Shown here one piece after another: positions 1 to 64,000 of a DNA stretch of 64,000 nt. Below the pieces are notes generated by a model, which was given only the letters and a program-made list of their open reading frames with translations, was not told where the DNA came from and searched no databases. Numbering within the stretch: the stretch's first letter is position 1; the number at the start of each line of letters is the position of its first letter. The stretch comes from a virus: IMG/VR virus record IMGVR_UViG_3300026116_000002, positions 1-64,000 of that record. One strand, 5' to 3'. The position numbers were made by a program, and so were the translations under genes.

Positions 1-146
1 TGTTCGACGCCGAGCCACTGTAGCCGCTGTTCGACGCCGAGCCACTGTAGCCGCTGTTCGACGCCGAGCCACTGTAGCCGCTGTTCGACGCCGAGCCACG
101 TGAGCCGCTGTTCGACGCCGAGCCACTGTAGCCGCTGTTCGACGCC
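1..146. repeat. 27-bp direct tandem repeat, five copies plus a partial
   Basis: Units start at 1, 28, 55, 82 and 109, with a partial unit at 136-146. The fourth unit differs by a few bases. The period of 27 equals nine codons and keeps the leftward reading frame open. The array may continue beyond the left edge. Confidence 0.95.
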
Positions 147-394
147 ACCTGCCCAAAGTTATGCGCTATGCGCCATTCCTCAGAAAGTCCTGAGAATACG
201 TCATAGCCTCGCGCTACGGCCCATTGCCAATACTCAAAATGATCGTCGTACGCCTTCTCCATCCCTTTTGGGTCTTTTAGTAGGCGCTTTGCGACTTCAA
301 GTCCGTCGCCGCAGGCGTCATCAGCACGGAGATTTTTAAGCGTTAGCTTTTTTAACGCAACCTCTTTTGTTGTTGTTTCGGCTGAGTTGTCCAT
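1..394 (-). CDS. Phage protein with C-terminal 9-residue repeats (partial)
   Basis: The gene starts at the ATG at 392-394 behind a good ribosome site (AAGGAGATCACC) and runs off the left edge. The first ~85 residues are a charged globular region (begins MDNSAETTTKEVALKKL). After GQVASNS the protein becomes a repeat of nine residues, consensus GYSGSASNS, one copy reading GSRGSASNS. Such nonapeptide arrays follow a similar N-terminal domain in many phage proteins of unknown function. The DNA repeat is almost identical between units, so copy number probably varies. It is the last leftward gene visible. No function is assigned. Confidence 0.75.
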   Translation of the reverse strand, partial: MDNSAETTTKEVALKKLTLKNLRADDACGDGLEVAKRLLKDPKGMEKAYDDHFEYWQWAVARGYDVFSGLSEEWRIAHNFGQVASNSGYSGSASNSGSRGSASNSGYSGSASNSGYSGSASNSGYSGSASN

Positions 395-414
395 GGTGAT
401 CTCCTTATGCTCCG

Positions 415-636
415 TCACTTCTGTGCCGCCTCATACGCGGCATACGCACTTACTATTTTCTCGAAATCGGCATCGGGGCAAGGGATTTTCCCCGTCTCGT
501 AGGCCGTCAGTGTGTTCATGTGCACGCCGACAATCTTATAGGCTTCCTCCTGCAACAGCGCATTACCGCGCTGATCCCTGATCCGGTGACGAAGCATTCG
601 TAAATACTCACCTCTGGTCACCTCTATCTTTGGCAT
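415..636 (-). CDS. Small XRE-like helix-turn-helix protein
   Basis: 73 residues, start MPKIEVTRGEYL, with a GGAACAC leader upstream. Residues ~8-65 look like a compact HTH of the XRE type: EEAYKIVGVHMNTLTAYETGKIPCP has the helix-turn-helix spacing and the ...YE.G...P ending that XRE domains use before helix 4. It probably binds DNA as a small transcription regulator. It lies just upstream of the repeat protein in the leftward operon. Family assignment rests on the motif only. Confidence 0.7.
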   Translation of the reverse strand: MPKIEVTRGEYLRMLRHRIRDQRGNALLQEEAYKIVGVHMNTLTAYETGKIPCPDADFEKIVSAYAAYEAAQK

Positions 637-882
637 GTGTTCCTCTCCGAGATTGACACCGGACGCAGCGCACTACCACAGCGCCCGGTGCTTTTCTGTC
701 CACCTGTCCATATCCTCGCTATGCGGTCACAATGATTGCCAGCCGCGTGGCTTTCGTGTACACTTCAGCGCTTCTGTCAAAGCTTGACGGGATAGTCCTC
801 ACCTCCCATGGGCTGTGATGGTCAACGCCTGTAGCATAGTCTCCTCCGATCTTCCGTGGAAGTGTATTTTGAGCGTAACCAA
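637..882. other. Gene-poor stretch with hairpin and possible tiny leftward ORF
   Basis: No convincing gene. A hairpin with arms CACCGG/CCGGTG lies near 656-690, followed by TTTT on the + strand. On the - strand one frame is open from about 916 down to a TAG at 719-721 and reads like protein (ends EVYTKATRLAIIVTA) but has no good start; GTG at 800-802 is the only candidate. In another frame a strong GGAGGAG site precedes a 12-codon ORF (MLQALTITAHGR). Either could be a leader peptide; I would not call them genes. Confidence 0.3.
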
Positions 883-955
883 TGGACCGTGCTGGAGTCG
901 AACCAACATCTCCCCGTTATAGTGTAGGGGGCTTTACCAATTAAGCTACCGGTCC
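883..955 (-). tRNA. tRNA-like gene with irregular anticodon arm
   Basis: On the - strand a cloverleaf can be drawn: acceptor GGACCG with CGGTCC, D stem GCTT/AAGC with GG in the loop, T arm GTTGG-TTCGACT-CCAGC, discriminator A. CCA is not encoded. The anticodon arm is wrong: CCCC and GGGG pair, but the next pairs are mismatched and there is no U at position 33 in the canonical register. That register would put CTA at 34-36 (amber), while a 9-11 nt loop is also possible. It may be degenerate. Amino-acid identity cannot be assigned. Confidence 0.6.
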
Positions 956-1033
956 AAGTCTGACATGGGGCTGATCTCCACCCTAGCCCCGCCCTCCTCT
1001 CTTAGTTCGCTGTACTGTGTTTGATGAATAGCC

Positions 1034-1873
1034 CTAAGCCCCGGTCGCCGCTGTGCAAGATGTGCACATTGCCATGCGCTTAAGTTTAGCCGGATCGCTC
1101 TCGCCCCATCCGTTCTTTACACCCCATCGACAACGAACCCCTGCAGCGGCGGCTTCCCGCTCGATACTGACGATTTCACTATCAACATCAGGAAAATGCT
1201 GTTCGATTAAATCGCGCTCGCCAGCCTTAGCAAAGCATCCACAAAGGCATTCGCCGCTCAATCCAAGTAAATCCTTGACCGGGTTACGTGGTAGGCGTTT
1301 TGCGGTCATATAATTGTGCACGTCTTCTTCGGTCCAGTGCGCTAACGGTGCACACCAAACGCGCACCCCCTCGTGCTGCATTTCCTGAACGTTGCCCATG
1401 CGCCTCACACTCTCCTCTTGACGGCAGCCCGATATGAGTAGTATGTGGTCATGCCTGCCAGTCTTCATCTCGCGTATCATTCGACGCAAAGGGCGCTCCT
1501 TGAGACGCTGATACATTTTGTAGTGCATAGGCGGTCCAGGGAAGCCATGCTCGACAACCATATCACGATAAACCTGACCGCATTCTTTAGCCGAGTAAAC
1601 GCGAAGGTTCCAACCGTGAGCTTCGCAGCGCTCCTTAACAAAGTAACGAGACTGAGGTATACCGATGCCCGTGTCGATAGTAACCACATCAGGCCGCACC
1701 CCGCCAAGTACCCCCGGACCATTGACCTTTGGGTGATAGTTAGAGACGTGAGTTGCGCAATAGCTGTCATGCCCACCTGAAAACAGTGACACGATCACTG
1801 TCGGCTTGTACTTATCAATAGCCCGGTCAATAATCCCGAAAGATTCCTCCACTAAGTCTTTAATGCTTCTCAT
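1034..1873 (-). CDS. PAPS reductase/DndC-like PP-loop enzyme
   Basis: 279 residues. SLFSGGHDS (about residues 29-37) is the PP-loop of N-type ATP pyrophosphatases, the fold of PAPS reductase, DndC and tRNA thiolation enzymes. Further conserved-looking elements are VVTIDTGIGIPQSR, LISGCRQEESVRR, WTEEDVHNYM and a C-terminal cysteine cluster ECLCGCFAKAGERD, with CTSC near the end, which could hold an Fe-S cluster. The ATG at 1871-1873 follows GAGGAGATCACC. It is the first gene behind a consensus promoter (1909-1937) with an operator on its -35. Substrate is unknown; phage members are proposed to act in nucleotide or sulfur modification. Confidence 0.8.
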   Translation of the reverse strand: MRSIKDLVEESFGIIDRAIDKYKPTVIVSLFSGGHDSYCATHVSNYHPKVNGPGVLGGVRPDVVTIDTGIGIPQSRYFVKERCEAHGWNLRVYSAKECGQVYRDMVVEHGFPGPPMHYKMYQRLKERPLRRMIREMKTGRHDHILLISGCRQEESVRRMGNVQEMQHEGVRVWCAPLAHWTEEDVHNYMTAKRLPRNPVKDLLGLSGECLCGCFAKAGERDLIEQHFPDVDSEIVSIEREAAAAGVRCRWGVKNGWGESDPAKLKRMAMCTSCTAATGA

Positions 1874-1908
1874 GGTGATCTCCTCGCCCTCGCCGTGTTT
1901 GATGTCTT

Positions 1909-1937
1909 ATTATAGCACGCAGACTATTGATTGTCAA
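1909..1937 (-). promoter_or_regulatory. Leftward sigma70 promoter
   Basis: On the - strand TTGACA (1932-1937) and TATAAT (1909-1914) are both perfect and separated by 17 bp. It drives the PAPS reductase-like gene and probably the genes to its left. Confidence 0.85.
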
Positions 1938-1940
1938 TAG
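1924..1940. promoter_or_regulatory. Palindromic operator over the -35 box
   Basis: CTATTGATTGTCAATAG has perfect 7-bp half sites CTATTGA/TCAATAG around a 3-bp spacer. It covers the -35 hexamer of the 1909-1937 promoter and recurs at 12587-12603 (one mismatch) and 12658-12676 (5-bp spacer). This fits a repressor binding site; the repressor is not identified. Confidence 0.65.
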
Positions 1941-1977
1941 ATTTTAGGCAAAAACATTGGCTATTTTGCCGGTGGTA

Positions 1978-2289
1978 CTACAGGCTGCAAACGCGACACA
2001 TTATGCCTCGCTCCCTTGTGTCTTTAGGCACATATCCATTTTCAAACTTCACCCGAAGCTCGGCCAGCGCTGCCGGTTGACTATCGCGCCCTGGACTCCT
2101 GTAAGTGTGCCCACGCTCGATTTCCTCTGCCTCTGCATCCATATACATACGCCAGTACTCAATCATCTCAGGGAGTTCATCACCAGTTGGTGTGCATATG
2201 AACTCGTAGTCACGCGGCTCGTTTTGGACCAACCATAGCGCCATCGCCGTTGAGTCCTTGCCGCCCGAAAGCGCAACGATATGTTTCAT
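1978..2289 (-). CDS. Internally deleted PP-loop (PAPS reductase-like) protein
   Basis: 103 residues. The N terminus MKHIVALSGGKDSTAMALWL is a typical PP-loop start, followed by CTPTGDELPEM. The C terminus GHTYRSPGRDSQPAALAEL ... MCRVCSL is what I recall as the C-terminal end of ~200-250 residue phage PAPS-reductase-like proteins. The middle, normally with the CxxC/arginine region and the CAFC-type metal site, is absent: IEYWRM runs straight into YMDAEAEEIERGHTY. An in-frame internal deletion of roughly 100 residues is the simplest reading. It may be inactive or a regulatory remnant. Its stop is adjacent to the upstream gene start. Confidence 0.7.
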   Translation of the reverse strand: MKHIVALSGGKDSTAMALWLVQNEPRDYEFICTPTGDELPEMIEYWRMYMDAEAEEIERGHTYRSPGRDSQPAALAELRVKFENGYVPKDTRERGIMCRVCSL

Positions 2290-2547
2290 TTATTCAAACC
2301 TCACTGCTTCCGCCTCTTCCATAGCCACCTCCAGGCGCTCATATTCCGCGCGGCTCTCAATCTGCTCCTCAGATCGTACGAGCACCCCGTCCTCGTAGCA
2401 CAACAGATTACCGTACTCGCCGCATATCGGACACTGAGGGCAAATGCAATCGTCCACGCTCTTGCCGCACACATCGCACGGCCCATCATAGCCCGCAATC
2501 TCCGGTTCGTTGCCGGTGACGCCGGGAGGATAATTTGACAAGTTCAT
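2290..2547 (-). CDS. Widespread small phage zinc-binding protein
   Basis: 85 residues starting MNLSNYPPGVTGNEPEIAG, a beginning shared by many phage proteins of unknown function. CDVCGKSVDDCICPQCPICG gives six cysteines in CxxC-type pairs, a likely zinc knuckle; the C terminus is an acidic helix (EEAEAVRFE). It abuts the truncated PP-loop gene directly, so the two are probably translationally coupled. Function unknown. Confidence 0.75.
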   Translation of the reverse strand: MNLSNYPPGVTGNEPEIAGYDGPCDVCGKSVDDCICPQCPICGEYGNLLCYEDGVLVRSEEQIESRAEYERLEVAMEEAEAVRFE

Positions 2548-2551
2548 TGAT

Positions 2552-2773
2552 CTACTCCTCTCCGTATAACGACGCGTGCCACTTCAGGCAAGCCCCAAAA
2601 CCGAAACTACTGCGGTCAAGCAACGTCATTCCAAAGCCCTCGACCGTATACCTGTAAGCGATGCTCTCTAGAAGCACCGTGACCGCCGCAAGGTCTTCGC
2701 GGCTGTCGACGTACAGGTGACGCTCCTCGTGCATCGGGCCGGTTAGCCATCTAACTTTGAACAGTTCCATCAT
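2552..2773 (-). CDS. Hypothetical protein
   Basis: 73 residues, MMELFKVRWLTGPMHEERHL... No family recognised. It overlaps the upstream 176-residue gene by 22 bases and lies 4 bases before the zinc-binding protein, as expected in a tightly packed leftward operon. Compact, mixed alpha/beta composition, no membrane segment. Confidence 0.6.
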   Translation of the reverse strand: MMELFKVRWLTGPMHEERHLYVDSREDLAAVTVLLESIAYRYTVEGFGMTLLDRSSFGFGACLKWHASLYGEE

Positions 2774-3281
2774 TGGCCTCCCACCCCGGCGTCACCGCGT
2801 ACACCCCGCGCTTAGACCACGTCAGGTTCCCGCGATCAATCAAGATCGCAGTTAACTGCCTGACCGTCACAGTAGTGAACGGGTAAATGAACTCATCGGG
2901 GCGCTCCTCTTTAAGCTGCTGCACCTTGCTCGCAAGCCACTTCGTAGAGACGAAGCCGTAGTACCCAGTGTTAAGCTCCGACAGAAACGTTTCATCGTTG
3001 GCGACAGCCCAAGCGAGCGAACTCTTCTCCCTTGCCGGGTTGCCGACGTAGCGCAGGATGTTGCCGCCGTACTCCCGGCGCTCCCTCGTCTTCACCTCGA
3101 CCGGGATATCCCACGGCGCGACGACCTCTTCGTCCCACTCGAAATGTGCCTGATACTCCTTGTTAATCAGGTACGCGACCACCTGGTTGACGCGCACTCC
3201 CTTGAACCGCGCGACCTCTTGCAGTCGGTGCAGCACGTCATCGGGCACGCTCCACCGGACGCAGCGTTTTGTGTTACTCAT
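2751..3281 (-). CDS. Protein with N-terminal ribbon-helix-helix-like segment
   Basis: 176 residues. RCVRWSVPDDVLHRLQEVARFKGVRVNQVVAYLINKEYQ (residues ~6-45) has the beta-strand, helix, helix pattern of ribbon-helix-helix DNA-binding proteins. The C-terminal part (VTVRQLTAILIDRGNLTWSKRGVYAVTPGW) resembles a winged-helix-like fold. The ATG overlaps the stop of the TOPRIM gene at 3281. DNA binding is inferred; no target known. Confidence 0.6.
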   Translation of the reverse strand: MSNTKRCVRWSVPDDVLHRLQEVARFKGVRVNQVVAYLINKEYQAHFEWDEEVVAPWDIPVEVKTRERREYGGNILRYVGNPAREKSSLAWAVANDETFLSELNTGYYGFVSTKWLASKVQQLKEERPDEFIYPFTTVTVRQLTAILIDRGNLTWSKRGVYAVTPGWEANDGTVQS

Positions 3282-4291
3282 CAGTACCCCTCTTCATCCT
3301 GCTCAAGCTTTGCAGCAACATTCTTGATCTTCTCTCGCGCCTCATCCTGCCGTGTTAGCGCTTCGTCATACAAGTTATCGTCCCTGTACTGCTCCACTAG
3401 CTTTTCAACTAAGCCCGCAAGCACTGACGGCTCAAGGGCGTCAAGTTCCCACGACTCATTGCCGAACTTGCGAATGTAGCTTTCGGCTCGGCTATCAGTA
3501 ATCTTTGCTGGGTTAGGCGGCGGATTGTACTCGTCGATCTGGTCCATGTTGAGCGCGGCACGCTCCACTTTAAACTCAAGCCCATCGTACGCGTCGTTAA
3601 GATAGCGCGTGAAATACCGAGCGTTCAACGTCTCCTTAGCTTTGCGGTAGAACTCCGGGTCTTCATCTTCGTCTTTGGTCGGTGCCCAAAATCGGTAACC
3701 GGCAAAGATTTTCAGCCGGTCTTCAACGTCGCGGCTCATGTCAATACCGCTTGGGTCGTGGTCTCCAAGGTAAATCACGCAGATATTGCGGCCAGTGTCG
3801 AGCTTCGACTTCATCCGCTTCCCGGCTTCGTGCATGGCCGAGCTTGATGAGTAACCCTTGTTCGCCGTAAACGGGATGTCGAGCCTGCGACACACAGGCT
3901 CAAGCACCCCCTCAAGAGCCTGCTTTTCGACCATAACTTCAATGTGCCACGGTTGATCTTGCCAAGTGTCGAAGCGGAACTGATTGGCGCAAGCGTCGAC
4001 GATACTTGCGGGACTATCCCAATGGCTATTCTGCACGCATTCTCGCCCGCGATCCACGATCATCGACCAATCAACTAAGCCAGCCAGCCGCGCGTCCGAT
4101 AAGATTGAGCCTATACGCTTGTAGGATTTCTCTTCGTTCGTGATGATGTTACGACTAACAAGCTGATAGTAAAGCTGTCTCAGGGACAGGTCATATCCTT
4201 GGGACTGATAATTGCGCAAGATGCGGTTCATCGTCGTAACAAGCTCGCGCGACTCGCTCGACAATTGCGTTGGCTCAAAAAACTCTCTCAA
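3281..4291 (-). CDS. TOPRIM-domain protein related to topoisomerase VI A/Spo11
   Basis: 336 residues with a TTG start at 4289-4291 behind AGAGGAGTAACCAG. The N-terminal half (LSLRQLYYQLVSRNII, YKRIGSILSDARLAGLVDWSMI) resembles the winged-helix region of Topo VI A-like proteins. The TOPRIM motif follows: VEKQALEGVL with the conserved glutamate near residue ~120, then YLGDHDPSGIDMSRDV with the DxD metal site. Such stand-alone proteins occur in phages and plasmids; they may cut or nick DNA, but activity is unproven. No catalytic tyrosine is certain. Confidence 0.7.
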   Translation of the reverse strand: MREFFEPTQLSSESRELVTTMNRILRNYQSQGYDLSLRQLYYQLVSRNIITNEEKSYKRIGSILSDARLAGLVDWSMIVDRGRECVQNSHWDSPASIVDACANQFRFDTWQDQPWHIEVMVEKQALEGVLEPVCRRLDIPFTANKGYSSSSAMHEAGKRMKSKLDTGRNICVIYLGDHDPSGIDMSRDVEDRLKIFAGYRFWAPTKDEDEDPEFYRKAKETLNARYFTRYLNDAYDGLEFKVERAALNMDQIDEYNPPPNPAKITDSRAESYIRKFGNESWELDALEPSVLAGLVEKLVEQYRDDNLYDEALTRQDEAREKIKNVAAKLEQDEEGY

Positions 4292-4295
4292 CTGG

Positions 4296-4949
4296 TTACT
4301 CCTCTTCCCCTTCTATCTGCAATACCTGTCGGTCAGCGATCCCGCGCAGGTTCCTCAAAGTCTCCAGGCCGGTGGCATTCACGGCCTGCGTGATAAACCC
4401 ATCCACCGCCGCTTTAGCCTCACGCTCCAGCCGGTCCATAGCCTCCTTGTACTGCGTCTCGATAAACGGCAAATGCCCGCTAATCTGCCGCCGCGCCATC
4501 TCCACCGCTTTTGTAAGGCTCGTCTTTGCCTTGCCGCTCATAGGCGTTGCGTTGATCTCGTCAACCACAGCATCGAGGTAGCTCATCGCCGCCACGCACT
4601 GCTGCTCAAGCTCCTTGTTGATCTTGTCGCGCTCGTTAGCTGGCGGGGCTTCGTACTTCAGGTATCCGTGCTCGGGATGCTGCCGCACGGTGCACGGCAC
4701 GCCGCTGCCGACGTTCATCGTAGTCAGCAGTTCCGCAAACTGCATGTCGCTCAAGACCACCTCAATGAGAGGTTTGGCTTTGCCGTGGTACCATTGCTGG
4801 TTTAAGTCGCGGGCCACCTCGCATGGCGTAATTCTGAGAGATACCACCGTCTGATGCTGTAGGTCCGATCCGAACAGGTGGTGCCCGCCCGACTGCCGAT
4901 GAAATGATACCAACGCCCATCTTGGGTCTTCGGTAAACTCTTTGTTCAT
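4296..4949 (-). CDS. Conserved phage protein, coiled-coil C-terminal half
   Basis: 217 residues. The first ~90 residues (SFHRQSGGHHLFGSDLQHQ ... VVLSDMQFAELLTTMNVGSGVPC) match a family I recognise from many phages and prophages, with the FAELLTTMN...GVPCT signature. The remaining ~120 residues are highly helical and charged and probably form a coiled coil. Start ATG follows GGAGATCGC. Function unknown. Confidence 0.75.
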   Translation of the reverse strand: MNKEFTEDPRWALVSFHRQSGGHHLFGSDLQHQTVVSLRITPCEVARDLNQQWYHGKAKPLIEVVLSDMQFAELLTTMNVGSGVPCTVRQHPEHGYLKYEAPPANERDKINKELEQQCVAAMSYLDAVVDEINATPMSGKAKTSLTKAVEMARRQISGHLPFIETQYKEAMDRLEREAKAAVDGFITQAVNATGLETLRNLRGIADRQVLQIEGEEE

Positions 4950-4957
4950 GCGATCTC

Positions 4958-5335
4958 CTAGTGTAAGTCATCCGGGGGCACTCCGAACAAGTCCGCGATC
5001 GGTTCCCGCATGGCGTTCTTCAGGCTCTCGATTTTTGCCTCAAGTGTACTGATACGCGCCACCTCTTCACGAAGGGATGGGTCGGACGCCATAGCATGCG
5101 CGGCTTCGTATGAAGCATCGTCGACATACGGAAGTTCGCTGTAGCCACTGAGACTGTAGCCGGTGAGTTGAGCATACTGCTGCCAGTCCTCCACGCTAAA
5201 ACCCATGGTAATCATCTCGTTCATGTCGACGCCATGCTTTTTGGCTACTTCGCGTAAGTAGTTCACGATCGCATTTTCCTTAAAGCGCAAGACGCCCCTG
5301 TCGTCTAACGCCAATGGTTGTATCGGATTTCTCAT
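4958..5335 (-). CDS. Conserved phage protein (NPIQPL family)
   Basis: 125 residues. It starts MRNPIQPLALDDRGVLRFKE, then QQYAQLTGYSLSGYSELPYV and a helical C terminus ending EPIADLFGVPPDDLH; all three blocks recur in phage proteins of unknown function. The start is preceded by AAGGAGATCAT. Encoded in the leftward operon. Confidence 0.75.
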   Translation of the reverse strand: MRNPIQPLALDDRGVLRFKENAIVNYLREVAKKHGVDMNEMITMGFSVEDWQQYAQLTGYSLSGYSELPYVDDASYEAAHAMASDPSLREEVARISTLEAKIESLKNAMREPIADLFGVPPDDLH

Positions 5336-5478
5336 ATGATCTCCTTAGTGTTCAACTGCTCAATTGTGCCTCGCTTGTTTTTCACCCACTCGCGAACGAA
5401 CTCAATCGACTTCCCTGCTCCTCTATGCCGAATACGGCGTAACTCAGGACTATGCGGTACATCATGGCTTCGCCTCAC
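5332..5478 (-). CDS. Possible 48-residue protein with GTG start
   Basis: Between two clear genes one leftward frame is open and protein-like: HSPELRRIRHRGAGKSIEF followed by VREWVKNKRGTIEQLNT. The only in-frame start is GTG at 5476-5478, without a good ribosome site, and the stop overlaps the next start (ATATGA). It would overlap the upstream gene by 17 bases. Alternatively it is a remnant. Confidence 0.4.
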   Translation of the reverse strand: MRRSHDVPHSPELRRIRHRGAGKSIEFVREWVKNKRGTIEQLNTKEII

Positions 5479-5974
5479 ACGCGGCTATGTACGCCTGTGT
5501 GATCGCCTCGGCTGCGGTGTCGCAGAACTCCCCGAAATTGCCGATCACCTCACCGCTCGGATAGTGCGTTAGCATCACCCAAGACGGCTTTCCTTGTGAC
5601 GATAACCTGAGATTTTGATATACCGACAACCCGCCGTCAAGGTTATGGATATTCGGCCATAACAGCTTCATCGCCTCGCCAATGTCGCCTGCGTAGTCCG
5701 GGGCCGGTTCGCGGTAGGCTCGGACGTGTTCCTCGATATCGACTTGCCATGCTGAATCAAAACGAGCACACCAAGCAGAATGCCCGCGAGAATTTGTAGA
5801 CAATGCGTACTCGTGTGGGTATTTGCCTGCTGGCGACTCGTTTACCTTGCAAAACTCATAGCAGGCAGCAATTATTCGGCCGATGCGCTCCTTCCCATCT
5901 GCATCGAAGCACACGCCGTCGTCTCCGGTCAGGTAGAAATGCGCTTTTATATTAAGTTCAGTATGTGTTTCCAA
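5462..5974 (-). CDS. Phage protein with ABA-sandwich-like C terminus
   Basis: 170 residues. The C-terminal third (LRLSSQGKPSWVMLTHYP ... FCDTAAEAITQAYIAACEAK) resembles the phage ABA-sandwich (DUF2591-like) pattern: a beta hairpin, then TxxEAIxxAxLxA helix. The N-terminal ~100 residues are not recognised. It overlaps the upstream small gene by 17 bases. Function unknown. Confidence 0.6.
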   Translation of the reverse strand: METHTELNIKAHFYLTGDDGVCFDADGKERIGRIIAACYEFCKVNESPAGKYPHEYALSTNSRGHSAWCARFDSAWQVDIEEHVRAYREPAPDYAGDIGEAMKLLWPNIHNLDGGLSVYQNLRLSSQGKPSWVMLTHYPSGEVIGNFGEFCDTAAEAITQAYIAACEAKP

Positions 5975-6161
5975 GTTCTTTTCTCCGATATACTTTGTAC
6001 ATTCCTTGATGACACGCCGAACATTGATGCAATTTCTGCATCGCCTTCTCGATCTGCGCGAGTGTCGATTTCGTGACCATCTCGCCGTCGATGACGGCCT
6101 GGAACTTCCCGCTCGCGGCGAGTGTGATGTCGATGTCTTTAATTGTCTTTACGAGTGTCAT
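5958..6161 (-). CDS. Hypothetical small protein
   Basis: 67 residues from ATG 6159-6161, chosen because CAAGGAGACACC precedes it; an upstream ATG in the same frame has no ribosome site. MTLVKTIKDIDITLAASGKF then a helical segment STLAQIEKAMQKLHQ and a CSACHQ cysteine pair near the C terminus. No family recognised. Confidence 0.55.
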   Translation of the reverse strand: MTLVKTIKDIDITLAASGKFQAVIDGEMVTKSTLAQIEKAMQKLHQCSACHQGMYKVYRRKELGNTY

Positions 6162-6175
6162 GGTGTCTCCTTGTG

Positions 6176-6439
6176 TTATACGAACATGCCGCGCGCCCAA
6201 TGCTTCGGCAAGTTGCTGTCGATCCAATGAATCGCGGATAGCTTCAACCCCATCCACATGCCGACAAATAATATGTCGCCAGTCCCGTCAGGCCCATAGC
6301 CTTCCATGTTGTCGTCAGCGCGGCTGCGCATAGCAGCTCCCGTGTTCGACTCTAAATACTGAGCTATCACTTCTTGAGCCTGATGCTCGTCCAGTCCGTG
6401 CGCCTCAAGCTCTTGCTTTGCGCGGTCTCGAAATGTCAT
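6176..6439 (-). CDS. Conserved small phage protein
   Basis: 87 residues from ATG 6437-6439, preceded at the right distance by GGAGG; an ATG five codons earlier lies on that site and is less likely. The pattern MTFRDRAKQELEAHGL ... EVIAQYLES ... AIHWIDSNLPKHWARGMF is shared by phage proteins of unknown function. Leftward operon member. Confidence 0.7.
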   Translation of the reverse strand: MTFRDRAKQELEAHGLDEHQAQEVIAQYLESNTGAAMRSRADDNMEGYGPDGTGDILFVGMWMGLKLSAIHWIDSNLPKHWARGMFV

Positions 6440-6662
6440 GTCGGTGGCCTCCATTCATCATTCAGTTTATTGCAAACCATCTGCCCTCGGCAATTTTGCG
6501 TCAGGCACTTGTAGTCGCTACCTTGCCGTGGTGGTACTTGCGCCAGCGTATCCTGTCCGTCGCCTCGATCGTTCCTTCGGCCCCGCACACTTCGCATGTA
6601 GCGGTTATGCCGATGTACCACTTATCCGGCAACTGCGGCTCTCCGGGCTTTGTGAGGATCAA
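6436..6662 (-). pseudogene. Zinc-ribbon protein broken by a frameshift
   Basis: One frame reads well from a TTG at 6660-6662 (ILTKPGEPQLPDKWYIGITA, then CEVCGAEG) until a TGA at 6501-6503. From about 6518-6530 the -1 frame continues as protein with YKCLTQNCRGQMVCNKL and stops at 6436-6438. Together they give CxxC...CxxxxC spacing of a zinc ribbon, so I read a single gene with a frameshift at CACGGCAAGG. It could be a mutation, a sequencing error, or programmed slippage; no classical slippery heptamer is present. Confidence 0.5.
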
Positions 6663-6676
6663 GTGAGCCTTCTTCG

Positions 6677-6916
6677 TTAAGTCATCTTTGTCAGATCAGG
6701 CCATACTCCTGACAACAGGTACTCGGCAGGCTCCTCCGCAAGGCGCTCCACCACGCGAACCTCGACAGCCTTGGGGTTTGCGTCAAGAAACGCTACAGCG
6801 GCCCTCAGCGCCGTTGCACGAGGCGGTAAGTCGCTTTCGTCAGTAATGTACATAGTGCAGGTAAACGCGTTGCCGATCTTTTGATACAGATCGTAGCCGT
6901 GAGGTCTTCGTGCCAT
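6677..6916 (-). CDS. Hypothetical small protein
   Basis: 79 residues from ATG 6914-6916 (MARRPHGYDLYQKIG), preceded by GAGGATAAC; longer upstream starts would read arginine-rich shadow sequence of the neighbour and are rejected. Contains LRAAVAFLDANPKAVEVRVVERL, a helix-strand pattern. No family recognised. Confidence 0.6.
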   Translation of the reverse strand: MARRPHGYDLYQKIGNAFTCTMYITDESDLPPRATALRAAVAFLDANPKAVEVRVVERLAEEPAEYLLSGVWPDLTKMT

Positions 6917-6918
6917 TG

Positions 6919-7143
6919 TTATCCTCGCTTGCATTCGACGGTATAGGTGTCGGTTCCGTACTCGGCCCCGCCTCGCGCCGGGAACACGGCGACGGCTTTC
7001 ACTCGCACCGCGCCGGTTTCGCCTGCGCGGTATTCGGCGTCGGCTTCCTCTTCGGCAAGAAGCATGACGCCCTCGATATCGTCGACCTCGCGAATACCAA
7101 TCAATCCCAGACGACTCGATGTCACCCTGCAACCTACTGCCAT
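6919..7143 (-). CDS. Hypothetical small protein
   Basis: 74 residues, MAVGCRVTSSRLGLIGIREV..., beta-rich and acidic. Preceded by AAAAAGGAGATCAAACC. It is the first gene left of the 7144-7897 control region and so probably the first gene of the transcript from the promoter at 7410-7438. Confidence 0.6.
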   Translation of the reverse strand: MAVGCRVTSSRLGLIGIREVDDIEGVMLLAEEEADAEYRAGETGAVRVKAVAVFPARGGAEYGTDTYTVECKRG

Positions 7144-7897
7144 GGTTTGATCTCCTTTTTGAATTTACGCGTCACTTCGTCCCATTTTGGGCTGAAGTGT
7201 GAAATTACGTTAAATTTCGTCCCGTGCTATTAAATTCGTATTCTGAGCGCTTTTAGGCGCTGTTTTTGCTGACCGGGGCGAATGTCCCGTGGCCTGATCT
7301 GTGGCCCCTGTGCGCCTCTGTTGGGCGGTTTTCGTGCTGTTCTGTGGCGTTATTGCTGTTCGATCGACGTTCTGTTTCTGTTTTGATCACGATTCCTGTA
7401 CGCTTTTACAGTATAACATTTAAGTTCAGGCTTGTCAAGCGAAATTAGCGTAAATTCAGGCTGAAATGACCCGATACACGTAATTTCAACGCGATTTCCC
7501 GGAATATTTCTCAAAAAAGTTTACCATCCATCTAAGATCGGGTGTTCGGTAGCTGTTTTTGCCCCAATATACTAGTTTTGATATGGCTGTAAAGTGGCAT
7601 ATGGCCGTAAATTGCATTTATCGTCCCTTTTTACATGAAGCCTGAACATGTAAGTTATACATTTGCGTATGGATAGTACCCATAACTTGCAATTATCGGC
7701 TATGGGTTTTTAAACCCCCTTAATTACACTTTTTACAACTATATATATATATATTATACTAAAGGCACTTGAGTGTAGTACACTCACTCGTTCTTACAAG
7801 TGTATACCAGAATCACCGCATATACCCCTTGTGCATATTTTTAGAGAAATACCCCGGCGCAAGGGGCTTGAAATTGCGGGTTTGCCTCGGAGTTTGG
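7144..7897. other. AT-rich non-coding control region
   Basis: About 750 bases with no believable gene and clearly higher AT than its surroundings. It contains the leftward promoter at 7410-7438, an AT alternation (ATATATATATATATTATACT, ~7742-7761), a perfect hairpin TGAGTGT-AGT-ACACTCA (~7771-7787), a hairpin GGGTTT/AAACCC (~7703-7720), AGCGC/GGCGCT with T-run (~7238-7265), and near-repeats of GAAATTA-C/G-GTAAATT (~7201, ~7440). It may be an origin or a regulatory hub; this is inference. Confidence 0.5.
7410..7438 (-). promoter_or_regulatory. Leftward sigma70 promoter
   Basis: On the - strand TTGACA (7433-7438), a 17-bp spacer and TATACT (7410-7415). It lies ~270 bases upstream of the gene starting at 7143, giving a long leader. 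Confidence 0.8.
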
Positions 7898-8185
7898 CTA
7901 TTGCGATATTAAGTTGCAGTTGTCGTCCCGTTTTAGTGCTCTGAACAGTGTCTCACGTACGGCTGATATCTGCCTGAGCGCCCAACATCTCCTGCATGTC
8001 ACCATGTGCTTTGGCGCTCTCGGTCCACGGCATGCCCAAAAGCAACACGGGGTGTCTGCGAGGTCTGAAATTGCCTGATCGAGTTCGGCTATCTCGCGCT
8101 TTAGATTAAGAATTTTGCGGCCCTTCATTACTGGAACATCGACAGAAGATGGTAATCTGCCTATGCCATCGTGGAATGTATTCAT
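7898..8185 (-). CDS. Hypothetical cysteine-containing protein
   Basis: 95 residues starting MNTFHDGIGRLPSSVDVP, with AGGAGACACCGAC upstream of the ATG. A helical segment (LNLKREIAELDQAISDLA) precedes four cysteines (CCFWAC ... CRRC), a possible zinc site, and a basic C-terminal helix. Last gene before the AT-rich control region. No family recognised. Confidence 0.6.
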   Translation of the reverse strand: MNTFHDGIGRLPSSVDVPVMKGRKILNLKREIAELDQAISDLADTPCCFWACRGPRAPKHMVTCRRCWALRQISAVRETLFRALKRDDNCNLISQ

Positions 8186-8238
8186 GTCGGTGTCTCCTCT
8201 GCGCCTCGCTGGCGCGGTCTGTAGCGGTCGGTGAGCGT

Positions 8239-8418
8239 CTAGCGCTCCTCAGTTCTTCCGGGGCTGTGCGGCCCGTGTGGGGTCACTGCGGCCTGTTCCG
8301 GCCGGGTCGCCTGCACGAACGGCATCACGATCGGGAACTCTACCGGCTCAGGCATGCCGGTGAACCTGGCTCTTGCCATGCGGATCGCTTGACGGGTGTT
8401 TCGCTGTGGCTCTGTCAT
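8239..8418 (-). CDS. 59-residue hypothetical protein
   Basis: ATG at 8416-8418 touches the stop of the upstream gene (TAAATG), a coupling arrangement. The product begins MTEPQRNTRQAIRMARARF, then EFPIVMPFVQATRPEQ and ends GRTEER. It fills an otherwise empty stretch in the operon. No family recognised. Confidence 0.6.
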   Translation of the reverse strand: MTEPQRNTRQAIRMARARFTGMPEPVEFPIVMPFVQATRPEQAAVTPHGPHSPGRTEER

Positions 8419-8607
8419 TTACTTGCGCTCACTTTCTCGTTTGGCCGCGACGGCCTTCTGCATCGCGTTGTAGGCGTTGTCCCACTGCCTGACGTGTTCC
8501 GGGTCGTTAGGGTCCAGTCCCGCGTCCGACATGTCGCCTACCGTGTAGAATTGGAGAGCTTCTATCACGGCGTCAAGCTCCTCCTTCGTGAACTTCGGTT
8601 GTCTCAC
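8419..8607 (-). CDS. Small helical phage protein with GTG start
   Basis: GTG at 8605-8607 is chosen because GGAAGGAG lies seven bases before it; ATGs further upstream have no site. 62 residues: MRQPKFTKEELDAVIEAL followed by DAGLDPNDPEHVRQWDNAYNAMQKAV, a helix-rich pattern seen in small phage proteins. Function unknown. Its stop touches the next start. Confidence 0.65.
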   Translation of the reverse strand: MRQPKFTKEELDAVIEALQFYTVGDMSDAGLDPNDPEHVRQWDNAYNAMQKAVAAKRESERK

Positions 8608-8660
8608 TTGCTTACTCCTTCCTATGGCTCTACGCGCCACTACGCGGGGCTGTGAGCGCG

Positions 8661-8948
8661 TTACCTGTGCTTGATGACCTTGAGGTCATAGTGGTACGGC
8701 GCGGACTCTAGCTCGGCTCTCAGGGGCGCGTACTCGACTTCGGTGGCGGGGTCGCTTCGCATTATGCATGTCAGGTAGTCTGCGGCCCCGTGCTGGCCTA
8801 TGTGAGCGAAGCATTGTATTAGCCCATCTCGCCCTTCTTGTATATCCGGGAACAGTGCGAGTATCTCGCCGTCGCTGCTCTCACCTTTACTACGCCACTT
8901 GCGGAACACTACGCGGGTTTTGATTTCGGTTGCCTTTTCGGTCGTCAT
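8661..8948 (-). CDS. Conserved small phage protein (RVVFRKW family)
   Basis: 95 residues. RVVFRKW ... GEILALFPDIQEGRDGLIQCFAHIGQHGAADY and the end PLRAELE...YDLKVIKHR follow a family I recognise in many phage and some bacterial genomes; function unknown. Start ATG follows GGAAGGATCACAGAGCC. Confidence 0.75.
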   Translation of the reverse strand: MTTEKATEIKTRVVFRKWRSKGESSDGEILALFPDIQEGRDGLIQCFAHIGQHGAADYLTCIMRSDPATEVEYAPLRAELESAPYHYDLKVIKHR

Positions 8949-8966
8949 GGCTCTGTGATCCTTCCT

Positions 8967-9233
8967 TTATTGGCTGTCCCTGGCGCACGCTAGCGCCGTT
9001 CCGGCTTGAAGCTTGGCTATGCGCTCGTCGACCTCTCGCCGGTGGCGCTCGTGTTGCCTGACTCGCTTGGCATGTTCTATGCTCGTACGGTAGTCCGATA
9101 TCCGAAACAGCATGTCATACGGGGCGTATCGGCTATCGTCGTTGTGCTGGCGCTGGCGGCGTATTTTGCGCCTGACCTTATAATTGGCGTAGGTCAGCAA
9201 CTTGAGCAGGTTTTCGAGGTCTTCCTTTGACAT
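8967..9233 (-). CDS. Basic helical hypothetical protein
   Basis: 88 residues, MSKEDLENLLKLLTYANYKV then strongly basic helices (RRKIRRQRQH, KRVRQHERHRREVDERI). It probably binds nucleic acid or a partner through its charged helices, but no family is recognised. Start is preceded by AGGAGCACAATCAC. Confidence 0.6.
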   Translation of the reverse strand: MSKEDLENLLKLLTYANYKVRRKIRRQRQHNDDSRYAPYDMLFRISDYRTSIEHAKRVRQHERHRREVDERIAKLQAGTALACARDSQ

Positions 9234-9245
9234 GTGATTGTGCTC

Positions 9246-9473
9246 CTATATGTATCGGTCGGCTGTTTCGGCCTCGTGCCCTGGCTTGAACGATTGGGGA
9301 CAAAGCGTTAAGCAGTGCACCCCAACGGCGAACGGTACGTTGTTTATGTCAACGCCGTAATTGGCGCATGTGAACAAGTCGTCTCGTGTAAACGGTCTCG
9401 GGTAATGCTCGCATGGTCGACCGCTTGCACGATCCGCCATTACCATGCCGTTGACTACTATCACGGTTTTCAT
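9246..9473 (-). CDS. Hypothetical small protein
   Basis: 75 residues, MKTVIVVNGMVMADRASGRP, with five scattered cysteine/histidine residues (CEHYP, CANYG, HCLTLC). The start overlaps the stop of the upstream HTH gene by four bases. No family recognised. Confidence 0.55.
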   Translation of the reverse strand: MKTVIVVNGMVMADRASGRPCEHYPRPFTRDDLFTCANYGVDINNVPFAVGVHCLTLCPQSFKPGHEAETADRYI

Positions 9474-9661
9474 TGTGTGCGCTCCTTCCTCGGCCTGCCC
9501 TGCGTGCGTTCCTTCAGGTACCGCTTGACCTCGCTTTCGGATATGGCTCTGTCGCGGCCGTGCATCGTGTACCGGAGTTTCCTGTTGGCACAGAGTTTGT
9601 CGACCTGGCTTTTCGAGAGACCTAGCGCGTCGGCGGCTAGTTTGGTTGTGTAGTCTTTCAT
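9470..9661 (-). CDS. Small excisionase-like helix-turn-helix protein
   Basis: 63 residues from ATG 9659-9661 behind AAAGGAACGC. TTKLAADALGLSKSQVDKL then RKLRYTMHGRDRAISESEVKRYLKER is the helix-turn-helix plus wing of MerR-type helix_turn_helix_17/excisionase domains. Likely a DNA-binding regulator. It overlaps its upstream and downstream neighbours by four bases on each side. Confidence 0.7.
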   Translation of the reverse strand: MKDYTTKLAADALGLSKSQVDKLCANRKLRYTMHGRDRAISESEVKRYLKERTQGRPRKERTQ

Positions 9662-9870
9662 TGGCCTTGCGTTCCTTTCTGCCTTGGCTCTATGCATTCG
9701 CGCTTTTTGACAATGCGGAACGGTATACCGGGTTCGTTCTGGCGGTAGTCTTTCAGGTAGCCTTGAGCCTCTTTGCGCGTGTCTGCGGCAGTGACGCATT
9801 CGTAGCTGTCGCCGTATCCGTAGTTGCCCTGGACTTCCCAGTAATCCTTGGTCTTGCGTACGTATGGCAT
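9658..9870 (-). CDS. Small phage protein
   Basis: 70 residues, MPYVRKTKDYWEVQGNYGYG then TRKEAQGYLKDYRQNEPGIPFRIVKKRE. The pattern (beta strands, then a helix with YRENxPxxPFR) is shared by small phage proteins of unknown function. GGAAGGATTGAACGGCC precedes the ATG. Confidence 0.7.
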   Translation of the reverse strand: MPYVRKTKDYWEVQGNYGYGDSYECVTAADTRKEAQGYLKDYRQNEPGIPFRIVKKRECIEPRQKGTQGQ

Positions 9871-9896
9871 GGCCGTTCAATCCTTCCTGCTATGGC

Positions 9897-10295
9897 TCAC
9901 AACCAACGCTGTGTCAGTGCGTACCCGCCGTCATTGTCCCAACCGGACGTATTGCCATTGCGGCCGCAATACTCATGTTTCCATGGCGTTTCCGGCGATA
10001 TTGTTCTTGGCCTGTTTAGGCTTGTGCATAATCCGTTGCCGGTCGCCGTGCTATCATCGTCTTGCTTGACGCATCGACGTAAGCCGCACTTCGTGCAAAC
10101 TTCGCCAAACCCATTGGGGAACAGTGCACGGCTCAATTCGTAAACCAGTGCGAAGCCCATGTCCATACCCGATCCACCAACCTTGACGGCCTCTTGCCTA
10201 TCGTCAAAGCCGCTCTGTGTAGCCTTCGCCACTAGTCGCGATATCCAACGTGGCTCATTGTTTTTGATTACGTAGCACGAGATTGTCCGACTCAT
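9897..10295 (-). CDS. Main part of a split conserved phage protein
   Basis: 132 residues from ATG 10293-10295. MSRTISCYVIKNNEPRWIS, MDMGFALVYELSRALFPNGF and the end DGGYALTQRWL are hallmarks of a widespread phage family of unknown function. In that family about 30 residues ending GDTVYT(V/I)...(S/A)RSGM precede this point. Here the same frame upstream encodes exactly that segment, but a TGA at 10302-10304 stands where the conserved arginine codon should be. There is no ribosome site for this ATG other than coupling to the stop six bases upstream, so re-initiation or loss of function is expected. Confidence 0.65.
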   Translation of the reverse strand: MSRTISCYVIKNNEPRWISRLVAKATQSGFDDRQEAVKVGGSGMDMGFALVYELSRALFPNGFGEVCTKCGLRRCVKQDDDSTATGNGLCTSLNRPRTISPETPWKHEYCGRNGNTSGWDNDGGYALTQRWL

Positions 10296-10301
10296 GCCGC
10301 T

Positions 10302-10403
10302 TCATGCCACTGACTTGACGATTGTGTACACGGTGTCTCCTGGTTGCAGTAGTTCCTTCAGTGATGCGATTGCTTCGGCTGTCTCGGTCTTTGTCCATGC
10401 CAT
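10302..10403 (-). CDS. N-terminal piece of the split conserved phage protein
   Basis: 33 residues from ATG 10401-10403 with a strong AGGAGACTACCACC leader: MAWTKTETAEAIASLKELL then QPGDTVYTIVKSVA and TGA. It is in frame with the downstream 132-residue product; together they form one family member of ~167 residues. The TGA most simply derives from CGA (arginine). Either the protein is made in two parts by stop-restart, or the gene is inactive. Confidence 0.65.
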   Translation of the reverse strand: MAWTKTETAEAIASLKELLQPGDTVYTIVKSVA

Positions 10404-10456
10404 GGTGGTAGTCTCCTGTGTCTGCTTGATTGTTGGTGCTTGTCTGCACTCCGCTA

Positions 10457-10482
10457 GATCCTGCCCGTGTGGTGACAGGATC
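10457..10482. promoter_or_regulatory. Perfect 7-bp hairpin between genes
   Basis: GATCCTG (10457-10463) and CAGGATC (10476-10482) pair around a 12-base loop, just upstream of the ribosome site of the 10403 start. No T-run follows, so it is more likely an mRNA processing or stability element than a terminator. Confidence 0.4.
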
Positions 10483-10496
10483 ATGCGCAGGGTAGA

Positions 10497-10727
10497 TTAT
10501 TTCTTCCAGCCGAATGCTAACTCGTGAGCTTCGGTACGTCTTGTAACGTCAAGCGCGTTTGCGACGTTTGACTGGGCTAATTCGAGCGCATCGCGCTCAT
10601 TGTCAGGCAAGGTGCTTCGAGTGCCGTTTGGACATGCTTTTTCGTATAGCTCAAAGAATGATCGATATTCATTCTCATACGCTTGAAACTCTGGAGAGTC
10701 CCAATACGCTTGCAATGCTTCGCTCAT
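10497..10727 (-). CDS. Hypothetical helical protein
   Basis: 76 residues from ATG 10725-10727, preceded by GAAGGAACCGAC. MSEALQAYWDSPEFQAYENE ... ERDALELAQSNVANALDV is entirely helical and acidic. No family recognised. A longer in-frame start at 10820 would overlap the upstream gene and has no site. Confidence 0.6.
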   Translation of the reverse strand: MSEALQAYWDSPEFQAYENEYRSFFELYEKACPNGTRSTLPDNERDALELAQSNVANALDVTRRTEAHELAFGWKK

Positions 10728-10746
10728 TGTCGGTTCCTTCCTTCGG

Positions 10747-11040
10747 TTAGTGGCTAATGTAAACTGTGCAAGGAGCTTGCTCCTTGTTGTAGATGGCATC
10801 TTGCGCGTTACCTGCCGCAATCCACAACAGTCGCACGCGGTTCATTTCGTCATCGGCCAATTCTTGCTCATCCCACGCGCCGTACTCGCTCAGGTAGGCT
10901 CGAATGTGCTCTTTGGGTATGGTGTTCATCTGCCGCTTGATAGTCGGCAATTCGAGATACTGGCGACATGCCGGTTCTGCATCTTGACCGGGTTGTGTGC
11001 AGTCGTCAATCAGTCCGCGTGTGAGCTTCAATGTGTACAT
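10747..11040 (-). CDS. Conserved phage protein
   Basis: 97 residues. The C-terminal half, IRAYLSEYGAWDEQELADDE ... LLWIAAGNAQDAI, is a pattern I recognise from many phage proteins of unknown function; the N-terminal third (MYTLKLTRGLIDDCTQPG) is less familiar. Preceded by AGGAGCATGCGATC. Confidence 0.7.
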   Translation of the reverse strand: MYTLKLTRGLIDDCTQPGQDAEPACRQYLELPTIKRQMNTIPKEHIRAYLSEYGAWDEQELADDEMNRVRLLWIAAGNAQDAIYNKEQAPCTVYISH

Positions 11041-11052
11041 GATCGCATGCTC

Positions 11053-11388
11053 CTACTTGATTAGTCCGGCCAGTTTGTAAATGCGTGCTAGCCGTCGACC
11101 GGATATTTCACGGCCCATCATGGTAATGTGTACCGACTCATTACGTTCGGTGCACGTGCTGTAATCGTCGATAGAAAAGCCGGTTGACGCCCATGTGTGG
11201 GGTGAGCAGTTCTGCATGGTGCAAGGTGAGCAGGATAGTTCGGAACAGTCCTCAAGCTCACGGAGAACGTCGTACAGGTCCATAGCGCTATCCTCGAATA
11301 CAAACCCGTTGTCCGAAAAATCGCCATTCTCTGCACTCTCGGGTGTCACCTCGTCATATGTCCGACTAACCTTGTAATGTGCCTTCAT
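11053..11388 (-). CDS. Conserved phage protein
   Basis: 111 residues. YDEVTPESAENGDFSDNGFV and a cysteine-rich middle (CSELSCSPCTMQNCSPHTW) followed by ISGRRLARIYKLAGLIK. The 'SAENGDxxDNGF' block recurs in phage proteins of unknown function. The ATG follows AGGAGCATACGACC. The cysteines may bind metal. Confidence 0.7.
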   Translation of the reverse strand: MKAHYKVSRTYDEVTPESAENGDFSDNGFVFEDSAMDLYDVLRELEDCSELSCSPCTMQNCSPHTWASTGFSIDDYSTCTERNESVHITMMGREISGRRLARIYKLAGLIK

Positions 11389-11465
11389 GGTCGTATGCTC
11401 CTTTTTGATTGCTAATTCGTTCCGTCAATCCCTACTCATGAGCGAATAGAGATTGCCGCAAGGGA

Positions 11466-11903
11466 CTATTCAGTATCGTCGTCAAGCTCTTCGTCTTCGT
11501 CGTCTTCAATGTCGATATCATCACCCGGCCAATACCAGGTTTCGCCGTGTGAGCCGTCCTCATCAAACTCCATCCCGACAGGGACTAACCAGCAATCGCC
11601 ATCCTGCCATACGAAGTATTCGACGGCTTTACCGTGCCGCATGATCGTGCTATCGTAATTGTCGACGAGTCGGGCATTGCCTACAACATCGTTCCAAACA
11701 TCCCAATATGCCTCTCCAGTTTCGGCATGGTCGGGACCGTTCTCTAAGCACGTCCATTCATCCTCACTGACACCGGTAACGTCCCTGTTACGGTCGGCAA
11801 AGCTAGTAGCGAAGTCACGCGGGATATAAATGCCTCGCGAGTCCGATAGCCAGAGTATCGGTTGCGGGTTGATTTTGTATGTGGTTGTTTCGGTAGTTAG
11901 CAT
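11466..11903 (-). CDS. Conserved phage protein with acidic tail
   Basis: 145 residues. PQPILWLSDSRGIYIPRDFA, then VSEDEWTCLENGPDHAETGEAYWDVW, and VWQDGDCWLVPVGMEF are blocks seen in related phage proteins. The C-terminal ~20 residues are almost only D and E. AGGAGACAAACAC precedes the ATG. Function unknown. Confidence 0.7.
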   Translation of the reverse strand: MLTTETTTYKINPQPILWLSDSRGIYIPRDFATSFADRNRDVTGVSEDEWTCLENGPDHAETGEAYWDVWNDVVGNARLVDNYDSTIMRHGKAVEYFVWQDGDCWLVPVGMEFDEDGSHGETWYWPGDDIDIEDDEDEELDDDTE

Positions 11904-11985
11904 GTGTTTGTCTCCTTATAGCCATCATCAGCGTACGCATTACGTACGGACCCACCCGAATGTTGGAGTTCAGGGAGGTTTCGGC

Positions 11986-12159
11986 TTAGTGTGCGGGAAT
12001 GATGATAAAGTACTTTACGGTCTTATAGATGTAAAAGCACTTGCGAACCGGACTGTCGTGACCGCAAGGTTTGGTTTCGCGGTAGCACTTGCCGTGATTC
12101 ATTACCTCGCGCAATTTATCGTTAGTATCCTTCGATAGATCGTAGATCGGCTGCTTCAT
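11986..12159 (-). CDS. Hypothetical small protein
   Basis: 57 residues from ATG 12157-12159 behind AAGGAGACACCGACC; the longer frame upstream overlaps the next gene and is rejected. MKQPIYDLSKDTNDKLREVM, then CYRETKPCGHD and an aromatic, hydrophobic C terminus (KCFYIYKTVKYFIIIPAH). Unrecognised. Confidence 0.55.
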   Translation of the reverse strand: MKQPIYDLSKDTNDKLREVMNHGKCYRETKPCGHDSPVRKCFYIYKTVKYFIIIPAH

Positions 12160-12209
12160 GGTCGGTGTCTCCTTGCGGTTGGTATTTAAGTTGCTTACGA
12201 AAGTATGAT

Positions 12210-12332
12210 CTAGCGAATAACCCATGCTCCCTGACCGTCGTAATACTTGATTCCGCACGGTAGGATGCAGATTGAATGCTTGAATGATATGGATTTGCCG
12301 ATTGATCGACGCGTCTTGATTACCTTTTTCAT
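12210..12332 (-). CDS. 40-residue hypothetical protein
   Basis: ATG 12330-12332 follows CTGGAGCAACTAAGC. The product MKKVIKTRRSIGKSISFKHS ... IKYYDGQGAWVIR is basic and stops with TAG. It is the first gene of the leftward transcript from 12572-12600. Unrecognised, but start, site and position support it. Confidence 0.6.
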   Translation of the reverse strand: MKKVIKTRRSIGKSISFKHSICILPCGIKYYDGQGAWVIR

Positions 12333-12571
12333 GCTTAGTTGCTCCAGTGATTGATTTTTAAGTGTAAGCGGTTCACAATCCCGTTTCAGAGTTGAATAGC
12401 ACGAGTACTAACTATCCATATCACCCTGTTAGACAATGTGCGCGTTCGGTATAGAGATAGTGGACTACGATTACCGTTTCCGGCGGTCTCGTTAACCTGT
12501 CAAACACTGCGCGCCCTTAATGCGGGTCATTGCTTCATCTCGCCGCGCTTCCCTGAACCGCTTACGAAAGT

Positions 12572-12600
12572 ATGATACCATGATATCTATTGACTGTCAA
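12572..12600 (-). promoter_or_regulatory. Leftward sigma70 promoter under operator control
   Basis: On the - strand TTGACA (12595-12600), 17-bp spacer, TATCAT (12572-12577). The operator palindrome 12587-12603 overlaps its -35. Confidence 0.75.
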
Positions 12601-12603
12601 TAC
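12587..12603. promoter_or_regulatory. Palindromic operator, second copy
   Basis: CTATTGACTGTCAATAC; inner 15 bp TATTGAC-T-GTCAATA are a perfect palindrome. Same half site as at 1924-1940. Confidence 0.65.
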
Positions 12604-12653
12604 TTTTGTGAAAATAAGTTAGAGGGAATTAGACGGAGTGGGTTGAATGGGGA

Positions 12654-12676
12654 TTGACTATTGATGTAGTCAATAG
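12654..12676. promoter_or_regulatory. Palindromic operator, third copy
   Basis: CTATTGA (12658-12664), 5-bp spacer, TCAATAG (12670-12676). The flanks also pair as TTGACTA (12654-12660) and TAGTCAA (12667-12673). About 70-90 bases upstream of the small terminase gene, where it could control rightward transcription. Confidence 0.6.
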
Positions 12677-12745
12677 TTGGGTGTGGTAAGATGGGATTAT
12701 CACGAATAGTCTTGATTAAACATATCTATAGGTATTGAACTGTTA

Positions 12746-13756
12746 ATGTCTAGTGCACTGGCAACCATTGGGGAACGTGGGGTAAGTGAGCGATGGACCG
12801 ACAAACTAGAACGGTTTGTTGGGTTCTATTGCGGTGATGCTCGGTTCAATGCAACCATAGCTGCGGAGATGGCCGGTTACGCCGTGCCTACTACCTCCGG
12901 CTGGGAGTGCATGCAGCGGAACGACGTCAAGCAAGCCATCAAACAGCGATGTGCTGCATCGGCGATGCACTCCGAGGAACTACTCATGCTCTTAGGGCAT
13001 GAAGCAAGGGGGCCGGGTGATTACATCGACGTGGTCACGGAAGAGGTATGGGAAGGTGAGGGCGATGAGGCAAGGCTAGTCAAGCGAGACCGTATAGTAG
13101 TAGACGTGAAGGCGATGCGCCGGGATGGCAAGCGTTCTCTTATAAAGAAGGTGACACGCGGGCCGCATGGCGATAGCGTTGAGTTTGTTGACCCGCTAGC
13201 GGCGCAGGCAATACTAGTCAAGGTCCATAACCTGGACACGGGTAGTAAGGCCGATGAAGCTGCCGGACTTACAGAGGCACGGAATGCCGCGTTAGCTGCG
13301 ATGGCAGGGCTAGCGGGTATGGCGTTTGCGGCAGGGCAGGCATCGGCAGGAGTACCGCCGAATACATCGGGTTATTCGTCGACGAATACGACAGATGTCG
13401 TCATAGCTGCGAGCGATGCCCAGGCGACTGCGGAGTATGGGCCGAACGCGACGGCTATGATAGTCGACGTTCAACGCGGACTAAGCGAGTTAGCGGTTAC
13501 GCCGGTTGCGCCGAACGAGAACGGCTACTTACCAGGGGATGCGCAGGAACAGACAGGCAGGAGTACCACCGGTCAAGCTCAGACGGTCGCGGGGGCGCGT
13601 TTGGAGAGTGCCGCGACTGATGGCCCACCTGGGGAATTGGGCGCGTCAGCGGACGTTGTAGAGGCAAGCATGGGCATGTGTATGCTGTGCGGGGAGCAAC
13701 CGGCGAGCAAGCAGATGAGAGGAGGCGCGAAAGTCTGCGAAAATTGCGTTCCGTAA
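12746..13756 (+). CDS. terS: Terminase small subunit-like protein
   Basis: 336 residues. The N-terminal ~60 residues, DKLERFVGFYCGDARFNATI then AAEMAGYAVPTTSGWECMQRNDVKQAI, match the helix-turn-helix DNA-recognition region of phage small terminases (family Terminase_2-like). A middle block (VDPLAAQAILVKVHNLDTG) is also typical. The ~150 C-terminal residues are low complexity (A, G, T, P) and end in two CxxC pairs (MCMLCGEQP, KVCENC), an unusual zinc-like tail. Its role is to recognise packaging sites and hand DNA to the large subunit. It stands ~7.5 kb from the large subunit gene, which is unusual. No clear ribosome site precedes the ATG. Confidence 0.7.
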   Translation: MSSALATIGERGVSERWTDKLERFVGFYCGDARFNATIAAEMAGYAVPTTSGWECMQRNDVKQAIKQRCAASAMHSEELLMLLGHEARGPGDYIDVVTEEVWEGEGDEARLVKRDRIVVDVKAMRRDGKRSLIKKVTRGPHGDSVEFVDPLAAQAILVKVHNLDTGSKADEAAGLTEARNAALAAMAGLAGMAFAAGQASAGVPPNTSGYSSTNTTDVVIAASDAQATAEYGPNATAMIVDVQRGLSELAVTPVAPNENGYLPGDAQEQTGRSTTGQAQTVAGARLESAATDGPPGELGASADVVEASMGMCMLCGEQPASKQMRGGAKVCENCVP

Positions 13757-13759
13757 GGC

Positions 13760-13788
13760 TTGACATAGCGTTGAGACTGTGATATACT
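13760..13788 (+). promoter_or_regulatory. Rightward sigma70 promoter
   Basis: TTGACA (13760-13765), 17-bp spacer, TATACT (13783-13788). It starts just after the small terminase stop and drives the small membrane protein gene. Confidence 0.85.
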
Positions 13789-13820
13789 TAATGTATCAAA
13801 CGAACATATGGAGTAGCGCA

Positions 13821-14027
13821 ATGGACCTATTTAAGCACAGGGATATACTAGCGGCGGCGGTAGTGTTAGGGATATCGGTAGGCTATATGATCGTGCAAGG
13901 TGGCGTTCCTGCGGAACCTGAACCGACAGTACGCGAGATTTGGCTGTTACCGTCGATGCTCGCGACGTTTGTATGTGCGCCGTACATACTAGGCCGCATG
14001 GGCACGAAGGATATGCCGATGCCGTAA
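13821..14027 (+). CDS. Small membrane protein with two transmembrane segments
   Basis: 68 residues from ATG 13821, six bases after GGAGTAGCGCA; ATGs further upstream fall in the promoter leader. MDLFKHRDILAAAVVLGISV...VGYMIVQ and IWLLPSMLATFVCAPYILG are two hydrophobic helices. It sits alone behind its own consensus promoter. Possibly a superinfection or host-membrane factor, or holin-like; no family recognised. Confidence 0.65.
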   Translation: MDLFKHRDILAAAVVLGISVGYMIVQGGVPAEPEPTVREIWLLPSMLATFVCAPYILGRMGTKDMPMP

Positions 14028-14227
14028 GGCGCGTTTGTGCGTAGGCTGAAATAGGGGTCCCAATTCTCGGATGGGGCGGGTAGATTGCACGGTGGAGTAA
14101 GTACCTGCCCCCGAGAGAAGGGGGTGGGGTGTTGTGGGTGTGCGTCTCCCACCATCCCCGACTACCCACTCAAACCCAACTCTAAAACTTAACCCAACCC
14201 CAACCAAAACCCACCTACCCAAAACCC

Positions 14228-14264
14228 CAAAAATTTTTTAAAAAAATTTTGCCCCGAAAATAAA
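14228..14264 (+). repeat. 37-bp AT element upstream of a promoter, copy 1
   Basis: CAAAAATTTTT-N-AAAAAA...TTTT, then a C-rich bit and GAAAATAAA. It is close to identical to 15908-15944, also just upstream of a promoter. It may act as an UP element or bent-DNA site. Confidence 0.7.
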
Positions 14265-14265
14265 T

Positions 14266-14310
14266 TACTATACATTTCAACTTGACACAACCTGCCCACA
14301 GCGATATACT
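14266..14310 (+). promoter_or_regulatory. Rightward sigma70 promoter with conserved upstream box
   Basis: TTGACA (14282-14287), 17-bp spacer, TATACT (14305-14310). The box TACTATACATTT (14266-14277) four bases before the -35 is repeated exactly at 18178-18189 before another consensus promoter. Confidence 0.85.
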
Positions 14311-14345
14311 AATCCCAAGACGAAAACACTACGGAGGATTAGACA

Positions 14346-14813
14346 ATGGGCAATTTCAAGATCGAGATCGAGGCAGTCGGCGGGCACGGCGTGGCCCGAG
14401 ATATCAAGCAGGGAGAGGCGATCCCTTACGAGGACGAGACGATCGTCCAGCAGGACTCGCCTGACGTGATGGTCTACGACTTCTTGGCCGAGCTTCACAA
14501 GGCTGGTAACAGCGTGGTCAGTGCCCGCCTCATCCACTGGCCGGATACCACCCCTATCATCGACAACCTGCTTACCTCGACGCGTGAGCACGGCGACTTC
14601 CAGGAGAAGTGGGAAGGCGACAAGTTGCTGGCGTATTTCCAGTTCAGCCACCTGCCGGAAGGCCCGCTGCGCGAGACGAGCCGCCTCTTTTGCCATATGG
14701 CCTATCGCATAGCACGGACGATCCCGAGCAGCGCCGAGCGCACCGTAGCCCTGCGCAAGTTGCTCGAAGGCAAGGACGCGGCGGTACGAGCGATGCTCCC
14801 TGTCAACCGATAG
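14346..14813 (+). CDS. Phage protein with Acb2/Tad1-hairpin-like C terminus
   Basis: 155 residues, ATG after GGAGGATTAGACA. Residues ~45-85 (VYDFLAELHKAGNSVVSARL, HWPDTTPIIDNLL) form a domain common in phage proteins of unknown role. The last ~55 residues, FSHLPEGPLRETSRLFCHM then RTIPSSAERTVALRKLLEGK and DAAVRAML, follow the helical hairpin pattern (ERTxALRKLLExKDxAVRA) that databases now call the Acb2/Tad1 hairpin; members bind cyclic nucleotide signals and block CBASS or Thoeris defence. First gene behind a consensus promoter, fitting early expression. Sponge activity is inferred only. Confidence 0.6.
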   Translation: MGNFKIEIEAVGGHGVARDIKQGEAIPYEDETIVQQDSPDVMVYDFLAELHKAGNSVVSARLIHWPDTTPIIDNLLTSTREHGDFQEKWEGDKLLAYFQFSHLPEGPLRETSRLFCHMAYRIARTIPSSAERTVALRKLLEGKDAAVRAMLPVNR

Positions 14814-14822
14814 GAGGACATC

Positions 14823-15353
14823 ATGACATCTCAATTCAAAAAAGGCGACAAGGTTCGAATTAAGGATAACCTACCCGAAGTCCTTACTGAACTTGGATTT
14901 GACTGTCCGCATGCTACAGACCCGCTTATCGGGACGATGCAAACGGTTTACGACGTATGGTTCGACGGTGAACAGCCGTATTTGACAGTTGACCTGTGCG
15001 TGGAAATCCCTGAGCAATGCTGCGAGTTGCATGATTCATTAAGACTAAGCAGCGGCATAGCTCTTCATCTTCTTGAAGAGCCGAAAGTTACCACCCACAT
15101 CGTAGGCGTTGAGATCGTCGTTCAAGGGCGCTGGCTGCGCCAAGTATGCTCGTGGTGCGGCAAAGTTCTGACTGACTACGACCTCGCTAATATGGCGAGT
15201 TCAGATGGCAAGTCTATCAATGGCTGGCAGGTTGGAGTGCTCGTAGATGTGTCCGGGATTAACCCGGTTTGCATGTCGGTCAACGATCACGAGGACGGCA
15301 AATTGCCGGATACATTCTGCGGAGCGATGGAGACATTTGGGAAGCGCTTATGA
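14823..15353 (+). CDS. Two-domain phage protein (KOW-like plus zinc-site domain)
   Basis: 176 residues. Residues 1-~85 start TSQFKKGDKVRIKDNLPEV, a KOW/SH3-like beta barrel pattern seen in small phage proteins. Residues ~100-176 (VVQGRWLRQVCSWCGKVLTD then YDLANMA and NDHEDGKLPDTFC) match a different widespread phage domain with CxxC. It looks like a fusion of two usually separate proteins. Start is after AGGAGGACATC; the stop overlaps the next ATG (ATGA). Confidence 0.65.
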   Translation: MTSQFKKGDKVRIKDNLPEVLTELGFDCPHATDPLIGTMQTVYDVWFDGEQPYLTVDLCVEIPEQCCELHDSLRLSSGIALHLLEEPKVTTHIVGVEIVVQGRWLRQVCSWCGKVLTDYDLANMASSDGKSINGWQVGVLVDVSGINPVCMSVNDHEDGKLPDTFCGAMETFGKRL

Positions 15354-15688
15354 TAAACGCGCAGTTTGATCCTGACAGTATACACGGTCGCCTTACGGCT
15401 TTCCTTGACGAGTGGAGCATCAGGCACTTCGAATGGCGCGAGCGCATTGGGTTCAAGCGGCCGATCACTTCACACCTCGGCATTCTTCACTCGAAAGTCT
15501 ACACGCGGATCGTTGATGTGGAAGACGGAGATTATAAGAGCGTAAATGCGTTTGTAGACATGTCCACTGGTGATATCTACTATCCTGCAGGATGGTGCAA
15601 GCCCGCGAAGCACGTCAGGGGCAACCTGTTCTCGGAATGCGGCGGGCTAGAGGCGCTTGATGGGCATCATATACGCACTCTGAGCTAA
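15350..15688 (+). CDS. Conserved phage protein
   Basis: 112 residues from ATG 15350-15352, overlapping the previous stop as ATGA. MINAQFDPDSIHGRLTAFL, then SKVYTRIVDVEDGDYKSVNA, FVDMSTGDIYYPAGW and CKPAKHVRGNLFSECGG are a pattern shared by many phage proteins of unknown function (beta-sheet, 'TRIV...FVD..TGDI...A.W..PAK..RGN'). Confidence 0.75.
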   Translation: MINAQFDPDSIHGRLTAFLDEWSIRHFEWRERIGFKRPITSHLGILHSKVYTRIVDVEDGDYKSVNAFVDMSTGDIYYPAGWCKPAKHVRGNLFSECGGLEALDGHHIRTLS

Positions 15689-15907
15689 GGAGGTGATGTC
15701 ACATATACCCGTACCATGGACAATTCATTCCGGGCAACGTATAGATCAGCGGTCGGCCTCTACAGTGGGCCGCTGCTCTCAAGCCTGACCCGTGGCCCCT
15801 AACGCCTAACACCAAACACCAAAACTCTTACCAGCCCAAACTCTTAGTAAGGCTTCAGCCCCGAACTCTAACTACACCGCCAACTTTTCATAATTTGCAG
15901 TAACCCG

Positions 15908-15944
15908 CAAAAATTTTTCAAAAAATTTTCCGCCCGAAACTAAA
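15908..15944 (+). repeat. 37-bp AT element upstream of a promoter, copy 2
   Basis: Near-identical to 14228-14264 over 37 bp, and again immediately upstream of a promoter. Confidence 0.7.
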
Positions 15945-15950
15945 ATGTGA

Positions 15951-15988
15951 TTACCAGTAGTGTCTACCTGTGGTATACTTACTACTGG
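15951..15988 (+). promoter_or_regulatory. Rightward promoter framed by an inverted repeat
   Basis: TTACCA (15951-15956), 17-bp spacer, TATACT (15974-15979) with an extended -10 (TGG before it). Arms CCAGTAGT (15954-15961) and ACTACTGG (15981-15988) are a perfect 8-bp inverted repeat enclosing the core, so a regulator could bind here, or the 5' end may fold. Confidence 0.65.
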
Positions 15989-15998
15989 AGGATCACGC

Positions 15999-16325
15999 AT
16001 GACAATCATCGAACTCGCCGCGGACATACGCGCATCAGGCATAAGCAAGATTGAACTGTCGAAGCTCTCGGGGTGTATCAGTAAGGGCATCCTTACTCAG
16101 CGCCCCGATGCGACGTTTCTAGCCAGCCCGCAGACGCACCACGCGCTAAAGCATGCCACCAAACTCGACCTGGATGGGTTCTGGCGGGCATCCGGGTTTC
16201 ACGCGTTCATACCGAGGCTCATTGCTAATGACCACGTGCCGGACAACGAGATACGTGTGATGGACAACGGCGAGCACGTCGCATCGACCCGTACCACCGG
16301 CTACGAGGGGCCGCAGGATGCCTGA
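15999..16325 (+). CDS. Hypothetical protein, possible HTH
   Basis: 108 residues from ATG 15999, with GGAGGATCACGC upstream. MTIIELAADIRASGISKIEL and SKLSGCISKGILTQRP have helix-turn-helix-like spacing, but the match is weak. The rest (FWRASGFHAFIPRLIANDHV) is unrecognised. First gene of the operon that continues to 18124. Confidence 0.6.
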   Translation: MTIIELAADIRASGISKIELSKLSGCISKGILTQRPDATFLASPQTHHALKHATKLDLDGFWRASGFHAFIPRLIANDHVPDNEIRVMDNGEHVASTRTTGYEGPQDA

Positions 16326-16554
16326 CAAGTACCAGAAGCAGAAGAACTACCGCGCCCGTACCATCGCGGTCGTCAAGGCCGTCCACGCGGCCCTGCCCCG
16401 CATGATCGCGGCCTACAACGCCCTCCCTGACGACCTGAAGCGCCCCGAGGACACGCAGTTAACGACTGACAAAGCCGTGCTCGTCAGCGTCACGCTCGAT
16501 GCGGTGTGTCAGGTGCTGGAGCGGATGGCAAATAACACAGGAGATCACGTATGA
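16318..16554 (+). CDS. Hypothetical helical protein
   Basis: 78 residues, MPDKYQKQKNYRARTIAVVK ... ALPDDLKRPEDTQLTTDKAV, basic N terminus and helical C terminus. It overlaps both neighbours by 8 and 4 bases. No family recognised. Confidence 0.6.
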   Translation: MPDKYQKQKNYRARTIAVVKAVHAALPRMIAAYNALPDDLKRPEDTQLTTDKAVLVSVTLDAVCQVLERMANNTGDHV

Positions 16555-17000
16555 AAGCCTTAACATTAACTCAGCCGTGGGCGACACTCGTCGCGATCGG
16601 TGCCAAGCAGGTAGAAACGCGCAGTTGGAACACTAACCATCGTGGAATCATTGCGATCCACGCGGCTAAGGGTTTTCCGAACAAGGCGAAGCGTCTCGTT
16701 GAGACCAAGCCGGTTACCGAGGCGCTAAGTCACAGCCCGGAATACCTACGGCCAGGAGTATGCCTCGGTCGGATCATCGCCATCGCGGAAATAGACGGCG
16801 TTTTTTCGACCAACTACGCTAGCGAGGTCTATAAACTCAGCGAGCAAGAGAGGGCGTTCGGGGATTATTCTCCGGGGCGGTTCGGCTGGAAACTAAAGAA
16901 TGTGCGTAGGCTGAAGGTTCCGATTGAGGTGAAGGGGGCGCTCCAACTTTGGAATTGGCAGCCTCCGCTTGATCTCGATGAGTTGCTGGAGGGTGCTTAA
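16551..17000 (+). CDS. ASCH/PUA-like domain protein
   Basis: 149 residues. It starts MKALTLTQPWATLVAIGAKQ and VETRSW, the hallmark of ASCH-domain proteins (PUA-like fold), followed by GIIAIHAAK, VCLGRIIAIAEI, and FGWKLKNVRRLKVPIEVKG. ASCH proteins bind RNA or hydrolyse modified nucleosides (YqfB acts on acetylcytidine). The GxKxxExR-type motif GAKQVETR and lysine are present. Overlaps the previous stop (ATGA). Substrate unknown. Confidence 0.8.
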   Translation: MKALTLTQPWATLVAIGAKQVETRSWNTNHRGIIAIHAAKGFPNKAKRLVETKPVTEALSHSPEYLRPGVCLGRIIAIAEIDGVFSTNYASEVYKLSEQERAFGDYSPGRFGWKLKNVRRLKVPIEVKGALQLWNWQPPLDLDELLEGA

Positions 17001-17399
17001 ATGTCCAGCAGCAACATGGCCGGGACAATTATCAAGGAAATCCGCACCAGCCGTAGCGAGTCTCAAGCCGATCTCGCCAAGGTGGTCGGCACGACACCGA
17101 ACACGGTATCGCGGTGGGAAACCGGGCAGTACAAGCCATCTGTAGAAGACCTTTGGAAGATATCCGAGCACTACAAGGTCTCGGTAGCGAGGTTCTTCCC
17201 GAGGAACACGGCCCCACGCGGCCTGAACCTCGTCAGCAATGTGCACATCTGCGATCAGTGCCTTGACGGCGCGGGTGGCGAGTGCCATACCCCCGGATGC
17301 ATCCTGTTCCTCAATCGCGGGCCTGACATTCCGATCAGGGACTCAGTGCTCTTAACGAGCGGGACGATCGAGCCGTTAGGCAGCATGAGTGAGGAGTGA
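17001..17399 (+). CDS. XRE-family regulator with cysteine-rich tail
   Basis: 132 residues. Residues ~8-62, IIKEIRTSRSESQADLAKVV then GTTPNTVSRWETGQYKPSVE and DLWKISEHYKVSVARFF, form a clear XRE helix-turn-helix. The C-terminal half has CDQCLDGAGGECHTPGC then ILFLNRGPDIPIRDS, a small cysteine/histidine module found in other phage proteins. A plausible candidate for the repressor that binds the CTATTGA palindromes, by inference. Immediately follows the ASCH gene. Confidence 0.8.
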   Translation: MSSSNMAGTIIKEIRTSRSESQADLAKVVGTTPNTVSRWETGQYKPSVEDLWKISEHYKVSVARFFPRNTAPRGLNLVSNVHICDQCLDGAGGECHTPGCILFLNRGPDIPIRDSVLLTSGTIEPLGSMSEE

Positions 17400-17402
17400 A
17401 CA

Positions 17403-17597
17403 ATGGCAAGGCGAAAGTCACTGAGCACACTACTGACTGAGAAGTGTGCCGAGCCGGTTGATGGCACTGTCTTAGTCGAGGAGTGGCCATTCACGGTGTC
17501 AAATCACTTCCATGACATTAGCCAGTGCTACATGGTGGAGTTGTCATGGGCGCTTAAAGTCATGAGGCTTGTCGAGGCACAACCTAAAACTCAGTAA
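17403..17597 (+). CDS. Hypothetical small protein
   Basis: 64 residues, MARRKSLSTLLTEKCAEPVD ... HDISQCYMVELSWALKVMRL. Three bases after the XRE gene; GAGTGAGGAGTGAACA precedes the ATG. No family recognised. Confidence 0.55.
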   Translation: MARRKSLSTLLTEKCAEPVDGTVLVEEWPFTVSNHFHDISQCYMVELSWALKVMRLVEAQPKTQ

Positions 17598-17603
17598 CAG
17601 CTA

Positions 17604-17890
17604 GCGCACCCCCAAGGCCGCACACCCGGAGAGGGGTGCAGCGATCCCGAGCAGCAGTACCTATTGGGGAATTCTGATCGGATAGTGAGCAGGCCGAGGA
17701 GCTATCCTTGGGGTTGCGCGAAAGGCTGTCCGAGGACGCCGTAGCGGACAGGTAACCGGGCATTTAGTATCAGGCATTCAAAGTCCTGCACCCGAGACAA
17801 AAGACCAAACAGGCGTGATATCGTAGAGACGGAAATCTAGGTCTAGTTCATGGAACTTCATCCGGTGGACGCCGGTACGGTCTAGTACAC
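17604..17890 (+). ncRNA. Structured non-coding RNA candidate (multi-branched)
   Basis: A 305-base gap with no believable ORF contains strong nested pairing. GCGCACCCCCAAGG (17604-17617) pairs with CCTTGGGGTTGCGC (17706-17719), 13 of 14 bases. Inside are hairpins GCACACCC/GGGGTGC (17620-17639), TCCC/GGGGA (~17645-17670) and GGATAG/CTATCC (17680-17707), a four-way-junction-like layout. Downstream, CTGTCCG/CGGACAG (17726-17751) is another hairpin. No own promoter is obvious; it would be processed from the operon RNA. It does not match the tmRNA, RNase P, or group I cores I could look for. The 3' limit is approximate. Confidence 0.55.
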
Positions 17891-17902
17891 TAAGGAGGCA
17901 CT

Positions 17903-18124
17903 ATGAGCACTGAGCTAAAACAAGAAGTTCAGCCGATAAACTGGTACTTATACTCAGGGTATCGAGCTTCACTCATTGAAACAAGGCGAGACGCAGAGTT
18001 AACAAAGCTTGACAAGTACCTAAGCGCCCGAGTCTCTTGGGCCGATGATCCAGAGGTAGAACGCGCCGAACTTGAGCGCGTAATGAACAACCCGGACCTT
18101 CTCCGTAGGATATACGGGGATTAG
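17903..18124 (+). CDS. Hypothetical helical protein
   Basis: 73 residues after AAGGAGGCACT. MSTELKQEVQPINWYLYSGY then RRDAELTKLDKYLSARVSWA and an acidic helix. It lies between the structured RNA and a terminator, so it ends the operon. No family recognised. Confidence 0.6.
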   Translation: MSTELKQEVQPINWYLYSGYRASLIETRRDAELTKLDKYLSARVSWADDPEVERAELERVMNNPDLLRRIYGD

Positions 18125-18137
18125 TACCACCGGCATC

Positions 18138-18170
18138 AAGCCGCCCGCACCACAGGGCGGCTTTTGTTTA
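18138..18170 (+). terminator. Rho-independent terminator
   Basis: AAGCCGCCC (18138-18146) pairs with GGGCGGCTT (18155-18163) around an 8-base loop, followed by TTGTTT. Confidence 0.85.
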
Positions 18171-18177
18171 CACGAAA

Positions 18178-18222
18178 TACTATACATTTTAGCTTGACAT
18201 GATCACTCGGCAGTGCTATAAT
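18178..18222 (+). promoter_or_regulatory. Rightward consensus sigma70 promoter
   Basis: TTGACA (18194-18199), 17-bp spacer, TATAAT (18217-18222), both perfect; box TACTATACATTT at 18178-18189 as at 14266. Confidence 0.9.
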
Positions 18223-18252
18223 ATAGTAAGTAAACGAGCAAGGAGATCGCAC

Positions 18253-18729
18253 ATGAGCAGATCAGGCTTAAACGAAGCCGATTTTGACAGTACCGAAGAT
18301 GTTTTGCAGTACGGCAGATTTCGCGGGCAGGTGAGCAGCGCTATCAAAGGTAAGCGTGGTCAGCAGTTCTTCAGGGCCGTCATCGAGGCGCTGGATGCCA
18401 TGCCGGAAAAGCGGTTGATCAGAAATCCGATGAATACGGCTGACGCAGGACCAGACGGTGATGTCGAGTACGACAGTCTAGGAGACGCTGACGGCAACGT
18501 TTGCGTGCTCGGTGCGCTGGCGAAGCATCGCGGGTTACCAGTGCTTGAGTTTGACGCCGAAGACCATGACAAGCTTGCTGAAACGTTCAACGTCGCGCCA
18601 CAACTTGCTCAGGAGGTCATGTGGATGAATGACGAATATTTCGACCGAGGCTTTACCCCTGAAGCTCGCTGGAAGAATATGAGGGAGTGGGCCGAGAAGC
18701 AGTTAAAAAAGGAGGCGGTATCAATATGA
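18253..18729 (+). CDS. Conserved phage protein
   Basis: 158 residues from ATG 18253, after AAGGAGATCGCAC; the frame is open further upstream but runs into the promoter. RGQVSSAIKGKRGQQFFRAV, IEALDAMPEKRLI, DGNVCVLGALAKHRGL, WMNDEYFDRGFTPEARWKNM are blocks of a family widespread in phages, function unknown. First gene behind one of the best promoters in the window, so probably strongly early-expressed. Confidence 0.75.
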   Translation: MSRSGLNEADFDSTEDVLQYGRFRGQVSSAIKGKRGQQFFRAVIEALDAMPEKRLIRNPMNTADAGPDGDVEYDSLGDADGNVCVLGALAKHRGLPVLEFDAEDHDKLAETFNVAPQLAQEVMWMNDEYFDRGFTPEARWKNMREWAEKQLKKEAVSI

Positions 18730-18941
18730 GCGCATTGACTAACATCATCGAAGCCGACATCCGCGCAGTATTCGAGCCTGTACCCGACAGGCTAACCAGA
18801 CTGAAACCCGGCACGCGGTATGTCTGGATCAACGCATTGCCGGTCCCTGTCGACGTGTTCGACGTGTGCACGATCAAGAGGACTGACGGCCTTGAGACGA
18901 TCAGGCTCAGTGGTAGGGTTCTGCCGGTGCAAGTGAGGTAA
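18726..18941 (+). CDS. Hypothetical small protein
   Basis: 71 residues from ATG 18726 (overlapping the previous TGA), with AAAAGGAGGCGGTATCAAT before it. MSALTNIIEADIRAVFEPVP ... LKPGTRYVWINALPVPVDVF: helix then beta strands. No family recognised. Confidence 0.6.
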   Translation: MSALTNIIEADIRAVFEPVPDRLTRLKPGTRYVWINALPVPVDVFDVCTIKRTDGLETIRLSGRVLPVQVR

Positions 18942-18943
18942 AC

Positions 18944-19150
18944 ATGGAATTAGTGGTAAGCAGACAGCTTAGTGATAAGATTAAGGCCGGTTTGCCGATC
19001 AGTGGCCTAGCTTTTCCTGATAGCCTGATTGGCATACCAGTAAAAGTTTATGCTTTTCTTGCGGAAGATCAATGGATAGCGCTTGAGGACGGCCAGGTGG
19101 TTGGACTTGGGGGTTTTGGCGATCATGAAGGAGTAAAAGATGCCGAATAA
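18944..19150 (+). CDS. Hypothetical small protein
   Basis: 68 residues, MELVVSRQLSDKIKAGLPIS ... KVYAFLAEDQWIALEDG, mixed alpha/beta. Codon use is more AT-rich than in the neighbours. Overlaps the next gene by 11 bases. No family recognised. Confidence 0.55.
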   Translation: MELVVSRQLSDKIKAGLPISGLAFPDSLIGIPVKVYAFLAEDQWIALEDGQVVGLGGFGDHEGVKDAE

Positions 19151-19418
19151 CCAGCAACCCAAGCCGCTAGTGCTGATCGCGGCATGTGTCCGCGAAGGGC
19201 AACACCATCTTCGTAATGTGCAGCAATCGGGCACCCCTGAGACCAAGGTGACGATCATCACGCCGAGTTATGGCTATGACAGACTGCGCGGGCTGAAACC
19301 AGCCGACTTTGATGTGCAGTACGTCGACGGCTGGAGCAGAACAGTCGGTCAGGGTGCGGCGTACAAGGCGAAGGTGCACGATCTGACCGACTACCTCAAA
19401 GCATACGGCTGGATGTAA
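19140..19418 (+). CDS. Hypothetical protein, Rossmann-like pattern
   Basis: 92 residues. LVLIAACVREGQHHLRNVQQ, VTIITPSYGYDRLRGLKPAD, FDVQYVDGW resembles small phage proteins with strand-helix-strand order ending in VxVDGW, as if a stripped-down nucleotide-binding fold, but no P-loop is seen. Function unknown. Confidence 0.6.
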   Translation: MPNNQQPKPLVLIAACVREGQHHLRNVQQSGTPETKVTIITPSYGYDRLRGLKPADFDVQYVDGWSRTVGQGAAYKAKVHDLTDYLKAYGWM

Positions 19419-19423
19419 AACAC

Positions 19424-19771
19424 ATGGCATTTATAGACCTATCAGGGCGAACGTTTGGGCAATTCAAAGTGGTCAAGCGCGTCATGAAGCCGGAAGGCAT
19501 CAAGAGCCGTTCGGCGCGGTGGCTGTGCCGCTGCAACGCATGCGGCAAGTCCAAGTCGATCTCGGCTGATTGCCTGACGCGCGGGCACTTTGAATGCTCG
19601 TGTGCTCGTACGAAAAGAGGGCGATCAAGAGACCCGCTGCGGCATCCTAGCGTCTCGTCGCAGCTTTATCACCAGCGCATCGCAAAGCTCGGATGGAGCG
19701 AGCAGGACGCGCTCACGTTGCCTTGTGGGCAGAGGCGCGGGCGGAAACCGAAAGGAGTTAACCATGAGTGA
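19424..19771 (+). CDS. HNH-homing-endonuclease relative lacking the HNH domain
   Basis: 115 residues. The N-terminal ~60 residues, DLSGRTFGQFKVVKR, WLCRCNACGKSKSISADCL and HFECSC, match the zinc-binding N-terminal domain of the HNH protein at 39141-39971. The C-terminal piece LYHQRIAKLGWSEQDALTLP resembles that protein's C-terminal IFKLGWTVEEAVNTPP module. The catalytic middle is missing. It may be a degenerate homing endonuclease or a DNA-binding protein made from one. Confidence 0.65.
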   Translation: MAFIDLSGRTFGQFKVVKRVMKPEGIKSRSARWLCRCNACGKSKSISADCLTRGHFECSCARTKRGRSRDPLRHPSVSSQLYHQRIAKLGWSEQDALTLPCGQRRGRKPKGVNHE

Positions 19772-19976
19772 CGCGCAGTATCTTGCCGCTATTAAAGCGG
19801 CAAAGGAGTTTATCGACGCGGCTGAGGCCGCGCAGTGTATTAGGTCCGAGATTAAGGTTGGTGAACGATCAACGATTGAGCATATGACGACCGGCACTAA
19901 GGAGTGTGGGGAGGCCAAGCGTCGATCGATGACGCTGACCCGGCAGTTAGCACGGTTCAGGAAAGGGCTGGCGTGA
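19764..19976 (+). CDS. Conserved small phage protein
   Basis: 70 residues from ATG 19764, after GAAAGGAGTTAACC. MSDAQYLAAIKAAKEFIDAA ... TGTKECGEAKRRSMTLTRQL is a pattern shared by phage proteins of unknown function (helical, 'RRxSMDLTRxL' near the C terminus). Overlaps the previous gene by eight bases. Confidence 0.7.
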   Translation: MSDAQYLAAIKAAKEFIDAAEAAQCIRSEIKVGERSTIEHMTTGTKECGEAKRRSMTLTRQLARFRKGLA

Positions 19977-19977
19977 C

Positions 19978-20190
19978 ATGCCTCGACGCAAAGGCCCGCA
20001 CAACGTTGTTCTTAATCCGTTCCCGGCCACAGCAAGGGCCGAGGGACGCACTGAGCAGGTGAGGATCAACGGAGCCATCTCGAAGTTTGCCAAGGCGAGA
20101 CTCGATGAAGCTCCAGGCGAGAGCAACACGCAAAAGCTTGACTCGTGCTTGCTTGCTCTGTTAGAATTGGAGCAGAAGCTACGGTCATGA
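19978..20190 (+). CDS. Hypothetical basic protein
   Basis: 70 residues, MPRRKGPHNVVLNPFPATAR ... RINGAISKFAKARLDEAPGE, basic with a C-terminal helix LLALLELEQKLRS. Possibly DNA-binding; no family recognised. Confidence 0.55.
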   Translation: MPRRKGPHNVVLNPFPATARAEGRTEQVRINGAISKFAKARLDEAPGESNTQKLDSCLLALLELEQKLRS

Positions 20191-20205
20191 TACAGGAGGC
20201 TTACT

Positions 20206-20319
20206 ATGTGGCAATGGGTTTGCCTGCACCCAAGGGAGGTGTCGGGCGCAATCACAGTGTTCGTGTGCGTCATGATATTGCTGTTCATCGGGTGGGCGCT
20301 GGCGAGTAAGGCGGGTTGA
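20206..20319 (+). CDS. 37-residue single-pass membrane peptide
   Basis: ATG 20206 six bases after AGGAGG. The product MWQWVCLHPREVSGAI then TVFVCVMILLFIGWALASKAG has one hydrophobic helix and a short basic end. Strong ribosome site and clean spacing support it. Function unknown. Confidence 0.6.
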   Translation: MWQWVCLHPREVSGAITVFVCVMILLFIGWALASKAG

Positions 20320-20320
20320 C

Positions 20321-20572
20321 ATGAGAAACGCCAAGTTGACACACTGTGTTCGCTGCGGCAAGCCAGTGCAGAATGATAATACTGCGCATATATGCCTCGG
20401 CAATGGCAACTGGATTGACGTGGAGCGTATCAAGCGCGAGAACGGAGTACTTAATGAGAAAACTGAGCAAGACGATACTGCTGGCGGTCGTGCTGATGGC
20501 CGCAGGGTGCGAGCCGCAGGAGCCGACACCGGCTGCGCCAGCGTTAGCGCAGGCGACCGCGCAGTATCCTGA
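20321..20572 (+). CDS. Hypothetical zinc-knuckle protein overlapping the next gene
   Basis: 83 residues. The first ~50 (MRNAKLTHCVRCGKPVQNDN, TAHICLGNGNWIDVERIKRE) look real, with CxxC and a further H/C. The last ~40 residues overlap the lipoprotein gene in another frame and look like shadow sequence, so either the overlap is real or the original C terminus was overwritten. Confidence 0.45.
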   Translation: MRNAKLTHCVRCGKPVQNDNTAHICLGNGNWIDVERIKRENGVLNEKTEQDDTAGGRADGRRVRAAGADTGCASVSAGDRAVS

Positions 20573-20984
20573 CGAGCCGAACTCCAAGCTGACGCCGGGG
20601 GATGTCAGGACGACTGACCTGAACGAGATACTGAACGTTAAGACGAGCACAGTCAGGAATGTGCCGGAGAGCGAGAAGGCGGCGGTGTGGGCCTCTTACG
20701 CGAAGGCGTATCCGGGGGTGTTCGGTGATCGATCGCGCTGGAAAGACGTAGAGTTCGATCATGTAATCTCCCTTACGCTTGGTGGGAGTAATAGCCCAAA
20801 AAACCTGTGGCCCGAGCATTACTCTCAGCCGTGGGGCGCTCATCAAAAGGACGCCTTAGAAGATCACCTGAGAGCGCTGTTGGCCCATGGGGTGATTTCG
20901 GTACCAGAGGCCCAACACGCGATTGCTACTGACTGGATCGCGGCCTACAAGAAGTACATGTCGGTGTCGGCTACTAAGCAATAA
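20454..20984 (+). CDS. Lipoprotein with HNH nuclease-like domain
   Basis: 176 residues from ATG 20454, after CGGAGTACTTA. MRKLSKTILLAVVLMAAGC is a lipoprotein signal: charged start, hydrophobic core, lipobox MAAGC. A proline/alanine linker (EPQEPTPAAPALAQA) follows, then KLTPGDVRTTDLNEIL and FDHVISLTLGGSNSPKNLWP, the 'DHxIxLxLGGSNxPxNLWP' pattern of secreted HNH-type nucleases. It would be anchored outside the cytoplasm, where it could degrade incoming DNA (superinfection) or host DNA after lysis; both are inference. Confidence 0.7.
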   Translation: MRKLSKTILLAVVLMAAGCEPQEPTPAAPALAQATAQYPDEPNSKLTPGDVRTTDLNEILNVKTSTVRNVPESEKAAVWASYAKAYPGVFGDRSRWKDVEFDHVISLTLGGSNSPKNLWPEHYSQPWGAHQKDALEDHLRALLAHGVISVPEAQHAIATDWIAAYKKYMSVSATKQ

Positions 20985-21001
20985 CTGGGTACAGTATCAG
21001 T

Positions 21002-21181
21002 ATGATAACCATTCTCATCGAACTCTTGATAGCCGCGCTCGTGATTGCGTTGTTCGTAATCGGTCTAAATGCGATACCGGGGTTGCCTGCATGGGTCAAG
21101 CCGGTGTTCTGCATCATCGCCGCGATCGTTGTACTGCTTTACCTGCTCGGCGGCGGGACGCACATACCAGCCATACGGTAA
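21002..21181 (+). CDS. 59-residue membrane protein
   Basis: MITILIELLIAALVIALFVI then a short polar turn (NAIPGLPAWVKP) and VFCIIAAIVVLLYLLGGG: two transmembrane helices in a hairpin. Ends IPAIR. The size and topology would suit a holin-like or small membrane effector; there is no strong ribosome site, so expression may be low. Lies between the lipoprotein nuclease and the large terminase promoter. Confidence 0.6.
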   Translation: MITILIELLIAALVIALFVIGLNAIPGLPAWVKPVFCIIAAIVVLLYLLGGGTHIPAIR

Positions 21182-21189
21182 GATTTCTC

Positions 21190-21218
21190 TTGCCAAGCGA
21201 AATGATCTGTGCTATTAT
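21190..21218 (+). promoter_or_regulatory. Promoter ahead of the large terminase
   Basis: TTGCCA (21190-21195), 17-bp spacer, TATTAT (21213-21218); close to sigma70 consensus. A GCCGACGCCCG/CGGGCGTCGGC hairpin (~21262-21291) lies in the leader. Confidence 0.65.
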
Positions 21219-21322
21219 AGAGTTGTTCGGTTGATAGTTACTCTAACGGTGATCTCCTTGCGGGCGTCGGCTGTCATGGGCCGACGCCCGTGCTCACGTC
21301 AGGTGTGTGGTAGACTGTCAGT

Positions 21323-24106
21323 ATGGTGTACGTACCGAGAAAAACCGCAGCGCCCCCTCCGATAGTGCTCGATGACGAACTCATAAGTCAGATCAAGACG
21401 ATTGCGACTGGCTACATCCAGACCGAAGCAACCCCCGAGGCGGCGTACGCCAAACTCCTCAAAACGTTCCACATGCTGCCTGAGAAGGTGATTATCGAGG
21501 CGCTGACGCCGAAGGTACTCCCTCCGATTCCCGCGAGGCCAATACTCCATGAAGGCCAGATCGATATCAAGTCTCATGCCAAACGCTTCAACGTTATCAA
21601 CTGCGGCAGGCGCTTCGGTAAAGATATCCTTTGTATCGACCTCGCGATTGACATATTGGAGAAGGGCGGCAAGTGCGGCTGGTATCAGCCAACGTACAAG
21701 TCTCTCATGGAGGTATGGCGTGCCTGTAAGCGCATTCTCGCCCCGATCATCCCAAAGAATGGCATCAATGTCCTCGATAAGCGCATCGAGGTAACCACTG
21801 GGGGCTTGATAGAGTTTTGGTCTCTTGACGGTGACCCGGAAGCCAGCCGAGGCCGAGACTACGACCGAGTAATCATCAACGAGGCGGCTAAGGCGCGTCA
21901 GCTTCAGACGGCATGGGACTTGGCGATCAGGCCAACACTCATGGACCGCCGTGGTGACGCGTGGTTCCCGTCGACCCCGAGAGGCCGTGATTACTACTTC
22001 GATCTATTCCAGCGCGGCCAGGTTGGCAGTCTTGATTATGACCCGAACTGGGTGTCGTGGCAGAAACCGACGCATGACAACCCTCACATCCCCAAGGAAG
22101 AATTGGTCGACGCCGAGAAATCTATGCCGGTCACCGTCTACCGTCAGGAAATCTTGGCTGAGTTTCTGGACGTTGCGGGGCGGTTCTTCGACGAGTGGGA
22201 ACCTGCGCAGTGGGTCACGTTCATCGACGCAAGCGGCAAGATAAGTCAGCGCGAAGAGGCTTGGCATGTCGTGGAGCCATTCCCGATCCCGGACCACTGG
22301 CAGGTGTGGGCATCGGTCGACCCAGGCACAAGCAAGCACGCTAGAACTCACGCGGTGTTGTTCTTTGCCTCTGATCCAGAGGGCGGGGTTGTAATATTTG
22401 ACGAAATCTATGAAAAGGGGAAGCAGTCAGCAGAGCAAGCAGAGTTATTGCTACTGAAACTTGAGACGTATAAAAGGGCTTGCCCTGTTGACCCTGCTCG
22501 CCGTAATGGACTATGGCGGCTTAATACAGGGCCAATCCCGTGCGATTACGCCAACTTCTTTCCCCCGCCTATCAGTCATACAAGTAATGCGGTGTCGTTG
22601 GCAAGTGCGGAGCGAATCGGTAAATGGCCCGTTGAATATTATCATGAGCGTGGTATTCGAGCCGTAAGAGCCGTAAAAGATCGCATTGCTGGTTGGCGAG
22701 AAATGAAACAATGGCTTCATGACACTCTCCCTATTAAGCCAGATTCTGCCCGACTTTCTAAGGTTGACGGAGAAGACAGTCGCCCTAAGCTTCGCGTCTT
22801 CAGGGGAAGGTGCGCAAATTTAATTCGCACGATACCCCTGATGATACGTGACGAGCGAAAACCCGAGGATATTGAAGAGGACACTCTTGGGGTTGGTGAT
22901 AACGCCGGTCACCTGGAGCAGCATCTCGTTGACTGCTGCTTTATTGCCGGGACATTAATATCAACTAGCTTGGGAGACCGCCCGATCGAGGATATTAAAT
23001 ACGGTGATATGGTGTGGACACGTAAAGGTTTGAGACGTGTAATCGCTTGCGGCCCTACCACACCGCGCGTCGTAGGTAAATTGATGATCGAAAGCGCGGA
23101 AATAGTAGGTACGCTGGACCACCCTGTATGGGTTGACGGGCAGGGGTTTACTGCCTTGGGTGCGATACGGTATAATGACAAGGTCGTTACCGTTAACCCC
23201 AAGGAGTTAGGCAAATGCCAGAGGTACAAGTCTTCGAAGGTGTCACATACCGCCGCTACCCGGAGTCAAAGCAAGAGTGCCATCGCAGGTATTTCTTCAG
23301 TAATAAGGACAGTTTGCATCGGGCTATATGGCGATCGGCTAATGGGGAAATCCCTAAAGGATATCATGTCCACCATAAAGACGAAGACTACTCGAATAAC
23401 ACGCTGGATAACCTTGAATGCCTGTCGCCCGACGAACACCGAAAGCGACATCCGTACAAGGGCAGTGGTAACATTATTTGGTGCAATTTCTGCGGTAAAG
23501 AGTTCAGCGCCAATACTCGGAATGACCGAGATCGATTTTGCTCTAACAGGTGCAAGTCAGCTTGGCGCAGGGCTAGTGGGGCTGACAATGAGCAACGCAT
23601 ATGCTCATGCGGGAAAGCCTTTGTTGTCAACCGCTACGAGGACACTGTTCACTGCTCTCGGCAGTGCGCTAGGCCGGGTGGCTACGAACGTCCTAAAATC
23701 GCTACGACTTGCAGGCAATGCTGGAAGGTTTTTGTTGCACGCAGTCAGAAGGCCATTTACTGCTCTACGGCCTGTCGTAAGCGATGGGATAGAAATCATA
23801 GGGGTAAGGACAGTCTACAACCTAACGGTTGAGGGTTGCCCCGAATACTTTGCAAATGGGGTCCTGGTCCATAATTGCAGGTATGGCCTCATGTCTCGGC
23901 CCGGAGTATCACCGGATGAGCCGGAAGCCGAGATGACGCCGCAGGAAGTGTACGTAAGCACGAACCAGGCGAGGGATGACGCGGCCCTCGACTATCGCAA
24001 CGCCCGCATGGGCCTCAAGCGCGATGGCTTCCACGAAGACGGCTCTGTGAAGTGGGTTGCATCAAAGCGTATCAAGCCCAAGTCAAGGCGACCGATGGGC
24101 GTCTAA
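21323..24106 (+). CDS. terL: Terminase large subunit, interrupted by an intein
   Basis: 927 residues as encoded; about 614 after removal of the intein (residues 539-851). NCGRRFGKD (~93-101) is the Walker A variant of large terminases and RVIINEAAK (~182-190) the Walker B with catalytic glutamate. The nuclease half begins near ASVDPGTSKH (~328). After splicing, ...HLVDC joins CRYGLMSRP, the DxxRYGLMSRP region near the end of the nuclease domain. The enzyme pumps and cuts DNA into the procapsid through the portal. Sequence flanking the intein (about 22380-22930) uses more A/T-ending codons than the ends of the gene, as if converted with the intein. No strong ribosome site is seen. Confidence 0.85.
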   Translation: MVYVPRKTAAPPPIVLDDELISQIKTIATGYIQTEATPEAAYAKLLKTFHMLPEKVIIEALTPKVLPPIPARPILHEGQIDIKSHAKRFNVINCGRRFGKDILCIDLAIDILEKGGKCGWYQPTYKSLMEVWRACKRILAPIIPKNGINVLDKRIEVTTGGLIEFWSLDGDPEASRGRDYDRVIINEAAKARQLQTAWDLAIRPTLMDRRGDAWFPSTPRGRDYYFDLFQRGQVGSLDYDPNWVSWQKPTHDNPHIPKEELVDAEKSMPVTVYRQEILAEFLDVAGRFFDEWEPAQWVTFIDASGKISQREEAWHVVEPFPIPDHWQVWASVDPGTSKHARTHAVLFFASDPEGGVVIFDEIYEKGKQSAEQAELLLLKLETYKRACPVDPARRNGLWRLNTGPIPCDYANFFPPPISHTSNAVSLASAERIGKWPVEYYHERGIRAVRAVKDRIAGWREMKQWLHDTLPIKPDSARLSKVDGEDSRPKLRVFRGRCANLIRTIPLMIRDERKPEDIEEDTLGVGDNAGHLEQHLVDCCFIAGTLISTSLGDRPIEDIKYGDMVWTRKGLRRVIACGPTTPRVVGKLMIESAEIVGTLDHPVWVDGQGFTALGAIRYNDKVVTVNPKELGKCQRYKSSKVSHTAATRSQSKSAIAGISSVIRTVCIGLYGDRLMGKSLKDIMSTIKTKTTRITRWITLNACRPTNTESDIRTRAVVTLFGAISAVKSSAPILGMTEIDFALTGASQLGAGLVGLTMSNAYAHAGKPLLSTATRTLFTALGSALGRVATNVLKSLRLAGNAGRFLLHAVRRPFTALRPVVSDGIEIIGVRTVYNLTVEGCPEYFANGVLVHNCRYGLMSRPGVSPDEPEAEMTPQEVYVSTNQARDDAALDYRNARMGLKRDGFHEDGSVKWVASKRIKPKSRRPMGV
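23171..23206 (+). promoter_or_regulatory. Internal -10 box and Shine-Dalgarno of the nested HNH gene
   Basis: Inside the intein coding sequence a perfect TATAAT (23171-23176) is followed by AAGGAG (23201-23206), eight bases before the HNH ATG at 23215. No good -35 is visible at 17 bp. Confidence 0.6.
23215..23832 (+). CDS. HNH homing endonuclease nested out of frame in the intein
   Basis: 205 residues, +2 frame relative to the terminase. Residues ~47-75, GYHVHHKDEDYSNNTLDNLE then CLSPDEHRKRH, are an HNH nuclease of the type found in phage homing endonucleases (HH...N...N...H). Three cysteine clusters follow: CNFCGKEF...FCSNRC, CSCGKAF...HCSRQC, CRQCWKVF...YCSTAC, likely zinc fingers for DNA binding. 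It has its own AAGGAG ribosome site. It begins directly after the intein N-terminal splicing domain and ends inside block F, so the two proteins share ~618 bases in two frames, both open. It presumably cuts inteinless terminase genes and spreads the intein. Confidence 0.85.
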   Translation: MPEVQVFEGVTYRRYPESKQECHRRYFFSNKDSLHRAIWRSANGEIPKGYHVHHKDEDYSNNTLDNLECLSPDEHRKRHPYKGSGNIIWCNFCGKEFSANTRNDRDRFCSNRCKSAWRRASGADNEQRICSCGKAFVVNRYEDTVHCSRQCARPGGYERPKIATTCRQCWKVFVARSQKAIYCSTACRKRWDRNHRGKDSLQPNG

Positions 24107-24117
24107 TTGCTGAGTTA

Positions 24118-24146
24118 TTGCAAAACAAAGTGACTAGTGGTATATT
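24118..24146 (+). promoter_or_regulatory. Promoter downstream of the large terminase
   Basis: TTGCAA (24118-24123), 17-bp spacer, TATATT (24141-24146), then AAGGAAAC ahead of the ATG at 24170. Confidence 0.6.
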
Positions 24147-24169
24147 AAGCACAAGGAAACGGGTTTTAT

Positions 24170-25288
24170 ATGAACATGCGAGGACGACGCGGCAGGGGTA
24201 TGAAGGCTGAGATTTCACCTGCCACTAAAATCGGTGTTGTAATCGAGAAGGACAAGTCTTGGACGACTGAGACCCCTGAGTTGCCCGAGGGGCAGTTTCT
24301 CACGACTGAAGTGGCTGACGCGATTGACGAACTGGAAGGTATAGAGATCGTTGAGGTCGAGCCTGAACCCGACGTTGCAACTGTGTACCGGTGGGAGATT
24401 CCCGGCGCGGACGGCTACGCGCTCAGGATCGAGTTTGAAGCTCAGAACGCGGACGAAGCGCGTGAGTTCGCTAAGGTCGTGTCAGTTGGCGATGAAGGCA
24501 ATAGCCGGTCGCTCACGTCGCTTGAGCGCAACTGGATCACCACTACCGAGCCGCAAGTCGTCCGCGCCACTGAGGCAATCACGCTTGATCTTGACAGCGC
24601 CCTGCTCGTGAACGACAGGCTCTGGCGCGAGAACGAGACCTATCGGCAGGCAGTAGCGTTATTCGAGCAGCACGGCATCGACATCAACGACCCAATGGCA
24701 TGGGCCGAGTCACAGCAAACAGCCGCGCAGCACAAGATCGACCGCGCCGATCGTGTACGCGCTGGCAAAATGCGCGAGCTTGTGCAGGCGTTGCAGAACG
24801 TCGACCGAGCGCTGCATGACGCGATTGAACTGGACGAAGAGTTCGCCCCGCCGAAGCCCGCAGTTCCGCAGGAGCCTGACTACTCAAAGCTCGTCATTGT
24901 CACGGACGGATCAGTGGAGGACATGCCGCACCTCTACCCAAGACTGGCAAACGCCAAGTTCACAAAGGTGTCTCCAGCCGACCCTTTGACCGATGAAGAG
25001 CGCCATGGCTACAGTATCATCTTCGAGAATGGCGACGGGCTGATCGAGGACTACCGTATCCGTCGTGCTGGACCCGGCGAACAGGAGCCGCTTCGGGCCA
25101 TCAGCCGACGCATTCAGGCGCTTGTTGGCTTGACCGCTGAGAAGGCTGTCGAGGCTGCGCCCCCTGTCAAGACCGGGCCTACCGGCATCCCTGGCTCGCT
25201 CGTCATTCCAAAGGACAATGGAGATATGGACTTTGTATCGACGATCAGTGATGGAGTGCAGCCGAGCGGCTGGAAGGTGCAGTCGTAA
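24170..25288 (+). CDS. Unidentified protein between terminase and portal
   Basis: 372 residues, basic N terminus (MNMRGRRGRGMKAEISPATK) then mostly acidic. A beta-rich region (VYRWEIPGADGYALRIEFEA, ~70-110) is followed by helices (~150-230) and a Pro-rich linker. The position between terL and portal suggests a packaging or head-assembly accessory protein, but no family is recognised. Its own promoter and AAGGAAAC leader precede it. Confidence 0.55.
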   Translation: MNMRGRRGRGMKAEISPATKIGVVIEKDKSWTTETPELPEGQFLTTEVADAIDELEGIEIVEVEPEPDVATVYRWEIPGADGYALRIEFEAQNADEAREFAKVVSVGDEGNSRSLTSLERNWITTTEPQVVRATEAITLDLDSALLVNDRLWRENETYRQAVALFEQHGIDINDPMAWAESQQTAAQHKIDRADRVRAGKMRELVQALQNVDRALHDAIELDEEFAPPKPAVPQEPDYSKLVIVTDGSVEDMPHLYPRLANAKFTKVSPADPLTDEERHGYSIIFENGDGLIEDYRIRRAGPGEQEPLRAISRRIQALVGLTAEKAVEAAPPVKTGPTGIPGSLVIPKDNGDMDFVSTISDGVQPSGWKVQS

Positions 25289-25291
25289 TCA

Positions 25292-25474
25292 GTGCTTATT
25301 GCCGCGATCATACTGCTTACTGTCTGTGCGATCTCCTGCACTGTATGCGCCGTGATACTCAGCCTGCTTGCCCTGCGTCTTCAGGGTGTGAACCTGCCGA
25401 GGGTGCGCTTTGAGATAGCGCAGCTTTGGAAGCGCCGGAATAGGCCAAGCCAGAAGAGGCCGCGAGGAGTTTGA
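25292..25474 (+). CDS. Small single-pass membrane protein, GTG start
   Basis: 60 residues from GTG 25292. MLIAAIILLTVCAISCTVCA and VILSLLALRLQGV form a long hydrophobic helix, then a basic tail (EIAQLWKRRNRPSQKRPRG). No strong ribosome site except AAGGTG ~14 bases upstream. Function unknown. Confidence 0.5.
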   Translation: MLIAAIILLTVCAISCTVCAVILSLLALRLQGVNLPRVRFEIAQLWKRRNRPSQKRPRGV

Positions 25475-25475
25475 T

Positions 25476-25757
25476 ATGCCATTCAATCAAGCTAAAGGGA
25501 AGATGGTAGCCAATACCACGGCGAGTAAGCAGGCTCGGTCGAAGACTGCGGGGCCAAACTCCTCGTTTCCGATCGGGGATGCAAAACATGCCAGGTTGGC
25601 CGTGGGCGCAGCGCAGCGATCTGCCAACGCCGGGAATATCTCACAGTCGACGGCCGACAGTATCAAGGCAAAGGCTCGGGCAGCGCTCAAGTGCAGCGGT
25701 TGCAAGAAACCCGGCTTCGGTAACTACTGTCAGTCATGCGGAAAACCGATGAAATGA
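25476..25757 (+). CDS. Conserved phage protein with zinc-ribbon tail
   Basis: 93 residues after GAGGAGTTTGAT. SSFPIGDAKHARLAVGAAQR then SANAGNISQSTADSIKAKAR is a block I recognise from several phage proteins usually located near head genes. It ends with a zinc ribbon, CSGCKKPGFGNYCQSCGKPM. Function unknown. Confidence 0.7.
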   Translation: MPFNQAKGKMVANTTASKQARSKTAGPNSSFPIGDAKHARLAVGAAQRSANAGNISQSTADSIKAKARAALKCSGCKKPGFGNYCQSCGKPMK

Positions 25758-25909
25758 GTGACGGTAACATTCGCGAGATAGTACGCGCCGAGATCAAAGC
25801 CGAGCTTGACGAGCGTGCTAAGTCGCACAAGAAGCATGGGTTAGTTCTACTCCGTGCGTTCGAGATGATGATAGCCGAACTCAGGAAGATGCTCGGCGTA
25901 GAGAAGTAG
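25754..25909 (+). CDS. 51-residue helical protein
   Basis: ATG 25754 overlaps the previous stop (ATGA). MSDGNIREIVRAEIKAELDE then SHKKHGLVLLRAFEMMIAEL, entirely helical and charged, ends GVEK. Translational coupling and codon use support it. Function unknown. Confidence 0.6.
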   Translation: MSDGNIREIVRAEIKAELDERAKSHKKHGLVLLRAFEMMIAELRKMLGVEK

Positions 25910-25951
25910 TACTGACAATTTTATACAGGCCGCATGCGCGAAAGCGTACCC

Positions 25952-26001
25952 GCCGCAATCGACGACTACTGATGGTAGCCGTAGGTTGCGGCTTTTGTCT
26001 T
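25952..26001 (+). terminator. Probable terminator or attenuator before the portal gene
   Basis: GCCGCAA (25952-25958) pairs with TTGCGGC (25986-25992), followed by TTTTGTCTT. The 27-base loop is long, so partial read-through into the portal gene is likely. Confidence 0.5.
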
Positions 26002-26020
26002 ATCAGGCCAATCAAACTAA

Positions 26021-28366
26021 ATGCCTAGTGTGATCGAAAACGTAAAGAACGGGATCAAGTCAGCCTTTAGCCCAAAAGTACTGCCGTCGCTGACTGAAGG
26101 CACGATGAAGCTTGCCGATCCCGACAATGTATCGTCGATGATCGGCTATGGCGACCTGGATGAGCAGGAGCAGGCAAAGCTCCGTGGGTACCTCGCCGGG
26201 ACCGAGGCTGGCATCAGCTTCAAAGACATGGCCGACGCGCTGATGGACCTTGGCGAAGAGTGGTACATGGAGTCGCGCCAGGGACGCTGGAAGCACCACG
26301 AGGACTTCTTCAGTGGGCTTGCGGCGTTCGCCGGTGAGTACAACCTGTATTGGAACCAGGAAGCTAACAGTGGCAACGGCATGATGCAGGGCTTTCCGAA
26401 CGCGGAAGGCAACACGGACTTCGATGAGAAGTTCGCGCAGAAGTACGAGAACGTTTTTCGTGTCATGATCGAGCGGGCGCAGGCCCGCATCACGGCGGCT
26501 TACCCTGACGCGTGGGCCGCTCCGCTCAACGACACTGACAAGGACAAGCTCGCCGCGCAGGTGCTCCGCTCGATAAATGGGCACTGTTCCCGCGAGACAA
26601 ACCGTGAGCAGTTGATGGAGGATATATGCCTCTACATGCTCATTACAACGACAACGTTCATCGAAGTTGGGTGGAACCCGAAGGCGTACGCGGATTTAGG
26701 GATACCGCAGCCTGATGGCAGTGTGGAGTACCACCGGGAACAGATCGGAGATGTTGTCAATCGCCTCGTTATGGCGATCGACGCTTACCCGGACCCGAAT
26801 GCCGCGCTGAATGGCGGCGACATTCATGGCGGGGCGTACTTTATCAAGCGCCACCTGATGAATGTACAGGATGTCTCGGAGAAGTGGGGCAGGCCGGTTA
26901 CACCCACCTCGCCGGGATCGACGTTCGGCTTCTTGCAGGCAAGGATGGAGTTGATCGCGGGGGATCACTCCCGCATATTGTCCAAGATCAAGAACTCGAC
27001 CGAGATCACTGAGGTTTGGAACAAACCCTCGAAGCAGTATCCCAGGGGTCGATTTTGGGTTTATAGCGCTGACCGCACGCTGCTTTGGGCCGGTGAGTGG
27101 CCGTACGAGAAGAACGATGAGTACCCGTTCGTCGAGTTCGGCTTCAAGAAGAATGCAGGCTCGGTGTGGGCGCTCAATATGGGGCGTGATCTACTGCCGA
27201 CGCAGCGCACACTGAACCGTCTCGCGACCTACCTTGCGGCCCGCCTTGAGTGGGACAGACCAACGATTTTAGCGCCGAGCAACTGCGATATTGCGCCGGA
27301 TGATTTCCTCAATCCGACGCTCTACAAGGTAATAGCTTTTGAAGGCCCGAGCACCGGCGGGTCGATGCCGATCTATCAGCAGCCGCCGCAGCCGGGGGAG
27401 TTCTACTTCAAGTACGAGCAGTCGTTGCTTGCGAAGATGGAGATGCTGGCGGGCGTTCGTGACCTCAATGGCGACAACGCACAGCCGATCAACAGTGGCA
27501 TCGAGTACGGCCTGCGGCTCAAGACCGACAAGGAGCGCCTAGCGCCTGCGATCAAAATGATGGGGCGGGGCAGGGCCAAGCTGTATGAATGGGACGGCGC
27601 ACTCTATCGACAGTTCGGAGCTTCGTTCCCGAGATTGCTTGGGATTGACGACATGGCGATCCCCGGCAAAGACCTTGAGGGGGCAGCGCCAACCGCCGCC
27701 ACCAAGCTCGTGGACTTGCAGGCACTTAAAGACGGCAACACTCGCGTGTTCCTCGAAGCTGGATCGGGCGAAGCGAGACTGCCGGAAGCACAGGAAGCAC
27801 AGCTACAGGAAGTCACGAAACTGCTCACTCAGGCGATGGCGCAGCCGGGAGGGGCAGCTATTGTCGAATGGTACCTCGGGCAGTCTCAGGCAATCCGCTC
27901 CGACCAAGAGACCGACCGCCTGGTAGTTGGTGTCAAGCAGCTTGTAGCCGAGCAGGCCGAGCGCGAGGCGCAGACTGCCATGAATGTCCAGCAAGCCAAG
28001 GGCGGGCAGTCTCAGCAGGCGCAGCAGGCCAAGCAGCAGGCAGACCTACAGGCGATGCAACTCAAGCACGAGCAGGATCAGGCCAAGGCCGCGATCGACG
28101 TGCATTCTCAGGCGCTTGTCGAGCAGTTCCGTGGACAGACGGACATGGCAGTGAACTCGCAGAAGTTCCAGCAGGCCATGATGCTCCTGCACACGAAGAA
28201 CGCCGTTCCGTCCGTCACTCTCACTGGTACCCTCGACCCCGCAGGCGAGTCGAGCGCACAGGAGAAGGCGGGTCTCAGCGCTGGCGACATGGACACGCTC
28301 AAGAAAATGCTTATCAAGCCTGCCCCGACGAAAGGAAGCTCTAATGGCTCGTCAGCCACGAAATAA
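26021..28366 (+). CDS. Portal protein
   Basis: 781 residues. Position after the terminase, size, and sequence (RVMIERAQARITAAYPDAWA, NRLATYLAARLEWDRPTILA, GVRDLNGDNAQPINSGIEYG) fit the dodecameric portal of short-tailed phages. The C-terminal ~130 residues are glutamine/alanine-rich coiled coil (QQAKGGQSQQAQQAKQQAD), compatible with a long barrel. It forms the DNA channel at one capsid vertex and docks the terminase and connectors. No ribosome site precedes the ATG. The last 23 bases overlap the next gene. Confidence 0.75.
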   Translation: MPSVIENVKNGIKSAFSPKVLPSLTEGTMKLADPDNVSSMIGYGDLDEQEQAKLRGYLAGTEAGISFKDMADALMDLGEEWYMESRQGRWKHHEDFFSGLAAFAGEYNLYWNQEANSGNGMMQGFPNAEGNTDFDEKFAQKYENVFRVMIERAQARITAAYPDAWAAPLNDTDKDKLAAQVLRSINGHCSRETNREQLMEDICLYMLITTTTFIEVGWNPKAYADLGIPQPDGSVEYHREQIGDVVNRLVMAIDAYPDPNAALNGGDIHGGAYFIKRHLMNVQDVSEKWGRPVTPTSPGSTFGFLQARMELIAGDHSRILSKIKNSTEITEVWNKPSKQYPRGRFWVYSADRTLLWAGEWPYEKNDEYPFVEFGFKKNAGSVWALNMGRDLLPTQRTLNRLATYLAARLEWDRPTILAPSNCDIAPDDFLNPTLYKVIAFEGPSTGGSMPIYQQPPQPGEFYFKYEQSLLAKMEMLAGVRDLNGDNAQPINSGIEYGLRLKTDKERLAPAIKMMGRGRAKLYEWDGALYRQFGASFPRLLGIDDMAIPGKDLEGAAPTAATKLVDLQALKDGNTRVFLEAGSGEARLPEAQEAQLQEVTKLLTQAMAQPGGAAIVEWYLGQSQAIRSDQETDRLVVGVKQLVAEQAEREAQTAMNVQQAKGGQSQQAQQAKQQADLQAMQLKHEQDQAKAAIDVHSQALVEQFRGQTDMAVNSQKFQQAMMLLHTKNAVPSVTLTGTLDPAGESSAQEKAGLSAGDMDTLKKMLIKPAPTKGSSNGSSATK

Positions 28367-28673
28367 GGCAGCTAAACCGGCAAAGCCCACAAAGGTCAAG
28401 GCGATCATCGCGGTAGCGGTTAAGCCAAAGCCTCACGGCATGAGTCTCGCTGCCAAGCCCGAGCGCATTCCGCACCCGGCCATACCGGGCCGCGATGTCG
28501 CAGGGCGTATCATGCCCGGTGCAGCACTGCCGGGAGCCGCCCCGCCGTTCACGGCGCAGCCGCCCCGTATGCCGCCCGCGCCCGCAGTCAACTCTGCCGG
28601 TGCAGGCATGGGCAACATGCCATCCGGCCCGGTCTCAACCGGTATCCCGCCGTCTTTGCCGCCGAGGAGATAG
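28344..28673 (+). CDS. Proline/alanine-rich small protein
   Basis: 109 residues. Basic start (MARQPRNKAAKPAKPTKVKA), then low-complexity P/A/G/M sequence. GAAAGGAAGCTCTA lies before the ATG, inside the portal gene. It may be a disordered head-assembly factor; no family recognised. Confidence 0.55.
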   Translation: MARQPRNKAAKPAKPTKVKAIIAVAVKPKPHGMSLAAKPERIPHPAIPGRDVAGRIMPGAALPGAAPPFTAQPPRMPPAPAVNSAGAGMGNMPSGPVSTGIPPSLPPRR

Positions 28674-28674
28674 C

Positions 28675-29118
28675 ATGGCCGATAACAACAAAACCCTGCG
28701 AGATTATCTCGAAGCTCGCCGTGACAACTTTGCGCTAAAGACGATTATGGAAGCATGGGACAAGAAGGCACCGGGGTTTCTTGATGCCCCGCTTACTCGT
28801 ACTGAAATGCTGTCTGACGGAGACTATCTACTAAGAGATGTCTTCGTGCCTAACGATGATCTTGAAGCCAACCTGACCGAGTGGGCATCTAAGGTGCTCG
28901 ATCATCCTGATATGGTCGAGTTCTTTACAAGTGACGAAAAATTCTTCGTCCGGATGCTTGGTAGCATGTGGGCCGAACGATCCGGCGATGTAGTAATGGT
29001 GGATTTTGCGTTTTCGCTTCACAAGATGGGACTTAACTTCAAACAGGGTTATGGTTTGAGACAACCAGGCGAAGACGTTCCGGTGTTCGTTAGCGAACGC
29101 GAGTTGGCAAAGGTTTAA
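28675..29118 (+). CDS. Hypothetical head-region protein
   Basis: 147 residues from ATG 28675 behind GAGGAGATAGC. MADNNKTLRDYLEARRDNFA, then GDYLLRDVFVPNDDLEANL and FFTSDEKFFVRMLGSMWAE; helical and acidic. More AT-rich in codon use than the neighbours. Located between portal and scaffold; no family recognised. Confidence 0.6.
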   Translation: MADNNKTLRDYLEARRDNFALKTIMEAWDKKAPGFLDAPLTRTEMLSDGDYLLRDVFVPNDDLEANLTEWASKVLDHPDMVEFFTSDEKFFVRMLGSMWAERSGDVVMVDFAFSLHKMGLNFKQGYGLRQPGEDVPVFVSERELAKV

Positions 29119-29124
29119 CAACAT

Positions 29125-30318
29125 ATGAAAATCAACGAGATAATCTTCTATCGCAGAAATGACGAAGGCGGCAGTGGAGGGACTGGTATTCCCGCTGCGC
29201 CTGCGGTCACGGAAGCCCCGACAGGGAGTACCACCGACACTGGCATTCCGGCCTCGCTGCCGGTCTCCGAATCTGATGTCGCCGCGTCCACCGAGGAAGG
29301 TCAGTACAAGTTCAGCGTCAACGACGAAAAGACGATGGGCTATGACGACATTCCGATGCATGTGGATGACGATGAGGAAGCCGCTGCCGATGCTGCGACG
29401 GCGGCACCCGCCGCTGACGAAGAGGTAGTCGCTGACGACGCGACCGGCGAGGATGTAGTCACCGAGGAGCCTACTACTACGGCTCCGGTCGTATCTGAGG
29501 CCGCAGTCAAGGCGCTCAAAGCCGCCGCCGACGCCATGGGCATCACCGAGACCGACCCGGACAAGATGCTCGCCGCGATCGAGGCGCGTCAGGCCGAGGT
29601 TGCCGCAGAGCAGCAGCGGGTGCGGGAGACTGCCGAAGCTGCGTTTGAGCAGCAGGCGATCGTACGACTTCAGGACGCCGCCAATCAGGAAGTCATCGCG
29701 CTCATCAATCCGCTGGTGCGTGCGCAGCTTATTCAGGAAGACTTCCCTCTCGACGAAGCTCCTGACGGCTGGTGGGACACGGCTTCTCCAAATTATGACT
29801 CGGCCATGACGAGCCGGTACAACCAGATTTACAATGAATTGCGTGCGCAGCCTCGTTATCAGTCTGCGTACGACAATGCGTTCAAGGGCCATAAGGCGAC
29901 GTACGAAGGTGAGAAGGCGGCGATTGCCGAGTTTGCCACCAAGTACCCGAACCATGCCGTTGAGCTAGTGAGCGATCTTCGTCAGGCCGGGGCTACTGTC
30001 GGCTTTATGGAGAGGATCGCGCACGTGACCGATCAAGCGGTCACCAAGGCTATCGCGATGTCACATTCCGCGATTGCCGCTAAAGACGCCGAGCTTGAAA
30101 CGCTCCGCGCACAAGTTACCGGCCATGCCGACGCCATTGCTAAAGCGAAGGCGGAAGGATTAGCTGAAGGGCGTAAAGCCGCACTCGTTTTGGCTAAGGG
30201 GGCGTCCGTTCCAAACACGGTCGGGGTGGGGGCCATCGCGCCCGCACCGTACAAGTACAACCCGAACCGTGAATTGACGTGGGACGATATCCCGATAGCT
30301 CGTAAGGACAGCTTTTAA
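29125..30318 (+). CDS. Probable capsid scaffolding protein
   Basis: 397 residues directly upstream of the capsid gene. Residues ~15-130 are acidic, alanine/threonine-rich and disordered-looking; ~130-330 are long helices likely to form coiled coils (MLAAIEARQAEVAAEQQRVR, AIAAKDAELETLRAQVTGHA); the end is PYKYNPNRELTWDDIPIARK. Acidic, helical proteins in this slot usually act as internal scaffolds. No protease domain is seen. AACAACAT leader, weak ribosome site. Confidence 0.7.
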   Translation: MKINEIIFYRRNDEGGSGGTGIPAAPAVTEAPTGSTTDTGIPASLPVSESDVAASTEEGQYKFSVNDEKTMGYDDIPMHVDDDEEAAADAATAAPAADEEVVADDATGEDVVTEEPTTTAPVVSEAAVKALKAAADAMGITETDPDKMLAAIEARQAEVAAEQQRVRETAEAAFEQQAIVRLQDAANQEVIALINPLVRAQLIQEDFPLDEAPDGWWDTASPNYDSAMTSRYNQIYNELRAQPRYQSAYDNAFKGHKATYEGEKAAIAEFATKYPNHAVELVSDLRQAGATVGFMERIAHVTDQAVTKAIAMSHSAIAAKDAELETLRAQVTGHADAIAKAKAEGLAEGRKAALVLAKGASVPNTVGVGAIAPAPYKYNPNRELTWDDIPIARKDSF

Positions 30319-30365
30319 CTAGCCGGTCAGGCGCTCGGCGCTAAACTGGCGGGAAGGTTTATCAT

Positions 30366-31463
30366 ATGGCAAGCACTTCAACATTGACCGGGCCATTGTC
30401 ATTTACGCAGTACATGCAGCGTATCAATGAGCCGCGCGTTACTACGTTCTGGGAAAGCTTCATCAAGCAGAAGTCGATCCCCACATACCTGTCGATCCAG
30501 ACCGAGGGGGCGCTCATTAAGCGCGGTCGCCGTGTCATCGACAAGCTCCCGAAGGTCACGGCCCTGCCGATTGGCGCGGAGCCGACCAATCCGTTCACGA
30601 CCACCAGTCAGCCGTTCCAAGAGACGCTGATGCTGAACCGTGACAACAACGACATCGACCGGAACTTCCGCAAGGATAAGAACTACATCGACAACGATCC
30701 GGTCATGATCGACATCAACCTGTACGTGCAAGCGAGAAATATGTTCGTCAACAACTATTTCTTCAACAACAGCACGTACCAGGGACCGACCTCCGACCCG
30801 AACGGCTTCATCGGTGTTCGCTATCGAGCGCTCGACGCCATCAACGGGAACACTGGCAACTACGGTGTTAACTCGGGATGCGTCTTTGCGGCGACCGGCA
30901 AGATCAACCAGTCGAATTGGTCCAGCACCAACGCGATTGCGATTGAGCGCGACTTCGACCGCATGTTCCAGCACATGGATGCCGAGAACGGCGAAGGACT
31001 TGTCGCCTTCTGCTCGCCTCAGTTCATGTGGCTGTTCGACGCGATCCTGAAGTCGGCCAGCACCTCGGGCGGTCTCAAGATCACGGTCGACGCGTTCGAC
31101 CGCAAAATCCGCAAGTACGGCGAGTGCGAGCTTGTTTCCTGTGGACTGCTCCCCCCGCTCGACGGCGGCTTGCAGACCGCGCCGAACCTGTCGAGCGCTC
31201 AGGACATAAATGGGTGGCAGGCTGGTGACAACCTGTTCGTGCAGAACGGTAGCAACTACTACACCTCGGTCGTCTTCATCAGCAAGAACCCGAAGAAGTT
31301 CACTTGCTGGCAGCAGGAAGACCCGTGGATGGAGCGAGAGCGCATCACCGGTACGCGCAAGATGCGGACCATGCTCGACCAGACCCTTGGTATCTTCATG
31401 GAAGACACAAGGGGAATGGGTATGCTTTACGGCATCCAGATCGACGGCCCGACTGCCGACTAA
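30366..31463 (+). CDS. Major capsid protein
   Basis: 365 residues. Position after the scaffold, the size, and the sequence style (NDIDRNFRKDKNYIDNDPVM, RNMFVNNYFFNNS, QEDPWMERERITGTRKMRTM, DQTLGIFMEDTRGMGMLYGI) fit an HK97-fold coat protein. The middle is rich in Asn/Gly/Ser, as in surface loops. GGGAAGGTTTATCAT precedes the ATG. Confidence 0.8.
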   Translation: MASTSTLTGPLSFTQYMQRINEPRVTTFWESFIKQKSIPTYLSIQTEGALIKRGRRVIDKLPKVTALPIGAEPTNPFTTTSQPFQETLMLNRDNNDIDRNFRKDKNYIDNDPVMIDINLYVQARNMFVNNYFFNNSTYQGPTSDPNGFIGVRYRALDAINGNTGNYGVNSGCVFAATGKINQSNWSSTNAIAIERDFDRMFQHMDAENGEGLVAFCSPQFMWLFDAILKSASTSGGLKITVDAFDRKIRKYGECELVSCGLLPPLDGGLQTAPNLSSAQDINGWQAGDNLFVQNGSNYYTSVVFISKNPKKFTCWQQEDPWMERERITGTRKMRTMLDQTLGIFMEDTRGMGMLYGIQIDGPTAD

Positions 31464-31484
31464 CCCTATAGAAAGGAGTCAATC

Positions 31485-31967
31485 ATGTACGATAATGAAG
31501 TATTGATCAATCCGCAGACTATTACGTCGGCAACTTCAACGGGCACCCTGAGCTACACCAATACCGCTACTGGTGTCACTCAGGCGTTCCTCGATCATGG
31601 CGACGGTGGACCGGACACCAACTACTACCTGAACCTGGTTGCACTGTCGAGCAACTACATCGGCGGCAACCCGAACCTGATCTTTAAGGTTCAGCAGGCC
31701 GGTGACAATGGCAGTGGCGCTCCCGGCACATGGATCGACAGCACGCAGCAGCAGCAGCCTGCACTGAACACCCCTGGCATGATCGCGATCGGCTGGAAGC
31801 AGGTGCATCGCTTTAGCCGCGTTGTGTGGACATGGCGCGGGGCGCTGGCATGGGGCCAAAGCGGCAACTCATCCAGTCTCTCGGCTCAGACGTTCTCGTC
31901 GAGCAGCAGCGGCGGCTTCGAGTTCCTGACCATACAGGGCGGTCTCACTCCGACCTATACGAACTAA
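31485..31967 (+). CDS. Hypothetical structural protein, possible capsid decoration
   Basis: 160 residues after AAAGGAGTCAATC. Beta-rich (TGTLSYTNTATGVTQAFLDH, NPNLIFKVQQAGDNGSG, RFSRVVWTWRGALAW), with a poly-serine tract AQTFSSSSSGG near the end. Immediately after the coat protein and before a terminator, so likely co-expressed with it; decoration or head-completion is a guess. Confidence 0.55.
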   Translation: MYDNEVLINPQTITSATSTGTLSYTNTATGVTQAFLDHGDGGPDTNYYLNLVALSSNYIGGNPNLIFKVQQAGDNGSGAPGTWIDSTQQQQPALNTPGMIAIGWKQVHRFSRVVWTWRGALAWGQSGNSSSLSAQTFSSSSSGGFEFLTIQGGLTPTYTN

Positions 31968-31990
31968 CCACTGTGCACCCCACGCACAAC

Positions 31991-32020
31991 CTCCCGGCAC
32001 CCCTGCCGGGAGGTTTTTCT
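31991..32020 (+). terminator. Rho-independent terminator after the capsid genes
   Basis: CTCCCGGCA (31991-31999) and TGCCGGGAG (32004-32012) form a 9-bp stem with a 4-base loop, followed by GTTTTTCT. Confidence 0.9.
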
Positions 32021-32028
32021 GTCACTCC

Positions 32029-32059
32029 TTGCTATTAAAACCGGTTTTTGGTGTATACT
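32029..32059 (+). promoter_or_regulatory. Promoter ahead of the structured RNA
   Basis: TATACT (32054-32059) with TTGCTA (32029-32034) at a long 19-bp spacing. Predicted start ~32066, just before the 5' arm of the RNA at 32073. Confidence 0.5.
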
Positions 32060-32072
32060 TGAGTTGTAATAT

Positions 32073-32242
32073 GCCGCATCGCCGCTATGGGCGGGGTCAG
32101 AAGCAGGGAGCGGTTAGAGTCCGTAAGTCAGCCAGGGATGCGATTGATTACCAAGTCTCATGGCGAGCAGTGCACTAATCAAGCAATGTGACGCATTTAG
32201 CGACTGCTTCTCGTGGGCTGGTTCGAATCCAGCCGTGTGGCC
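32073..32242 (+). ncRNA. Structured RNA closed by a tRNA-like acceptor and T-arm
   Basis: GCCGCAT (32073-32079) pairs with GTGTGGC (32235-32241) as an acceptor-like stem. GGCTGG-TTCGAAT-CCAGCC (32216-32234) is a canonical T-arm with the exact TTCGAAT loop. A D-arm-like hairpin CCGC/GCGG follows the 5' arm. AGAAGCAG (32099-32106) pairs with CTGCTTCT (32204-32211). Inside, ATGCG/CGCAT (32138/32192) and TTGATTA/TAATCAA (32144/32176) nest. At ~170 nt it is too long for a tRNA and shorter than tmRNAs I know; the helix linking D-like and T parts is tmRNA-like. Own promoter and upstream terminator suggest a separate transcript. Confidence 0.6.
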
Positions 32243-32249
32243 TTAAACT

Positions 32250-32891
32250 ATGAAACCTCTATTTCTTCAGTACGCCAACAATGAAATCCTCAAAGGCATG
32301 ATCGAGGATCATGCCGAGCGCCACATTCACTACTGCGAACGTCATGACTACCATTACTTCCCCGTCATTCGCTTGGGCGAGCACTTCGATTGGTTTGATA
32401 AGATCAGGCTAATCTTGGAGGCTGTGAAGTCGGGCAATTATTCGCACGTGTTTTGGATCGATGCGGATTGCTTCGTAGTTGATGGGACGCAGGATATGAG
32501 GGATACGCTGCCTTATTGGGCATCATATGCGTTCTGTATACACCCCAAACCATGGCAGGGCCAATCATTTCATTTTAACGCAGGTGTTCAGTACTATGAT
32601 GCTGGGACCGATGCGAGAGATTTCCTTGGTGCAGTAAAAGGTATGGAAGGTCAGTGCACTGATGAGTATGATCAGACCGCTATTAATGATCTATTGATAC
32701 TTAATAACATAGGGTATCGTACGTGGCAAATGGGCTTGAGTATACTCCCCGACAAATGGAACTGCACGCTAGGCGTGCACGACCTGTCGCCGGATAACCC
32801 GCCAGTGCTCGCCGCGTTCCACGGCCACGAGTTCCCGGTGCGACGGCGCGAGGTCATGCGCGAGTGGGCGGAAAGGCTGCCGTATCGATGA
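32250..32891 (+). CDS. GT-A fold glycosyltransferase (galactosyltransferase-like)
   Basis: 213 residues. MKPLFLQYANNEILKGMIED then DKIRLILEAVKSGNYSHVFW and WIDADCFVVDG, which holds the DxD metal motif, then FNAGVQYY and NDLLILNN. This is the pattern of GT34-type glycosyltransferases. It starts the cassette of six sugar/methyl genes. Acceptor unknown, possibly a virion protein. Overlaps the next gene by four bases. Confidence 0.7.
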   Translation: MKPLFLQYANNEILKGMIEDHAERHIHYCERHDYHYFPVIRLGEHFDWFDKIRLILEAVKSGNYSHVFWIDADCFVVDGTQDMRDTLPYWASYAFCIHPKPWQGQSFHFNAGVQYYDAGTDARDFLGAVKGMEGQCTDEYDQTAINDLLILNNIGYRTWQMGLSILPDKWNCTLGVHDLSPDNPPVLAAFHGHEFPVRRREVMREWAERLPYR

Positions 32892-33451
32892 TCGAGATCG
32901 ACAAGTGCCACATCAGACTCATCGGCGCGATGCTCGGAGCGGCCAAGCCAAAGCAGATACTTGAGCTTGGATTTGGCACAGGGAGTACCACAGTCGAAAT
33001 ACTTCAGCACTTGGGGGTTGCTAGTGATGGCAACGATCAAGACTATAAGTGCAAGCACACTTCCCTGACACTAGTCGACAACTGGCTCGATTTTGGCGGC
33101 GTGAAGCCTACGAACACTCAGAGGCTTCAGCTTTACGGAGTTAATGTCGTCACTTCCGACGAGAGCGAGTTCCTGAACTCGGTTGCCGACAACACTTACG
33201 ACTTCTTGGTCAGCGATGCTGATCATCGAGGCGACTGGTGCGAGGAGCATTTCAGGGTGACGAAGCCGGGATCGTGGTGCTTCTTCCATGACACCAATCA
33301 GCCGCATGTTTATCCCGGCCTAGCTCGTACGGTGCAGTACGTCAAGGATCGCGGTTGGACGCATTACCACTTTACGAAGTCGACACTGCCGGGGGAGGAA
33401 TGTCATCGCGGCCTCCTGATGTGTTTAAACGAAAAGGACAGTAAACCTTGA
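32888..33451 (+). CDS. SAM-dependent methyltransferase
   Basis: 187 residues from ATG 32888 (ATGA overlap). ILELGFGTGSTTVEILQHL is the class I motif I (ExGxGxG); TLVDNWLDFGG and YDFLVSDADHRGDWCEEHF supply later strands with acidic residues, then KPGSWCFFHDT. Similar to small methyltransferases found in glycan clusters. It may methylate the sugars or proteins modified by the cassette. Confidence 0.7.
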   Translation: MIEIDKCHIRLIGAMLGAAKPKQILELGFGTGSTTVEILQHLGVASDGNDQDYKCKHTSLTLVDNWLDFGGVKPTNTQRLQLYGVNVVTSDESEFLNSVADNTYDFLVSDADHRGDWCEEHFRVTKPGSWCFFHDTNQPHVYPGLARTVQYVKDRGWTHYHFTKSTLPGEECHRGLLMCLNEKDSKP

Positions 33452-34266
33452 AGGTGATCCCGGCAGAAGCTAAAATCGGCGTTGTCATCGGCACGTATGC
33501 GTCAAAACCGTTCGTCGAGCTTGGGCTTGCGGCCTTGCAGTACAGCACTTGTGGTAGTGTATCGATATTGGTGCATGACGATGGAAGCGATGATTTTCCT
33601 GATATATCGCGGACGGCGAGGCGGTATGGGGCGGAAGCGTGTACCCCCGGTAGACGCATTGGCAAGCCGGGACAAAGCATGCTAGGTGACATGTCAGCCT
33701 TCGCTATGGGCCTCGAATGGGCGTCGGTCAACAATATCGATATACTCGTCAAGTTCTCTCGTCGCTGGATCGTAGCTCGTGACTGGGTGTCAGGGCTACA
33801 GGAACTCGCCCACAACACCCAGTACGCCACGTACAGCGCCACTGACATGATGTGCGGGCTTGGCTTCAGGGCTGAGTGCTGCGCCCTCCACGTGCCATCG
33901 TGGATGGAAAGTGGTGGCTATGACATGCTCAGGGCGCAGATTGCCACGGGCGAACAGCCGGTCCATGGCCTCGTCGGAGGCGCTGAGGGCTGGTATCACA
34001 ATATCGTGCGACATGTCCACAAGTGGGCACATCCTGATCCTACAGACCGATTGGACTTGTGTGCCTACTCCGAAAGCCACTTTCCAAAATCAGTGACATG
34101 CGACAGCTACGGCTTTTGGCCGATGATGGGTCTGTCTCGGGCGCAGAAGCTCCCCGGCATCCTGTGGCATCACTCGTGCCCGATATCCGATTACGTCGCG
34201 CTGGCACAGTCGCTCGGCCTGTCGTATACTGAAGCTGACTTTGAGCTTAGTGGAGAGGCGCAATGA
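33448..34266 (+). CDS. GT2-like glycosyltransferase, TTG start
   Basis: 272 residues; TTG at 33448 overlaps the previous stop (TTGA) with AAAAGGACAGTAAACC before it. KIGVVIGTYASKPFVELGLA, SILVHDDGSDD and ILVKFSRRWIVARDW are the nucleotide-sugar region of a GT-A enzyme. It is a clear paralogue of the 443-residue protein at 35241. Confidence 0.7.
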   Translation: MKVIPAEAKIGVVIGTYASKPFVELGLAALQYSTCGSVSILVHDDGSDDFPDISRTARRYGAEACTPGRRIGKPGQSMLGDMSAFAMGLEWASVNNIDILVKFSRRWIVARDWVSGLQELAHNTQYATYSATDMMCGLGFRAECCALHVPSWMESGGYDMLRAQIATGEQPVHGLVGGAEGWYHNIVRHVHKWAHPDPTDRLDLCAYSESHFPKSVTCDSYGFWPMMGLSRAQKLPGILWHHSCPISDYVALAQSLGLSYTEADFELSGEAQ

Positions 34267-34496
34267 ACGATACAAACGCATTAGTCCCTGTAGTCAAGAG
34301 TTACTATGAACAGTGGGAGATGCCAAGCTCCAAGCGTCCTCGTGGCCGACGCATCGAGGCAGTGGATCGGTATGTTTTCGGCTGGAGGGTTGCGTCGGAA
34401 TTAATCAGTGTTGACGACTTCGTATCAGGCGGCGAAAAGTTTGATCGGCCATTCACAATGATAGGGTTTAATAAGGCTGATAATGACCACATTTAA
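34263..34496 (+). CDS. Hypothetical small protein in the glycosylation cassette
   Basis: 77 residues, MNDTNALVPVVKSYYEQWEM ... RIEAVDRYVFGWRVASELIS. Overlaps both neighbours (4 and 14 bases), starts with a GGAGAGGCGCA leader. Unrecognised; perhaps a partner of the glycosyltransferases. Confidence 0.55.
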   Translation: MNDTNALVPVVKSYYEQWEMPSSKRPRGRRIEAVDRYVFGWRVASELISVDDFVSGGEKFDRPFTMIGFNKADNDHI

Positions 34497-35244
34497 GACA
34501 TTCGGCCACCTTGGAGACATGTTCTGCCTCACCTCTGCCGCGCACACCTACGCTCGCCTGACCAAGCTGCCGACGTACATCGACGATAGTTCGTGGGGTC
34601 ACGAGATCGCGGCCATGTATGACGACGGGCTGCTCAAGATCGGCAGCGATGGCGACGAGTTTGACATGCATGGCGTGATGGCGCTGCATCGCAGTCCCGA
34701 AGGCGTCATGCCGAACTACCTCGGGTGCTACCAGTACCACATTCTCAAGGATGTGCCAAAGCTGCTCGGAACCACCATGGAGAAGTTCGGCAAGCTGATA
34801 GACGGCTTCGAGCCGCCGCCTCAAGGGCCGAACTCAGGCCGCTACTTGATCCAGCCTTATTCGCGCAATGCGCCGAACCCGCCTGAGCGAGCACTGCAAG
34901 AGATCGTTGACGGGTTTCACCTGTGGATGCCGGATAAGCCACTGTATGCGATCGGCAGGACGGACACCCCGCGAGCGCTCAAAGGTGTCGACTACTCGAT
35001 GCTTGAGGACAGTGCGGCGGCGTTCGTGAAGAACGTCGCGGAGGCTAAGATGGTGTTCACGCCTCACAGTGCGGCGGCTCACATCGCGGCGGCGTACAAC
35101 ACGCAGGCGTTTGTCTGGTGCCCCGACTGGGACGAGAACTGGCAACTCAGCTATCCCGGATGGGACGCTGAGTTTATTACGTTTCACGACAAGGCGAGCG
35201 ATCTAATACTGCCGCCGAACAATGGAAGGATTGCGAGCGCATGA
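34483..35244 (+). CDS. Heptosyltransferase-like (GT9/GT-B) protein
   Basis: 253 residues. MTTFKTFGHLGDMFCLTSAA is the start of GT9-type folds (GDxxxxxPA-like), and AKMVFTPHSAAAHIAAAYNT then QAFVWCPDW is the conserved C-terminal donor-site region (xxPHSGxxHIAxAx). The protein is shorter than cellular heptosyltransferases (~320-350). Overlaps the next gene by four bases. Confidence 0.65.
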   Translation: MTTFKTFGHLGDMFCLTSAAHTYARLTKLPTYIDDSSWGHEIAAMYDDGLLKIGSDGDEFDMHGVMALHRSPEGVMPNYLGCYQYHILKDVPKLLGTTMEKFGKLIDGFEPPPQGPNSGRYLIQPYSRNAPNPPERALQEIVDGFHLWMPDKPLYAIGRTDTPRALKGVDYSMLEDSAAAFVKNVAEAKMVFTPHSAAAHIAAAYNTQAFVWCPDWDENWQLSYPGWDAEFITFHDKASDLILPPNNGRIASA

Positions 35245-36572
35245 GCGAATCGATCGAAGTGTTGCAGGCGAGGATTGCCAACTGGCAGAAGTTTTTGGAA
35301 ACGCTCCCCGCGCGGCCTGACGGAAGAGTGTTGCGCGAGTCGATACAGAGGTCGATCGAGCGGGCAGATGCGGAGATTGCCAAGCAGATCGAGACTGCCC
35401 CGCCAGTCAACGAACCAGGGCCGGGAGAAGGTCCGATCGCATGGCCGACTGACAAGATCGTAATCCCGGCCATCGCAAAGGCGGTTGGCGAAGTGGTCAA
35501 CAAAGGGCTGTTGCCGGAAGTTGAGCGGCAGAAGGTGACTGCGAGCGGGCCGAAAGCGTTCTTTGGGCCGCAGGATGGCAATCTTATGTGGGCGCGTCCA
35601 ACGATCGTACAAGCTCAGGATCAGCGGCAGGATAGCATGTTCGGTATCGACTCCCTTATGGCCGCGCTCAAAGAGAAGCACCAAGCCGAGATCGAGGCGA
35701 TCAAGGCTCAGTACGCTGCTCAAGTTGCCATGGCGACAGTCCCGCCTGTTCGTCGAACTAAGATACCGGCTAATCCGAAGATCGGAGTTGCCATCTGTAC
35801 GTACGGTTCTGTGCCTTATGTCCATCTCGGACTGGAATGCCTTAAACGACATGAGCCGGGGGTACCTGTTCTGATACATGACGACAGTTCACCGGACCAG
35901 GAGAAGCTGCGGCAACTCGCGGCTATGTACGGGGCTGATTTTGTGTCGACTGACTATCGCAAAGCGCCGACTGTGGGCGACTTGTCCGGGTTTGTTGAAG
36001 GTCTCCGATGGGGGGCTGACAGGCTTGATATCGTCATAAAGCTGTCGAGACGGTTTATTATTGACAAACCGTGGGCCTCGGACCTTGGGGCACTATTCCA
36101 TAATACGCAGTATGGCACAGCTTGCGCGCCTGATTCTGCATGGCAATGGGGCATGAGGAGCGAAGCGACCGGGCTTCATGTTAGCTCATGGATTAATAGC
36201 GGTATGATGGCACGCATGGAAGAAGCTGTTCGGTCGAACGTCCAGCCTCATTCGCTGCCCGAGGCTTTTATCCATGAGTGCGCTCGCGAGGTTCATAAGT
36301 GGCTTCACCCCGAAGACGAGTCAATCTCTCGCTGGAATGAGCGCGACCACCCTGATTGCGACTGGACGGTCAGAAGTGAAAAGACCTTTAACCGCCCCGT
36401 CAATTACGACAGCTACGTATGGTGGGTCAGTGTTATGGGCCTAGCACGAACGCAGCTTATTCCGAATGTCTATTGGCATGACTCGTGGAGCAATCGAGAA
36501 TACGGTGCGTTTGCGAGGTCGATCGGATTGAACTATACCGATGATGACTTTTACGTCCAACCCGGCAACTAA
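35241..36572 (+). CDS. GT2-like glycosyltransferase with N-terminal helical extension
   Basis: 443 residues. Residues 1-~165 are a charged helical extension (SIEVLQARIANWQKFLETLP, LMAALKEKHQAEIEAIKAQY) that may anchor it to a partner or to virions. From ~175, KIGVAICTYGSVPYVHLGLE, PVLIHDDSSPD, and IVIKLSRRFIIDKPWASDLG align with the 33448 protein, followed by shared FHNTQYG and SSWINSG regions. The two are paralogues from a duplication, the extension being unique to this one. Confidence 0.7.
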   Translation: MSESIEVLQARIANWQKFLETLPARPDGRVLRESIQRSIERADAEIAKQIETAPPVNEPGPGEGPIAWPTDKIVIPAIAKAVGEVVNKGLLPEVERQKVTASGPKAFFGPQDGNLMWARPTIVQAQDQRQDSMFGIDSLMAALKEKHQAEIEAIKAQYAAQVAMATVPPVRRTKIPANPKIGVAICTYGSVPYVHLGLECLKRHEPGVPVLIHDDSSPDQEKLRQLAAMYGADFVSTDYRKAPTVGDLSGFVEGLRWGADRLDIVIKLSRRFIIDKPWASDLGALFHNTQYGTACAPDSAWQWGMRSEATGLHVSSWINSGMMARMEEAVRSNVQPHSLPEAFIHECAREVHKWLHPEDESISRWNERDHPDCDWTVRSEKTFNRPVNYDSYVWWVSVMGLARTQLIPNVYWHDSWSNREYGAFARSIGLNYTDDDFYVQPGN

Positions 36573-36577
36573 TTAGT

Positions 36578-37636
36578 ATGACCTACCCACGCGAAATCGC
36601 CATTATTTCAAGGCAATGCCCTGGAGACACAACGATGGTGTCAGCCGCTATCAAGGCATTGCATCAGTGCCACCCTGGAATGTTCAGAACTCAGTTCATA
36701 GGCCATTACGGCTCAGGGTCCGATACGCCTCCGGGTAATAATTTATTTGCTGGAAACCCTCATGATAGTCGCATTGACTTAGCACGTGCGCAGCACATTA
36801 CGATAGACTATGGGCCAGCCATCCAACAATGCGGCAGACCGTATCATTTCTTGGAAGGCCCAAAGGAAGATATGGAGCGCAAGCTCGGCGTCAAGATCGA
36901 CATCAAGGAGTTTCGCGGCGACATCTATTTGTCTGACGAAGAGATGAAACCTTGGCCGGGGCTGGCCGAGCGCTATGCGCTTATCAATGCGGGCTACAAG
37001 AACGACTTCACGGCAAAGATGTGGAGTCACTACCGGTACCAAGAAGTAGTCAATGCCACCAAGGATGAAATCCAGTGGGTACAGGTCGGCAGCGCTAACG
37101 ACAATCACCGTCCGCTCGAAAACGTTATTAACCTCGTAGGTCAAACCAACATTCGTCAAATGTGCCAGGTGATGTACCGCGCGGCGTTCGTGGTATGCCC
37201 CGTGACATTTCATATGCACTTAGCAGCAGCCGTGCCTACGCCAGAGGACGGACCTCGTGAAATGCCATTGACTATCGGGCAGTTGCATGAGCGCTATTGG
37301 CATGAGCGACAAGCACAGCTTAGTAAAGGGCCGGGGCCACAACCGTTACCGGGCGGTCAACGGAAAGTCAGGCCGTGTATCGTTTTGGCAGGGCAAAGGG
37401 AGCCTGTGCACTACGATGCTGGCTATCCCGGCAATATCGTGTTAGGTGCGACTGGCAAGCTTAAATGTGGCGTCGGAGTCGGGCAGTCCTGCTGGCGCAA
37501 CAAGACTGTGCCAGTCGACAGCGATATGAACCTGTGCATGAAGCCTTTGCCTGACGAAGAGGGGTTTGCTGTGCCAGAATGCCTTCATCGTGTCAATAGT
37601 TCGGACGTAATAGCAGCCGTTCGCACGTTGTTATAG
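36578..37636 (+). CDS. Heptosyltransferase-like (GT9) protein
   Basis: 352 residues. ISRQCPGDTTMVSAAIKALH is the GT9 N-terminal motif (GDxxxxxxAIxxL), then YALINAGYKNDFTAKMW for the second Rossmann domain and MYRAAFVVCPVTFHMHLAAA for the donor site. A C-terminal ~90 residues contain six cysteines (CIVLAG, KCGVGVGQSCWRNK, CMKPL, ECLHR), reminiscent of metal binding. Last gene of the cassette. Confidence 0.65.
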   Translation: MTYPREIAIISRQCPGDTTMVSAAIKALHQCHPGMFRTQFIGHYGSGSDTPPGNNLFAGNPHDSRIDLARAQHITIDYGPAIQQCGRPYHFLEGPKEDMERKLGVKIDIKEFRGDIYLSDEEMKPWPGLAERYALINAGYKNDFTAKMWSHYRYQEVVNATKDEIQWVQVGSANDNHRPLENVINLVGQTNIRQMCQVMYRAAFVVCPVTFHMHLAAAVPTPEDGPREMPLTIGQLHERYWHERQAQLSKGPGPQPLPGGQRKVRPCIVLAGQREPVHYDAGYPGNIVLGATGKLKCGVGVGQSCWRNKTVPVDSDMNLCMKPLPDEEGFAVPECLHRVNSSDVIAAVRTLL

Positions 37637-37655
37637 TTATGCGGTACAATGAGGC

Positions 37656-38408
37656 ATGGCTACTGGACTATATTACGCGGAAGAATCCCGCGTTAGGCTC
37701 GGGGAATCGCTTTCGACAGCCGCAGCGCAGCAGTCGATGTTGTATTCAGCGCACGCTCGCCGCGTAGCCAACCGCATTGCAAAAAAGACCTACTGCCTCT
37801 ATCTGACCTCGACCGTCGACATCATCAACGGCCAAGCCTTCTACCCGATCCCGCATCGCCCGTTCCGCCTTGACACCGTTTGTGTCAACGACGGCAATGG
37901 CAACATCTTCCCGGTTTCCGGCTTGACCTACGCGCAGGCTGACAGTATGTACTACAACTGGCGCAGTCAGACGGTAGCCCCGCTCAATCAGGCAGGCAAC
38001 CTGCCGGTCTATCAAGGTGTCCCGGTCAACTACATTGACGACGGAGCCAAGACACTGATCCTGCTACCCGTACCTAACTACAATGCGCAGGCGGGCTTGC
38101 TCGTCACCGGCTACTTTGGTGTCGACAAATGGTGGGACATGTCCGACGAATGCCCGCTGCCGCAGGACGAGCAGTACGGCGAGGTGCTTGTCTACGGTAT
38201 CTGTGCCGAGCGAGCGCTTGAGCTAAAGAAGATCGACTCGTCCTATGCGTCCGTGCAGGCCGACTACGAGTCAAAATACAAGCGTGGGATACTTGACCTC
38301 TACAAGCAAGCGCTCGGGGCGAATGAGGCGAGGCGCAGCGCTATTCCGACGCTCGGGAAGAGGCTCGGATACTGTGACGGTGTGGCCGTATGGGGAGGCA
38401 CTGAGTAA
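37656..38408 (+). CDS. Head-tail connector (adaptor)-like protein
   Basis: 250 residues. MATGLYYAEESRVRLGESLS at the start, LTSTVDIINGQAFYPIPHRP, AKTLILLPVPNYNAQAGLLV, and a helical C-terminal part (YGICAERALELKKIDSSYAS). Proteins with this beta core plus long helices follow the capsid genes in podoviruses as portal adaptors. The TACAATG before the start may be a -10 box. Adjoins the next gene without a gap. Confidence 0.6.
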   Translation: MATGLYYAEESRVRLGESLSTAAAQQSMLYSAHARRVANRIAKKTYCLYLTSTVDIINGQAFYPIPHRPFRLDTVCVNDGNGNIFPVSGLTYAQADSMYYNWRSQTVAPLNQAGNLPVYQGVPVNYIDDGAKTLILLPVPNYNAQAGLLVTGYFGVDKWWDMSDECPLPQDEQYGEVLVYGICAERALELKKIDSSYASVQADYESKYKRGILDLYKQALGANEARRSAIPTLGKRLGYCDGVAVWGGTE

Positions 38409-39166
38409 TGGGGCAAACCGGCCAGGACATATTCAACCAAGTAGCCACCTTTCTCAGCTTAACCGCGAAGTCTCTGCCTGTTGCCGCGCAGATGTCCGAT
38501 GGCACAGGAGAGAGCACCACCCCGGTCATTGATGGAACGACACAGGTGTGTCTATGGATCACGGAAGGCATGGAGCGCCTTGCTCGGTTGTGTGTGCCGA
38601 TTACCGACACTGCGATCTCCACAGCCACGACTGCGGGGCCAAACGGCATTGTCGGCCCGTTCACGAATATCCAGAGTACATCGTCGAGAACGCTATACGT
38701 CCCGACGTTCGTCAGTATAGGGTCCAATCTGCTGGCGCAGACTAACCTTGGCTTCCTAAATAATATGATCTGGTTTCCTCCTACGCCAGACGGAGACCCG
38801 ATAGCTTGGACTGACACCACGACTTATATCGACCTGTCATACTTTACTACTCAGCCGACGTTCAATATCCAGGGCTATTTCTTGCCAATACCCGTTAACT
38901 CTTTGACTGATCCGATTGACCCGTTTTTTGACGATAACGTAAGACTGGCCACTGCGTACTACGTAGCATGGAGAGTGTGTGCGAAAAATCGAGATAACGC
39001 AGTCTTGCAAGCTCGGGAAATGCCATGCTTAATAGAGTTTGCAAAGTTAGTTAAAGAGACCTATGACCGGTTAGTTTTAACTGATAGCACCCTGTCTCCA
39101 ATTTGGCCCCCTGTTGAAATGGATTCAATCATTCAGTTAACTAAACAATCGGTTCCGAGGACCTGA
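38408..39166 (+). CDS. Second connector-like protein, 3' end recoded by an HNH insertion
   Basis: 252 residues, same overall plan as its neighbour (IDLSYFTTQPTFNIQGYFLP, RLATAYYVAWRVCAKNRDNA). It ends QLTKQSVPRT-stop. Beyond the antisense HNH gene, 40016-40048 encodes QLMKQSVPRT-stop in different codons; this looks like the original end of the gene. The last ~200 bases of the present gene are AT-rich and codon-shifted, as expected if brought in with the HNH element. Likely tail-tube or stopper role. Confidence 0.6.
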   Translation: MGQTGQDIFNQVATFLSLTAKSLPVAAQMSDGTGESTTPVIDGTTQVCLWITEGMERLARLCVPITDTAISTATTAGPNGIVGPFTNIQSTSSRTLYVPTFVSIGSNLLAQTNLGFLNNMIWFPPTPDGDPIAWTDTTTYIDLSYFTTQPTFNIQGYFLPIPVNSLTDPIDPFFDDNVRLATAYYVAWRVCAKNRDNAVLQAREMPCLIEFAKLVKETYDRLVLTDSTLSPIWPPVEMDSIIQLTKQSVPRT

Positions 39167-39971
39167 CCCGTCTCAGAGGAGGTGTATTAACTGCTTCTTC
39201 CACAGTCCATCCGAGCTTAAATATACGATTCCACATCATACCAGCAGGGAGATTAGTATCAGCTTCTAGTGTTACCAATGGGACTCGCTTGCCTTTATAT
39301 GATACAATAACCGTAGACCTCTTATTTGCATCTTGTTCAACACGCGTTGCCCATTTAACATTACCGGAAGCATAGTTGCCGTCATTGTCGATACGCTCTA
39401 TACTGTGGCGCTTTGTTGGCCTAACTCCGACCTCGGCAAAAAAGTCGGCAAACGATGTAAACTCGCACTTAATACCGCGCCCCCCATAATACTTAAATGC
39501 AGGTGTCTTAGGATCGCGACATCGCTGTTTTAAGGATTGAAATACATTGTATTCTGCTGGGTGTAATGTCCGAAGCGGAGAAATCCTAGCTTTATTAAAC
39601 TCAAGGAGCACGCAACCGCAAGACTGGCTATGTCCGCGCCTTAGATTTTTGCCACAAACGGATTTTTCTTTACCGCAGCTGCATCGGCACAGCCAATACT
39701 TTTGATTGCCACGTTTCTCGTCAAAAGCAATAACTGTCCATCGTGAAAACTGAAGACCTAACATGTCTGTTGTGTTGACTGTATGTAATTGCTTCGCAAG
39801 ACAACCGCATGACTTTGTGCTGCCGTTTCTTAAATACGGCAACGCTGCCACAACAGTAGAACCACACGAGCAGTTGCAAATCCACCATGATTTAGCACGT
39901 TCGTTATGGGAATATTTTATAGCTGTAAGGTTACCGTAGGTTCGGCCGGTAATATCTATTTTATTTCTCAT
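39141..39971 (-). CDS. HNH/AP2-type homing endonuclease
   Basis: 276 residues on the opposite strand to all neighbours and AT-rich. Two N-terminal zinc modules, WICNCSCGSTVV...SCGC and LCRCSCGKEKS...SCGC, then KQRCRDPKTPAFKYYGGRGI and GVRPTKRHSIERIDNDGNYA, SGNVKWAT, the typical phage HNH-like core (H..ER.D..G.Y..GN..W). The C terminus IFKLGWTVEEAV is a NUMOD-like repeat. It should cut related phages lacking it. The stop overlaps 26 bases of the + strand connector gene. Start ATG 39969-39971 lacks a ribosome site. Confidence 0.85.
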   Translation of the reverse strand: MRNKIDITGRTYGNLTAIKYSHNERAKSWWICNCSCGSTVVAALPYLRNGSTKSCGCLAKQLHTVNTTDMLGLQFSRWTVIAFDEKRGNQKYWLCRCSCGKEKSVCGKNLRRGHSQSCGCVLLEFNKARISPLRTLHPAEYNVFQSLKQRCRDPKTPAFKYYGGRGIKCEFTSFADFFAEVGVRPTKRHSIERIDNDGNYASGNVKWATRVEQDANKRSTVIVSYKGKRVPLVTLEADTNLPAGMMWNRIFKLGWTVEEAVNTPPLRRVRSSEPIV

Positions 39972-39977
39972 GAATAA

Positions 39978-39983
39978 AGTATA
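39978..39983 (-). promoter_or_regulatory. Extended -10 promoter of the HNH gene, leaderless transcript
   Basis: On the - strand TGG-TATACT; seven bases separate the hexamer from ATG, so transcription should start at or next to the A of the start codon. No -35 match and no Shine-Dalgarno. Confidence 0.6.
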
Positions 39984-40015
39984 CCATAAAAATCAAACCC
40001 ATTTACTCAGCTATG

Positions 40016-40048
40016 CAACTTATGAAGCAGTCAGTGCCGAGGACGTAG
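40016..40048 (+). pseudogene. Stranded original 3' end of the connector gene
   Basis: Encodes QLMKQSVPRT and TAG. It matches the present C terminus (QLTKQSVPRT, 39137-39166) at nine of ten residues but in other codons. It is the remnant left by the HNH insertion. Confidence 0.75.
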
Positions 40049-40049
40049 C

Positions 40050-41273
40050 ATGATCCAGAAGCGCATAGTTTTAGTTCAGGGAAGTCCTAGCCCATTTGTT
40101 GTCCCGAGTGACTTTGGATCGTTGGTTTCCATCGAGTGCCTCGGAAGCGGCGGCACTGCCGGTACCGGCTCTGGCGCATACCTTGGCGGTGGGTCGGGCG
40201 GCGGGGCATACGCTAAGATTACCACTCTGTCAGCGATTGCGGCAGGGAATACTTACGCATTTAACATAGCCCCTGCGACTGATACGTGGTTTGATACTGT
40301 AGGGACTGTATTGGCTAAGTGCGGAAGCAGCACAAGTAGCATCGCGGGGGCGACCGGAGGTCAGGCGTCGTCTTCGATTGGCACTACCAAGTTCAGCGGC
40401 GGCAACGGCGGCAATGGCTTTGCTGGCGGGTCATTGTCTGCGGGAGGTGGCGGCGGTGGCGCGGCTGGTCCGAACGGCGCAGGCGTAAATGGCACCAATG
40501 CGTCATCTGGTGTCGGCGGCACCGGGGGCGCAGGAGACAACGGTTTCGGCGGGGCAGGCGGGGCAGGCGGTGTCACTTTTGGCCCTTCGTTCCCGCCAGT
40601 GACCGGAGTGTCAGGCAGTCATGGTACGGAGTACAGTTCGACACTAGGCTGTGGCGGCGGCGGCGGCGGTGCAGTTGGCGGGCTTGGCAGCGGTTCCTAT
40701 GGCGGATCAGGCGGCTACTACGGGGCAGGTGCGGGCTATGGGTATCCTGGCGATCAAGGATTACCCGGTTTCATCATATTCACGTATAACAGTGCACTGA
40801 CACCAATCATGTGCAGAAAGTGCGTACGACTTGCCGAGCCAAATGACACGACTATAGAGCAGAGCTATCCGTCACCGTACTTCTTACAAGTCACCGTGAA
40901 CATGCCGCTCAGTCTCGTGCAGCAGTACGCGGCGTTAATTCCTACCACCGGCCCTGACACACTGGTTATCAACTACTTCGACAGCCTTGGTCAGCCGCAA
41001 CAATTAACGCGCAGTCTTACCCTCTGGATGTCGGAGAACGGGTACTGCTTCATCGGAAGCGATAGCGCTTCTCAGTTCCTGATTGCCTCGGTTAACCCGA
41101 CGTTCTGGCAAGCTAATGCGGCGACGATTAATGCCCGCAATAGCGGTGCAAACGCGACAGCGCTCTTGCCATGCTGCAACGTAGATCGCTACGGTGCTAA
41201 CACCTTGCTCGATGGTCAGGCGATCCCGCCGCTATTCGTGTACGATGGGGTCGTTATTCCTACTCCTAACTAA
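40050..41273 (+). CDS. Glycine-rich tail/fibre protein
   Basis: 407 residues. FVVPSDFGSLVSIECLGSGG followed by ~170 residues of glycine-rich sequence (GGNGGNGF, AGGGGGGAAG, CGGGGGGAVGG) matches the glycine-rich domain found in many phage tail proteins (polyglycine helix lattice). Residues ~250-407 form a separate beta domain (YFLQVTVNMPLSLVQQYAAL, SLTLWMSENGYCF) with CRKCVR. Likely a tail or adhesion component. Start overlaps the remnant 3' end; ATG lacks a strong site. Confidence 0.65.
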   Translation: MIQKRIVLVQGSPSPFVVPSDFGSLVSIECLGSGGTAGTGSGAYLGGGSGGGAYAKITTLSAIAAGNTYAFNIAPATDTWFDTVGTVLAKCGSSTSSIAGATGGQASSSIGTTKFSGGNGGNGFAGGSLSAGGGGGGAAGPNGAGVNGTNASSGVGGTGGAGDNGFGGAGGAGGVTFGPSFPPVTGVSGSHGTEYSSTLGCGGGGGGAVGGLGSGSYGGSGGYYGAGAGYGYPGDQGLPGFIIFTYNSALTPIMCRKCVRLAEPNDTTIEQSYPSPYFLQVTVNMPLSLVQQYAALIPTTGPDTLVINYFDSLGQPQQLTRSLTLWMSENGYCFIGSDSASQFLIASVNPTFWQANAATINARNSGANATALLPCCNVDRYGANTLLDGQAIPPLFVYDGVVIPTPN

Positions 41274-44200
41274 TGTCAAACCAGAATGACAATCCGTATC
41301 GACCTAGCGGGGCCACGTCAATGGACGAGGCCCGCCCCCTTGTCGGGATCGACCTTTATTCAGACCCTCAGAGCATGTCTGGAGAGATGCTGCTCGACGC
41401 ACAGAACTTCGTCAACCTCGACGGCAGGCTGTTCGTGCGTCCGGGTCTCATGGGGTTGTTCGGCGGAAATCCGCCATCGTCAAGCTCGTCGATGTCGGGC
41501 GCTAGTTCGTCATCGTCTAATGGCTGGTACGACGTAGGCAATACCCTCTACTCGGTCCCGAGCGGCGGGCCGTCGTACGGCCTCGATTACCTCGAAGACG
41601 GCAACGGAAACGCGTGGATTATCTTCGTCAACGGCGGGAAAATCTACAAGACTCAAGAGGGTTCAGGTGGGTACACCGAACTCCTCGACACGAGCCGACA
41701 GTCGTACAACTTCAACGGGCCGCTCACCGATAGCTCGAAGTTCGGCAACTTCCTCTACCTTGCGGACGGCGCTCATCCGACAACGCGTATCACGCTAAAC
41801 GGAGGGTTCCCTGCGTATGAAATGTATGCGCCAGGAGCAGTACCCCCAGATAACAATCCGAAGGTATCTCCGCTCGTCACCCTGACCAACACCCCGCTCT
41901 GGGCGGCCAACAACGCGGCCAACTGGAGTTTTGACGGTCAGGCGACTCCGTACTCTAACATTGCCCCCAACGCGGGGCAGGACTTATCCGGCAACACCCA
42001 GGTCATCAACGGAAGCAACCTGCGCGGTAACGGGTGGGTCGTCACTGGAGAGGAAGGCCCGCGCAGAGGCGGATACCCCGACGAGGTAAATGTCATCGGG
42101 GCCGGGGTGAACATCTGCGTTGCCGGCACTCCTCCTGGCGGGGCGTCTACGGGTCAGGGCGGCTTGATTAATGTCCAGGCGCTATCCGGGAATAGCTCGC
42201 TCTACCCGTCAAGGTTTCACATACTACTGTACTGCGTCAAGAATGACTTTGGCAGCAATCCGAACTCGTACAGTGCCAACTGCTTCATCACGCCCTACGA
42301 CGCGGGAGGGAACCGGCTAGGGGCCGCATTCGCGATTGCGATCAACCCACCGGGCAACACAGGGCTTGTCATAGACACCGTGGCTGACTTTAGCGGGTTT
42401 GGCCCATCGGTGGCTGGCATCACCGTGCAGATCGTAGCCAACAATACCAACAGTGTTGGCAACCTGTACGTAGGGCCGATTTCCATCACTCCGGTCAGCG
42501 TTCAGACCACGTTTGTGACCGGCACTAGCGCGGTGAACATTTACCCGAGCTTGAGCGGAAGCCAGATCATCGCGAGCAGTTCGTCTTCGGTCGCAGGGTC
42601 TAGCTCATCATCGATGTCGGGCACGGGGGTTACAATATCCAATCCGCCGTCCGATCTTGGCACCACGCTAGATTATCAGGGCACCAGCCTGATATTCACG
42701 TTCCCGATTGGCAGTTCTTCGTCGTCTATGTCCGGGGCGTCAAGCAGTAGTTCCGGCACGCCAGAGGGAGGATCAGACCTCTCACGTGTCAACCAATTGG
42801 TGATAACACTCGGGCCAACTGGCGTTGTGAACTCATGGGCTAACCTGTCGTTCTCGCTATCGCTCAGGCAGGCGACAGGCGGCAGCGGGTCGCGGTACAT
42901 CCTGGCTGACAACGGCGTCTCCGTCTCGTCCGATGGAACCGCATTGGTTTGCGACATCTCAACACTACCCACGAGCGACCTCACGAACATCATCGGCTTC
43001 AAGCTCACGTTTCTGTCGAATGTTGTCTGGAACTCGCCGTTCTACGCGCTCCAGCTTGGCCCGGTAATCACCCCTGGCAACCTGTCTGAAAACGATGCGG
43101 GCTACGTGTACTACACAACCGAGACTGCGGTGATCGACAGCCAGAACCGTGTCGAGTCGAACCCGTCGCTGCCTTCCGAGACGTTGAACCCATCATTTAG
43201 CGCGGCGGAAGTTCTGCTGACGATTCCGACAGGAAGCCCGTGGAATGCGCCGACGAACCAGTACAACATCTACCGGCTAGGCGGCGTCGACACGTACCCG
43301 ATACTGGTGGCATCGGTCAGCAAGACGGTGAGTGTAGCCTACGGCGCGGACCCGACAAACCCATATTACTCGTGGAATGCGATCACAGGGCAATTCCTCG
43401 ACAACACGCCCGATCTCTTCCTGTCGACCGCGCCCTTGCTCTCGTTCTCGAAAGACCCGATGCCGCCCAACGCGCAGGCGATCGAGGTGTGGCAGGGACG
43501 GCTGTGGGTCGCTGTCGGCAACCGTATCTATGCGTCGTGGCTCGCCAATAGCGACAACAGCGCCCCGCTGATGACGACGTACATCCAGAACACGGATGAC
43601 CCGAACATCGAGATCGAGGGGGCCAACTTCCCGATTGACCCCGACTCGTCTAACCCGGTCGTACGACTTGTCAAGATCGGAACGCCAATCGCATCGGGCA
43701 ATCAGTTCGGAGGCGTACTGATAGCGTTCAACAAGCGCAGTGTCTACTTTGTGCAGGGTGAGCAGGCGACCGACTTCACTTGCAAGCCCTATCCGTATGC
43801 GGCCGGTATTGGGCTTGTGGCGTTTCGCGGGGTGGCCGTAGTATCGGCCAGTCAAGCGTACTTCATGGGGCCGGATCGTATACACGTCTGCCCGCCACAG
43901 GGCTATGAGTACTACACGACCGGCGTCGAGGCCGACAACCCGCAGCAGGACATCGGACTGCTTATCAAGCCAGCGCTCTATCCGTCGCCGCCGAATACGC
44001 CTCTGCAAAACTCGATCGCCTTTGCGCAATCATTCCTGATGTGGCATAGCTCGCGGCTTTACCTCGGATGCCCGAACCCCGGCGATACGAGCAACGACGT
44101 GCTCTGGATATACGACTTCCTCACTCCGGGATGGCTCAGGTGGACCGGCCCGACATCGTTCGGTAGCAGCAGTAGCTCGTCGCCTGGAAGCAGTAGCTCG

Positions 44201-44749
44201 TCGAGTGGTGGCGGGTTGGCCGTCTCCGGTATCCCGATGGCATTCGGCAATGCACTCAGCTTGCCGCCTATCCCCGGCACTACGGGGGCGGCGTACAACC
44301 TGTACCTATTCGGATTAAACGGGCAAGTCTACCAAAATATTGGGGCAGTGGACATCGCGACACCGCTATCTGCTGCCACTAATATCCCTTGGTTGGCACT
44401 TATTCACGCCATGCGACCCGGTTTCTTTGTCAGATATCGCAAACGTCCGCTATACTATATGAGAGCGCGGTTGGAATGGTACTTGATTGACCTCGTATTT
44501 ACGGGCACGGTGACCATGGTCGCGCAAGCTTATACGGCGGGCATTCAGTCGCCGGTTCCGATCGCAGGGGCAGTCAACACGCAGTACTACCAGCTAGCAA
44601 GCCTCGGTAGGCCATTCACGGTGTACGTACCACCGGGACTGATCGAAGGCGACATGGTAACGATACAGATTTCGGGGCAGGCTAACGCGCCAGCATACCT
44701 TCGTGGCGTGAGAGGCATGATCTCTCAGACCAATTACGAGCATACCTGA
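41273..44749 (+). CDS. Large tail protein with poly-serine inserts (nozzle/propeller-like)
   Basis: 1158 residues. The start (ARPLVGIDLYSDPQSMSGEM, LDAQNFVNLDGRLFVRPGLM) resembles N termini of podoviral stabilisation/nozzle proteins, which form beta propellers below the adaptor; YNIYRLGG and AFNKRSVYFVQGEQ fit propeller blades. Four serine tracts interrupt it (~66-82, ~438-449, ~481-493, ~963-977), all built from SSSSS(M/V/P)(S/A)G units. These look like inserted linkers and could be O-glycosylation targets. Codon-level repetition is partial (TCGTCG, AGCAGT mixes). Confidence 0.6.
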   Translation: MSNQNDNPYRPSGATSMDEARPLVGIDLYSDPQSMSGEMLLDAQNFVNLDGRLFVRPGLMGLFGGNPPSSSSSMSGASSSSSNGWYDVGNTLYSVPSGGPSYGLDYLEDGNGNAWIIFVNGGKIYKTQEGSGGYTELLDTSRQSYNFNGPLTDSSKFGNFLYLADGAHPTTRITLNGGFPAYEMYAPGAVPPDNNPKVSPLVTLTNTPLWAANNAANWSFDGQATPYSNIAPNAGQDLSGNTQVINGSNLRGNGWVVTGEEGPRRGGYPDEVNVIGAGVNICVAGTPPGGASTGQGGLINVQALSGNSSLYPSRFHILLYCVKNDFGSNPNSYSANCFITPYDAGGNRLGAAFAIAINPPGNTGLVIDTVADFSGFGPSVAGITVQIVANNTNSVGNLYVGPISITPVSVQTTFVTGTSAVNIYPSLSGSQIIASSSSSVAGSSSSSMSGTGVTISNPPSDLGTTLDYQGTSLIFTFPIGSSSSSMSGASSSSSGTPEGGSDLSRVNQLVITLGPTGVVNSWANLSFSLSLRQATGGSGSRYILADNGVSVSSDGTALVCDISTLPTSDLTNIIGFKLTFLSNVVWNSPFYALQLGPVITPGNLSENDAGYVYYTTETAVIDSQNRVESNPSLPSETLNPSFSAAEVLLTIPTGSPWNAPTNQYNIYRLGGVDTYPILVASVSKTVSVAYGADPTNPYYSWNAITGQFLDNTPDLFLSTAPLLSFSKDPMPPNAQAIEVWQGRLWVAVGNRIYASWLANSDNSAPLMTTYIQNTDDPNIEIEGANFPIDPDSSNPVVRLVKIGTPIASGNQFGGVLIAFNKRSVYFVQGEQATDFTCKPYPYAAGIGLVAFRGVAVVSASQAYFMGPDRIHVCPPQGYEYYTTGVEADNPQQDIGLLIKPALYPSPPNTPLQNSIAFAQSFLMWHSSRLYLGCPNPGDTSNDVLWIYDFLTPGWLRWTGPTSFGSSSSSSPGSSSSSSGGGLAVSGIPMAFGNALSLPPIPGTTGAAYNLYLFGLNGQVYQNIGAVDIATPLSAATNIPWLALIHAMRPGFFVRYRKRPLYYMRARLEWYLIDLVFTGTVTMVAQAYTAGIQSPVPIAGAVNTQYYQLASLGRPFTVYVPPGLIEGDMVTIQISGQANAPAYLRGVRGMISQTNYEHT

Positions 44750-44775
44750 TCTATAAACAAAGGCGGTGATATTCA

Positions 44776-45186
44776 ATGGGAATGGGTGAACACGGCGGCA
44801 ATCCAACATTCGGCGGCTTGCCAACACCGTATTATCAGCAGATTACGGCGGCTTGGCAGCAGATCAATTTCCCGAGCGTTGCGCCGAAGACAGGCCGCAA
44901 TCCGGTACAGGGCAGCGCCAACGGGCGGCGTCGGTTTATCTACGTCACACAGCCGATCTTCCTGTCGGGCAGTCCGACAGGGGCAGACGCTTTCCCGATC
45001 GACGTAGGCATCTACTGGGAATGTACCACCAGGGCACCGATGTACTTCGCGGCGGCGACCGCGCCGTTCAATGTGGCTACGCAGTCAAGTTCGTCGTCAG
45101 TCAACACGGTCTATTCGTCAAGCTCATCGTCGAACGGCATAATTACCACGTTCGGGTTCCTGTTCGCTTGCGAAGAAGGGACGTAA
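44776..45186 (+). CDS. Small structural protein with poly-serine tracts
   Basis: 136 residues after AAAGGCGGTGATATTCA. GGLPTPYYQQITAAWQQINF, RRFIYVTQPIFLSGSPTGAD, then VATQSSSSSVNTVYSSSSSS. Beta-rich middle. Unrecognised; probably virion-associated through its place in the tail operon. Confidence 0.55.
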   Translation: MGMGEHGGNPTFGGLPTPYYQQITAAWQQINFPSVAPKTGRNPVQGSANGRRRFIYVTQPIFLSGSPTGADAFPIDVGIYWECTTRAPMYFAAATAPFNVATQSSSSSVNTVYSSSSSSNGIITTFGFLFACEEGT

Positions 45187-45190
45187 TCTC

Positions 45191-45967
45191 ATGGGATTGT
45201 TTGGCGGATTATTCGGTGGATCGCCCACCTTAAATACCGGGTCGACGCAGCCTTATACCTCGGCGCTTAACAGTATTGCCAACAACTTCGGAAGTCAGGG
45301 TAAGGCCGCGCAGGATCAGTACGGTCAGTTCAACACGAACGACACGAACGCCCTGAACGCCCTGTCGAGCTACTACACGACCAACCCGGCAACTCAGCAG
45401 TACAACGCGGAGCAGACCGCCAATGCGTCCGAAGCGGCTCGTGTTGGTGCGGAACGGGCCAAGGCCGGTCTCAGTATGGACCTTGCCAATCGCGGGATCG
45501 ACCCGAACAGCAGTGCAGGTGTCGGGGGGCTGACGGCTATCGCCAATCAGCAGGCGTCGACGAACGCGAACATCCAGGCGCAGCAGGCGCAGGAGAATGA
45601 GCGTCAGCACGCCCAGAACCTTGCCGACAACGCGAACTTGTGGAACGGTGCGGCGAGCACTGCGTTCGGACGCACGAACACCCTGCAAAATCAGCAGGCT
45701 GGACTGGAGCAGCAAGGCTTCTCCAACGCAGATCAGCTTGCCATGCAGCAGTACCAGCAGAAGTTGCAGCAGCAGCAGGCCGAAGAGGGGCTGGCAAGCG
45801 GTTTGTTCAACACAGCGGCGAACATCTTCGCGCCAGGATCAGGGGCAATCCCCGCGCCACGGGCTGCAACGTCCGCATTCCAAACTCCCGCGCCTGCGCC
45901 TACTGTTTCGTCCGTCGCAAACGGCGACCCATGGTCGGCCTACATGAAGCAATACGGTATAGTCTAA
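45191..45967 (+). CDS. Internal virion (ejection) protein-like
   Basis: 258 residues. It starts with glycine-rich MGLFGGLFGGSP, then almost entirely helical A/N/Q-rich sequence (QQYNAEQTANASEAARVGAE, QQAQENERQHAQNLADNANL, QYQQKLQQQQAEEGLASGLF). Small, helical, Ala/Gln-rich proteins in this location (after tail, before two very large proteins) are internal core proteins that exit with DNA and build a channel. ATG after GTAATCTC, no strong site. Confidence 0.65.
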   Translation: MGLFGGLFGGSPTLNTGSTQPYTSALNSIANNFGSQGKAAQDQYGQFNTNDTNALNALSSYYTTNPATQQYNAEQTANASEAARVGAERAKAGLSMDLANRGIDPNSSAGVGGLTAIANQQASTNANIQAQQAQENERQHAQNLADNANLWNGAASTAFGRTNTLQNQQAGLEQQGFSNADQLAMQQYQQKLQQQQAEEGLASGLFNTAANIFAPGSGAIPAPRAATSAFQTPAPAPTVSSVANGDPWSAYMKQYGIV

Positions 45968-45968
45968 T

Positions 45969-48005
45969 ATGTCAGCATCAGCGTTTTACAACCCAACTGG
46001 CACTCCGGGACCGTGGATCGACCCGATGCCGATCTCGGCAGCTAATATGCCGCCAGGGCCGGTAGCGACCTCGCCTACTCCCGCCGCCACGCCTATGCCG
46101 CAAGGCCCGGTGAATGTAAACACGCCGCTGCATGCCGCCGTACGCGCTAATCCCTCGATCACGCCTGCGCAGATTGTCGATCTTCACAGTCAGCTTGTGC
46201 CCAAGGGCGCTCCCCTACTGTCCGCGCAAGGCGCGGCTATCGTCAAGCAGCAGGCGCTTAGTCCATCAGCCGGGGCGAACATCGCGGCCTCGGCTCCGAT
46301 GAGCACAGTTCAGGGACCGTTTAACGCTGGAGGTCCAGCGCCAAACGCCCTCGGGCCGAACATGGCAGCGGCGAACGCCAACAGGCTCGGGACTACTCAG
46401 ACGGCCATTGATGGACCAGCGCCCACGCCTCAACCCGCAGGACCGATGCCCATGACGCCGCCTGCACCGGCAACTGCACCAGCAGCAGCGATTGCGCCTG
46501 TCACGGCAGGAAGTACCCCCGAGGCCGGGAGTTTTACGCAGGCGCAGCCGGTCTCGCCCGCTGCGATCGCGAACGCGAAGCCGCCGTCGACCGCACCGGG
46601 AGCGCAGCCAAGCCATCCGTCATGGCTACAGAGCCTCGGTAACACGCTCGTTAAGGCCGCACCGCTGATCGCAGGGGCCGTCATAGGCGGCAGCAATCCC
46701 GGAGCGGGCGCAGCAGCACTTAACGGCTGGCAACAAGGCACACAGCAGGCTCAGCAGCGTCAGGCGCAGCAGCAGGCCGTGGCCCGCGACACCGCGCAGC
46801 AGACGCTTGAGAACCAGCGGCAGGCCGCACACGACACTGCCGCGACTACGCAGCAGGAGCTTGAGAACCAGCAGAAAGCCGACGAAGATCGTACTGCGTT
46901 CTATGACTCGCTCAAGGGGCTTAGTTCGGCGTCTCAGGAGGAGCGCGTTAAGGCGCTCACTCCCGAAGAGGCAAAGCGCATTGGTGTCGACCCGGCGACG
47001 TTCTACGACAAAGACGGCAAGTTCGTGCCGCAGACCGCGCAGGACACCGCCAAGGGACTTCACGCCATCTTTAGCACGTTCAAGACCGTCAAGGACGCCT
47101 ACGACTACGGGCTTGCAAGCGGACTGACCGCCGACACGAACCCGGATATGGCCGTGCTCGCCTCAAAGCTCGGAAGCGCCGATGCCGACCCGAACGAAAT
47201 CAACCCGTTCTGGAATAAGCAGCAGACCGGCAACAATGCCGCCAACAACGACATCAAGGCCGATACAGCAGAGATTGCCGCTAGACGTGCGTTTTCTCAG
47301 TTTGCCGATCAGCAGAGTATCCTCGACAAGTACAAGGATGACCCGGAAGGCTTCAAGGCCGAATACCACTTCGACAAGCCGGATCAACCTCTCAAGAAGG
47401 AAAGCGACGTACTGCACGAGCAGGGGCTAACCGAGACAGCGCGGCACCACGGCGTTAATGAGCAGCAGGGCAATCGCAGGCTTACGCTAGGTGAAGCCGC
47501 GTTAAAGGTCAAGGCCAGTCACGACAAAGCAATGGAGCTTATCGGGCAGTCAAACGCTCGGTCCCATGCGATTAGTGCCAACGCAGGACAGGCCCGTGCT
47601 GACAACCAGAAGATTTACGAAGCGTGGAAGATGAACGGCGGGGCAACGGCAGATCAGAAGTCGAAGTCGATGTACAATAGCCCATGGGGCACTGTCTTTG
47701 ACAAGGCGCAGAACGCCCTCGACGCGGCAAACAATAAGCTTCAAGCTTGGAAGGATCAGCAGGCGCTCCTGAAGTTGCCAACGACTAATCCGCCAGCGGC
47801 TCTTGTTGATCCAGTCGTGAGACTCAACGCGCAAGTACAGCGCATGAATACCACCAAGCCCCCGAGCGTGCGATCCCAAGCGTATGCCGGAAAACAAGTC
47901 TACAAACCGAGCGACATGAAGACGATCGGCGGCGTCACTCAGTCAATAGCCGCGTGGCGTCAGTACTATAGGGATAATCGACCAGGGCAAAAGCTACCTT
48001 TCTAA
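45969..48005 (+). CDS. Second internal virion protein-like
   Basis: 678 residues. Residues 1-~240 are proline/alanine-rich and disordered (PMPMTPPAPATAPAAAIAPV), with a hydrophobic helix ~ LVKAAPLIAGAVIGGSNPGA (~220-240). The rest is charged and helical (QQAVARDTAQQTLENQRQAA, KALTPEEAKRIGVDPATFYD). Resembles middle-size ejection proteins by position and composition only. Ends with a basic segment (RQYYRDNRPGQKLPF). Confidence 0.6.
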   Translation: MSASAFYNPTGTPGPWIDPMPISAANMPPGPVATSPTPAATPMPQGPVNVNTPLHAAVRANPSITPAQIVDLHSQLVPKGAPLLSAQGAAIVKQQALSPSAGANIAASAPMSTVQGPFNAGGPAPNALGPNMAAANANRLGTTQTAIDGPAPTPQPAGPMPMTPPAPATAPAAAIAPVTAGSTPEAGSFTQAQPVSPAAIANAKPPSTAPGAQPSHPSWLQSLGNTLVKAAPLIAGAVIGGSNPGAGAAALNGWQQGTQQAQQRQAQQQAVARDTAQQTLENQRQAAHDTAATTQQELENQQKADEDRTAFYDSLKGLSSASQEERVKALTPEEAKRIGVDPATFYDKDGKFVPQTAQDTAKGLHAIFSTFKTVKDAYDYGLASGLTADTNPDMAVLASKLGSADADPNEINPFWNKQQTGNNAANNDIKADTAEIAARRAFSQFADQQSILDKYKDDPEGFKAEYHFDKPDQPLKKESDVLHEQGLTETARHHGVNEQQGNRRLTLGEAALKVKASHDKAMELIGQSNARSHAISANAGQARADNQKIYEAWKMNGGATADQKSKSMYNSPWGTVFDKAQNALDAANNKLQAWKDQQALLKLPTTNPPAALVDPVVRLNAQVQRMNTTKPPSVRSQAYAGKQVYKPSDMKTIGGVTQSIAAWRQYYRDNRPGQKLPF

Positions 48006-48008
48006 AAC

Positions 48009-51000
48009 ATGCCAGCAACAATGCCATCCCCGGACGAAGTAGCAGCAGCGTTTGCTTCGTCCGGTTATTCTCCAGCCCCGACAACACCTGCGCCTGCACC
48101 TGTTGACAACCCCTCAACGCCTACCCCAAAGATGCCTTCGCCCGACGAGGTTGCAGCCGCGTTCTCGTCTTCGGGAATGAAGCCTGCGCCGACGCCGACA
48201 GGGCTTGGCGGTTCCATCGCACAGGCCGCAGAGTCGTTTCAGCCTAAGCGCACGGACTATAGCGGGTATTGCGAGCGACTGACTGCGGACACCGTGCAGC
48301 ATGCCACCGGCTCCGATGTTATCCACGGCGTCAATCTCAGGCAGAACGCGATAGACACGCTACGTCAGGCACAGCGCAACGGCGTTGGCTTCAAGTACAC
48401 TCCTGGCACTCCGCTACTACCGGGAGACATCGCTTTGTCCAGCCGTATGGGCGGGGGCTTTGGTCACTCTATGGTTGTCGGCGCTGACGGCACTGTGCGT
48501 AGCGACTTAGCTCCCGGCGTCGGGCAGAACAAGATCGATTGGATAATCAGGCCAAGCGCATCGCCAAGCGATATGCCGTCGCCCGACGAAGTAGCCAAAG
48601 CATTTAAGGCCGGTGGTGCTCCTCCCGCCTCTCCAAAGTTACGCCCAGCACCAGTCCCGAGCGCTCATCCCGGCGATGTACCTAACAGCCTGCTAGGTGC
48701 TGACACAGCAGCTCTCGGCGGCTATGACCCGGCCAACCGGTCCTACGATCCACAGAGCGACATCACGACAGTCAAGTTCAAGAGCGGGGCTATTGGGCAG
48801 TACGGTGGGCACGGTATGCAGCGCGTGTCGCTGTCGATACCGCAAGGCACTCCTCCGTCGTCACCTATCTACCAGTACGTGCGACCCCGCGCGGCCCTGA
48901 TTACTCCGCAAAGCAACACCGGGTCAAGTCTTGGCAAAGAATTGCCCATGTCGCCACTGGCAAAGGCGAAGACCGCCATCGAGCGCGGCAACCTGGCGAT
49001 GCAACCTGCCGTTAACGCTGTGGGAGACTTGACGCAAAACATCGTATCCGGGGTAGCAAACGCATCGCTTCAGCCTTATTCGATCGCCGAGCACGCGGCT
49101 GCACAGGGTATCTACAACGCGAAAGCGGCGGCGTCTAAAAACCCTGCGGAAAAACAGGCGCTTCTTGCCAAGGCGAAGCAGCACGCCGACGCTGCCGAGC
49201 AGGCGCGTCAGGCCATGGCTCAGGGCGCGGCTAACCTTTTACCTGCCGGTAACCTTACGCTGCATTCGATGCAGGGCACTGCAACGCCTCAAGACTATGG
49301 CGGGGCGCTCCTAGACTTAGGGCTTATTGCGGCTGGTGGGGCGCACGGACTAAAGATCGGAGAGCCTGTCCCGGAACCACTGCCGCCCGATGTTGCCGAG
49401 GCTCTAAGCAACTCACGAGCGGTTCAGCAGGCAGGGCACACTCAGGTGCGCCCGAGCACGACTGAAGCGACCGCCCCGCGATACACGCCCAAAGCCATCA
49501 CGAACGGCAAACCTGTCGTCCGCGTATCCGCGCCGAGGCCGTTCGTCGCGCCGTCAATCGACGCGATCAAGAGCGAGATCAATGGCGCGGGCGCACCGGA
49601 CATCATGTCGCTCATCGATCAGCACGAGGCCGCGCCTGCCGAGCCTGCTACAGCCGCACCTGCTGAACCTGACGACATTATGTCGCTCATGGATCGACAA
49701 CTTCGACCAGCAGGCCCGACACTGCGCGACCACCCGGAATTGCCACACGACTTGTCTGACCATGTTCCGTCGCCTGCGGCTCAGGCGATAGGTTCAGGGG
49801 CGCTTCCTGCCGAGCCTGCCGCCCCCGTTGCCGAACCTGCTCCGAAGCCGATTGCCCCGCCGCTGACCGAATGGAAGCCGATCGGCAACGATACCTACTC
49901 CGCGCCGGGAGGCTTCCACGTGTCTCCGCAGGAAGGTGGAGGCTACGAGGCATTCGGGCCGCAAGGCAAGATCGGCGGCGATTTCAAGTCTCCTGGCGAG
50001 GCTATCGCGGGCGCTGCCGAGCCAGTGCCGACACCTGACGAGGCCGGTGGAGCGAAGCGAGCTAAGGCGACCTACGACGGCCCGACGAACCTTGACCGCA
50101 TGCCGGAAGAGGCGCGTCAACGGGCGATCGATACAGCCAAAGAGTTCAACCTGAACAAAGGTGATGTGAAGTCGCACGCCGAGACACTTGAGGCGGCGAA
50201 GACTGGCGGGTTGACGCTGGATGATCTACGCGGTGTTGACCGAGGCAAGCGACCTCCCGGCTTCGAGCACGTTCCGACCGAAGACTACGACACTATGGTT
50301 CGCAGGTTGTCGCTGCATTACAACGGCCTCGTACGAGAGGCCGCTGACGCGCACGCCGAAGACCCGACGCCCGAGACGCTGGACGCCTACAAGAAGGCCA
50401 ATCAGGACTACGCACTTGCGCTCGATCACGAGAAGGCGGTCGACACAAGCGCTGGACGCGCCCTGAACTCGCGCCTCATCAACCGCGAGAGCGCCACTGC
50501 CGATCAGGTGAGTCGCATCCTGCAAGATACACCTACGATTAAGGAGGCCGTCGAAGGCAAACCAGAACCTACCGTCGAGCCTCGCAATGCGCAGGGCGAA
50601 GGCCCGAAAGTGCCTGATGTGCCGCGTCCGAAATCGTCGCGGTTCCGTACTGTCACGGATGAGGACTACAACGCGGCGGCGAGCCGCCTCAAGTCCAGCG
50701 TGCAGGGCTTCGGTAAAGCGTTCATCAAGGAAGAGGGCGGCTACTTCGACCCCGAGGCATTCAAAGACAACTTCGAGGATTTGAAGACGTTCGGAGCGTA
50801 CCACATCGAGAAGGGGCTGCGCATGGCGGCAGATGCCACCGGCAAGTGGGCTGACAAGATGCGCGAAGCCATGCCCGGTATCTCGAAGGGGCAGTTGTCG
50901 GCGCTCTACGAGGGGTCGAGAGGATTGATCGCGCAGAAGGCGCAAGAAGCCGCTGACGCGCGAGCGCAGAAGGCTGGTAAGCAGAATGTAGCCGCCACTA

Positions 51001-53597
51001 AAGTTGCGCTCGGGAGTCCACTCAGGCCATTGTTCACGCGTAAGAACTTCGACAAGTTCATCGCGCATATCGACCAAGGGACCGGCACCCACGATATCTT
51101 TGACAAGCTCAACCATGGGCAAGGCCACTTGCTCACGCCCGAACAGAAGGCACTCGTCAACGAGGCGTACCACCTGTACAAGAAAACTACCGGTAAGGGC
51201 GCTGGTAACGCAGCCAGCAAAAGCCTACGCAAGATTATTCAGGACTTGGCCGCATCGAAGACTAAGCCTCAAGTGGCAGGCCCGCCAACAGCCGAACAGG
51301 CTTTACGTACGGCAGTTGGCAACAAACTTGGCGACACGCCGATGTCTAAAGCTGCCGCCGCGAAACAGGCCGCAGGCGAGGGTTTCACAAAAGGTACCGT
51401 CGACTTCGATAAGCGTGTTGAAGCTTTGCAGAATGCGCCTACGAAGACTCAGTTGTTCTACGACCGCATGAGCGCGATCGCTCAAGGCAGGGACATTCTC
51501 GATCGCATGGCGCACGCCGGTGAGCCGGGAGTGAAACCCCTGACGATCGCCGAGGAGCGCTTTGCCGCCGAGCGCTTGCAGGCGCTCAAAGATGCGTCGA
51601 ACCCGAAGATCGCCAACGCGACCGCCGACATGCTCACGACGATGCTGCGTGACGCACGAGCCGGAAAGCTCGGCTACTCCGACCCGATGGAGCATCTGCG
51701 CACAGAGATGCTGAGTAACGTCGACCCAAAGGACAAGGCGGCAGTCGACGAGGTTACGAACAAGCTGGCAGCGCTCAAACCCGACGATATCGTTGGTATG
51801 GCAGAGTTGTGGAACCATTACTCATCGACGCCGGTGTCCAACCTGCTCAACTACGTCATGTCCAACGCACTGTCAGGACCAGGGACCTACGGCAAGATCG
51901 GCATCGCTCACCTCTTGATGCTGACGATGGACGACCTCGCGGAAAGCATAGGGTCACACGTATCCGGTGGTACCCTGCGCCCTGGCGGCATCTCCAAGGC
52001 GATAACCACCGGCAAAGCGGCTCTCCCTGGCGCACTAACAGAAGCTGGCTTAACGCCCTCACAGATTTACCAAGCCGCGCAGCACGTCGCAGGGCAGGCT
52101 CCTAAGCCGCACGGCATCATTCACGAAGGCTCAGTCGTATCAGCCCTCCGTGGACACGATCGATCGCTTGAAGTAGGCGCTCGACTACCTACCGAGTTCA
52201 CGGTAAAGGCTCCTGCGGTTATTCAGAAGTACTTCCCGGATCTTGCCGAAAAGGTCGACAACAGTCGGGCGGCTAAGGGCGTCAACGCGTTCGTACGCCA
52301 GAACCTGCGCAACCACTCCGCGATGTATCACGTGATGCAGTCGTACGCTTTACAGAAGGGACTCGTCAATGAGGCCGAACTTCAAGCCATTCAAGAGGGA
52401 GCGAAACCGGGCAGTACTGAGTTTAAGTCACGCGTTCAAGAGATTTCGAGCGCACCATCTAAGGAACAATTTCAGAAGGCTGTCGACTACGCGAAGCAGC
52501 AGACGATCATTAATGATAACTATTGGAGTGATCTTGCCAAGGCCGCTGCACAGGACGCAGAACGCCGCCATCAGCCGTTCATGAAGGTGTTTCTCAAGCT
52601 CGGCTACAGTTTGTTCAGCAAGGTACCATCGAACATCGTTGGCCGAGCAGTGGAGACCTCGCCCCTTGGGCTGTCGGGCTACTCTCGCGTGATGATCGAC
52701 GGCAAGCCGCACACCGGCAACATCATCAAGAACCAGCTTACGAAACTGAGCGGCGGGACTGTTCCGCCTGAGGTGGCCGCACAGACGGCTCGCGTATTCG
52801 GCAGGGGCGTGATCGGAACGGCTCAGATGCTCGCTTCGGCGTACGCAGTCTACAAGTACCTGTACAATGCCCCCGACAAGGATAAGCACGAGTACGGCAG
52901 TATCAATGCGCCTAACGGCAGAAAGTACGAGACCGGTGGGGTTGCTCCGCTCGGCATTGACCTCAACGTCGGAGCCGCGATCGCGCAGCACATCAAAGAC
53001 GGAAAATCGTTCGACCCGGCTAGCCCTGAAGGGTTGCAGTTCTGGCAGGACATGGCACACAGCGAGGCCAGAGACCTTCCGTACATCAACGCGTCGGAGA
53101 CGGCTCAGAACTTACTCGACGGGAAGCCGAAAGACTTCAACACATTAGCGTCCAACACGGGCGAACTCTTTGTGCCCGCAGGCGTAGCGTTGCACCAGAT
53201 AGCCGCACAGCAGTCACCGTACATGCGGCAGGCTACATCGATACCTGACCGCATGGCGCGAGGTATACCGAGCATCCCCGGAGTACCAACCAAGATCGGT
53301 AACCATGCTATCTCGGCAGCGGGCCTGCCGTTCATGAAGACACCCGGAGGCGAATTGGTTCCGCAGGGCGGCGGCATCTCTCCGATTCGCAACGAGCCGA
53401 GTACGCCGCCAAGTCCGATGGACAGCCTGATATCGCAGTACTACGGGCTACTCGACAAGGCCCGAGACCCGAGCAATTCACCTGCGGCCAAGGCCGCGTA
53501 CGACCATCAGGCCCAGAAGTTACGCCGCGCAGTCCCGGCCATGGACACGATGCTCAAGGCTAACGCTTGGGATCGCTACCGGAGCAACAACCCGTAA
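48009..53597 (+). CDS. Giant internal virion protein with N-terminal peptidase-like domain
   Basis: 1862 residues, the largest gene. A motif MPSPDEVAAAF(x)SSG occurs three times (residues ~5, ~42 and ~193). Between the second and third lies a CHAP/NlpC-P60-like domain: DYSGYCERLTADTVQHAT with the candidate catalytic Cys (~87), GDIALSSRMGGGFGHSMVVG with the His (~156). It may cut peptidoglycan during DNA entry. The middle is Pro/Ala-rich; the C-terminal ~1000 residues are helical (TVKAPAVIQKYFPDLAEKVD, KSLRKIIQDLAAS), with a hydrophobic stretch near GVIGTAQMLASAYAVYKYLY (~1605). Together with the two preceding genes it should form the ejection apparatus. Confidence 0.65.
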   Translation: MPATMPSPDEVAAAFASSGYSPAPTTPAPAPVDNPSTPTPKMPSPDEVAAAFSSSGMKPAPTPTGLGGSIAQAAESFQPKRTDYSGYCERLTADTVQHATGSDVIHGVNLRQNAIDTLRQAQRNGVGFKYTPGTPLLPGDIALSSRMGGGFGHSMVVGADGTVRSDLAPGVGQNKIDWIIRPSASPSDMPSPDEVAKAFKAGGAPPASPKLRPAPVPSAHPGDVPNSLLGADTAALGGYDPANRSYDPQSDITTVKFKSGAIGQYGGHGMQRVSLSIPQGTPPSSPIYQYVRPRAALITPQSNTGSSLGKELPMSPLAKAKTAIERGNLAMQPAVNAVGDLTQNIVSGVANASLQPYSIAEHAAAQGIYNAKAAASKNPAEKQALLAKAKQHADAAEQARQAMAQGAANLLPAGNLTLHSMQGTATPQDYGGALLDLGLIAAGGAHGLKIGEPVPEPLPPDVAEALSNSRAVQQAGHTQVRPSTTEATAPRYTPKAITNGKPVVRVSAPRPFVAPSIDAIKSEINGAGAPDIMSLIDQHEAAPAEPATAAPAEPDDIMSLMDRQLRPAGPTLRDHPELPHDLSDHVPSPAAQAIGSGALPAEPAAPVAEPAPKPIAPPLTEWKPIGNDTYSAPGGFHVSPQEGGGYEAFGPQGKIGGDFKSPGEAIAGAAEPVPTPDEAGGAKRAKATYDGPTNLDRMPEEARQRAIDTAKEFNLNKGDVKSHAETLEAAKTGGLTLDDLRGVDRGKRPPGFEHVPTEDYDTMVRRLSLHYNGLVREAADAHAEDPTPETLDAYKKANQDYALALDHEKAVDTSAGRALNSRLINRESATADQVSRILQDTPTIKEAVEGKPEPTVEPRNAQGEGPKVPDVPRPKSSRFRTVTDEDYNAAASRLKSSVQGFGKAFIKEEGGYFDPEAFKDNFEDLKTFGAYHIEKGLRMAADATGKWADKMREAMPGISKGQLSALYEGSRGLIAQKAQEAADARAQKAGKQNVAATKVALGSPLRPLFTRKNFDKFIAHIDQGTGTHDIFDKLNHGQGHLLTPEQKALVNEAYHLYKKTTGKGAGNAASKSLRKIIQDLAASKTKPQVAGPPTAEQALRTAVGNKLGDTPMSKAAAAKQAAGEGFTKGTVDFDKRVEALQNAPTKTQLFYDRMSAIAQGRDILDRMAHAGEPGVKPLTIAEERFAAERLQALKDASNPKIANATADMLTTMLRDARAGKLGYSDPMEHLRTEMLSNVDPKDKAAVDEVTNKLAALKPDDIVGMAELWNHYSSTPVSNLLNYVMSNALSGPGTYGKIGIAHLLMLTMDDLAESIGSHVSGGTLRPGGISKAITTGKAALPGALTEAGLTPSQIYQAAQHVAGQAPKPHGIIHEGSVVSALRGHDRSLEVGARLPTEFTVKAPAVIQKYFPDLAEKVDNSRAAKGVNAFVRQNLRNHSAMYHVMQSYALQKGLVNEAELQAIQEGAKPGSTEFKSRVQEISSAPSKEQFQKAVDYAKQQTIINDNYWSDLAKAAAQDAERRHQPFMKVFLKLGYSLFSKVPSNIVGRAVETSPLGLSGYSRVMIDGKPHTGNIIKNQLTKLSGGTVPPEVAAQTARVFGRGVIGTAQMLASAYAVYKYLYNAPDKDKHEYGSINAPNGRKYETGGVAPLGIDLNVGAAIAQHIKDGKSFDPASPEGLQFWQDMAHSEARDLPYINASETAQNLLDGKPKDFNTLASNTGELFVPAGVALHQIAAQQSPYMRQATSIPDRMARGIPSIPGVPTKIGNHAISAAGLPFMKTPGGELVPQGGGISPIRNEPSTPPSPMDSLISQYYGLLDKARDPSNSPAAKAAYDHQAQKLRRAVPAMDTMLKANAWDRYRSNNP

Positions 53598-55165
53598 TGT
53601 CGATCACTCCGCAAAAATCGTTCTTGCCCAAGCAGCCTTCCGCGTCTGCGGGGGCTACCGGCACGTTCGACAACCCAAGCGCCTTGACCGTAAAAGATGG
53701 CCTGGTAGTTAGCGTGACTGCGGGCGCGAGCAACGACCCTTTCAGCGGTGGCGGAAGCGGCGGCTCGTCGTCCAGTGGAATTGAGGTAGCCGGGAGCGTC
53801 AATTCGTTCAGCGGGATCACACTGCTACGATTTTTGGCGGGGATCGTCACGAACCCGCAGAACGGCGAGGCAGACTTTCAGTTCCCAGCAGGTACCAACG
53901 ACATTTCAGGGACTTACCCCGCGATCACTGTGGTCGCAGTGCAGGGCATCTCGTGGGCCGCTGGAACGCCGTCAGACGCCCAGATACCGCTGTACAATAC
54001 CGGACTAGCTCAGTGGACGCATGTCGGCGTCTCTGGCGACTCGACGATCACGAACCTCGGGGCCATGACCAACGTCGCGATACAGGGTCAGCCAATCGCG
54101 GTGACGGCCCCGAGCAGCGGCGACGTACTTCAGTTCATCAGCGGAGCCTGGACACCTTCTTCGGTGACCGGCAGCGGAGCTTCGGTGTACCTTGGCACCG
54201 CTACAGTCGCCTCGCTGACGAACATTGCGCTCACAGGCACCCCGACAGTAGACGGAGTAGGTACCGCCGCAGGATCGGTCATTCATTGCGTTGGGCAGAC
54301 CAATCCCGTCGAAAACGGCCCGTGGACTGTAGTTGGTATCGGTATGGCGTTCACGCGCCCAACCTGGTATCCAACCGGCGCTCACGTATCGTACGGTCGC
54401 TTGATCTTTGTCGACCAGGGCACCTCAATCACCGGTCAGCTTCAGACGACGTGGGAGATGACTACGGGCGGCGGGCCTATCATCGACACGAACGCGACGG
54501 CATGGACGAAGGTTACCGTGTCGCTGCAAGGCGGCGTAGTCGGCATCCTTCCCGGAAGTGGCGGGGGAACAGGGGCATCCAACACCGGAGCGTCCTCTAA
54601 AGTCTTGATCGGGCAAGGCTCCACATTTACAGAGCAAACTGTCAGTGGAGATGGTACGCTATCAAGCGCTGGTGCGCTTGTGGTTACCAAGACTAATGGC
54701 ACCAGTTTCGCAGCTTCGGCGACCACTGATACCACCAACGCCTCCAATATTTCGTCCGGTACCTTAGCTACAGCGAGGCTTGCCGCGACCACTAATTATC
54801 GGTACGTGTCTTTCCAGTTCAACAACGGCGGTTCTACGCTGGCGACAGGGCTTGTGAATACCACGGTGGTACTTGACGGCCCTGCGGCCCTAGTGGCTGT
54901 GTACCTGACCAGTCCTGACTCTACCAGCGGATCGGCAACTGTCGATATACTTAGGGCCAACGCAGCCGTACCAACCTCGGGCAATTCAATAGTCGGAGGC
55001 GGCGGAACTAAACCATCTATCTCTAGTGCGACCTACGGAAAAACTACAAGTTTTACGGGCTGGACGGCCACCACATTCGTCGCGGACGATGTTATATCCT
55101 TGAACCTAACGTCAGTAACGTCGCTCAAGTACTTGACCGCCGAACTAGTATTGCAGGTGACCTAA
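53597..55165 (+). CDS. Tail fibre-like protein
   Basis: 522 residues from ATG 53597 (TAATG overlap). FDNPSALTVKDGLVVSVTAG, GGGSGGSSSSGIEVAGSVNS, DISGTYPAITVVAVQGISWA and PSSGDVLQFISGAWTPS follow the repeated beta, 'L.W.sG.W...' layout of trimeric fibre shafts. The C-terminal ~130 residues (FQFNNGGSTLATGLVNTTVV, LDGPAALVAVYLTSPDS) look like a beta-sandwich tip. Virion surface, likely host contact. Confidence 0.65.
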   Translation: MSITPQKSFLPKQPSASAGATGTFDNPSALTVKDGLVVSVTAGASNDPFSGGGSGGSSSSGIEVAGSVNSFSGITLLRFLAGIVTNPQNGEADFQFPAGTNDISGTYPAITVVAVQGISWAAGTPSDAQIPLYNTGLAQWTHVGVSGDSTITNLGAMTNVAIQGQPIAVTAPSSGDVLQFISGAWTPSSVTGSGASVYLGTATVASLTNIALTGTPTVDGVGTAAGSVIHCVGQTNPVENGPWTVVGIGMAFTRPTWYPTGAHVSYGRLIFVDQGTSITGQLQTTWEMTTGGGPIIDTNATAWTKVTVSLQGGVVGILPGSGGGTGASNTGASSKVLIGQGSTFTEQTVSGDGTLSSAGALVVTKTNGTSFAASATTDTTNASNISSGTLATARLAATTNYRYVSFQFNNGGSTLATGLVNTTVVLDGPAALVAVYLTSPDSTSGSATVDILRANAAVPTSGNSIVGGGGTKPSISSATYGKTTSFTGWTATTFVADDVISLNLTSVTSLKYLTAELVLQVT

Positions 55166-55818
55166 TGGCCTACGCGGTACTGCAAACAAAAACTAATACC
55201 TCGACACTATCAACAACGCTTGCCATCACCATGACTTCGACTGCCGCAGGAAGCGCGATCAAGGTGATGGCCGGTTCAACATCGTCGACTGCGGGAATCA
55301 CCTGCACCGACAACAAAGGCAATACTTACACCGCGCAGAGCACTGGAGGAGCTACCAGTACATTCGGAACCTTGTTTACTTGCTACGGAGCTACATCAGG
55401 TGTCACGACGATCACCTTGACTTACCCTGACACGACAATCCATGCGGCCATGGCGCGAGAGTATAGCGGCGTATCGGCACTAGACCAGAAAGCCGCAGCA
55501 ACTACTACCGGGACAAATCCGACATCGGGGAATACAAGTACTACGTCTCAGGCTAATGAGCTTGTATTCGGGGCGCTCGTCGTCAATAGAAGTCCCGGAC
55601 TGACAGCCCCTACAGTTGGGGCTGGCTTTGGTAACTTTTCGGTGGTGACATCTGGTTCTGCGGCATTCGCCGTAGCGATGGAAGACAAAGCGGTCGCTGT
55701 GACAGGGACTTATGCGGCGGTGTTTGCGGATACAAACTCAACTCAGTACTTCTGCGCTGTTAATGCTGATACGTTAACATCAACGACCGTAGCCAATAAC
55801 AGTGTGATTAGCTTCTAG
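55165..55818 (+). CDS. Beta-sandwich surface protein
   Basis: 217 residues. AYAVLQTKTNTSTLSTTLAI, ITCTDNKGNTYTAQSTGG, ELVFGALVVNRSPGLTAPTV: a beta-sandwich pattern common in phage-encoded adhesins and in bacterial surface repeats, Thr/Ser/Ala-rich. The same pattern (TMSLTTSTANEEAVIAINVS ... NTFKGVFAVTPIEANTAANL) reappears in the N-terminal part of the esterase protein at 56919. Likely fibre tip or accessory fibre protein. Confidence 0.6.
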   Translation: MAYAVLQTKTNTSTLSTTLAITMTSTAAGSAIKVMAGSTSSTAGITCTDNKGNTYTAQSTGGATSTFGTLFTCYGATSGVTTITLTYPDTTIHAAMAREYSGVSALDQKAAATTTGTNPTSGNTSTTSQANELVFGALVVNRSPGLTAPTVGAGFGNFSVVTSGSAAFAVAMEDKAVAVTGTYAAVFADTNSTQYFCAVNADTLTSTTVANNSVISF

Positions 55819-55826
55819 GAGTTATA

Positions 55827-56129
55827 ATGATAATACCGTTAGAACCAGTGCCAACGAACTTCGGAGACACTTGCACGATCGGAGCCTACAAGCAGTTGTC
55901 GTGGTCGAGGAATGTGGACGGAACTATCACAGTTCAGCTTGACGCCTTTACCGATCAAAAGTCTGCGCTTGACGGAAGCCGCTCAGTGCCGGATTGCGGA
56001 GGAAGCTTAACGCTGGACCCGACACAATTGCCACAGCTTGCGCAGGCCATAGCTGCTGTTGACTCGATCATAGCAGGTATGAGCGGGCCATGGGGCGGTG
56101 GCAAGGTGGTGTCCGATCAGTCTCAGTGA
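55827..56129 (+). CDS. Hypothetical small protein in the fibre region
   Basis: 100 residues after TAGGAGTTATA. MIIPLEPVPTNFGDTCTIGA then YKQLSWSRNVDGTITVQLDA, a beta domain, and a helical end. No family recognised. Confidence 0.55.
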   Translation: MIIPLEPVPTNFGDTCTIGAYKQLSWSRNVDGTITVQLDAFTDQKSALDGSRSVPDCGGSLTLDPTQLPQLAQAIAAVDSIIAGMSGPWGGGKVVSDQSQ

Positions 56130-56305
56130 AAATGAATAACATTGCCACGAGCGTCTGTGATCGTCTGCATACACGCAGGCAAACTGTGGTTTTGATAAAC
56201 CACTTTTGGCCCGATCGGATGGTAATTACCGACAAACGCCGGGAAAGCCACTAAGCAAAACACGAACGCCGTGGCAGTGATTGCTATCAAGGTTTTAAGT
56301 TTCAT
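56123..56305 (-). CDS. Small leftward secreted protein candidate
   Basis: 60 residues from ATG 56303-56305: MKLKTLIAITATAFVFCLVA is a signal peptide, then GNYHPIGPKVVYQNHSLPAC and ITDARGNVIHFH. It fills an otherwise empty gap on the opposite strand to the fibre genes. No ribosome site is visible. The product is plausible but not recognised. Confidence 0.45.
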   Translation of the reverse strand: MKLKTLIAITATAFVFCLVAFPAFVGNYHPIGPKVVYQNHSLPACMQTITDARGNVIHFH

Positions 56306-56332
56306 AGTCAAGCATACCCATGGAGGTATAGA

Positions 56333-56917
56333 ATGCATCGCTTTAAGTTGTTTTTAGTTTTCTTCGCAGTAATGCTTTACTGCGTTACACCAGTTACGGC
56401 GCAGACATCGACGCATGGGCCTGTCCCTCCTGGCTATGCTAACCCGCTTACACCATGGGGCTACCCGCTTATCATGGGCGGGGTAGATCCGTCTGGTATT
56501 GTGCAGTATTTTCCAATCAGCGCGGGCGGCAAGATCATTGTTACAGAGCCGTATTCTCCGCTCTATAGTTATGCCTTGGCGGCAACATCTGGCACTGCCA
56601 CAGTGGTTGGCTTTTTCGTCAATTACAATGGGGTTGAAACCGGCCCAAATAAGGTAGCGACTCAGTACACGTTTTCAGTTGGCACTGGTGGTTCTACATT
56701 TACAAACCTCTACAACACCGCTGCCTCCATCTCAGCTAACACGCCGCTTCCAGCAGACTTCGCCGGATTCAAGTGCGTTGTAAGCGTGGCAGCTATGTAC
56801 TTCAACAACTCAGCGAATACCACCGGCACTATCGGGGTTGTCCCGGCATCTGGTCCAGGCGTGCCGATCACTAACACGACCACCACCGCGTACTTCGTGT
56901 TCGGAGACGCTAAGTAA
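56333..56917 (+). CDS. Signal-peptide protein in the fibre region
   Basis: 194 residues after GGAGGTATAGA. MHRFKLFLVFFAVMLYCVTP then VTAQ looks like a Sec signal peptide with an AxA-type site (TAQ/TST). The mature part is beta-rich (YFPISAGGKIIVTEPYSPLY, TYAATSG-like VATQYTFSVGTGGSTFTN). Proteins of virion tails normally lack signal peptides, so this may be secreted during infection. Confidence 0.6.
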   Translation: MHRFKLFLVFFAVMLYCVTPVTAQTSTHGPVPPGYANPLTPWGYPLIMGGVDPSGIVQYFPISAGGKIIVTEPYSPLYSYALAATSGTATVVGFFVNYNGVETGPNKVATQYTFSVGTGGSTFTNLYNTAASISANTPLPADFAGFKCVVSVAAMYFNNSANTTGTIGVVPASGPGVPITNTTTTAYFVFGDAK

Positions 56918-56918
56918 T

Positions 56919-59282
56919 ATGAAAAACATTAAACTATTCCTTATTGCCTCGCTCATGTTTCTGTGCGTGTCTACAACAAATGCTCAAACAATCGTCTCTA
57001 CCAACTTTGACGGCGGGTTATCGACACCGGCTATAGATACTCAAACACAAGGGAACGTATCTGCCGGTACGTCTTTCACGATGTCGCTCACAACCTCGAC
57101 AGCCAACGAAGAGGCAGTAATAGCGATCAACGTGTCCGGGTCTACAGTGTCTTCAGTCGTCAATACAACAGGCACTGCCGGGGCTTGGTCGCTCGTCAAA
57201 GCGCAGGTTAATGGCACTGACGAAGAAATCTGGAAGTCGGATGTTGCCACGACTCAGGCGGCAGTGACCATAACCGTCAACCTTGCCGGATCGTCCACGG
57301 CAGCAGCCGTCATGAACACCTTCAAGGGTGTTTTCGCAGTCACCCCGATCGAGGCTAACACAGCAGCTAACCTGTCAGCTACGACGGCATGGACCGCATC
57401 AGTTACCACGGCTCAGGCCGGGTCACTGGTAGCGGCGTACATGGGCAGCGCCACCTCCAACACAATGACAGCGGGCAGCGGTTATACCGCTGTCACCTCT
57501 TCTGCTCCGTCAGCTACGGCGACGGAGTTTGGTGAGGTCAAGAACGCGGTGGTGGCGACCGGGGCGGCGACGGCGGCAGCGGCGACCATGAGCGGCAATA
57601 GCACGGGTGTTGAGATAGCGATCTCACTCAAGGCTTACTCCCCGGCTAACTTTGTACAACCAAACAATTTTGCGGTATCCTCGGCTCATTCACAGTCAGG
57701 CTCTAACTCTCTAAGCTGTAACTCGGCGTCAGGCTCAGACTTGATGGTGTCGACTTCGGACAGCAATACAACGGCGTCGGACTACTCTTCGTGGAATGTG
57801 TTTTTCACAAGTGTTGGTGCTGGCGTTGCGGTTGGGGCTACGGTGCGGTGCAACTCGTCGGCGTCGAACGCGAACGGGTACATGTTCCTCATCACGACGA
57901 ACACGGGCGTGTCTATCTCCAAACGCGTTACCAGTGCCAACACGCAGATTTCCGTCAACGTCGGCAGCGGCTCGACATTCTCAACCAACACGTGGTACAC
58001 GATGACGTGTCTCGCTACGGGCAACCATATTGTGGGGCGCGTGCAGCGGGTATCGGACGGATTCTGGCTCAACTCGGCGGGTACCTTTGCCGCGCCGTAT
58101 GCGGAATGCTCGTCCGTTATAGATTACACCTGGCAACCAGCTAGCGGGTACTTCTCGGGGCTACGCAATAGCTCGGCGGCTAACAGCGTATACTTCGACG
58201 ATCAAAACTACTCACAGACAAACATCTTAGTATCGTCGCCGGTGCAGTATCAAACGCTTCAGCGATCGGCAGGAGGCACAGCTTCAATTGCGATTACCGG
58301 CACCTACTTCGGCAGCCCCACCTCCATTGTCGCCTCGTGGAATGGCAATCCGCAGGCAACTATCGTCGCTAGTCCATCGGCCGGATCGTACACCGGCACC
58401 TTGACTGCGCAGCCATACGGGCAGGGTAACCTGACGATCACATCGTCAAGCGATGCGTCGAGCTACTGCGAAGTCCCAATACTCTCGATAGGCGACGTGT
58501 GGATCATAGCAGGGCAAAGTAATGGGTCGGGGCGGTGCGCCACCTCGCAGACGCCCCTGCAAGGGCTTTTGCCCACCATGTTTGGGAATGATTATCTGTG
58601 GAAGCTGTGCACAGATAACACGGACAGTTCAACCAATCAGGTTGACACCGTATCTTCTGACCCGCAAGCGGCAGGGTCCGTATGGCCCATTGTCGCGTCT
58701 TCGCTGGCAGCAGATACCGGCGTCCCGCAGGCCATTATTCAGACATGTCTCGGGGGTACACTGATCTCACAGTGGCAACCGGGCGGTTCTGGCAACTGGG
58801 ACCGTACCACCCTGTTTGGCAGTATGGCATACCGAGCCTCAAGTCAGACCGCCTCGCCGGTCACTGGCACGTGTAAGGCCGTACTGTGGTGGCAAGGGGA
58901 GAGCGACCAGCAAGCAGGCACATCACAGGCCACTTACACTGCGTCTATGGCGTCTCTGGCAAGCGCCATTAAGACGGACCTCGGGGTAAACTTAGTACCG
59001 TGCAAGCTTACCACGGCGGGCCTGTCTTGGGCCTCTGCCGCCAACCAGCAGCACATACAGGACGCGATCGGAGCCGAGTGGGCCAGCGATACAAATGTTA
59101 CAACAGGCCCGGACCTATCAGGGATCAATACCAACGATGAGGACTCAGGCTTCGGCGGAAGCCCTGCTCATGTCCACATCATCTACCAGCCACACGAGTC
59201 ACAAGCGGCTCTACTGTGGGTAAGGGCTATTGAGGCCGCGTTCTACCCGGTATCTAGCGGGTCGCAACGGATGCATTACTAG
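56919..59282 (+). CDS. Secreted-type protein with SGNH (sialate O-acetylesterase-like) domain
   Basis: 787 residues from ATG 56919. MKNIKLFLIASLMFLCVSTT then NAQ is a Sec signal peptide. Residues ~25-250 are beta-sandwich (shared with the 55165 protein), ~260-450 a concanavalin-like region (FVQPNNFAVSSAHSQSGSNS), ~455-525 an IPT-like domain. From ~525, IGDVWIIAGQSNGSGR has the GQSN block, AVLWWQGESDQQAGTSQATY the WWQGESD block, and SPAHVHIIYQPHESQAALLW the C-terminal His region of the carbohydrate-esterase SASA family. It would deacetylate host glycans. Virion location versus secretion is open. Confidence 0.7.
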   Translation: MKNIKLFLIASLMFLCVSTTNAQTIVSTNFDGGLSTPAIDTQTQGNVSAGTSFTMSLTTSTANEEAVIAINVSGSTVSSVVNTTGTAGAWSLVKAQVNGTDEEIWKSDVATTQAAVTITVNLAGSSTAAAVMNTFKGVFAVTPIEANTAANLSATTAWTASVTTAQAGSLVAAYMGSATSNTMTAGSGYTAVTSSAPSATATEFGEVKNAVVATGAATAAAATMSGNSTGVEIAISLKAYSPANFVQPNNFAVSSAHSQSGSNSLSCNSASGSDLMVSTSDSNTTASDYSSWNVFFTSVGAGVAVGATVRCNSSASNANGYMFLITTNTGVSISKRVTSANTQISVNVGSGSTFSTNTWYTMTCLATGNHIVGRVQRVSDGFWLNSAGTFAAPYAECSSVIDYTWQPASGYFSGLRNSSAANSVYFDDQNYSQTNILVSSPVQYQTLQRSAGGTASIAITGTYFGSPTSIVASWNGNPQATIVASPSAGSYTGTLTAQPYGQGNLTITSSSDASSYCEVPILSIGDVWIIAGQSNGSGRCATSQTPLQGLLPTMFGNDYLWKLCTDNTDSSTNQVDTVSSDPQAAGSVWPIVASSLAADTGVPQAIIQTCLGGTLISQWQPGGSGNWDRTTLFGSMAYRASSQTASPVTGTCKAVLWWQGESDQQAGTSQATYTASMASLASAIKTDLGVNLVPCKLTTAGLSWASAANQQHIQDAIGAEWASDTNVTTGPDLSGINTNDEDSGFGGSPAHVHIIYQPHESQAALLWVRAIEAAFYPVSSGSQRMHY

Positions 59283-59289
59283 TGAGTGT

Positions 59290-59317
59290 TTGCCTGCTAC
59301 GTCAATTGTGATATAAT
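59290..59317 (+). promoter_or_regulatory. Promoter of the lysis module
   Basis: TTGCCT (59290-59295), 16-bp spacer, perfect TATAAT (59312-59317). It starts right after the esterase stop. Confidence 0.75.
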
Positions 59318-59330
59318 GAACGAAAGGTGC

Positions 59331-59981
59331 GTGACCACAGCTATGTACGGCACCGCGACACAACCTGTCAGGACGGTTCATTTGCACCCTGCCGCTAAAT
59401 CGATCTTCGCTGTCACCAGCCTATCTGCCTTGATCGACATGCTCCACCAGGCCCCAAGCGCAGTGCATGTGCTGGCGTTCCTGATTGCTACCTCGATCAT
59501 CATAGACGGCCTGCTCGGGATCGTTGTGGCAGGGCTAAGAAGCAAGATCAAGTCCAAGCACATGCGCGACCTTGCCGTAGCCAAGGTCACCGGCTACGCC
59601 TACATCCTTGCGTTCGCGACGGTCATCACGATCGTCGCGAACTCGTGGTACGTGCTCGAAGCCTTCGAAGCTATGATCGTTCTCAATGAGCTTGGGTCGT
59701 ACATCGAGAACTTAAACCACTTGACCAAGTTCGGTGTCAACTTTGGAGAGAAGATCAATAACGCAATCCGTGCCGCTGGCGGATTGTTCGACGTACCGGA
59801 AACCACCAAGCGCGTCGAGATGTCAGCGATCTTCGACAGCGACGATAGCAGTCCGACCGTGACCGCCGTCGCCATGGAGCAGACTACCACGCACCCTACC
59901 CCAAACGCTACGACCGAGCAAGGGCGTAAGGGCGGTTCTACTAGGGAGCGCAATATTCCGGTTAATTCCGGGCCTCAGTAA
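59331..59981 (+). CDS. Holin, phage_holin_4-like
   Basis: GTG 59331 is preferred (AAAGGTGC just before; predicted transcript start ~59325); ATG 59343 is possible; longer reading overlaps the -10 box. VHVLAFLIATSIIIDGLLGI and YAYILAFATVITIVANSWYV are membrane helices with a basic stretch between (RSKIKSKHMRD), then LNELGSYIENLNHLTKFGV, the conserved region of the phage_holin_4 family. The C-terminal ~70 residues are polar and disordered, longer than usual. It forms holes in the inner membrane at lysis. Confidence 0.75.
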   Translation: MTTAMYGTATQPVRTVHLHPAAKSIFAVTSLSALIDMLHQAPSAVHVLAFLIATSIIIDGLLGIVVAGLRSKIKSKHMRDLAVAKVTGYAYILAFATVITIVANSWYVLEAFEAMIVLNELGSYIENLNHLTKFGVNFGEKINNAIRAAGGLFDVPETTKRVEMSAIFDSDDSSPTVTAVAMEQTTTHPTPNATTEQGRKGGSTRERNIPVNSGPQ

Positions 59982-59992
59982 AGGAAACTATC

Positions 59993-60244
59993 ATGAACAT
60001 CGTAAGCATTTTCAAGTCAGTGCTACAGCCCGTCGTCGACGCCGCTGTAACCGTCGAAAAGCCGCAGGCCGAAGCTCTCGCGGCCACTGTTGGCGCTAAG
60101 GTCGAAGCCGCCATTGAGACAGCAGTCACAAAGCATGTCGACGCTCCAACCGCCGCGCTAATCATGGCTGAGGTCGACGCTCAGTTGAACACGATCGAAG
60201 CGGAAGTCAACACCGACATCGAGAACTTCCGCGTCAAGCTGTAG
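59993..60244 (+). CDS. Small helical protein of the lysis module
   Basis: 83 residues after AAAGGAAACTATC. MNIVSIFKSVLQPVVDAAVT then Ala-rich helices (KPQAEALAATVGAKVEAAIE) and an acidic C terminus. Amphipathic rather than transmembrane. Possibly a lysis regulator; unrecognised. Confidence 0.55.
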   Translation: MNIVSIFKSVLQPVVDAAVTVEKPQAEALAATVGAKVEAAIETAVTKHVDAPTAALIMAEVDAQLNTIEAEVNTDIENFRVKL

Positions 60245-60252
60245 GAGGGCAT

Positions 60253-60489
60253 ATGCCCATAGTGAACTCGGACAACATCGTATCGCTCATCACAGCCGTA
60301 ACTGCACTGGTAACGGCTGTCGGCGCGATCATCAACGGGTATCGGAACCATCAGGAGACGAAGGCTAACATTGCCCGCATCGACGCCCATAACGACACCG
60401 TAGGGGCGACGGCGATTTCAGCCCTCGCTGACTCTGTACCGATCTCTGCGATACCGGCGCTGGCGGCTACTACAAGGGAGACTCAGTAA
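60253..60489 (+). CDS. Small membrane protein of the lysis module
   Basis: 78 residues after TAGGAGGGCAT. NIVSLITAVTALVTAVGAII is a hydrophobic helix near the N terminus, then a charged periplasmic- or cytoplasmic-type helix (NGYRNHQETKANIARIDAHN). The topology would fit an i-spanin-like or antiholin protein, but it lacks a recognisable spanin partner. Confidence 0.55.
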   Translation: MPIVNSDNIVSLITAVTALVTAVGAIINGYRNHQETKANIARIDAHNDTVGATAISALADSVPISAIPALAATTRETQ

Positions 60490-61097
60490 TGCCGAAAGGA
60501 TTTGACGCCTACGCGTCGATGAAGCACGGAATGGCTGAGAAGTTCGCAGCGGACGGATACCAGTTCAGCGCTGGCTATCTCTTTGTGTCAAGTGGCTTCA
60601 AGGTGCTTCGTGATCGTTCGGAGTGCGAAGCTGTAACTGATGCTGGCATGTCCAATGTACTGATCTTCGAGAACGGCAGACCGATCAACGACGCCTACTT
60701 TAACGCTGCCAAGGGCGAATACGATCACGTACATGCTATCCCGCTCGCAATAGCCACTGGCGCGGTACGAAACGGCACAGTTGGCCTCTACTACGCCGTC
60801 GATGGCGATGCAAGCTCAGACCCAAACGGGCCGGTCGCCAACTACTTCCGGCATGTGCATGGTCCAACCCGTGACGCAGGTTTCCTGACGGGGGTTTACG
60901 GCTCAGGCGCGGTATGCAAAATGCTCGTCGAACTCGGCCTCGTGACTAAGACTTGGCTTTCACAGTCTACAGGCTTCCCCGGATACCACGACTGGCTAGC
61001 GAAGGCCGATATCGTACAAGGCCATTCGGCCAACGTGCACGGGATCGACATAGACTACGATATTAGCGATGGACACGCTGGCGGGTTCAAGGTATAA
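60489..61097 (+). CDS. Endolysin, DUF1906 glycoside hydrolase-like
   Basis: 202 residues. PKGFDAYASMKHGMAEKFAA then YQFSAGYLFVSSGFKVLRDR, EAVTDAGMSNVLIFEN, YYAVDGDASSDPNGPVANYF and FLTGVYGSGAVCKMLVEL follow the DUF1906 (Rv2525c-like) barrel: GFD at strand 1, acidic YYAVDGD at strand 4, GVYGSG at strand 6. Members act as phage endolysins. No signal peptide, so export through the holin is expected. Coupled to the previous gene (TAATG). Contains the promoter of the downstream RNA in its last 30 bases. Confidence 0.7.
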   Translation: MPKGFDAYASMKHGMAEKFAADGYQFSAGYLFVSSGFKVLRDRSECEAVTDAGMSNVLIFENGRPINDAYFNAAKGEYDHVHAIPLAIATGAVRNGTVGLYYAVDGDASSDPNGPVANYFRHVHGPTRDAGFLTGVYGSGAVCKMLVELGLVTKTWLSQSTGFPGYHDWLAKADIVQGHSANVHGIDIDYDISDGHAGGFKV

Positions 61098-61098
61098 T
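61070..61098 (+). promoter_or_regulatory. Promoter of the 61105 RNA
   Basis: TGGACA (61070-61075), 17-bp spacer, perfect TATAAT (61093-61098), inside the end of the endolysin gene. Confidence 0.75.
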
Positions 61099-61104
61099 GA
61101 ACCA

Positions 61105-61298
61105 AATCAAGGCACGTGCTTAATTGTCCACGACCTTTTAAAACGGCTGGCAGAAACGCGCGATGCGGAGGACGATTAAAAACCGGCACCGTCTGAGCTT
61201 AATAAAGAGCGGTTCTAGCCAACCTCGGATGCCTGCATAGTCCACCGATCAAAGGGCTTGCTAGAACGCCCCTCCCCGCTTATGCAGGGAGGGGCGTT
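61105..61298 (+). ncRNA. Stand-alone structured small RNA candidate
   Basis: Own promoter at 61070-61098, no ORF, and a strong hairpin at the end. AATTGTCC (~61132) pairs with GGACGATT (~61171) over eight bases with one G-U; GTTCTAGC (~61213) pairs with GCTAGAAC (~61260) over eight; TCGG/CCGA is nested in the latter. GCACGTGC is self-complementary near the 5' end. About 190 nt in size. It lies between lysis genes and the convergent leftward operon, whose 3' ends it might also affect. No known family recognised. Confidence 0.6.
61265..61298. terminator. Strong hairpin between convergent genes
   Basis: AACGCCCCTCCC (61265-61276) and GGGAGGGGCGTT (61287-61298) pair perfectly over 12 bp with a 10-base loop. 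It lacks a clear T-run but sits between convergent transcripts and probably serves both. Confidence 0.75.
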
Positions 61299-61334
61299 GC
61301 TATATCAAGCGACCAGTTTCATCACGCTTGGCGT

Positions 61335-61775
61335 TTATGTCTGGAATGAAGCATCACCTCCTGCATCATCTGAAATATCCGCTGCAAACTCGGGGTGCTG
61401 AGTAATCATGTGCCTGCCTAAGTCGGTAAAAGTTCGATTACAGCACGGGCACACGCCATTTGCTATACGGTTCCTGATTTTTGTCACTTGCCCCCTAAGA
61501 GCAGACCGACTTCGCTCCACCACCATGCACCTATCTCGTTCACGTCGGGCTTGCGTTTCAGCTATCTCCAAGTTTTTTGCAGCGCGGGCTAACTCTTGCT
61601 TGAGGCGATCAGTCTCCGTAACACGGTAAACTCGTGGATGACCATTCGGGCAGTAAAAGTTTCCGCCCGACTCTCTGCGTTGTTCATCGAACCTCTCAGG
61701 TACGCCAAAGTTGACGCCGCACTCTCCGCATTCGATGACCACAAGACTGAATTCGCGCGTTATCGCAACCTTCAT
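61335..61775 (-). CDS. Zinc-finger phage protein
   Basis: 146 residues. CGECGVNFGVPERFDEQRRE, YCPNGHPRVY give a first zinc site; a coiled coil follows (LKQELARAAKNLEIAETQAR); then GVCPCCNRTFTDLGRHMITQ gives a C2H2-like finger. The same three-part arrangement occurs in many phage proteins of unknown function. Overlaps the upstream HTH gene by four bases. Confidence 0.75.
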   Translation of the reverse strand: MKVAITREFSLVVIECGECGVNFGVPERFDEQRRESGGNFYCPNGHPRVYRVTETDRLKQELARAAKNLEIAETQARRERDRCMVVERSRSALRGQVTKIRNRIANGVCPCCNRTFTDLGRHMITQHPEFAADISDDAGGDASFQT

Positions 61776-62368
61776 GACTTATTCATCCTCGCTTCCAAGT
61801 CGATCATCCTTACTCTTGGGGCACGATCATTGCCAAACATTTTCCCTGTAAACCTGCCCATGTTGACGAGTTGCCTTACGCGCTCCCGGCTAATACCAAG
61901 CACTTCAGCGGCCTGTGTCTGCGTCACCCATTCGATGCCGTCATCGTCAGTGTGACTTCGGTCTTGGCTATTGACCGGCTCAGGCGGTAAAGCTGCAAGT
62001 TCCGCCGCGATTTCTTCGGGTGTTTTTGGTAACGGCCTCATGTTGCCTGTGGACCGATGGTAATTGTAGCAATTTTTGCAAAGCCGCCTTGCGTATACCG
62101 AGCCATGCCCGCAATGGCTGCACATTTCGCCTAGCAGACGTCTCTGCGTGATACCGTGACATTGTGGGTCATACGTGGTAAACCACTCTTGTACGTCCCG
62201 CAAAAGAAATTGCAATCGCCCTGTATCCCAAAAACCACTCCTACTAGACCGCTTACGGGTAACCGGCACGCGTCCTTGGCGTGCCGCTTGCATTAAGACC
62301 GCGACCGGCACGCCGACCGCAGCAGCAGCCTCCTCTGTCGACATAACACCACCAAGTTCTGCTTCCAT
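61772..62368 (-). CDS. Protein with two HTH segments around a zinc finger
   Basis: 198 residues starting right after the previous stop (TAGATG). MSTEEAAAAVGVPVAVLMQA is HTH-like; CSHCGHGSVYARRLCKNCYN is a zinc finger; TQTQAAEVLGISRERVRQLV is a clear MerR/excisionase-type HTH. A DNA-binding role in replication or regulation is likely. It lies downstream of, and is probably co-transcribed with, the DUF3987 gene. Confidence 0.7.
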   Translation of the reverse strand: MEAELGGVMSTEEAAAAVGVPVAVLMQAARQGRVPVTRKRSSRSGFWDTGRLQFLLRDVQEWFTTYDPQCHGITQRRLLGEMCSHCGHGSVYARRLCKNCYNYHRSTGNMRPLPKTPEEIAAELAALPPEPVNSQDRSHTDDDGIEWVTQTQAAEVLGISRERVRQLVNMGRFTGKMFGNDRAPRVRMIDLEARMNKS

Positions 62369-64000
62369 CTACTTCTTCTCCTTTTGCTCTACTAACACGT
62401 CCGGGTGGACTTCGAAGTATCCGTTTTGACCCTGAGCCTCGCGGATGTAGCCTACCTGAATAAGCGCTGTCATGACCTTTAGTTGCTCATCAGGCGCGAC
62501 GTTGGGCATCTGCTCCCATATCTGCGGAGCGGTGATTACGGATTGGCCGAGACCGGCGATTACGTTGAGCGCCCGCTTGACGCCGGGATCGCGCTCCTGA
62601 ATGCTCCCTGCCTGCAAGGCCGCGAGCATCTGCGGTATGGCGTACTCAGCGATTGCGACGGCCTCGCGCATGGTATCTGCGGAGATGGGGGTACTTGCCG
62701 CCGTCTCCTCAAAGTAAGCGGTCCCGCCCATCCCGTACACGCTGTCTGTCGCATGTTTGACGAGGTGGAGTACCCCCGCGATCCTGGCTGCCCTGCCAGC
62801 GTGCTTCGCGGCCCACTCGTCGAACGGGGCGAGGTCGGTTCGGCGGCGGGCGTTCATATTCTTGTAGAACTCCTTCCATACTTCAAGGCCGGGACCGTCG
62901 AGGTTGATTTCGTAGCACTTCTCAGGCTCCTCTTCGGTGGCGAGCGGCTTGATGTTCAGGAGTTGACTGAGCATCATTTCGTACGAGTGCGCAATGAATG
63001 GGTCGATGGGTACATCCTCGTACTCATCTCCGATCTCGGGCGTCGGGTGATACACGAAGGTACACCGGCCTATAAACCCTAATTCTCGAAAGGCGCGTAT
63101 CTGCAACATGTCCCGCAGGATTGCGGGCTGAACAATCGTGACGAAGTTCAGGTTGGGGCGCTTGATCGAGACTTCCCCTGCGTCCCTGCCGGTGTCATCG
63201 GCCTGCGATGCCTGCCCTTTGCGGTTGATGATAATACGCTCGCCGTCGTAGGACTGCAAACAGATATCGAGGTTTGGCTTGCCGCTGTTGTAGATGCCGC
63301 TGATGTTGGCGAAGAACCGCCCCTCGGCTGAGACTACGCACATCGCGTTTCCCTCGGCCTGAGCCATCTTGACCGCGAGGCTTTCGGGGGTGATGTCACC
63401 CGCGATCAATTGCGGCTTTGGGATGATCTTGGGCATGTGTTCTTCGAGCTTGTCGATATCAGCTTCAAGGCTTTCGCGTAGCAGCTTGTCTCCATGCGCC
63501 TTCTTGATATCAAGCTCCTTGCGTGCGATCTCGCGCTTGTACTGCCTGATCTTCGACGCGAGCTTTTTGTTCTCCGCGAGGTTGCCCTGCTCCAGCCCAT
63601 CCTGAAAGTTGTAGATCGGCCTCGACAACTTCCTCAAGGCTTGACTCTTGCGATAGCCGGAAGGCATAAGCGGGAGCATGAAGAAGCACAGTTCCTCTTC
63701 GTGGGTACTGCCGACCTTGACGTAGGCTTTACCTCGTATCGAGGCGCTGCACACCCCGATCGCGCTGATTGCCACAAGGTCAACCGGGACTTCGGTGGTT
63801 TCCGCGACGGCTTCGACATATTCGCGAAGTACCCCCGGCAAAGCATCCAGAGGGAATGGGATCGTCGCCACGCCGCTCGGCAGGGGCTTCCAGCCGCCTG
63901 TCATGGGACTTATGACCTGCACGGGCTTTGCCGCCGCTGTACGCGCCTGCGGGGGCGCTCCAAAGCCGTCTTTGCCTAGCGCCCTGGCTGACGCGCGATA
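62369..64000 (-). CDS. DUF3987-family replication protein (partial, runs off right edge)
   Basis: At least 543 residues are open to the window edge; an in-frame GTG at 63920-63922 is possible, but the frame continues upstream without a stop. FPLDALPGVLREYVEAVAET, PVDLVAISAIGVCSASIRGK, LMPSGYRKSQALRKLSRPIY are the family start, with a P-loop-like PSGYRKSQ in place of the usual PS..KS. VVSAEGRFFANISG is the second conserved block (Walker B-like region), PAILRDML and ARIAGVLHLVKHA later ones. Phage members sit next to primase domains and act as helicase/primase-type ATPases. The C-terminal ~70 residues resemble a winged helix. Confidence 0.8.
   Translation of the reverse strand, partial: YRASARALGKDGFGAPPQARTAAAKPVQVISPMTGGWKPLPSGVATIPFPLDALPGVLREYVEAVAETTEVPVDLVAISAIGVCSASIRGKAYVKVGSTHEEELCFFMLPLMPSGYRKSQALRKLSRPIYNFQDGLEQGNLAENKKLASKIRQYKREIARKELDIKKAHGDKLLRESLEADIDKLEEHMPKIIPKPQLIAGDITPESLAVKMAQAEGNAMCVVSAEGRFFANISGIYNSGKPNLDICLQSYDGERIIINRKGQASQADDTGRDAGEVSIKRPNLNFVTIVQPAILRDMLQIRAFRELGFIGRCTFVYHPTPEIGDEYEDVPIDPFIAHSYEMMLSQLLNIKPLATEEEPEKCYEINLDGPGLEVWKEFYKNMNARRRTDLAPFDEWAAKHAGRAARIAGVLHLVKHATDSVYGMGGTAYFEETAASTPISADTMREAVAIAEYAIPQMLAALQAGSIQERDPGVKRALNVIAGLGQSVITAPQIWEQMPNVAPDEQLKVMTALIQVGYIREAQGQNGYFEVHPDVLVEQKEKK

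Follow-up and report, generated by a model that had tools for sequence, protein, structure and literature searches.

Integrase-based prophages restore the 3′ end of their target gene with a version of their own, for which they use a site-specific recombinase. In fungal mitochondria, mobile ORFs (mORFs) are associated with atp6, atp9, cox2 and nad3 of Glomus and with atp6 of Allomyces macrogynus; according to the excerpted account, they encode LAGLIDADG or GIY-YIG enzymes, hybrid transcripts were demonstrated by RT-PCR, and the endonuclease is stated to be the biochemically shown driver of their mobility (PMC3630166). Among phages, the free-standing homing endonucleases of T4 are described as having cut sites that lie hundreds or thousands of bases away from their gene (PMC2988022, in excerpt), and the ShiLan element is an out-of-frame HNH insertion in mycobacteriophage methylase genes (PMC11855218, in excerpt). 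In full-text searches of an open-licence library, no paper was recognised that describes an HNH element taking the place of a phage gene end while the native end is left stranded.

The stretch of viral DNA analysed here, referred to as the window (64,000 nucleotides), harbors a candidate for an arrangement of this kind. Very probably, an HNH gene entered the 3′ end of a connector gene together with the divergent gene end of a related phage, which left the native end stranded on the far side. The features of the locus are the following.

37656–38408, plus strand: gene for an SU10-adaptor-like protein, preceding the connector gene (Pfam SU10_adaptor, E 1.3e-11)
38408–39166, plus strand: connector (adaptor-like) gene, an open reading frame that is probably a hybrid of a native 5′ part and an imported 3′ part
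38741–39166, plus strand: AT-rich tract at the 3′ end that probably represents the imported segment, as suggested by GC, GC3 and analogy with phage Ab59; left border uncertain (about 38741–38885)
39125–39166, plus strand: left, expressed copy of the connector gene end, SIIQLTKQSVPRT-stop
39141–39971, minus strand: HNH endonuclease gene (276 aa, phrog_374) in antisense orientation, sharing 26 nt with the end of the connector gene
39972–40006, no strand: non-coding stretch of 35 nt from the HNH start codon to the stranded end; the insert is coding everywhere else
40007–40048, plus strand: native end of the connector gene, left stranded, SAMQLMKQSVPRT-stop
40039–40042, plus strand: GAGG within the stranded end, a putative Shine-Dalgarno-like motif 7 nt ahead of the next start codon
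40050–41273, plus strand: next gene (Gly-rich protein), starting 1 nt past the stop of the stranded end

The product of the connector gene shows a weak match to SU10_adaptor (residues 33–213, E 7e-4, under the Pfam cut-off). A preliminary description of this DNA had reported that the end of the gene is duplicated with different codons, and this duplication is real, coordinates included: the left end reads QLTKQSVPRT-stop, and beyond the antisense HNH gene positions 40016–40048 encode QLMKQSVPRT-stop. Nine of the ten residues are the same, with an identical codon in just two of these nine. The likeness reaches weakly a few codons further upstream of the 33 nt first noted; across 14 aligned codon positions including the stop, the residue is kept in 11, made up of 3 identical codons and 8 synonymous differences (stop included), and 26 of 42 bases are identical. 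The connector gene had also been said to end just before the HNH gene, which is incorrect, as 26 nt (39141–39166) are common to both 3′ ends. The right-hand and left ends had further been regarded as original and recoded, respectively. While the codons do differ, the design implied by this term finds no counterpart in differences that look like ordinary synonymous divergence, i.e. those of a diverged allele under selection at the protein level.

For a single metagenomic virus record, chance or an assembly artefact has to be considered as the origin of such a pair. The probability of this is negligible, given that no other stop pair in the window equals this one: among those at most 3 kb apart (74,379 on the plus and 110,369 on the minus strand), it is the sole one with more than 7 of 10 residues in common (9/10), the next best reaching 6/10 on the plus strand and the best on the minus strand 7/10. 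Likewise, a degenerate pattern of the end peptide matches the window at these two sites only, with 0 matches expected by shuffling, and the layout recurs in cultured Acinetobacter phages.

The protein encoded between the two copies belongs to phrog_374 (E 1.4e-64), displays N-terminal Cys-rich motifs and the core RIDNDGNYA, and retains the invariant columns of a 13-sequence alignment. In a tree of 182 HNH sequences, which conveys distances only, lineages with swapped ends are not grouped together. A promoter and terminator scan around the gene revealed no excess over chance. HNH genes are common in phage introns, which counts for a reading of the insert as a group I intron (or intein) with the right-hand copy as the true last exon. 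For the ShiLan insert, the similarity between its start and the sequence downstream is discussed as a possible sign of an intron in the excerpted account (PMC11855218). A self-splicing element in the window is scarcely credible, however, as 35 nt of non-coding DNA leave no room for a group I intron core, and an Rfam intron search of the loci L017, L029 and L067 (the latter two are described below) gave no match at E 1 or less. An intein test on the insert yielded no Hint match. Furthermore, the HNH gene runs antisense and overlaps the gene end, the left copy terminates in a stop codon ahead of the insert, and the copies are alike at the protein level with synonymously changed codons. With so little non-coding DNA and a stop before the insert, the HNH gene is free-standing, i.e. 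outside any self-splicing intron or intein.

Composition sets the end of the connector gene apart. As proposed beforehand, its tail resembles the HNH gene in being AT-rich, which holds for the last ~280–420 nt. Over the last 420 nt, GC amounts to 0.448, below all 1,816 other 420-nt segments of the structural region (21–59 kb); over the whole 64 kb, about 1.4% of such segments are as low. AT-richness marks both the 3′ tract and the HNH gene (GC3 0.397), compared with a GC3 of 0.56–0.81 in the nine genes tested from the structural region, the connector gene included. A GC3 change point within the connector gene is marginal, being reached by 77 of 2,000 shuffles. Because the AT-richness shared with the HNH gene covers such a length, the exchanged tract probably exceeds 33 nt and comprises some hundreds of nucleotides. 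On the right-hand side, the stranded copy is spaced from the next gene as in a tight native gene order, and the GAGG motif within it is a possible reason for the persistence of the remnant.

A search for relatives of the window's phage afforded none that were usable in IMG/VR or the phage collection. This applies to IMG/VR scans with single proteins (both adaptor proteins, the 1158-aa protein and the protein at 29125), to blastn of the window region, to tblastn of the phage collection with both adaptors, portal and terminase (remote matches for the latter two), to a two-row portal alignment search (one distant match) and to a conserved-peptide scan, whose 2 matches were both out of frame with local genes. 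As no relative was found, it is from composition, spacing and analogy that the direction of replacement is deduced for the window.

Among natural analogues, the best case comes from Obolenskvirus, Acinetobacter phages whose HNH gene belongs to phrog_374 like that of the window and is polymorphic for presence and absence (9 of 84 records matching the region). The head gene of phage Ab59 is identical to that of the HNH-free WCHABP1 over the first 500 nt, versus 54% over the last ~190 nt, and the exchanged tract spans about 270 nt. The preliminary description had predicted that relatives lacking the HNH gene continue directly into the right-hand sequence, and here WCHABP1 does continue into sequence resembling the right-hand copy of Ab59: the stranded copy of Ab59 matches the normal end of WCHABP1 at 45/53, while its resemblance to Ab59's own left end is confined to a 16/20 stretch. 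AP22 and IME-Ap7 possess the same 3′ tract as Ab59 (94–98%), and in their first 480 nt they are at least as near to HNH-free phages as to each other or to Ab59 (93%). Their remnants resemble native ends other than Ab59's, with all three examined phages differing in this respect; for AP22, the best native-end match is nearly tied between LZ35 (28/35) and WCHABP1 (22/24). That the insertion brought its own gene end and stranded the original, as suggested earlier, is hence shown by comparison in Obolenskvirus, whereas composition and spacing point to it in the window.

These data also bear on a tandem duplication, through which a second connector copy would have arisen, with the HNH gene landing in between and the second copy decaying to its last 13 codons. 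Two SU10-adaptor-like genes do lie in tandem just upstream, and one further locus (L016) holds an HNH gene between two whole paralogues, but such a history is very improbable considering that the stranded piece in Obolenskvirus resembles the gene end of HNH-free relatives, in whose retrieved regions no second copy of the head gene is annotated, and that the remnant in the window lies at the native distance from the next gene.

Two gut-phage loci share the layout of the window. In L029, a terminase-like gene has the ends PIQSERARLISLRKR/-RRR with synonymous changes at 12 of 16 codon positions (stop included), and in L067 the ends of a DUF1064 gene read KLLLYQYGIKIKET and KLMLERYGIRILET. Relatives of both were sought with the DNA of each locus in 400 genomes from the family of L067's genome. 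Among these, there was no near relative of L029, and the best relative of L067 (L188, protein 63% identical) has an end equidistant from both copies (29/45 each). A stringent control (score at least 40), with criteria that were fixed after a looser one, located a stranded end beside 3 of 192 HNH ORFs including the window (2/191 excluding it) and beside 0 of 742 other ORFs. The looser control (score at least 45) gave no separation (3/192 versus 5/309), the non-HNH scores being traceable in the printed sequences to paralogues, repeats and low complexity; in the stop-anchored scan, HNH and other ORFs were separated only once paralogues and long frames had been excluded. A general local scan was noisy, as 3% of mismatched pairs reached a score of 45, and from it Ab59 (L211, score 52) was chosen by eye, its match lying at the annotated gene end. 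Candidates rejected as stranded ends comprise L031 (preceding HNH-like paralogue, by ORF positions) and L016 (flanking whole paralogues); L054, L173, L146/L147 and L050/L153 (low complexity) were false leads of the duplication scans, as was L158 (score 29, ambiguous).

Ordinary mosaic recombination deserves more weight than duplication or splicing, albeit still unlikely: a divergent segment with a bystander HNH gene would have been exchanged, and a sloppy right junction would have left the old end, with the enzyme uninvolved. In Obolenskvirus, the head gene end is variable in general, and AB1, Acb75, Acba_21 and Highwayman have a 3′ end 80–84% like the swapped one without that HNH gene. Since such alleles exist, the swapped end may represent a co-converted allele instead of custom cargo. 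However, the HNH gene and the swapped tract (at least 94% identity) occur together in 9 of 9 HNH-bearing records, and native remnants differ among the three phages. In addition, the remnant starts a few nt from the HNH stop codon in L029, L067, Ab59, AP22 and IME-Ap7, a position at which a single sloppy junction would not recur.

In the preferred reading, the connector gene would have received a homing-type HNH endonuclease gene at its 3′ end, accompanied by the divergent connector 3′ end of a related phage. Fusion of the imported end in frame to the resident 5′ part would restore a complete protein, and the resident last codons, displaced beyond the HNH gene, would no longer be translated as part of the connector but probably still carry the ribosome-binding site of the next gene. 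For this system, we infer cutting, homing and target-site loss: the endonuclease would cut HNH-free phages near the gene end, and repair of the break could then copy the HNH gene with its flanking tract via a left crossover inside the conserved gene body and a right crossover where the native remnant starts. The imported, diverged end would keep the gene functional and probably no longer fit the enzyme. Removal of the cleavage site by the new end, as put forward in the preliminary description, is a conjecture that the remote cut sites of the T4 enzymes (PMC2988022) make less certain. By extension, tailed phages may host a recurring non-splicing mobile element that consists of an HNH gene and a diverged, cleavage-proof spare end of the target gene and that could thereby enter essential genes (connector, terminase, head morphogenesis) within their coding part and leave them functional; this wider proposal is tentative, and we place it slightly below an even chance.

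If true, this would explain how intron-free endonuclease genes settle in essential phage genes without a splicing device, and endonuclease genes would travel between phages with swapped structural-gene ends. The signature, a gene end left stranded next to a nuclease gene and diverged in its synonymous codons, could serve to find such events in raw genomes, and a pair suited to testing is available in Obolenskvirus, where phages agree completely on one side but carry the swapped sequence on the other.

Unlike in integrase-based prophages, no site-specific recombinase is involved in the window. The T4-type seg and mob genes (intronless homing) are likewise endonuclease genes outside introns, and they move together with co-converted flanks, as the HNH gene probably did; they differ in intergenic insertion, distant cut sites and gene-splitting insertions, and a stranded native end is not described in the excerpted account (PMC2988022). 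ShiLan likewise interrupts a phage gene with an HNH insert for which no splicing device is known, and its first 11 residues in the gene frame resemble the first 11 behind the insertion site; yet, according to the excerpt, the reading frame of the host gene stays open across this insert and the host protein is thought to run through it, whereas the window gene stops at the copied end (PMC11855218). Closest are the mORFs, in which, as far as the excerpted account goes, a foreign 3′ end also accompanies the endonuclease gene and is joined in frame to the resident gene, with the native end downstream, the latter matching endonuclease-free relatives (among phages seen for Ab59) and the differences being largely synonymous. 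A duplicated end that flanks the endonuclease gene, with the upstream copy in frame, by which mORFs are recognised, is present in the window. In contrast to mORFs as excerpted, the phage cases concern structural or packaging genes and HNH enzymes, in the window in antisense orientation, and transfer between phages is presumed. Fungal mitochondrial mORFs are a direct precedent, and the same kind is found here in several unrelated phages; if the wider proposal holds, these elements would correspond in phages to mORFs and would be a natural equivalent of the repair templates with altered codons that genome editing employs.

An antisense HNH endonuclease gene lies at the 3' end of the connector gene, and the end of the latter recurs on its far side:

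38408-39166, + strand: connector gene, with the C-terminal end ...SIIQLTKQSVPRT-stop
39141-39971, opposite strand: HNH gene, overlapping the final 26 nt of the connector gene
40007-40048: right copy of the gene end, reading SAMQLMKQSVPRT-stop, 1 nt ahead of the start of the next gene

The HNH start codon and the right copy are separated by 35 nt of non-coding DNA. Over the 14 codon positions including the stop, the left, expressed copy and the right copy share the residue at 11, with an identical codon at three and a synonymous change at eight. Among all stop pairs up to 3 kb apart, this pair agrees at 9 of 10 residues, and no other pair exceeds 6/10 (+ strand) or 7/10 (- strand). The duplicated gene end proposed in the preliminary description is thus confirmed: residues are mostly the same, codons are mostly different, and no comparable stop pair exists in the window.

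GC content is 0.448 over the final 420 nt of the connector gene, a value as low being found in none of 1,816 comparable structural-region windows and in 1.4% of windows across the whole 64 kb. Composition shifts gradually within the gene, with marginal statistical support, so that the foreign tract has only an approximate left border. The connector gene (below cut-off) and the gene upstream of it both have matches to Pfam SU10_adaptor and form a tandem of adaptor-like genes (37656-39166, +) whose second member is the weak match; a family 9 glycosyltransferase-like gene (36578-37636, +) also lies within the structural gene cluster. The HNH protein, a member of PHROG 374, retains those residues that do not vary across an alignment of 13 sequences. 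A frame of about 115 amino acids (19424-19771, +) carries the Cys-rich N-terminal and C-terminal helical motifs of the HNH family without the HNH core; it may have arisen by deletion, or be a relative that only binds DNA. Elsewhere, the 927-aa terminase large subunit ORF (21323-24106, +) has, from residue 538 on, a Hint (intein-type) domain; comparable stretches align in two other terminases, one from a Rhodobacteraceae phage (L021) and one from Acinetobacter phage Highwayman (L022). The source virus record comprises 74,887 bases, and no usable relatives of its phage were found in the collections searched.

HNH loci were surveyed for neighbouring genes whose end, stop included, recurs beyond the HNH gene. 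The survey covered 175 loci with HNH protein relatives from viral contigs and prokaryote genomes, to which 16 HNH loci from a phage collection were later added (192 with the window), and revealed two further cases. In L029, a terminase-like gene ends in PIQSERARLISLRKR-stop and PIQSERARLISLRRR-stop follows beyond the HNH gene, with synonymous differences at 12 of 16 codon positions. The top phage matches of this gene carry annotations as terminase, DNA-packaging or hypothetical proteins, and its PHROG matches are families without known function. In L067, a DUF1064 gene ends in KLLLYQYGIKIKET-stop, with KLMLERYGIRILET-stop on the far side. In mismatched loci, a score of 45 was reached in 1 of 1,760 comparisons. 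Scores of at least 45 occurred at 3/192 HNH loci versus 5/309 control ORFs, a less clean control in which other ORFs served as the insert and whose matches are paralogues, repeats or low complexity, as judged from their sequences. With the far copy restricted to a short fragment adjoining the insert, scores of at least 40 were obtained for 3/192 HNH loci and 0/742 controls, under criteria fixed after the cases were known and with the window itself as one of the three. That the insert is a group I intron or an intein is unlikely, since it offers too little room, the HNH gene is antisense and a stop codon ends the left copy; nor did the window's HNH region with flanks, L029 or L067 give an Rfam intron match. 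In L029 (3594-3986), a hairpin-like repeat (GGGCGAGC...GCTCGTCCC) directly follows the stop of the swapped end, with more DNA before the HNH start, and the insert is therefore more than an endonuclease gene. At another locus (L016, 2447-4136), a complete gene of about 123 codons stands on either side of the HNH gene, on the opposite strand, the two being paralogues; possibly the HNH gene brought along a whole spare gene.

Natural analogues are provided by the Obolenskvirus phages of Acinetobacter, with HNH genes of the same PHROG. The region was matched by 84 records, nine of which were compared in detail (Ab59, AP22, IME-Ap7, AB1, LZ35, HZY2308, WCHABP1, IME285 and Brutus); relatives of Ab59 without its HNH gene exist.

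L211 (Ab59), 1640-2410: head morphogenesis gene, followed by the HNH gene and then NCRCRAKLIIEIPDSMT-stop

The head gene of Ab59 is identical to that of HNH-free WCHABP1 over the first 500 nt and 54% identical from nt 580 onward. Its stranded piece matches the WCHABP1 gene end at 45/53 bases, and its own expressed end in a single 16/20 stretch. AP22 and IME-Ap7 carry the same HNH gene (96%), and the three share a 3' tract at 94-98%, while the first 480 nt of their head genes are only 93% alike, no closer than to HNH-free phages. The AP22 and IME-Ap7 remnants differ from each other and have lost the native stop; the former is closest to LZ35 (28/35; WCHABP1 a near tie, 22/24), the latter to IME285 (31/36). 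The nine records with this HNH gene are exactly the nine with the full-length tract at 94% or more. Hence, the HNH gene enters alleles together with a foreign gene end and, judging by these comparisons, such alleles retain their original last codons beyond the HNH gene. Partial or weaker tract matches occur in 10 further records without this HNH gene, among them AB1, Acb75, Acba_21 and Highwayman at 80-84%; the foreign end is therefore related to an allele also found without this gene. Tandem duplication of the gene would fit the window with its two adaptor genes, but is at odds with Obolenskvirus. Plain mosaic recombination is possible, yet leaves unexplained why the remnants start so close to the HNH stop, at most a few nt from it, in L029, L067, Ab59, AP22 and IME-Ap7. 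The analogues thus support the core of the preliminary description, according to which the HNH gene would have come with a foreign gene end and stranded the native one. In AP22 the HNH gene is an uninterrupted reading frame, whereas that of Ab59 (L211, 2475-3283) is broken in its N-terminal part, with 2576 as the start of its longest ORF. IME285 has a different antisense ORF at the same head-gene 3' end (L228, 1371-2264, -; 7-nt overlap) with weak PHROG matches only, which we would guess to be a Vsr/EDxHD-type endonuclease; a stranded gene end beside it was looked for and not found.

As the likeliest mechanism, the endonuclease would cut HNH-free alleles near the gene end, and break repair would then copy the HNH gene plus flank by homing, with the left crossover within conserved coding sequence and the right one where the native remnant begins. 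The target site would be lost through the new gene end. Residues are retained and codons differ because the copied end has to remain in frame and functional. The remnant may persist because the ribosome-binding site of the next gene probably lies in it: GAGG (40039-40042) is found inside the stranded codons of the window, falling within CCG AGG, two neighbouring codons identical in both copies, and AGGAGG inside those of L029.

Free-standing endonucleases of T4 co-convert flanking sequence, and their cut sites are distant from the endonuclease gene (PMC2988022). In the available text of studies on phage exchange boundaries with nuclease genes (PMC10448857) and on lactococcal HNH genes (PMC12724721), no stranded gene end is noted, and the open-licence library searched, with most subscription journals outside its scope, yielded no published account of this arrangement in phages. 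Perhaps related is the ShiLan element, the first 11 residues of which are similar to the sequence following its insertion site (PMC11855218). In Glomus atp6, atp9, cox2 and nad3, the C-terminal part was replaced by one brought by an endonuclease ORF, and the native end remains downstream and agrees with relatives; Allomyces atp6 is cited there as an earlier case (PMC3630166). As far as that account describes them, these fungal mitochondrial mobile ORFs have the same arrangement as the phage loci, and the arrangement with HNH enzymes is a phage variant of a kind already known from fungal mitochondria.

Follow-up and report, generated by a model that had tools for sequence, protein, structure and literature searches.

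A hairpin, a non-coding spacer and a predicted promoter at the convergent junction of a phage genome

At the end of the lysis genes of this phage, a short stretch of DNA separates genes read rightwards from genes read leftwards, and the question it raises is what, if anything, is made or ended there. The initial annotation had proposed an independent regulatory RNA, with its own promoter and terminator, lying between the two gene blocks. The reading to which we give slightly better than even confidence, from the anatomy of the sequence, is that of a shared bidirectional termination junction, the rightward side of which carries a probable promoter that possibly makes an RNA of about 200 nt. On this account the junction is plausible and fairly ordinary, with the promoter as its one unusual element.

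Genome setting of the junction

The sequence examined (the window) covers positions 1–64,000 of a virus record 74,887 bases long. Rightward genes occupy roughly 12.7–61.1 kb and finish with a holin (PF05105), two small reading frames and the endolysin. All genes called between 61335 and the end of the record lie on the strand opposite to the lysis operon; this leftward block, which starts at the far end of the record and reaches 61,335, includes a DUF3987 helicase-like protein, a helix-turn-helix protein and a cysteine-rich protein. The opposing stop codons end at 61097 (endolysin) and 61335 (cysteine-rich gene), which places the stretch at a convergent junction, as first described (Table 1). 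Both ends of the record lie in the same 27-base tandem repeat (positions 1–150 of the window and 14703–14887 of L003), so the genome is probably circular and cut within the repeat, and the 61-kb junction would then be its main convergent junction. The repeat codes for a GSASNSG-type repeat protein, with a weak match to collagen that falls below the cut-off. Elsewhere in the window, a tRNA-like gene on the minus strand at 882–956 has the anticodon CUA (ARAGORN ‘Pyl’; Rfam tRNA, 42.9 bits) and is possibly an amber suppressor; TAG stops end about one-fifth of the called genes, and the sequence past TAG is mostly non-coding in appearance.

Table 1. Features of the junction, in window coordinates.
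Feature	Position	Strand	Basis or remark
Endolysin, final gene of rightward late/lysis operon	60489–61097	+	PF08924, 2.1e-13; phrog_13480 endolysin, 4e-14
Sigma70-type promoter in end of endolysin gene, TGGACA-17-TATAAT	61070–61098	+	11/12 consensus; predicted
Non-coding spacer: lysis-operon 3' untranslated region and body of putative short RNA	61098–61264	+	Coding scores at or near off-frame level; fold at level of shuffled sequence
Imperfect helix TTAATTGTCC (61120–61129) / GGACGATTAA (61170–61179)	61120–61179	+	One G-U; minimum-energy fold of 61105–61306
Two crossing complementarities	61212–61224 with 61255–61267; 61232–61239 with 61281–61288	+	Repeat search; both borrow bases of the terminal hairpin
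Core GC-rich hairpin, probable bidirectional stop	61265–61298	Both	12-bp stem and inner pairs; U-tract on neither side
Extended hairpin of leftward transcript	61244–61317	−	30 pairs; −47.8 kcal/mol; z −5.9
Cysteine-rich protein, final gene of leftward replication operon	61335–61775	−	phrog_33336

The hairpin and a shared transcription stop

The 12-bp GC-rich hairpin of the initial annotation is present, and it lies between the two opposing stop codons and forms on both strands, with core energies of −28.8 kcal/mol in the rightward RNA and −32.2 kcal/mol in the leftward RNA. When flanks are included, the rightward RNA folds into the core and small separate hairpins (−41.3 kcal/mol, z −4.7), whereas the leftward transcript forms one extended hairpin, and a slightly longer leftward stretch reaches a z of −6.75; the leftward fold is the stronger because its G-U pairs turn into A/C mismatches in the rightward direction. 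The core is 36 bases from the leftward stop codon, compared with 167 from that of the endolysin. By its anatomy, the hairpin would serve the leftward operon no less well than it would the proposed small RNA, and the stronger leftward fold and the nearness to the leftward stop make a common stop likelier than a private terminator of that RNA. The description of the unit as self-contained is doubtful for the same reason, the hairpin folding better in the leftward transcript. Nor did the word ‘terminator’ hold in its canonical sense: no U-tract adjoins the hairpin on either side, a terminator scan of 60900–61800 was empty and, since the U-tract is missing, we do not class the hairpin as a canonical intrinsic terminator.

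We propose that the rightward late/lysis and leftward replication operons share this one hairpin, which would mark the 3' ends of both. The nascent hairpin would pause each polymerase and, given the missing U-tract, we invoke some help from collision, in that a head-on meeting with the opposing polymerase may assist the stop. The 167 bases between endolysin and hairpin would be untranslated 3' sequence of the lysis operon, and the promoter at 61070 would probably start a transcript of about 195–200 nt, to be regarded, until a target is demonstrated, as accessory to the junction or a by-product of it. This proposal is consistent with the position of the hairpin and the strand asymmetry of its fold, and with a spacer that is no more structured than shuffled sequence. 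It also has precedents: in phage tf, converging units are split by a predicted bidirectional terminator (PMC3517423), and at convergent E. coli genes nascent hairpins stabilize head-on collisions (PMC13082048). Two observations fit it less well. T-rich hairpins elsewhere in the genome suggest that canonical terminators are usable, so that the absence of a U-tract is odd for a strong terminator, and a simple terminator has no need of a promoter, yet the match at 61070 is unlikely to have arisen by chance.

The hairpins with T-runs, likely canonical terminators, are at 31988–32015, after the gene that follows the putative major capsid gene, and at 18138–18163, shortly ahead of a promoter at 18194 with perfect consensus. 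In addition, within 21190–21292 a promoter-like TTGCCA-17-TATTAT is followed by a 14-bp GC-rich hairpin (21259–21292, −29.1 kcal/mol) just ahead of the terminase start at 21323, and this region, where the late operon begins, may be an attenuator or antitermination site; the terminase gene itself (21323–24106, 927 aa) includes a Hint domain (PF13403, 5.5e-07), so that an intein is probable.

Single-protein queries of viral contigs with the endolysin, helicase, portal and major capsid proteins found no close relative of the phage, and exact DNA patterns of the hairpin and the promoter start were absent from the same contigs. Among genome contigs, the capsid query gave no relatives and the endolysin query gave only relatives of 31–34% identity, all of them without the spacer. 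A profile search with the cysteine-rich protein yielded 80 viral loci. When the fetched loci were surveyed mechanically for convergent junctions, most of those returned were false, and only one locus, L010, was usable. Its endolysin, 38% identical to the present one, converges with a gene block containing the cysteine-rich gene. Between the opposing stops lies a gap of 84 bases, which holds a U-poor GC-rich hairpin (−26.2 kcal/mol), in agreement with a bidirectional stop, but has no room for a small RNA of approximately 200 nt. The likeness goes only so far: the DUF3987 relative in L010 has 31% identity, a portal match is absent, gene order and virion genes differ and the endolysin does not end a matching late operon. 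By these sequence comparisons L010 is a distant, weak analogue rather than a close homologue, and it counts for the shared stop only to that extent.

The promoter and the spacer

The near-consensus promoter sequence reported in the end of the endolysin gene is present, with a match at 11 of 12 consensus positions, beyond what chance would give. Its TATAAT includes the endolysin stop codon TAA (61095–61097) and its predicted transcription start lies near 61105. Seven sites in the window match the sigma70 consensus at 11/12 or better, all with a spacer of 17 bases, compared with none in 15 Markov simulations (one strand); codon-shuffled late genes give an expectation of 0.025 such sites for the late region and strand, where one, the 61070 site, is observed. 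With so few chance sites expected, the promoter is probably real, and in our judgement the 61070 site is rather likely to be a genuine host-type promoter. The remaining three strong rightward sites lie 31–36 bases 5' of a start codon, whereas the 61070 site is the only strong rightward match without a rightward gene after it. A further site upstream of the holin, TTGCCT-16-TATAAT at 59290–59325, has TATAATGAACnAAA in common with the 61070 site, and these are the only two exact copies of TATAATGAACnAAA in the window. A late-promoter motif common to the two sites was considered and rejected, the similarity downstream of TATAAT not being significant (P about 0.10).

The stretch that follows the promoter is non-coding, as had been stated, in that 61098–61264 shows no clear coding signal. 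Hidden small genes were tried and set aside: a frame of 25 aa scores like off-frame sequence and one of 36 aa falls at the 6th percentile of coding windows, and the best match of the small frames in the spacer to PHROGs has an E-value of 0.32. A promoter that is probably real and a non-coding stretch behind it together make a short transcript plausible, and a transcript of approximately 200 nt (about 195–200) may be predicted from the 61070 promoter.

The structure of the putative RNA is another matter. The fold of 61105–61306 has a z of −2.84, which is owed to the terminal hairpin; without it, two computations gave +0.76 and +0.48, not above shuffled sequence. Two 8-bp helices had been described within the RNA, and both perfect complementarities do exist (GTTCTAGC/GCTAGAAC and CCTGCATA/TATGCAGG, from a repeat search); the two helices, however, cross each other and the second is mutually exclusive with the terminal hairpin, and no defined structure therefore follows from them. 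The hairpin is far more stable than CCTGCATA/TATGCAGG, which makes a switch of the RNA between the two unlikely, and for the imperfect helix TTAATTGTCC/GGACGATTAA we found no evidence of conservation. Rfam 15, searched with the window at gathering scores and with the locus at a relaxed E-value, left the putative RNA unmatched, the best score for the locus being 10.6 bits for sX6 against a cut-off of 40, and DNA resembling the spacer was found neither in annotated phages, nor in viral contigs (by exact patterns), nor in any fetched locus. Target prediction, which the initial annotation had suggested as a check, gave duplexes with phage start regions that were no better than those of shuffled RNA (P 0.7), as judged from duplex energies without accessibility and for phage start regions only.

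These results bear directly on the idea of an independent regulatory RNA, transcribed from about 61105 to the hairpin and base-pairing with phage or host mRNAs. The consensus promoter, the absence of a gene behind it and the non-coding spacer are all as such an RNA would have them, and phages do make RNAs of this kind (PMC12197685; PMC5712189). Set against this are the lack of structure beyond the hairpin, the missing U-tract, the absence of an Rfam family or of a conserved copy in the collections searched, and the lack of a phage target beyond chance, and we consider the idea possible but unsupported, and on the whole doubtful.

The promoter match might also be accidental, the product of coding sequence followed by a stop codon, with no start at 61105. 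The 61070 site is intragenic while the other six strong sites are intergenic, and its −35 element is TGGACA compared with the perfect TTGACA of the other six. The very low expectation from codon-shuffled genes argues against coincidence, as does the position of the site just where the longest non-coding stretch beside the lysis genes begins, and this explanation is decidedly unlikely.

Decidedly unlikely too, finally, is a hypothetical arrangement in which the promoter serves to supply opposing polymerases early, at a time when the late operon is not transcribed. Leftward early transcripts would then end at the U-less hairpin, an antisense run through the lysis genes would be avoided and the RNA of approximately 200 nt would be a by-product or second regulator. 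The placing of a host-type promoter 167 bases ahead of a hairpin that leftward RNA forms better, the lack of a U-tract and the hairpin-stabilized collision shown at convergent E. coli genes (PMC13082048) would suit this arrangement, but L010 has a similar hairpin and, in the region scanned, no comparable promoter facing it.

Should the junction be only a bidirectional stop, it represents a normal way for phages to separate two converging operons. If the promoter is used, the junction becomes a test of whether phages put promoters at convergent junctions for collision termination or for a lysis-side small RNA.

Comparison with known systems

The layout recalls that of the lambda 6S RNA, the pR'-tR' leader, in which a promoter is followed by about 190–200 nt and then a hairpin, adjoining the lysis genes. 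The lambda unit, however, precedes the late operon, and Q antitermination lets polymerase read through it, whereas the genes past the present hairpin are on the other strand, so that there are no co-oriented late genes into which to read through, and a lambda-like antiterminated late leader is thereby ruled out. The 6S RNA is listed as Hfq-dependent in a compilation in which several phage small RNAs are characterized (PMC12197685). Cluster A mycobacteriophages make abundant non-coding RNAs, and those of L5, D29 and StarStuff resemble the putative RNA in being intergenic phage transcripts without long reading frames; they differ in having been detected by RNA-seq (the genome-end RNA also by Northern blot) and in that the principal RNA is transcribed from an early promoter located at the end of the genome (PMC5712189), and they have no known sequence relation to the putative RNA.

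The shared stop that we favour has counterparts as well. In the Pseudomonas phage tf (LUZ24-like), two converging gene blocks with host sigma70-like promoters are likewise parted by one hairpin, a predicted bidirectional terminator, although that phage is unrelated and the part of its description referred to here mentions no promoter immediately ahead of the terminator (PMC3517423); the hairpin of the present junction differs in having no U-tract. In E. coli, convergent transcripts end where polymerases collide head-on at positions set by nascent hairpins, and with the hairpins a collided complex lasts about 150 minutes instead of about 6; at ynaJ-uspE, a hairpin between the converging genes sets both transcript ends (PMC13082048). 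The E. coli case is chromosomal and experimentally shown, whereas ours is one of sequence anatomy with an extra promoter nearby, but, by analogy, a U-less hairpin between two operons fits this collision mode.
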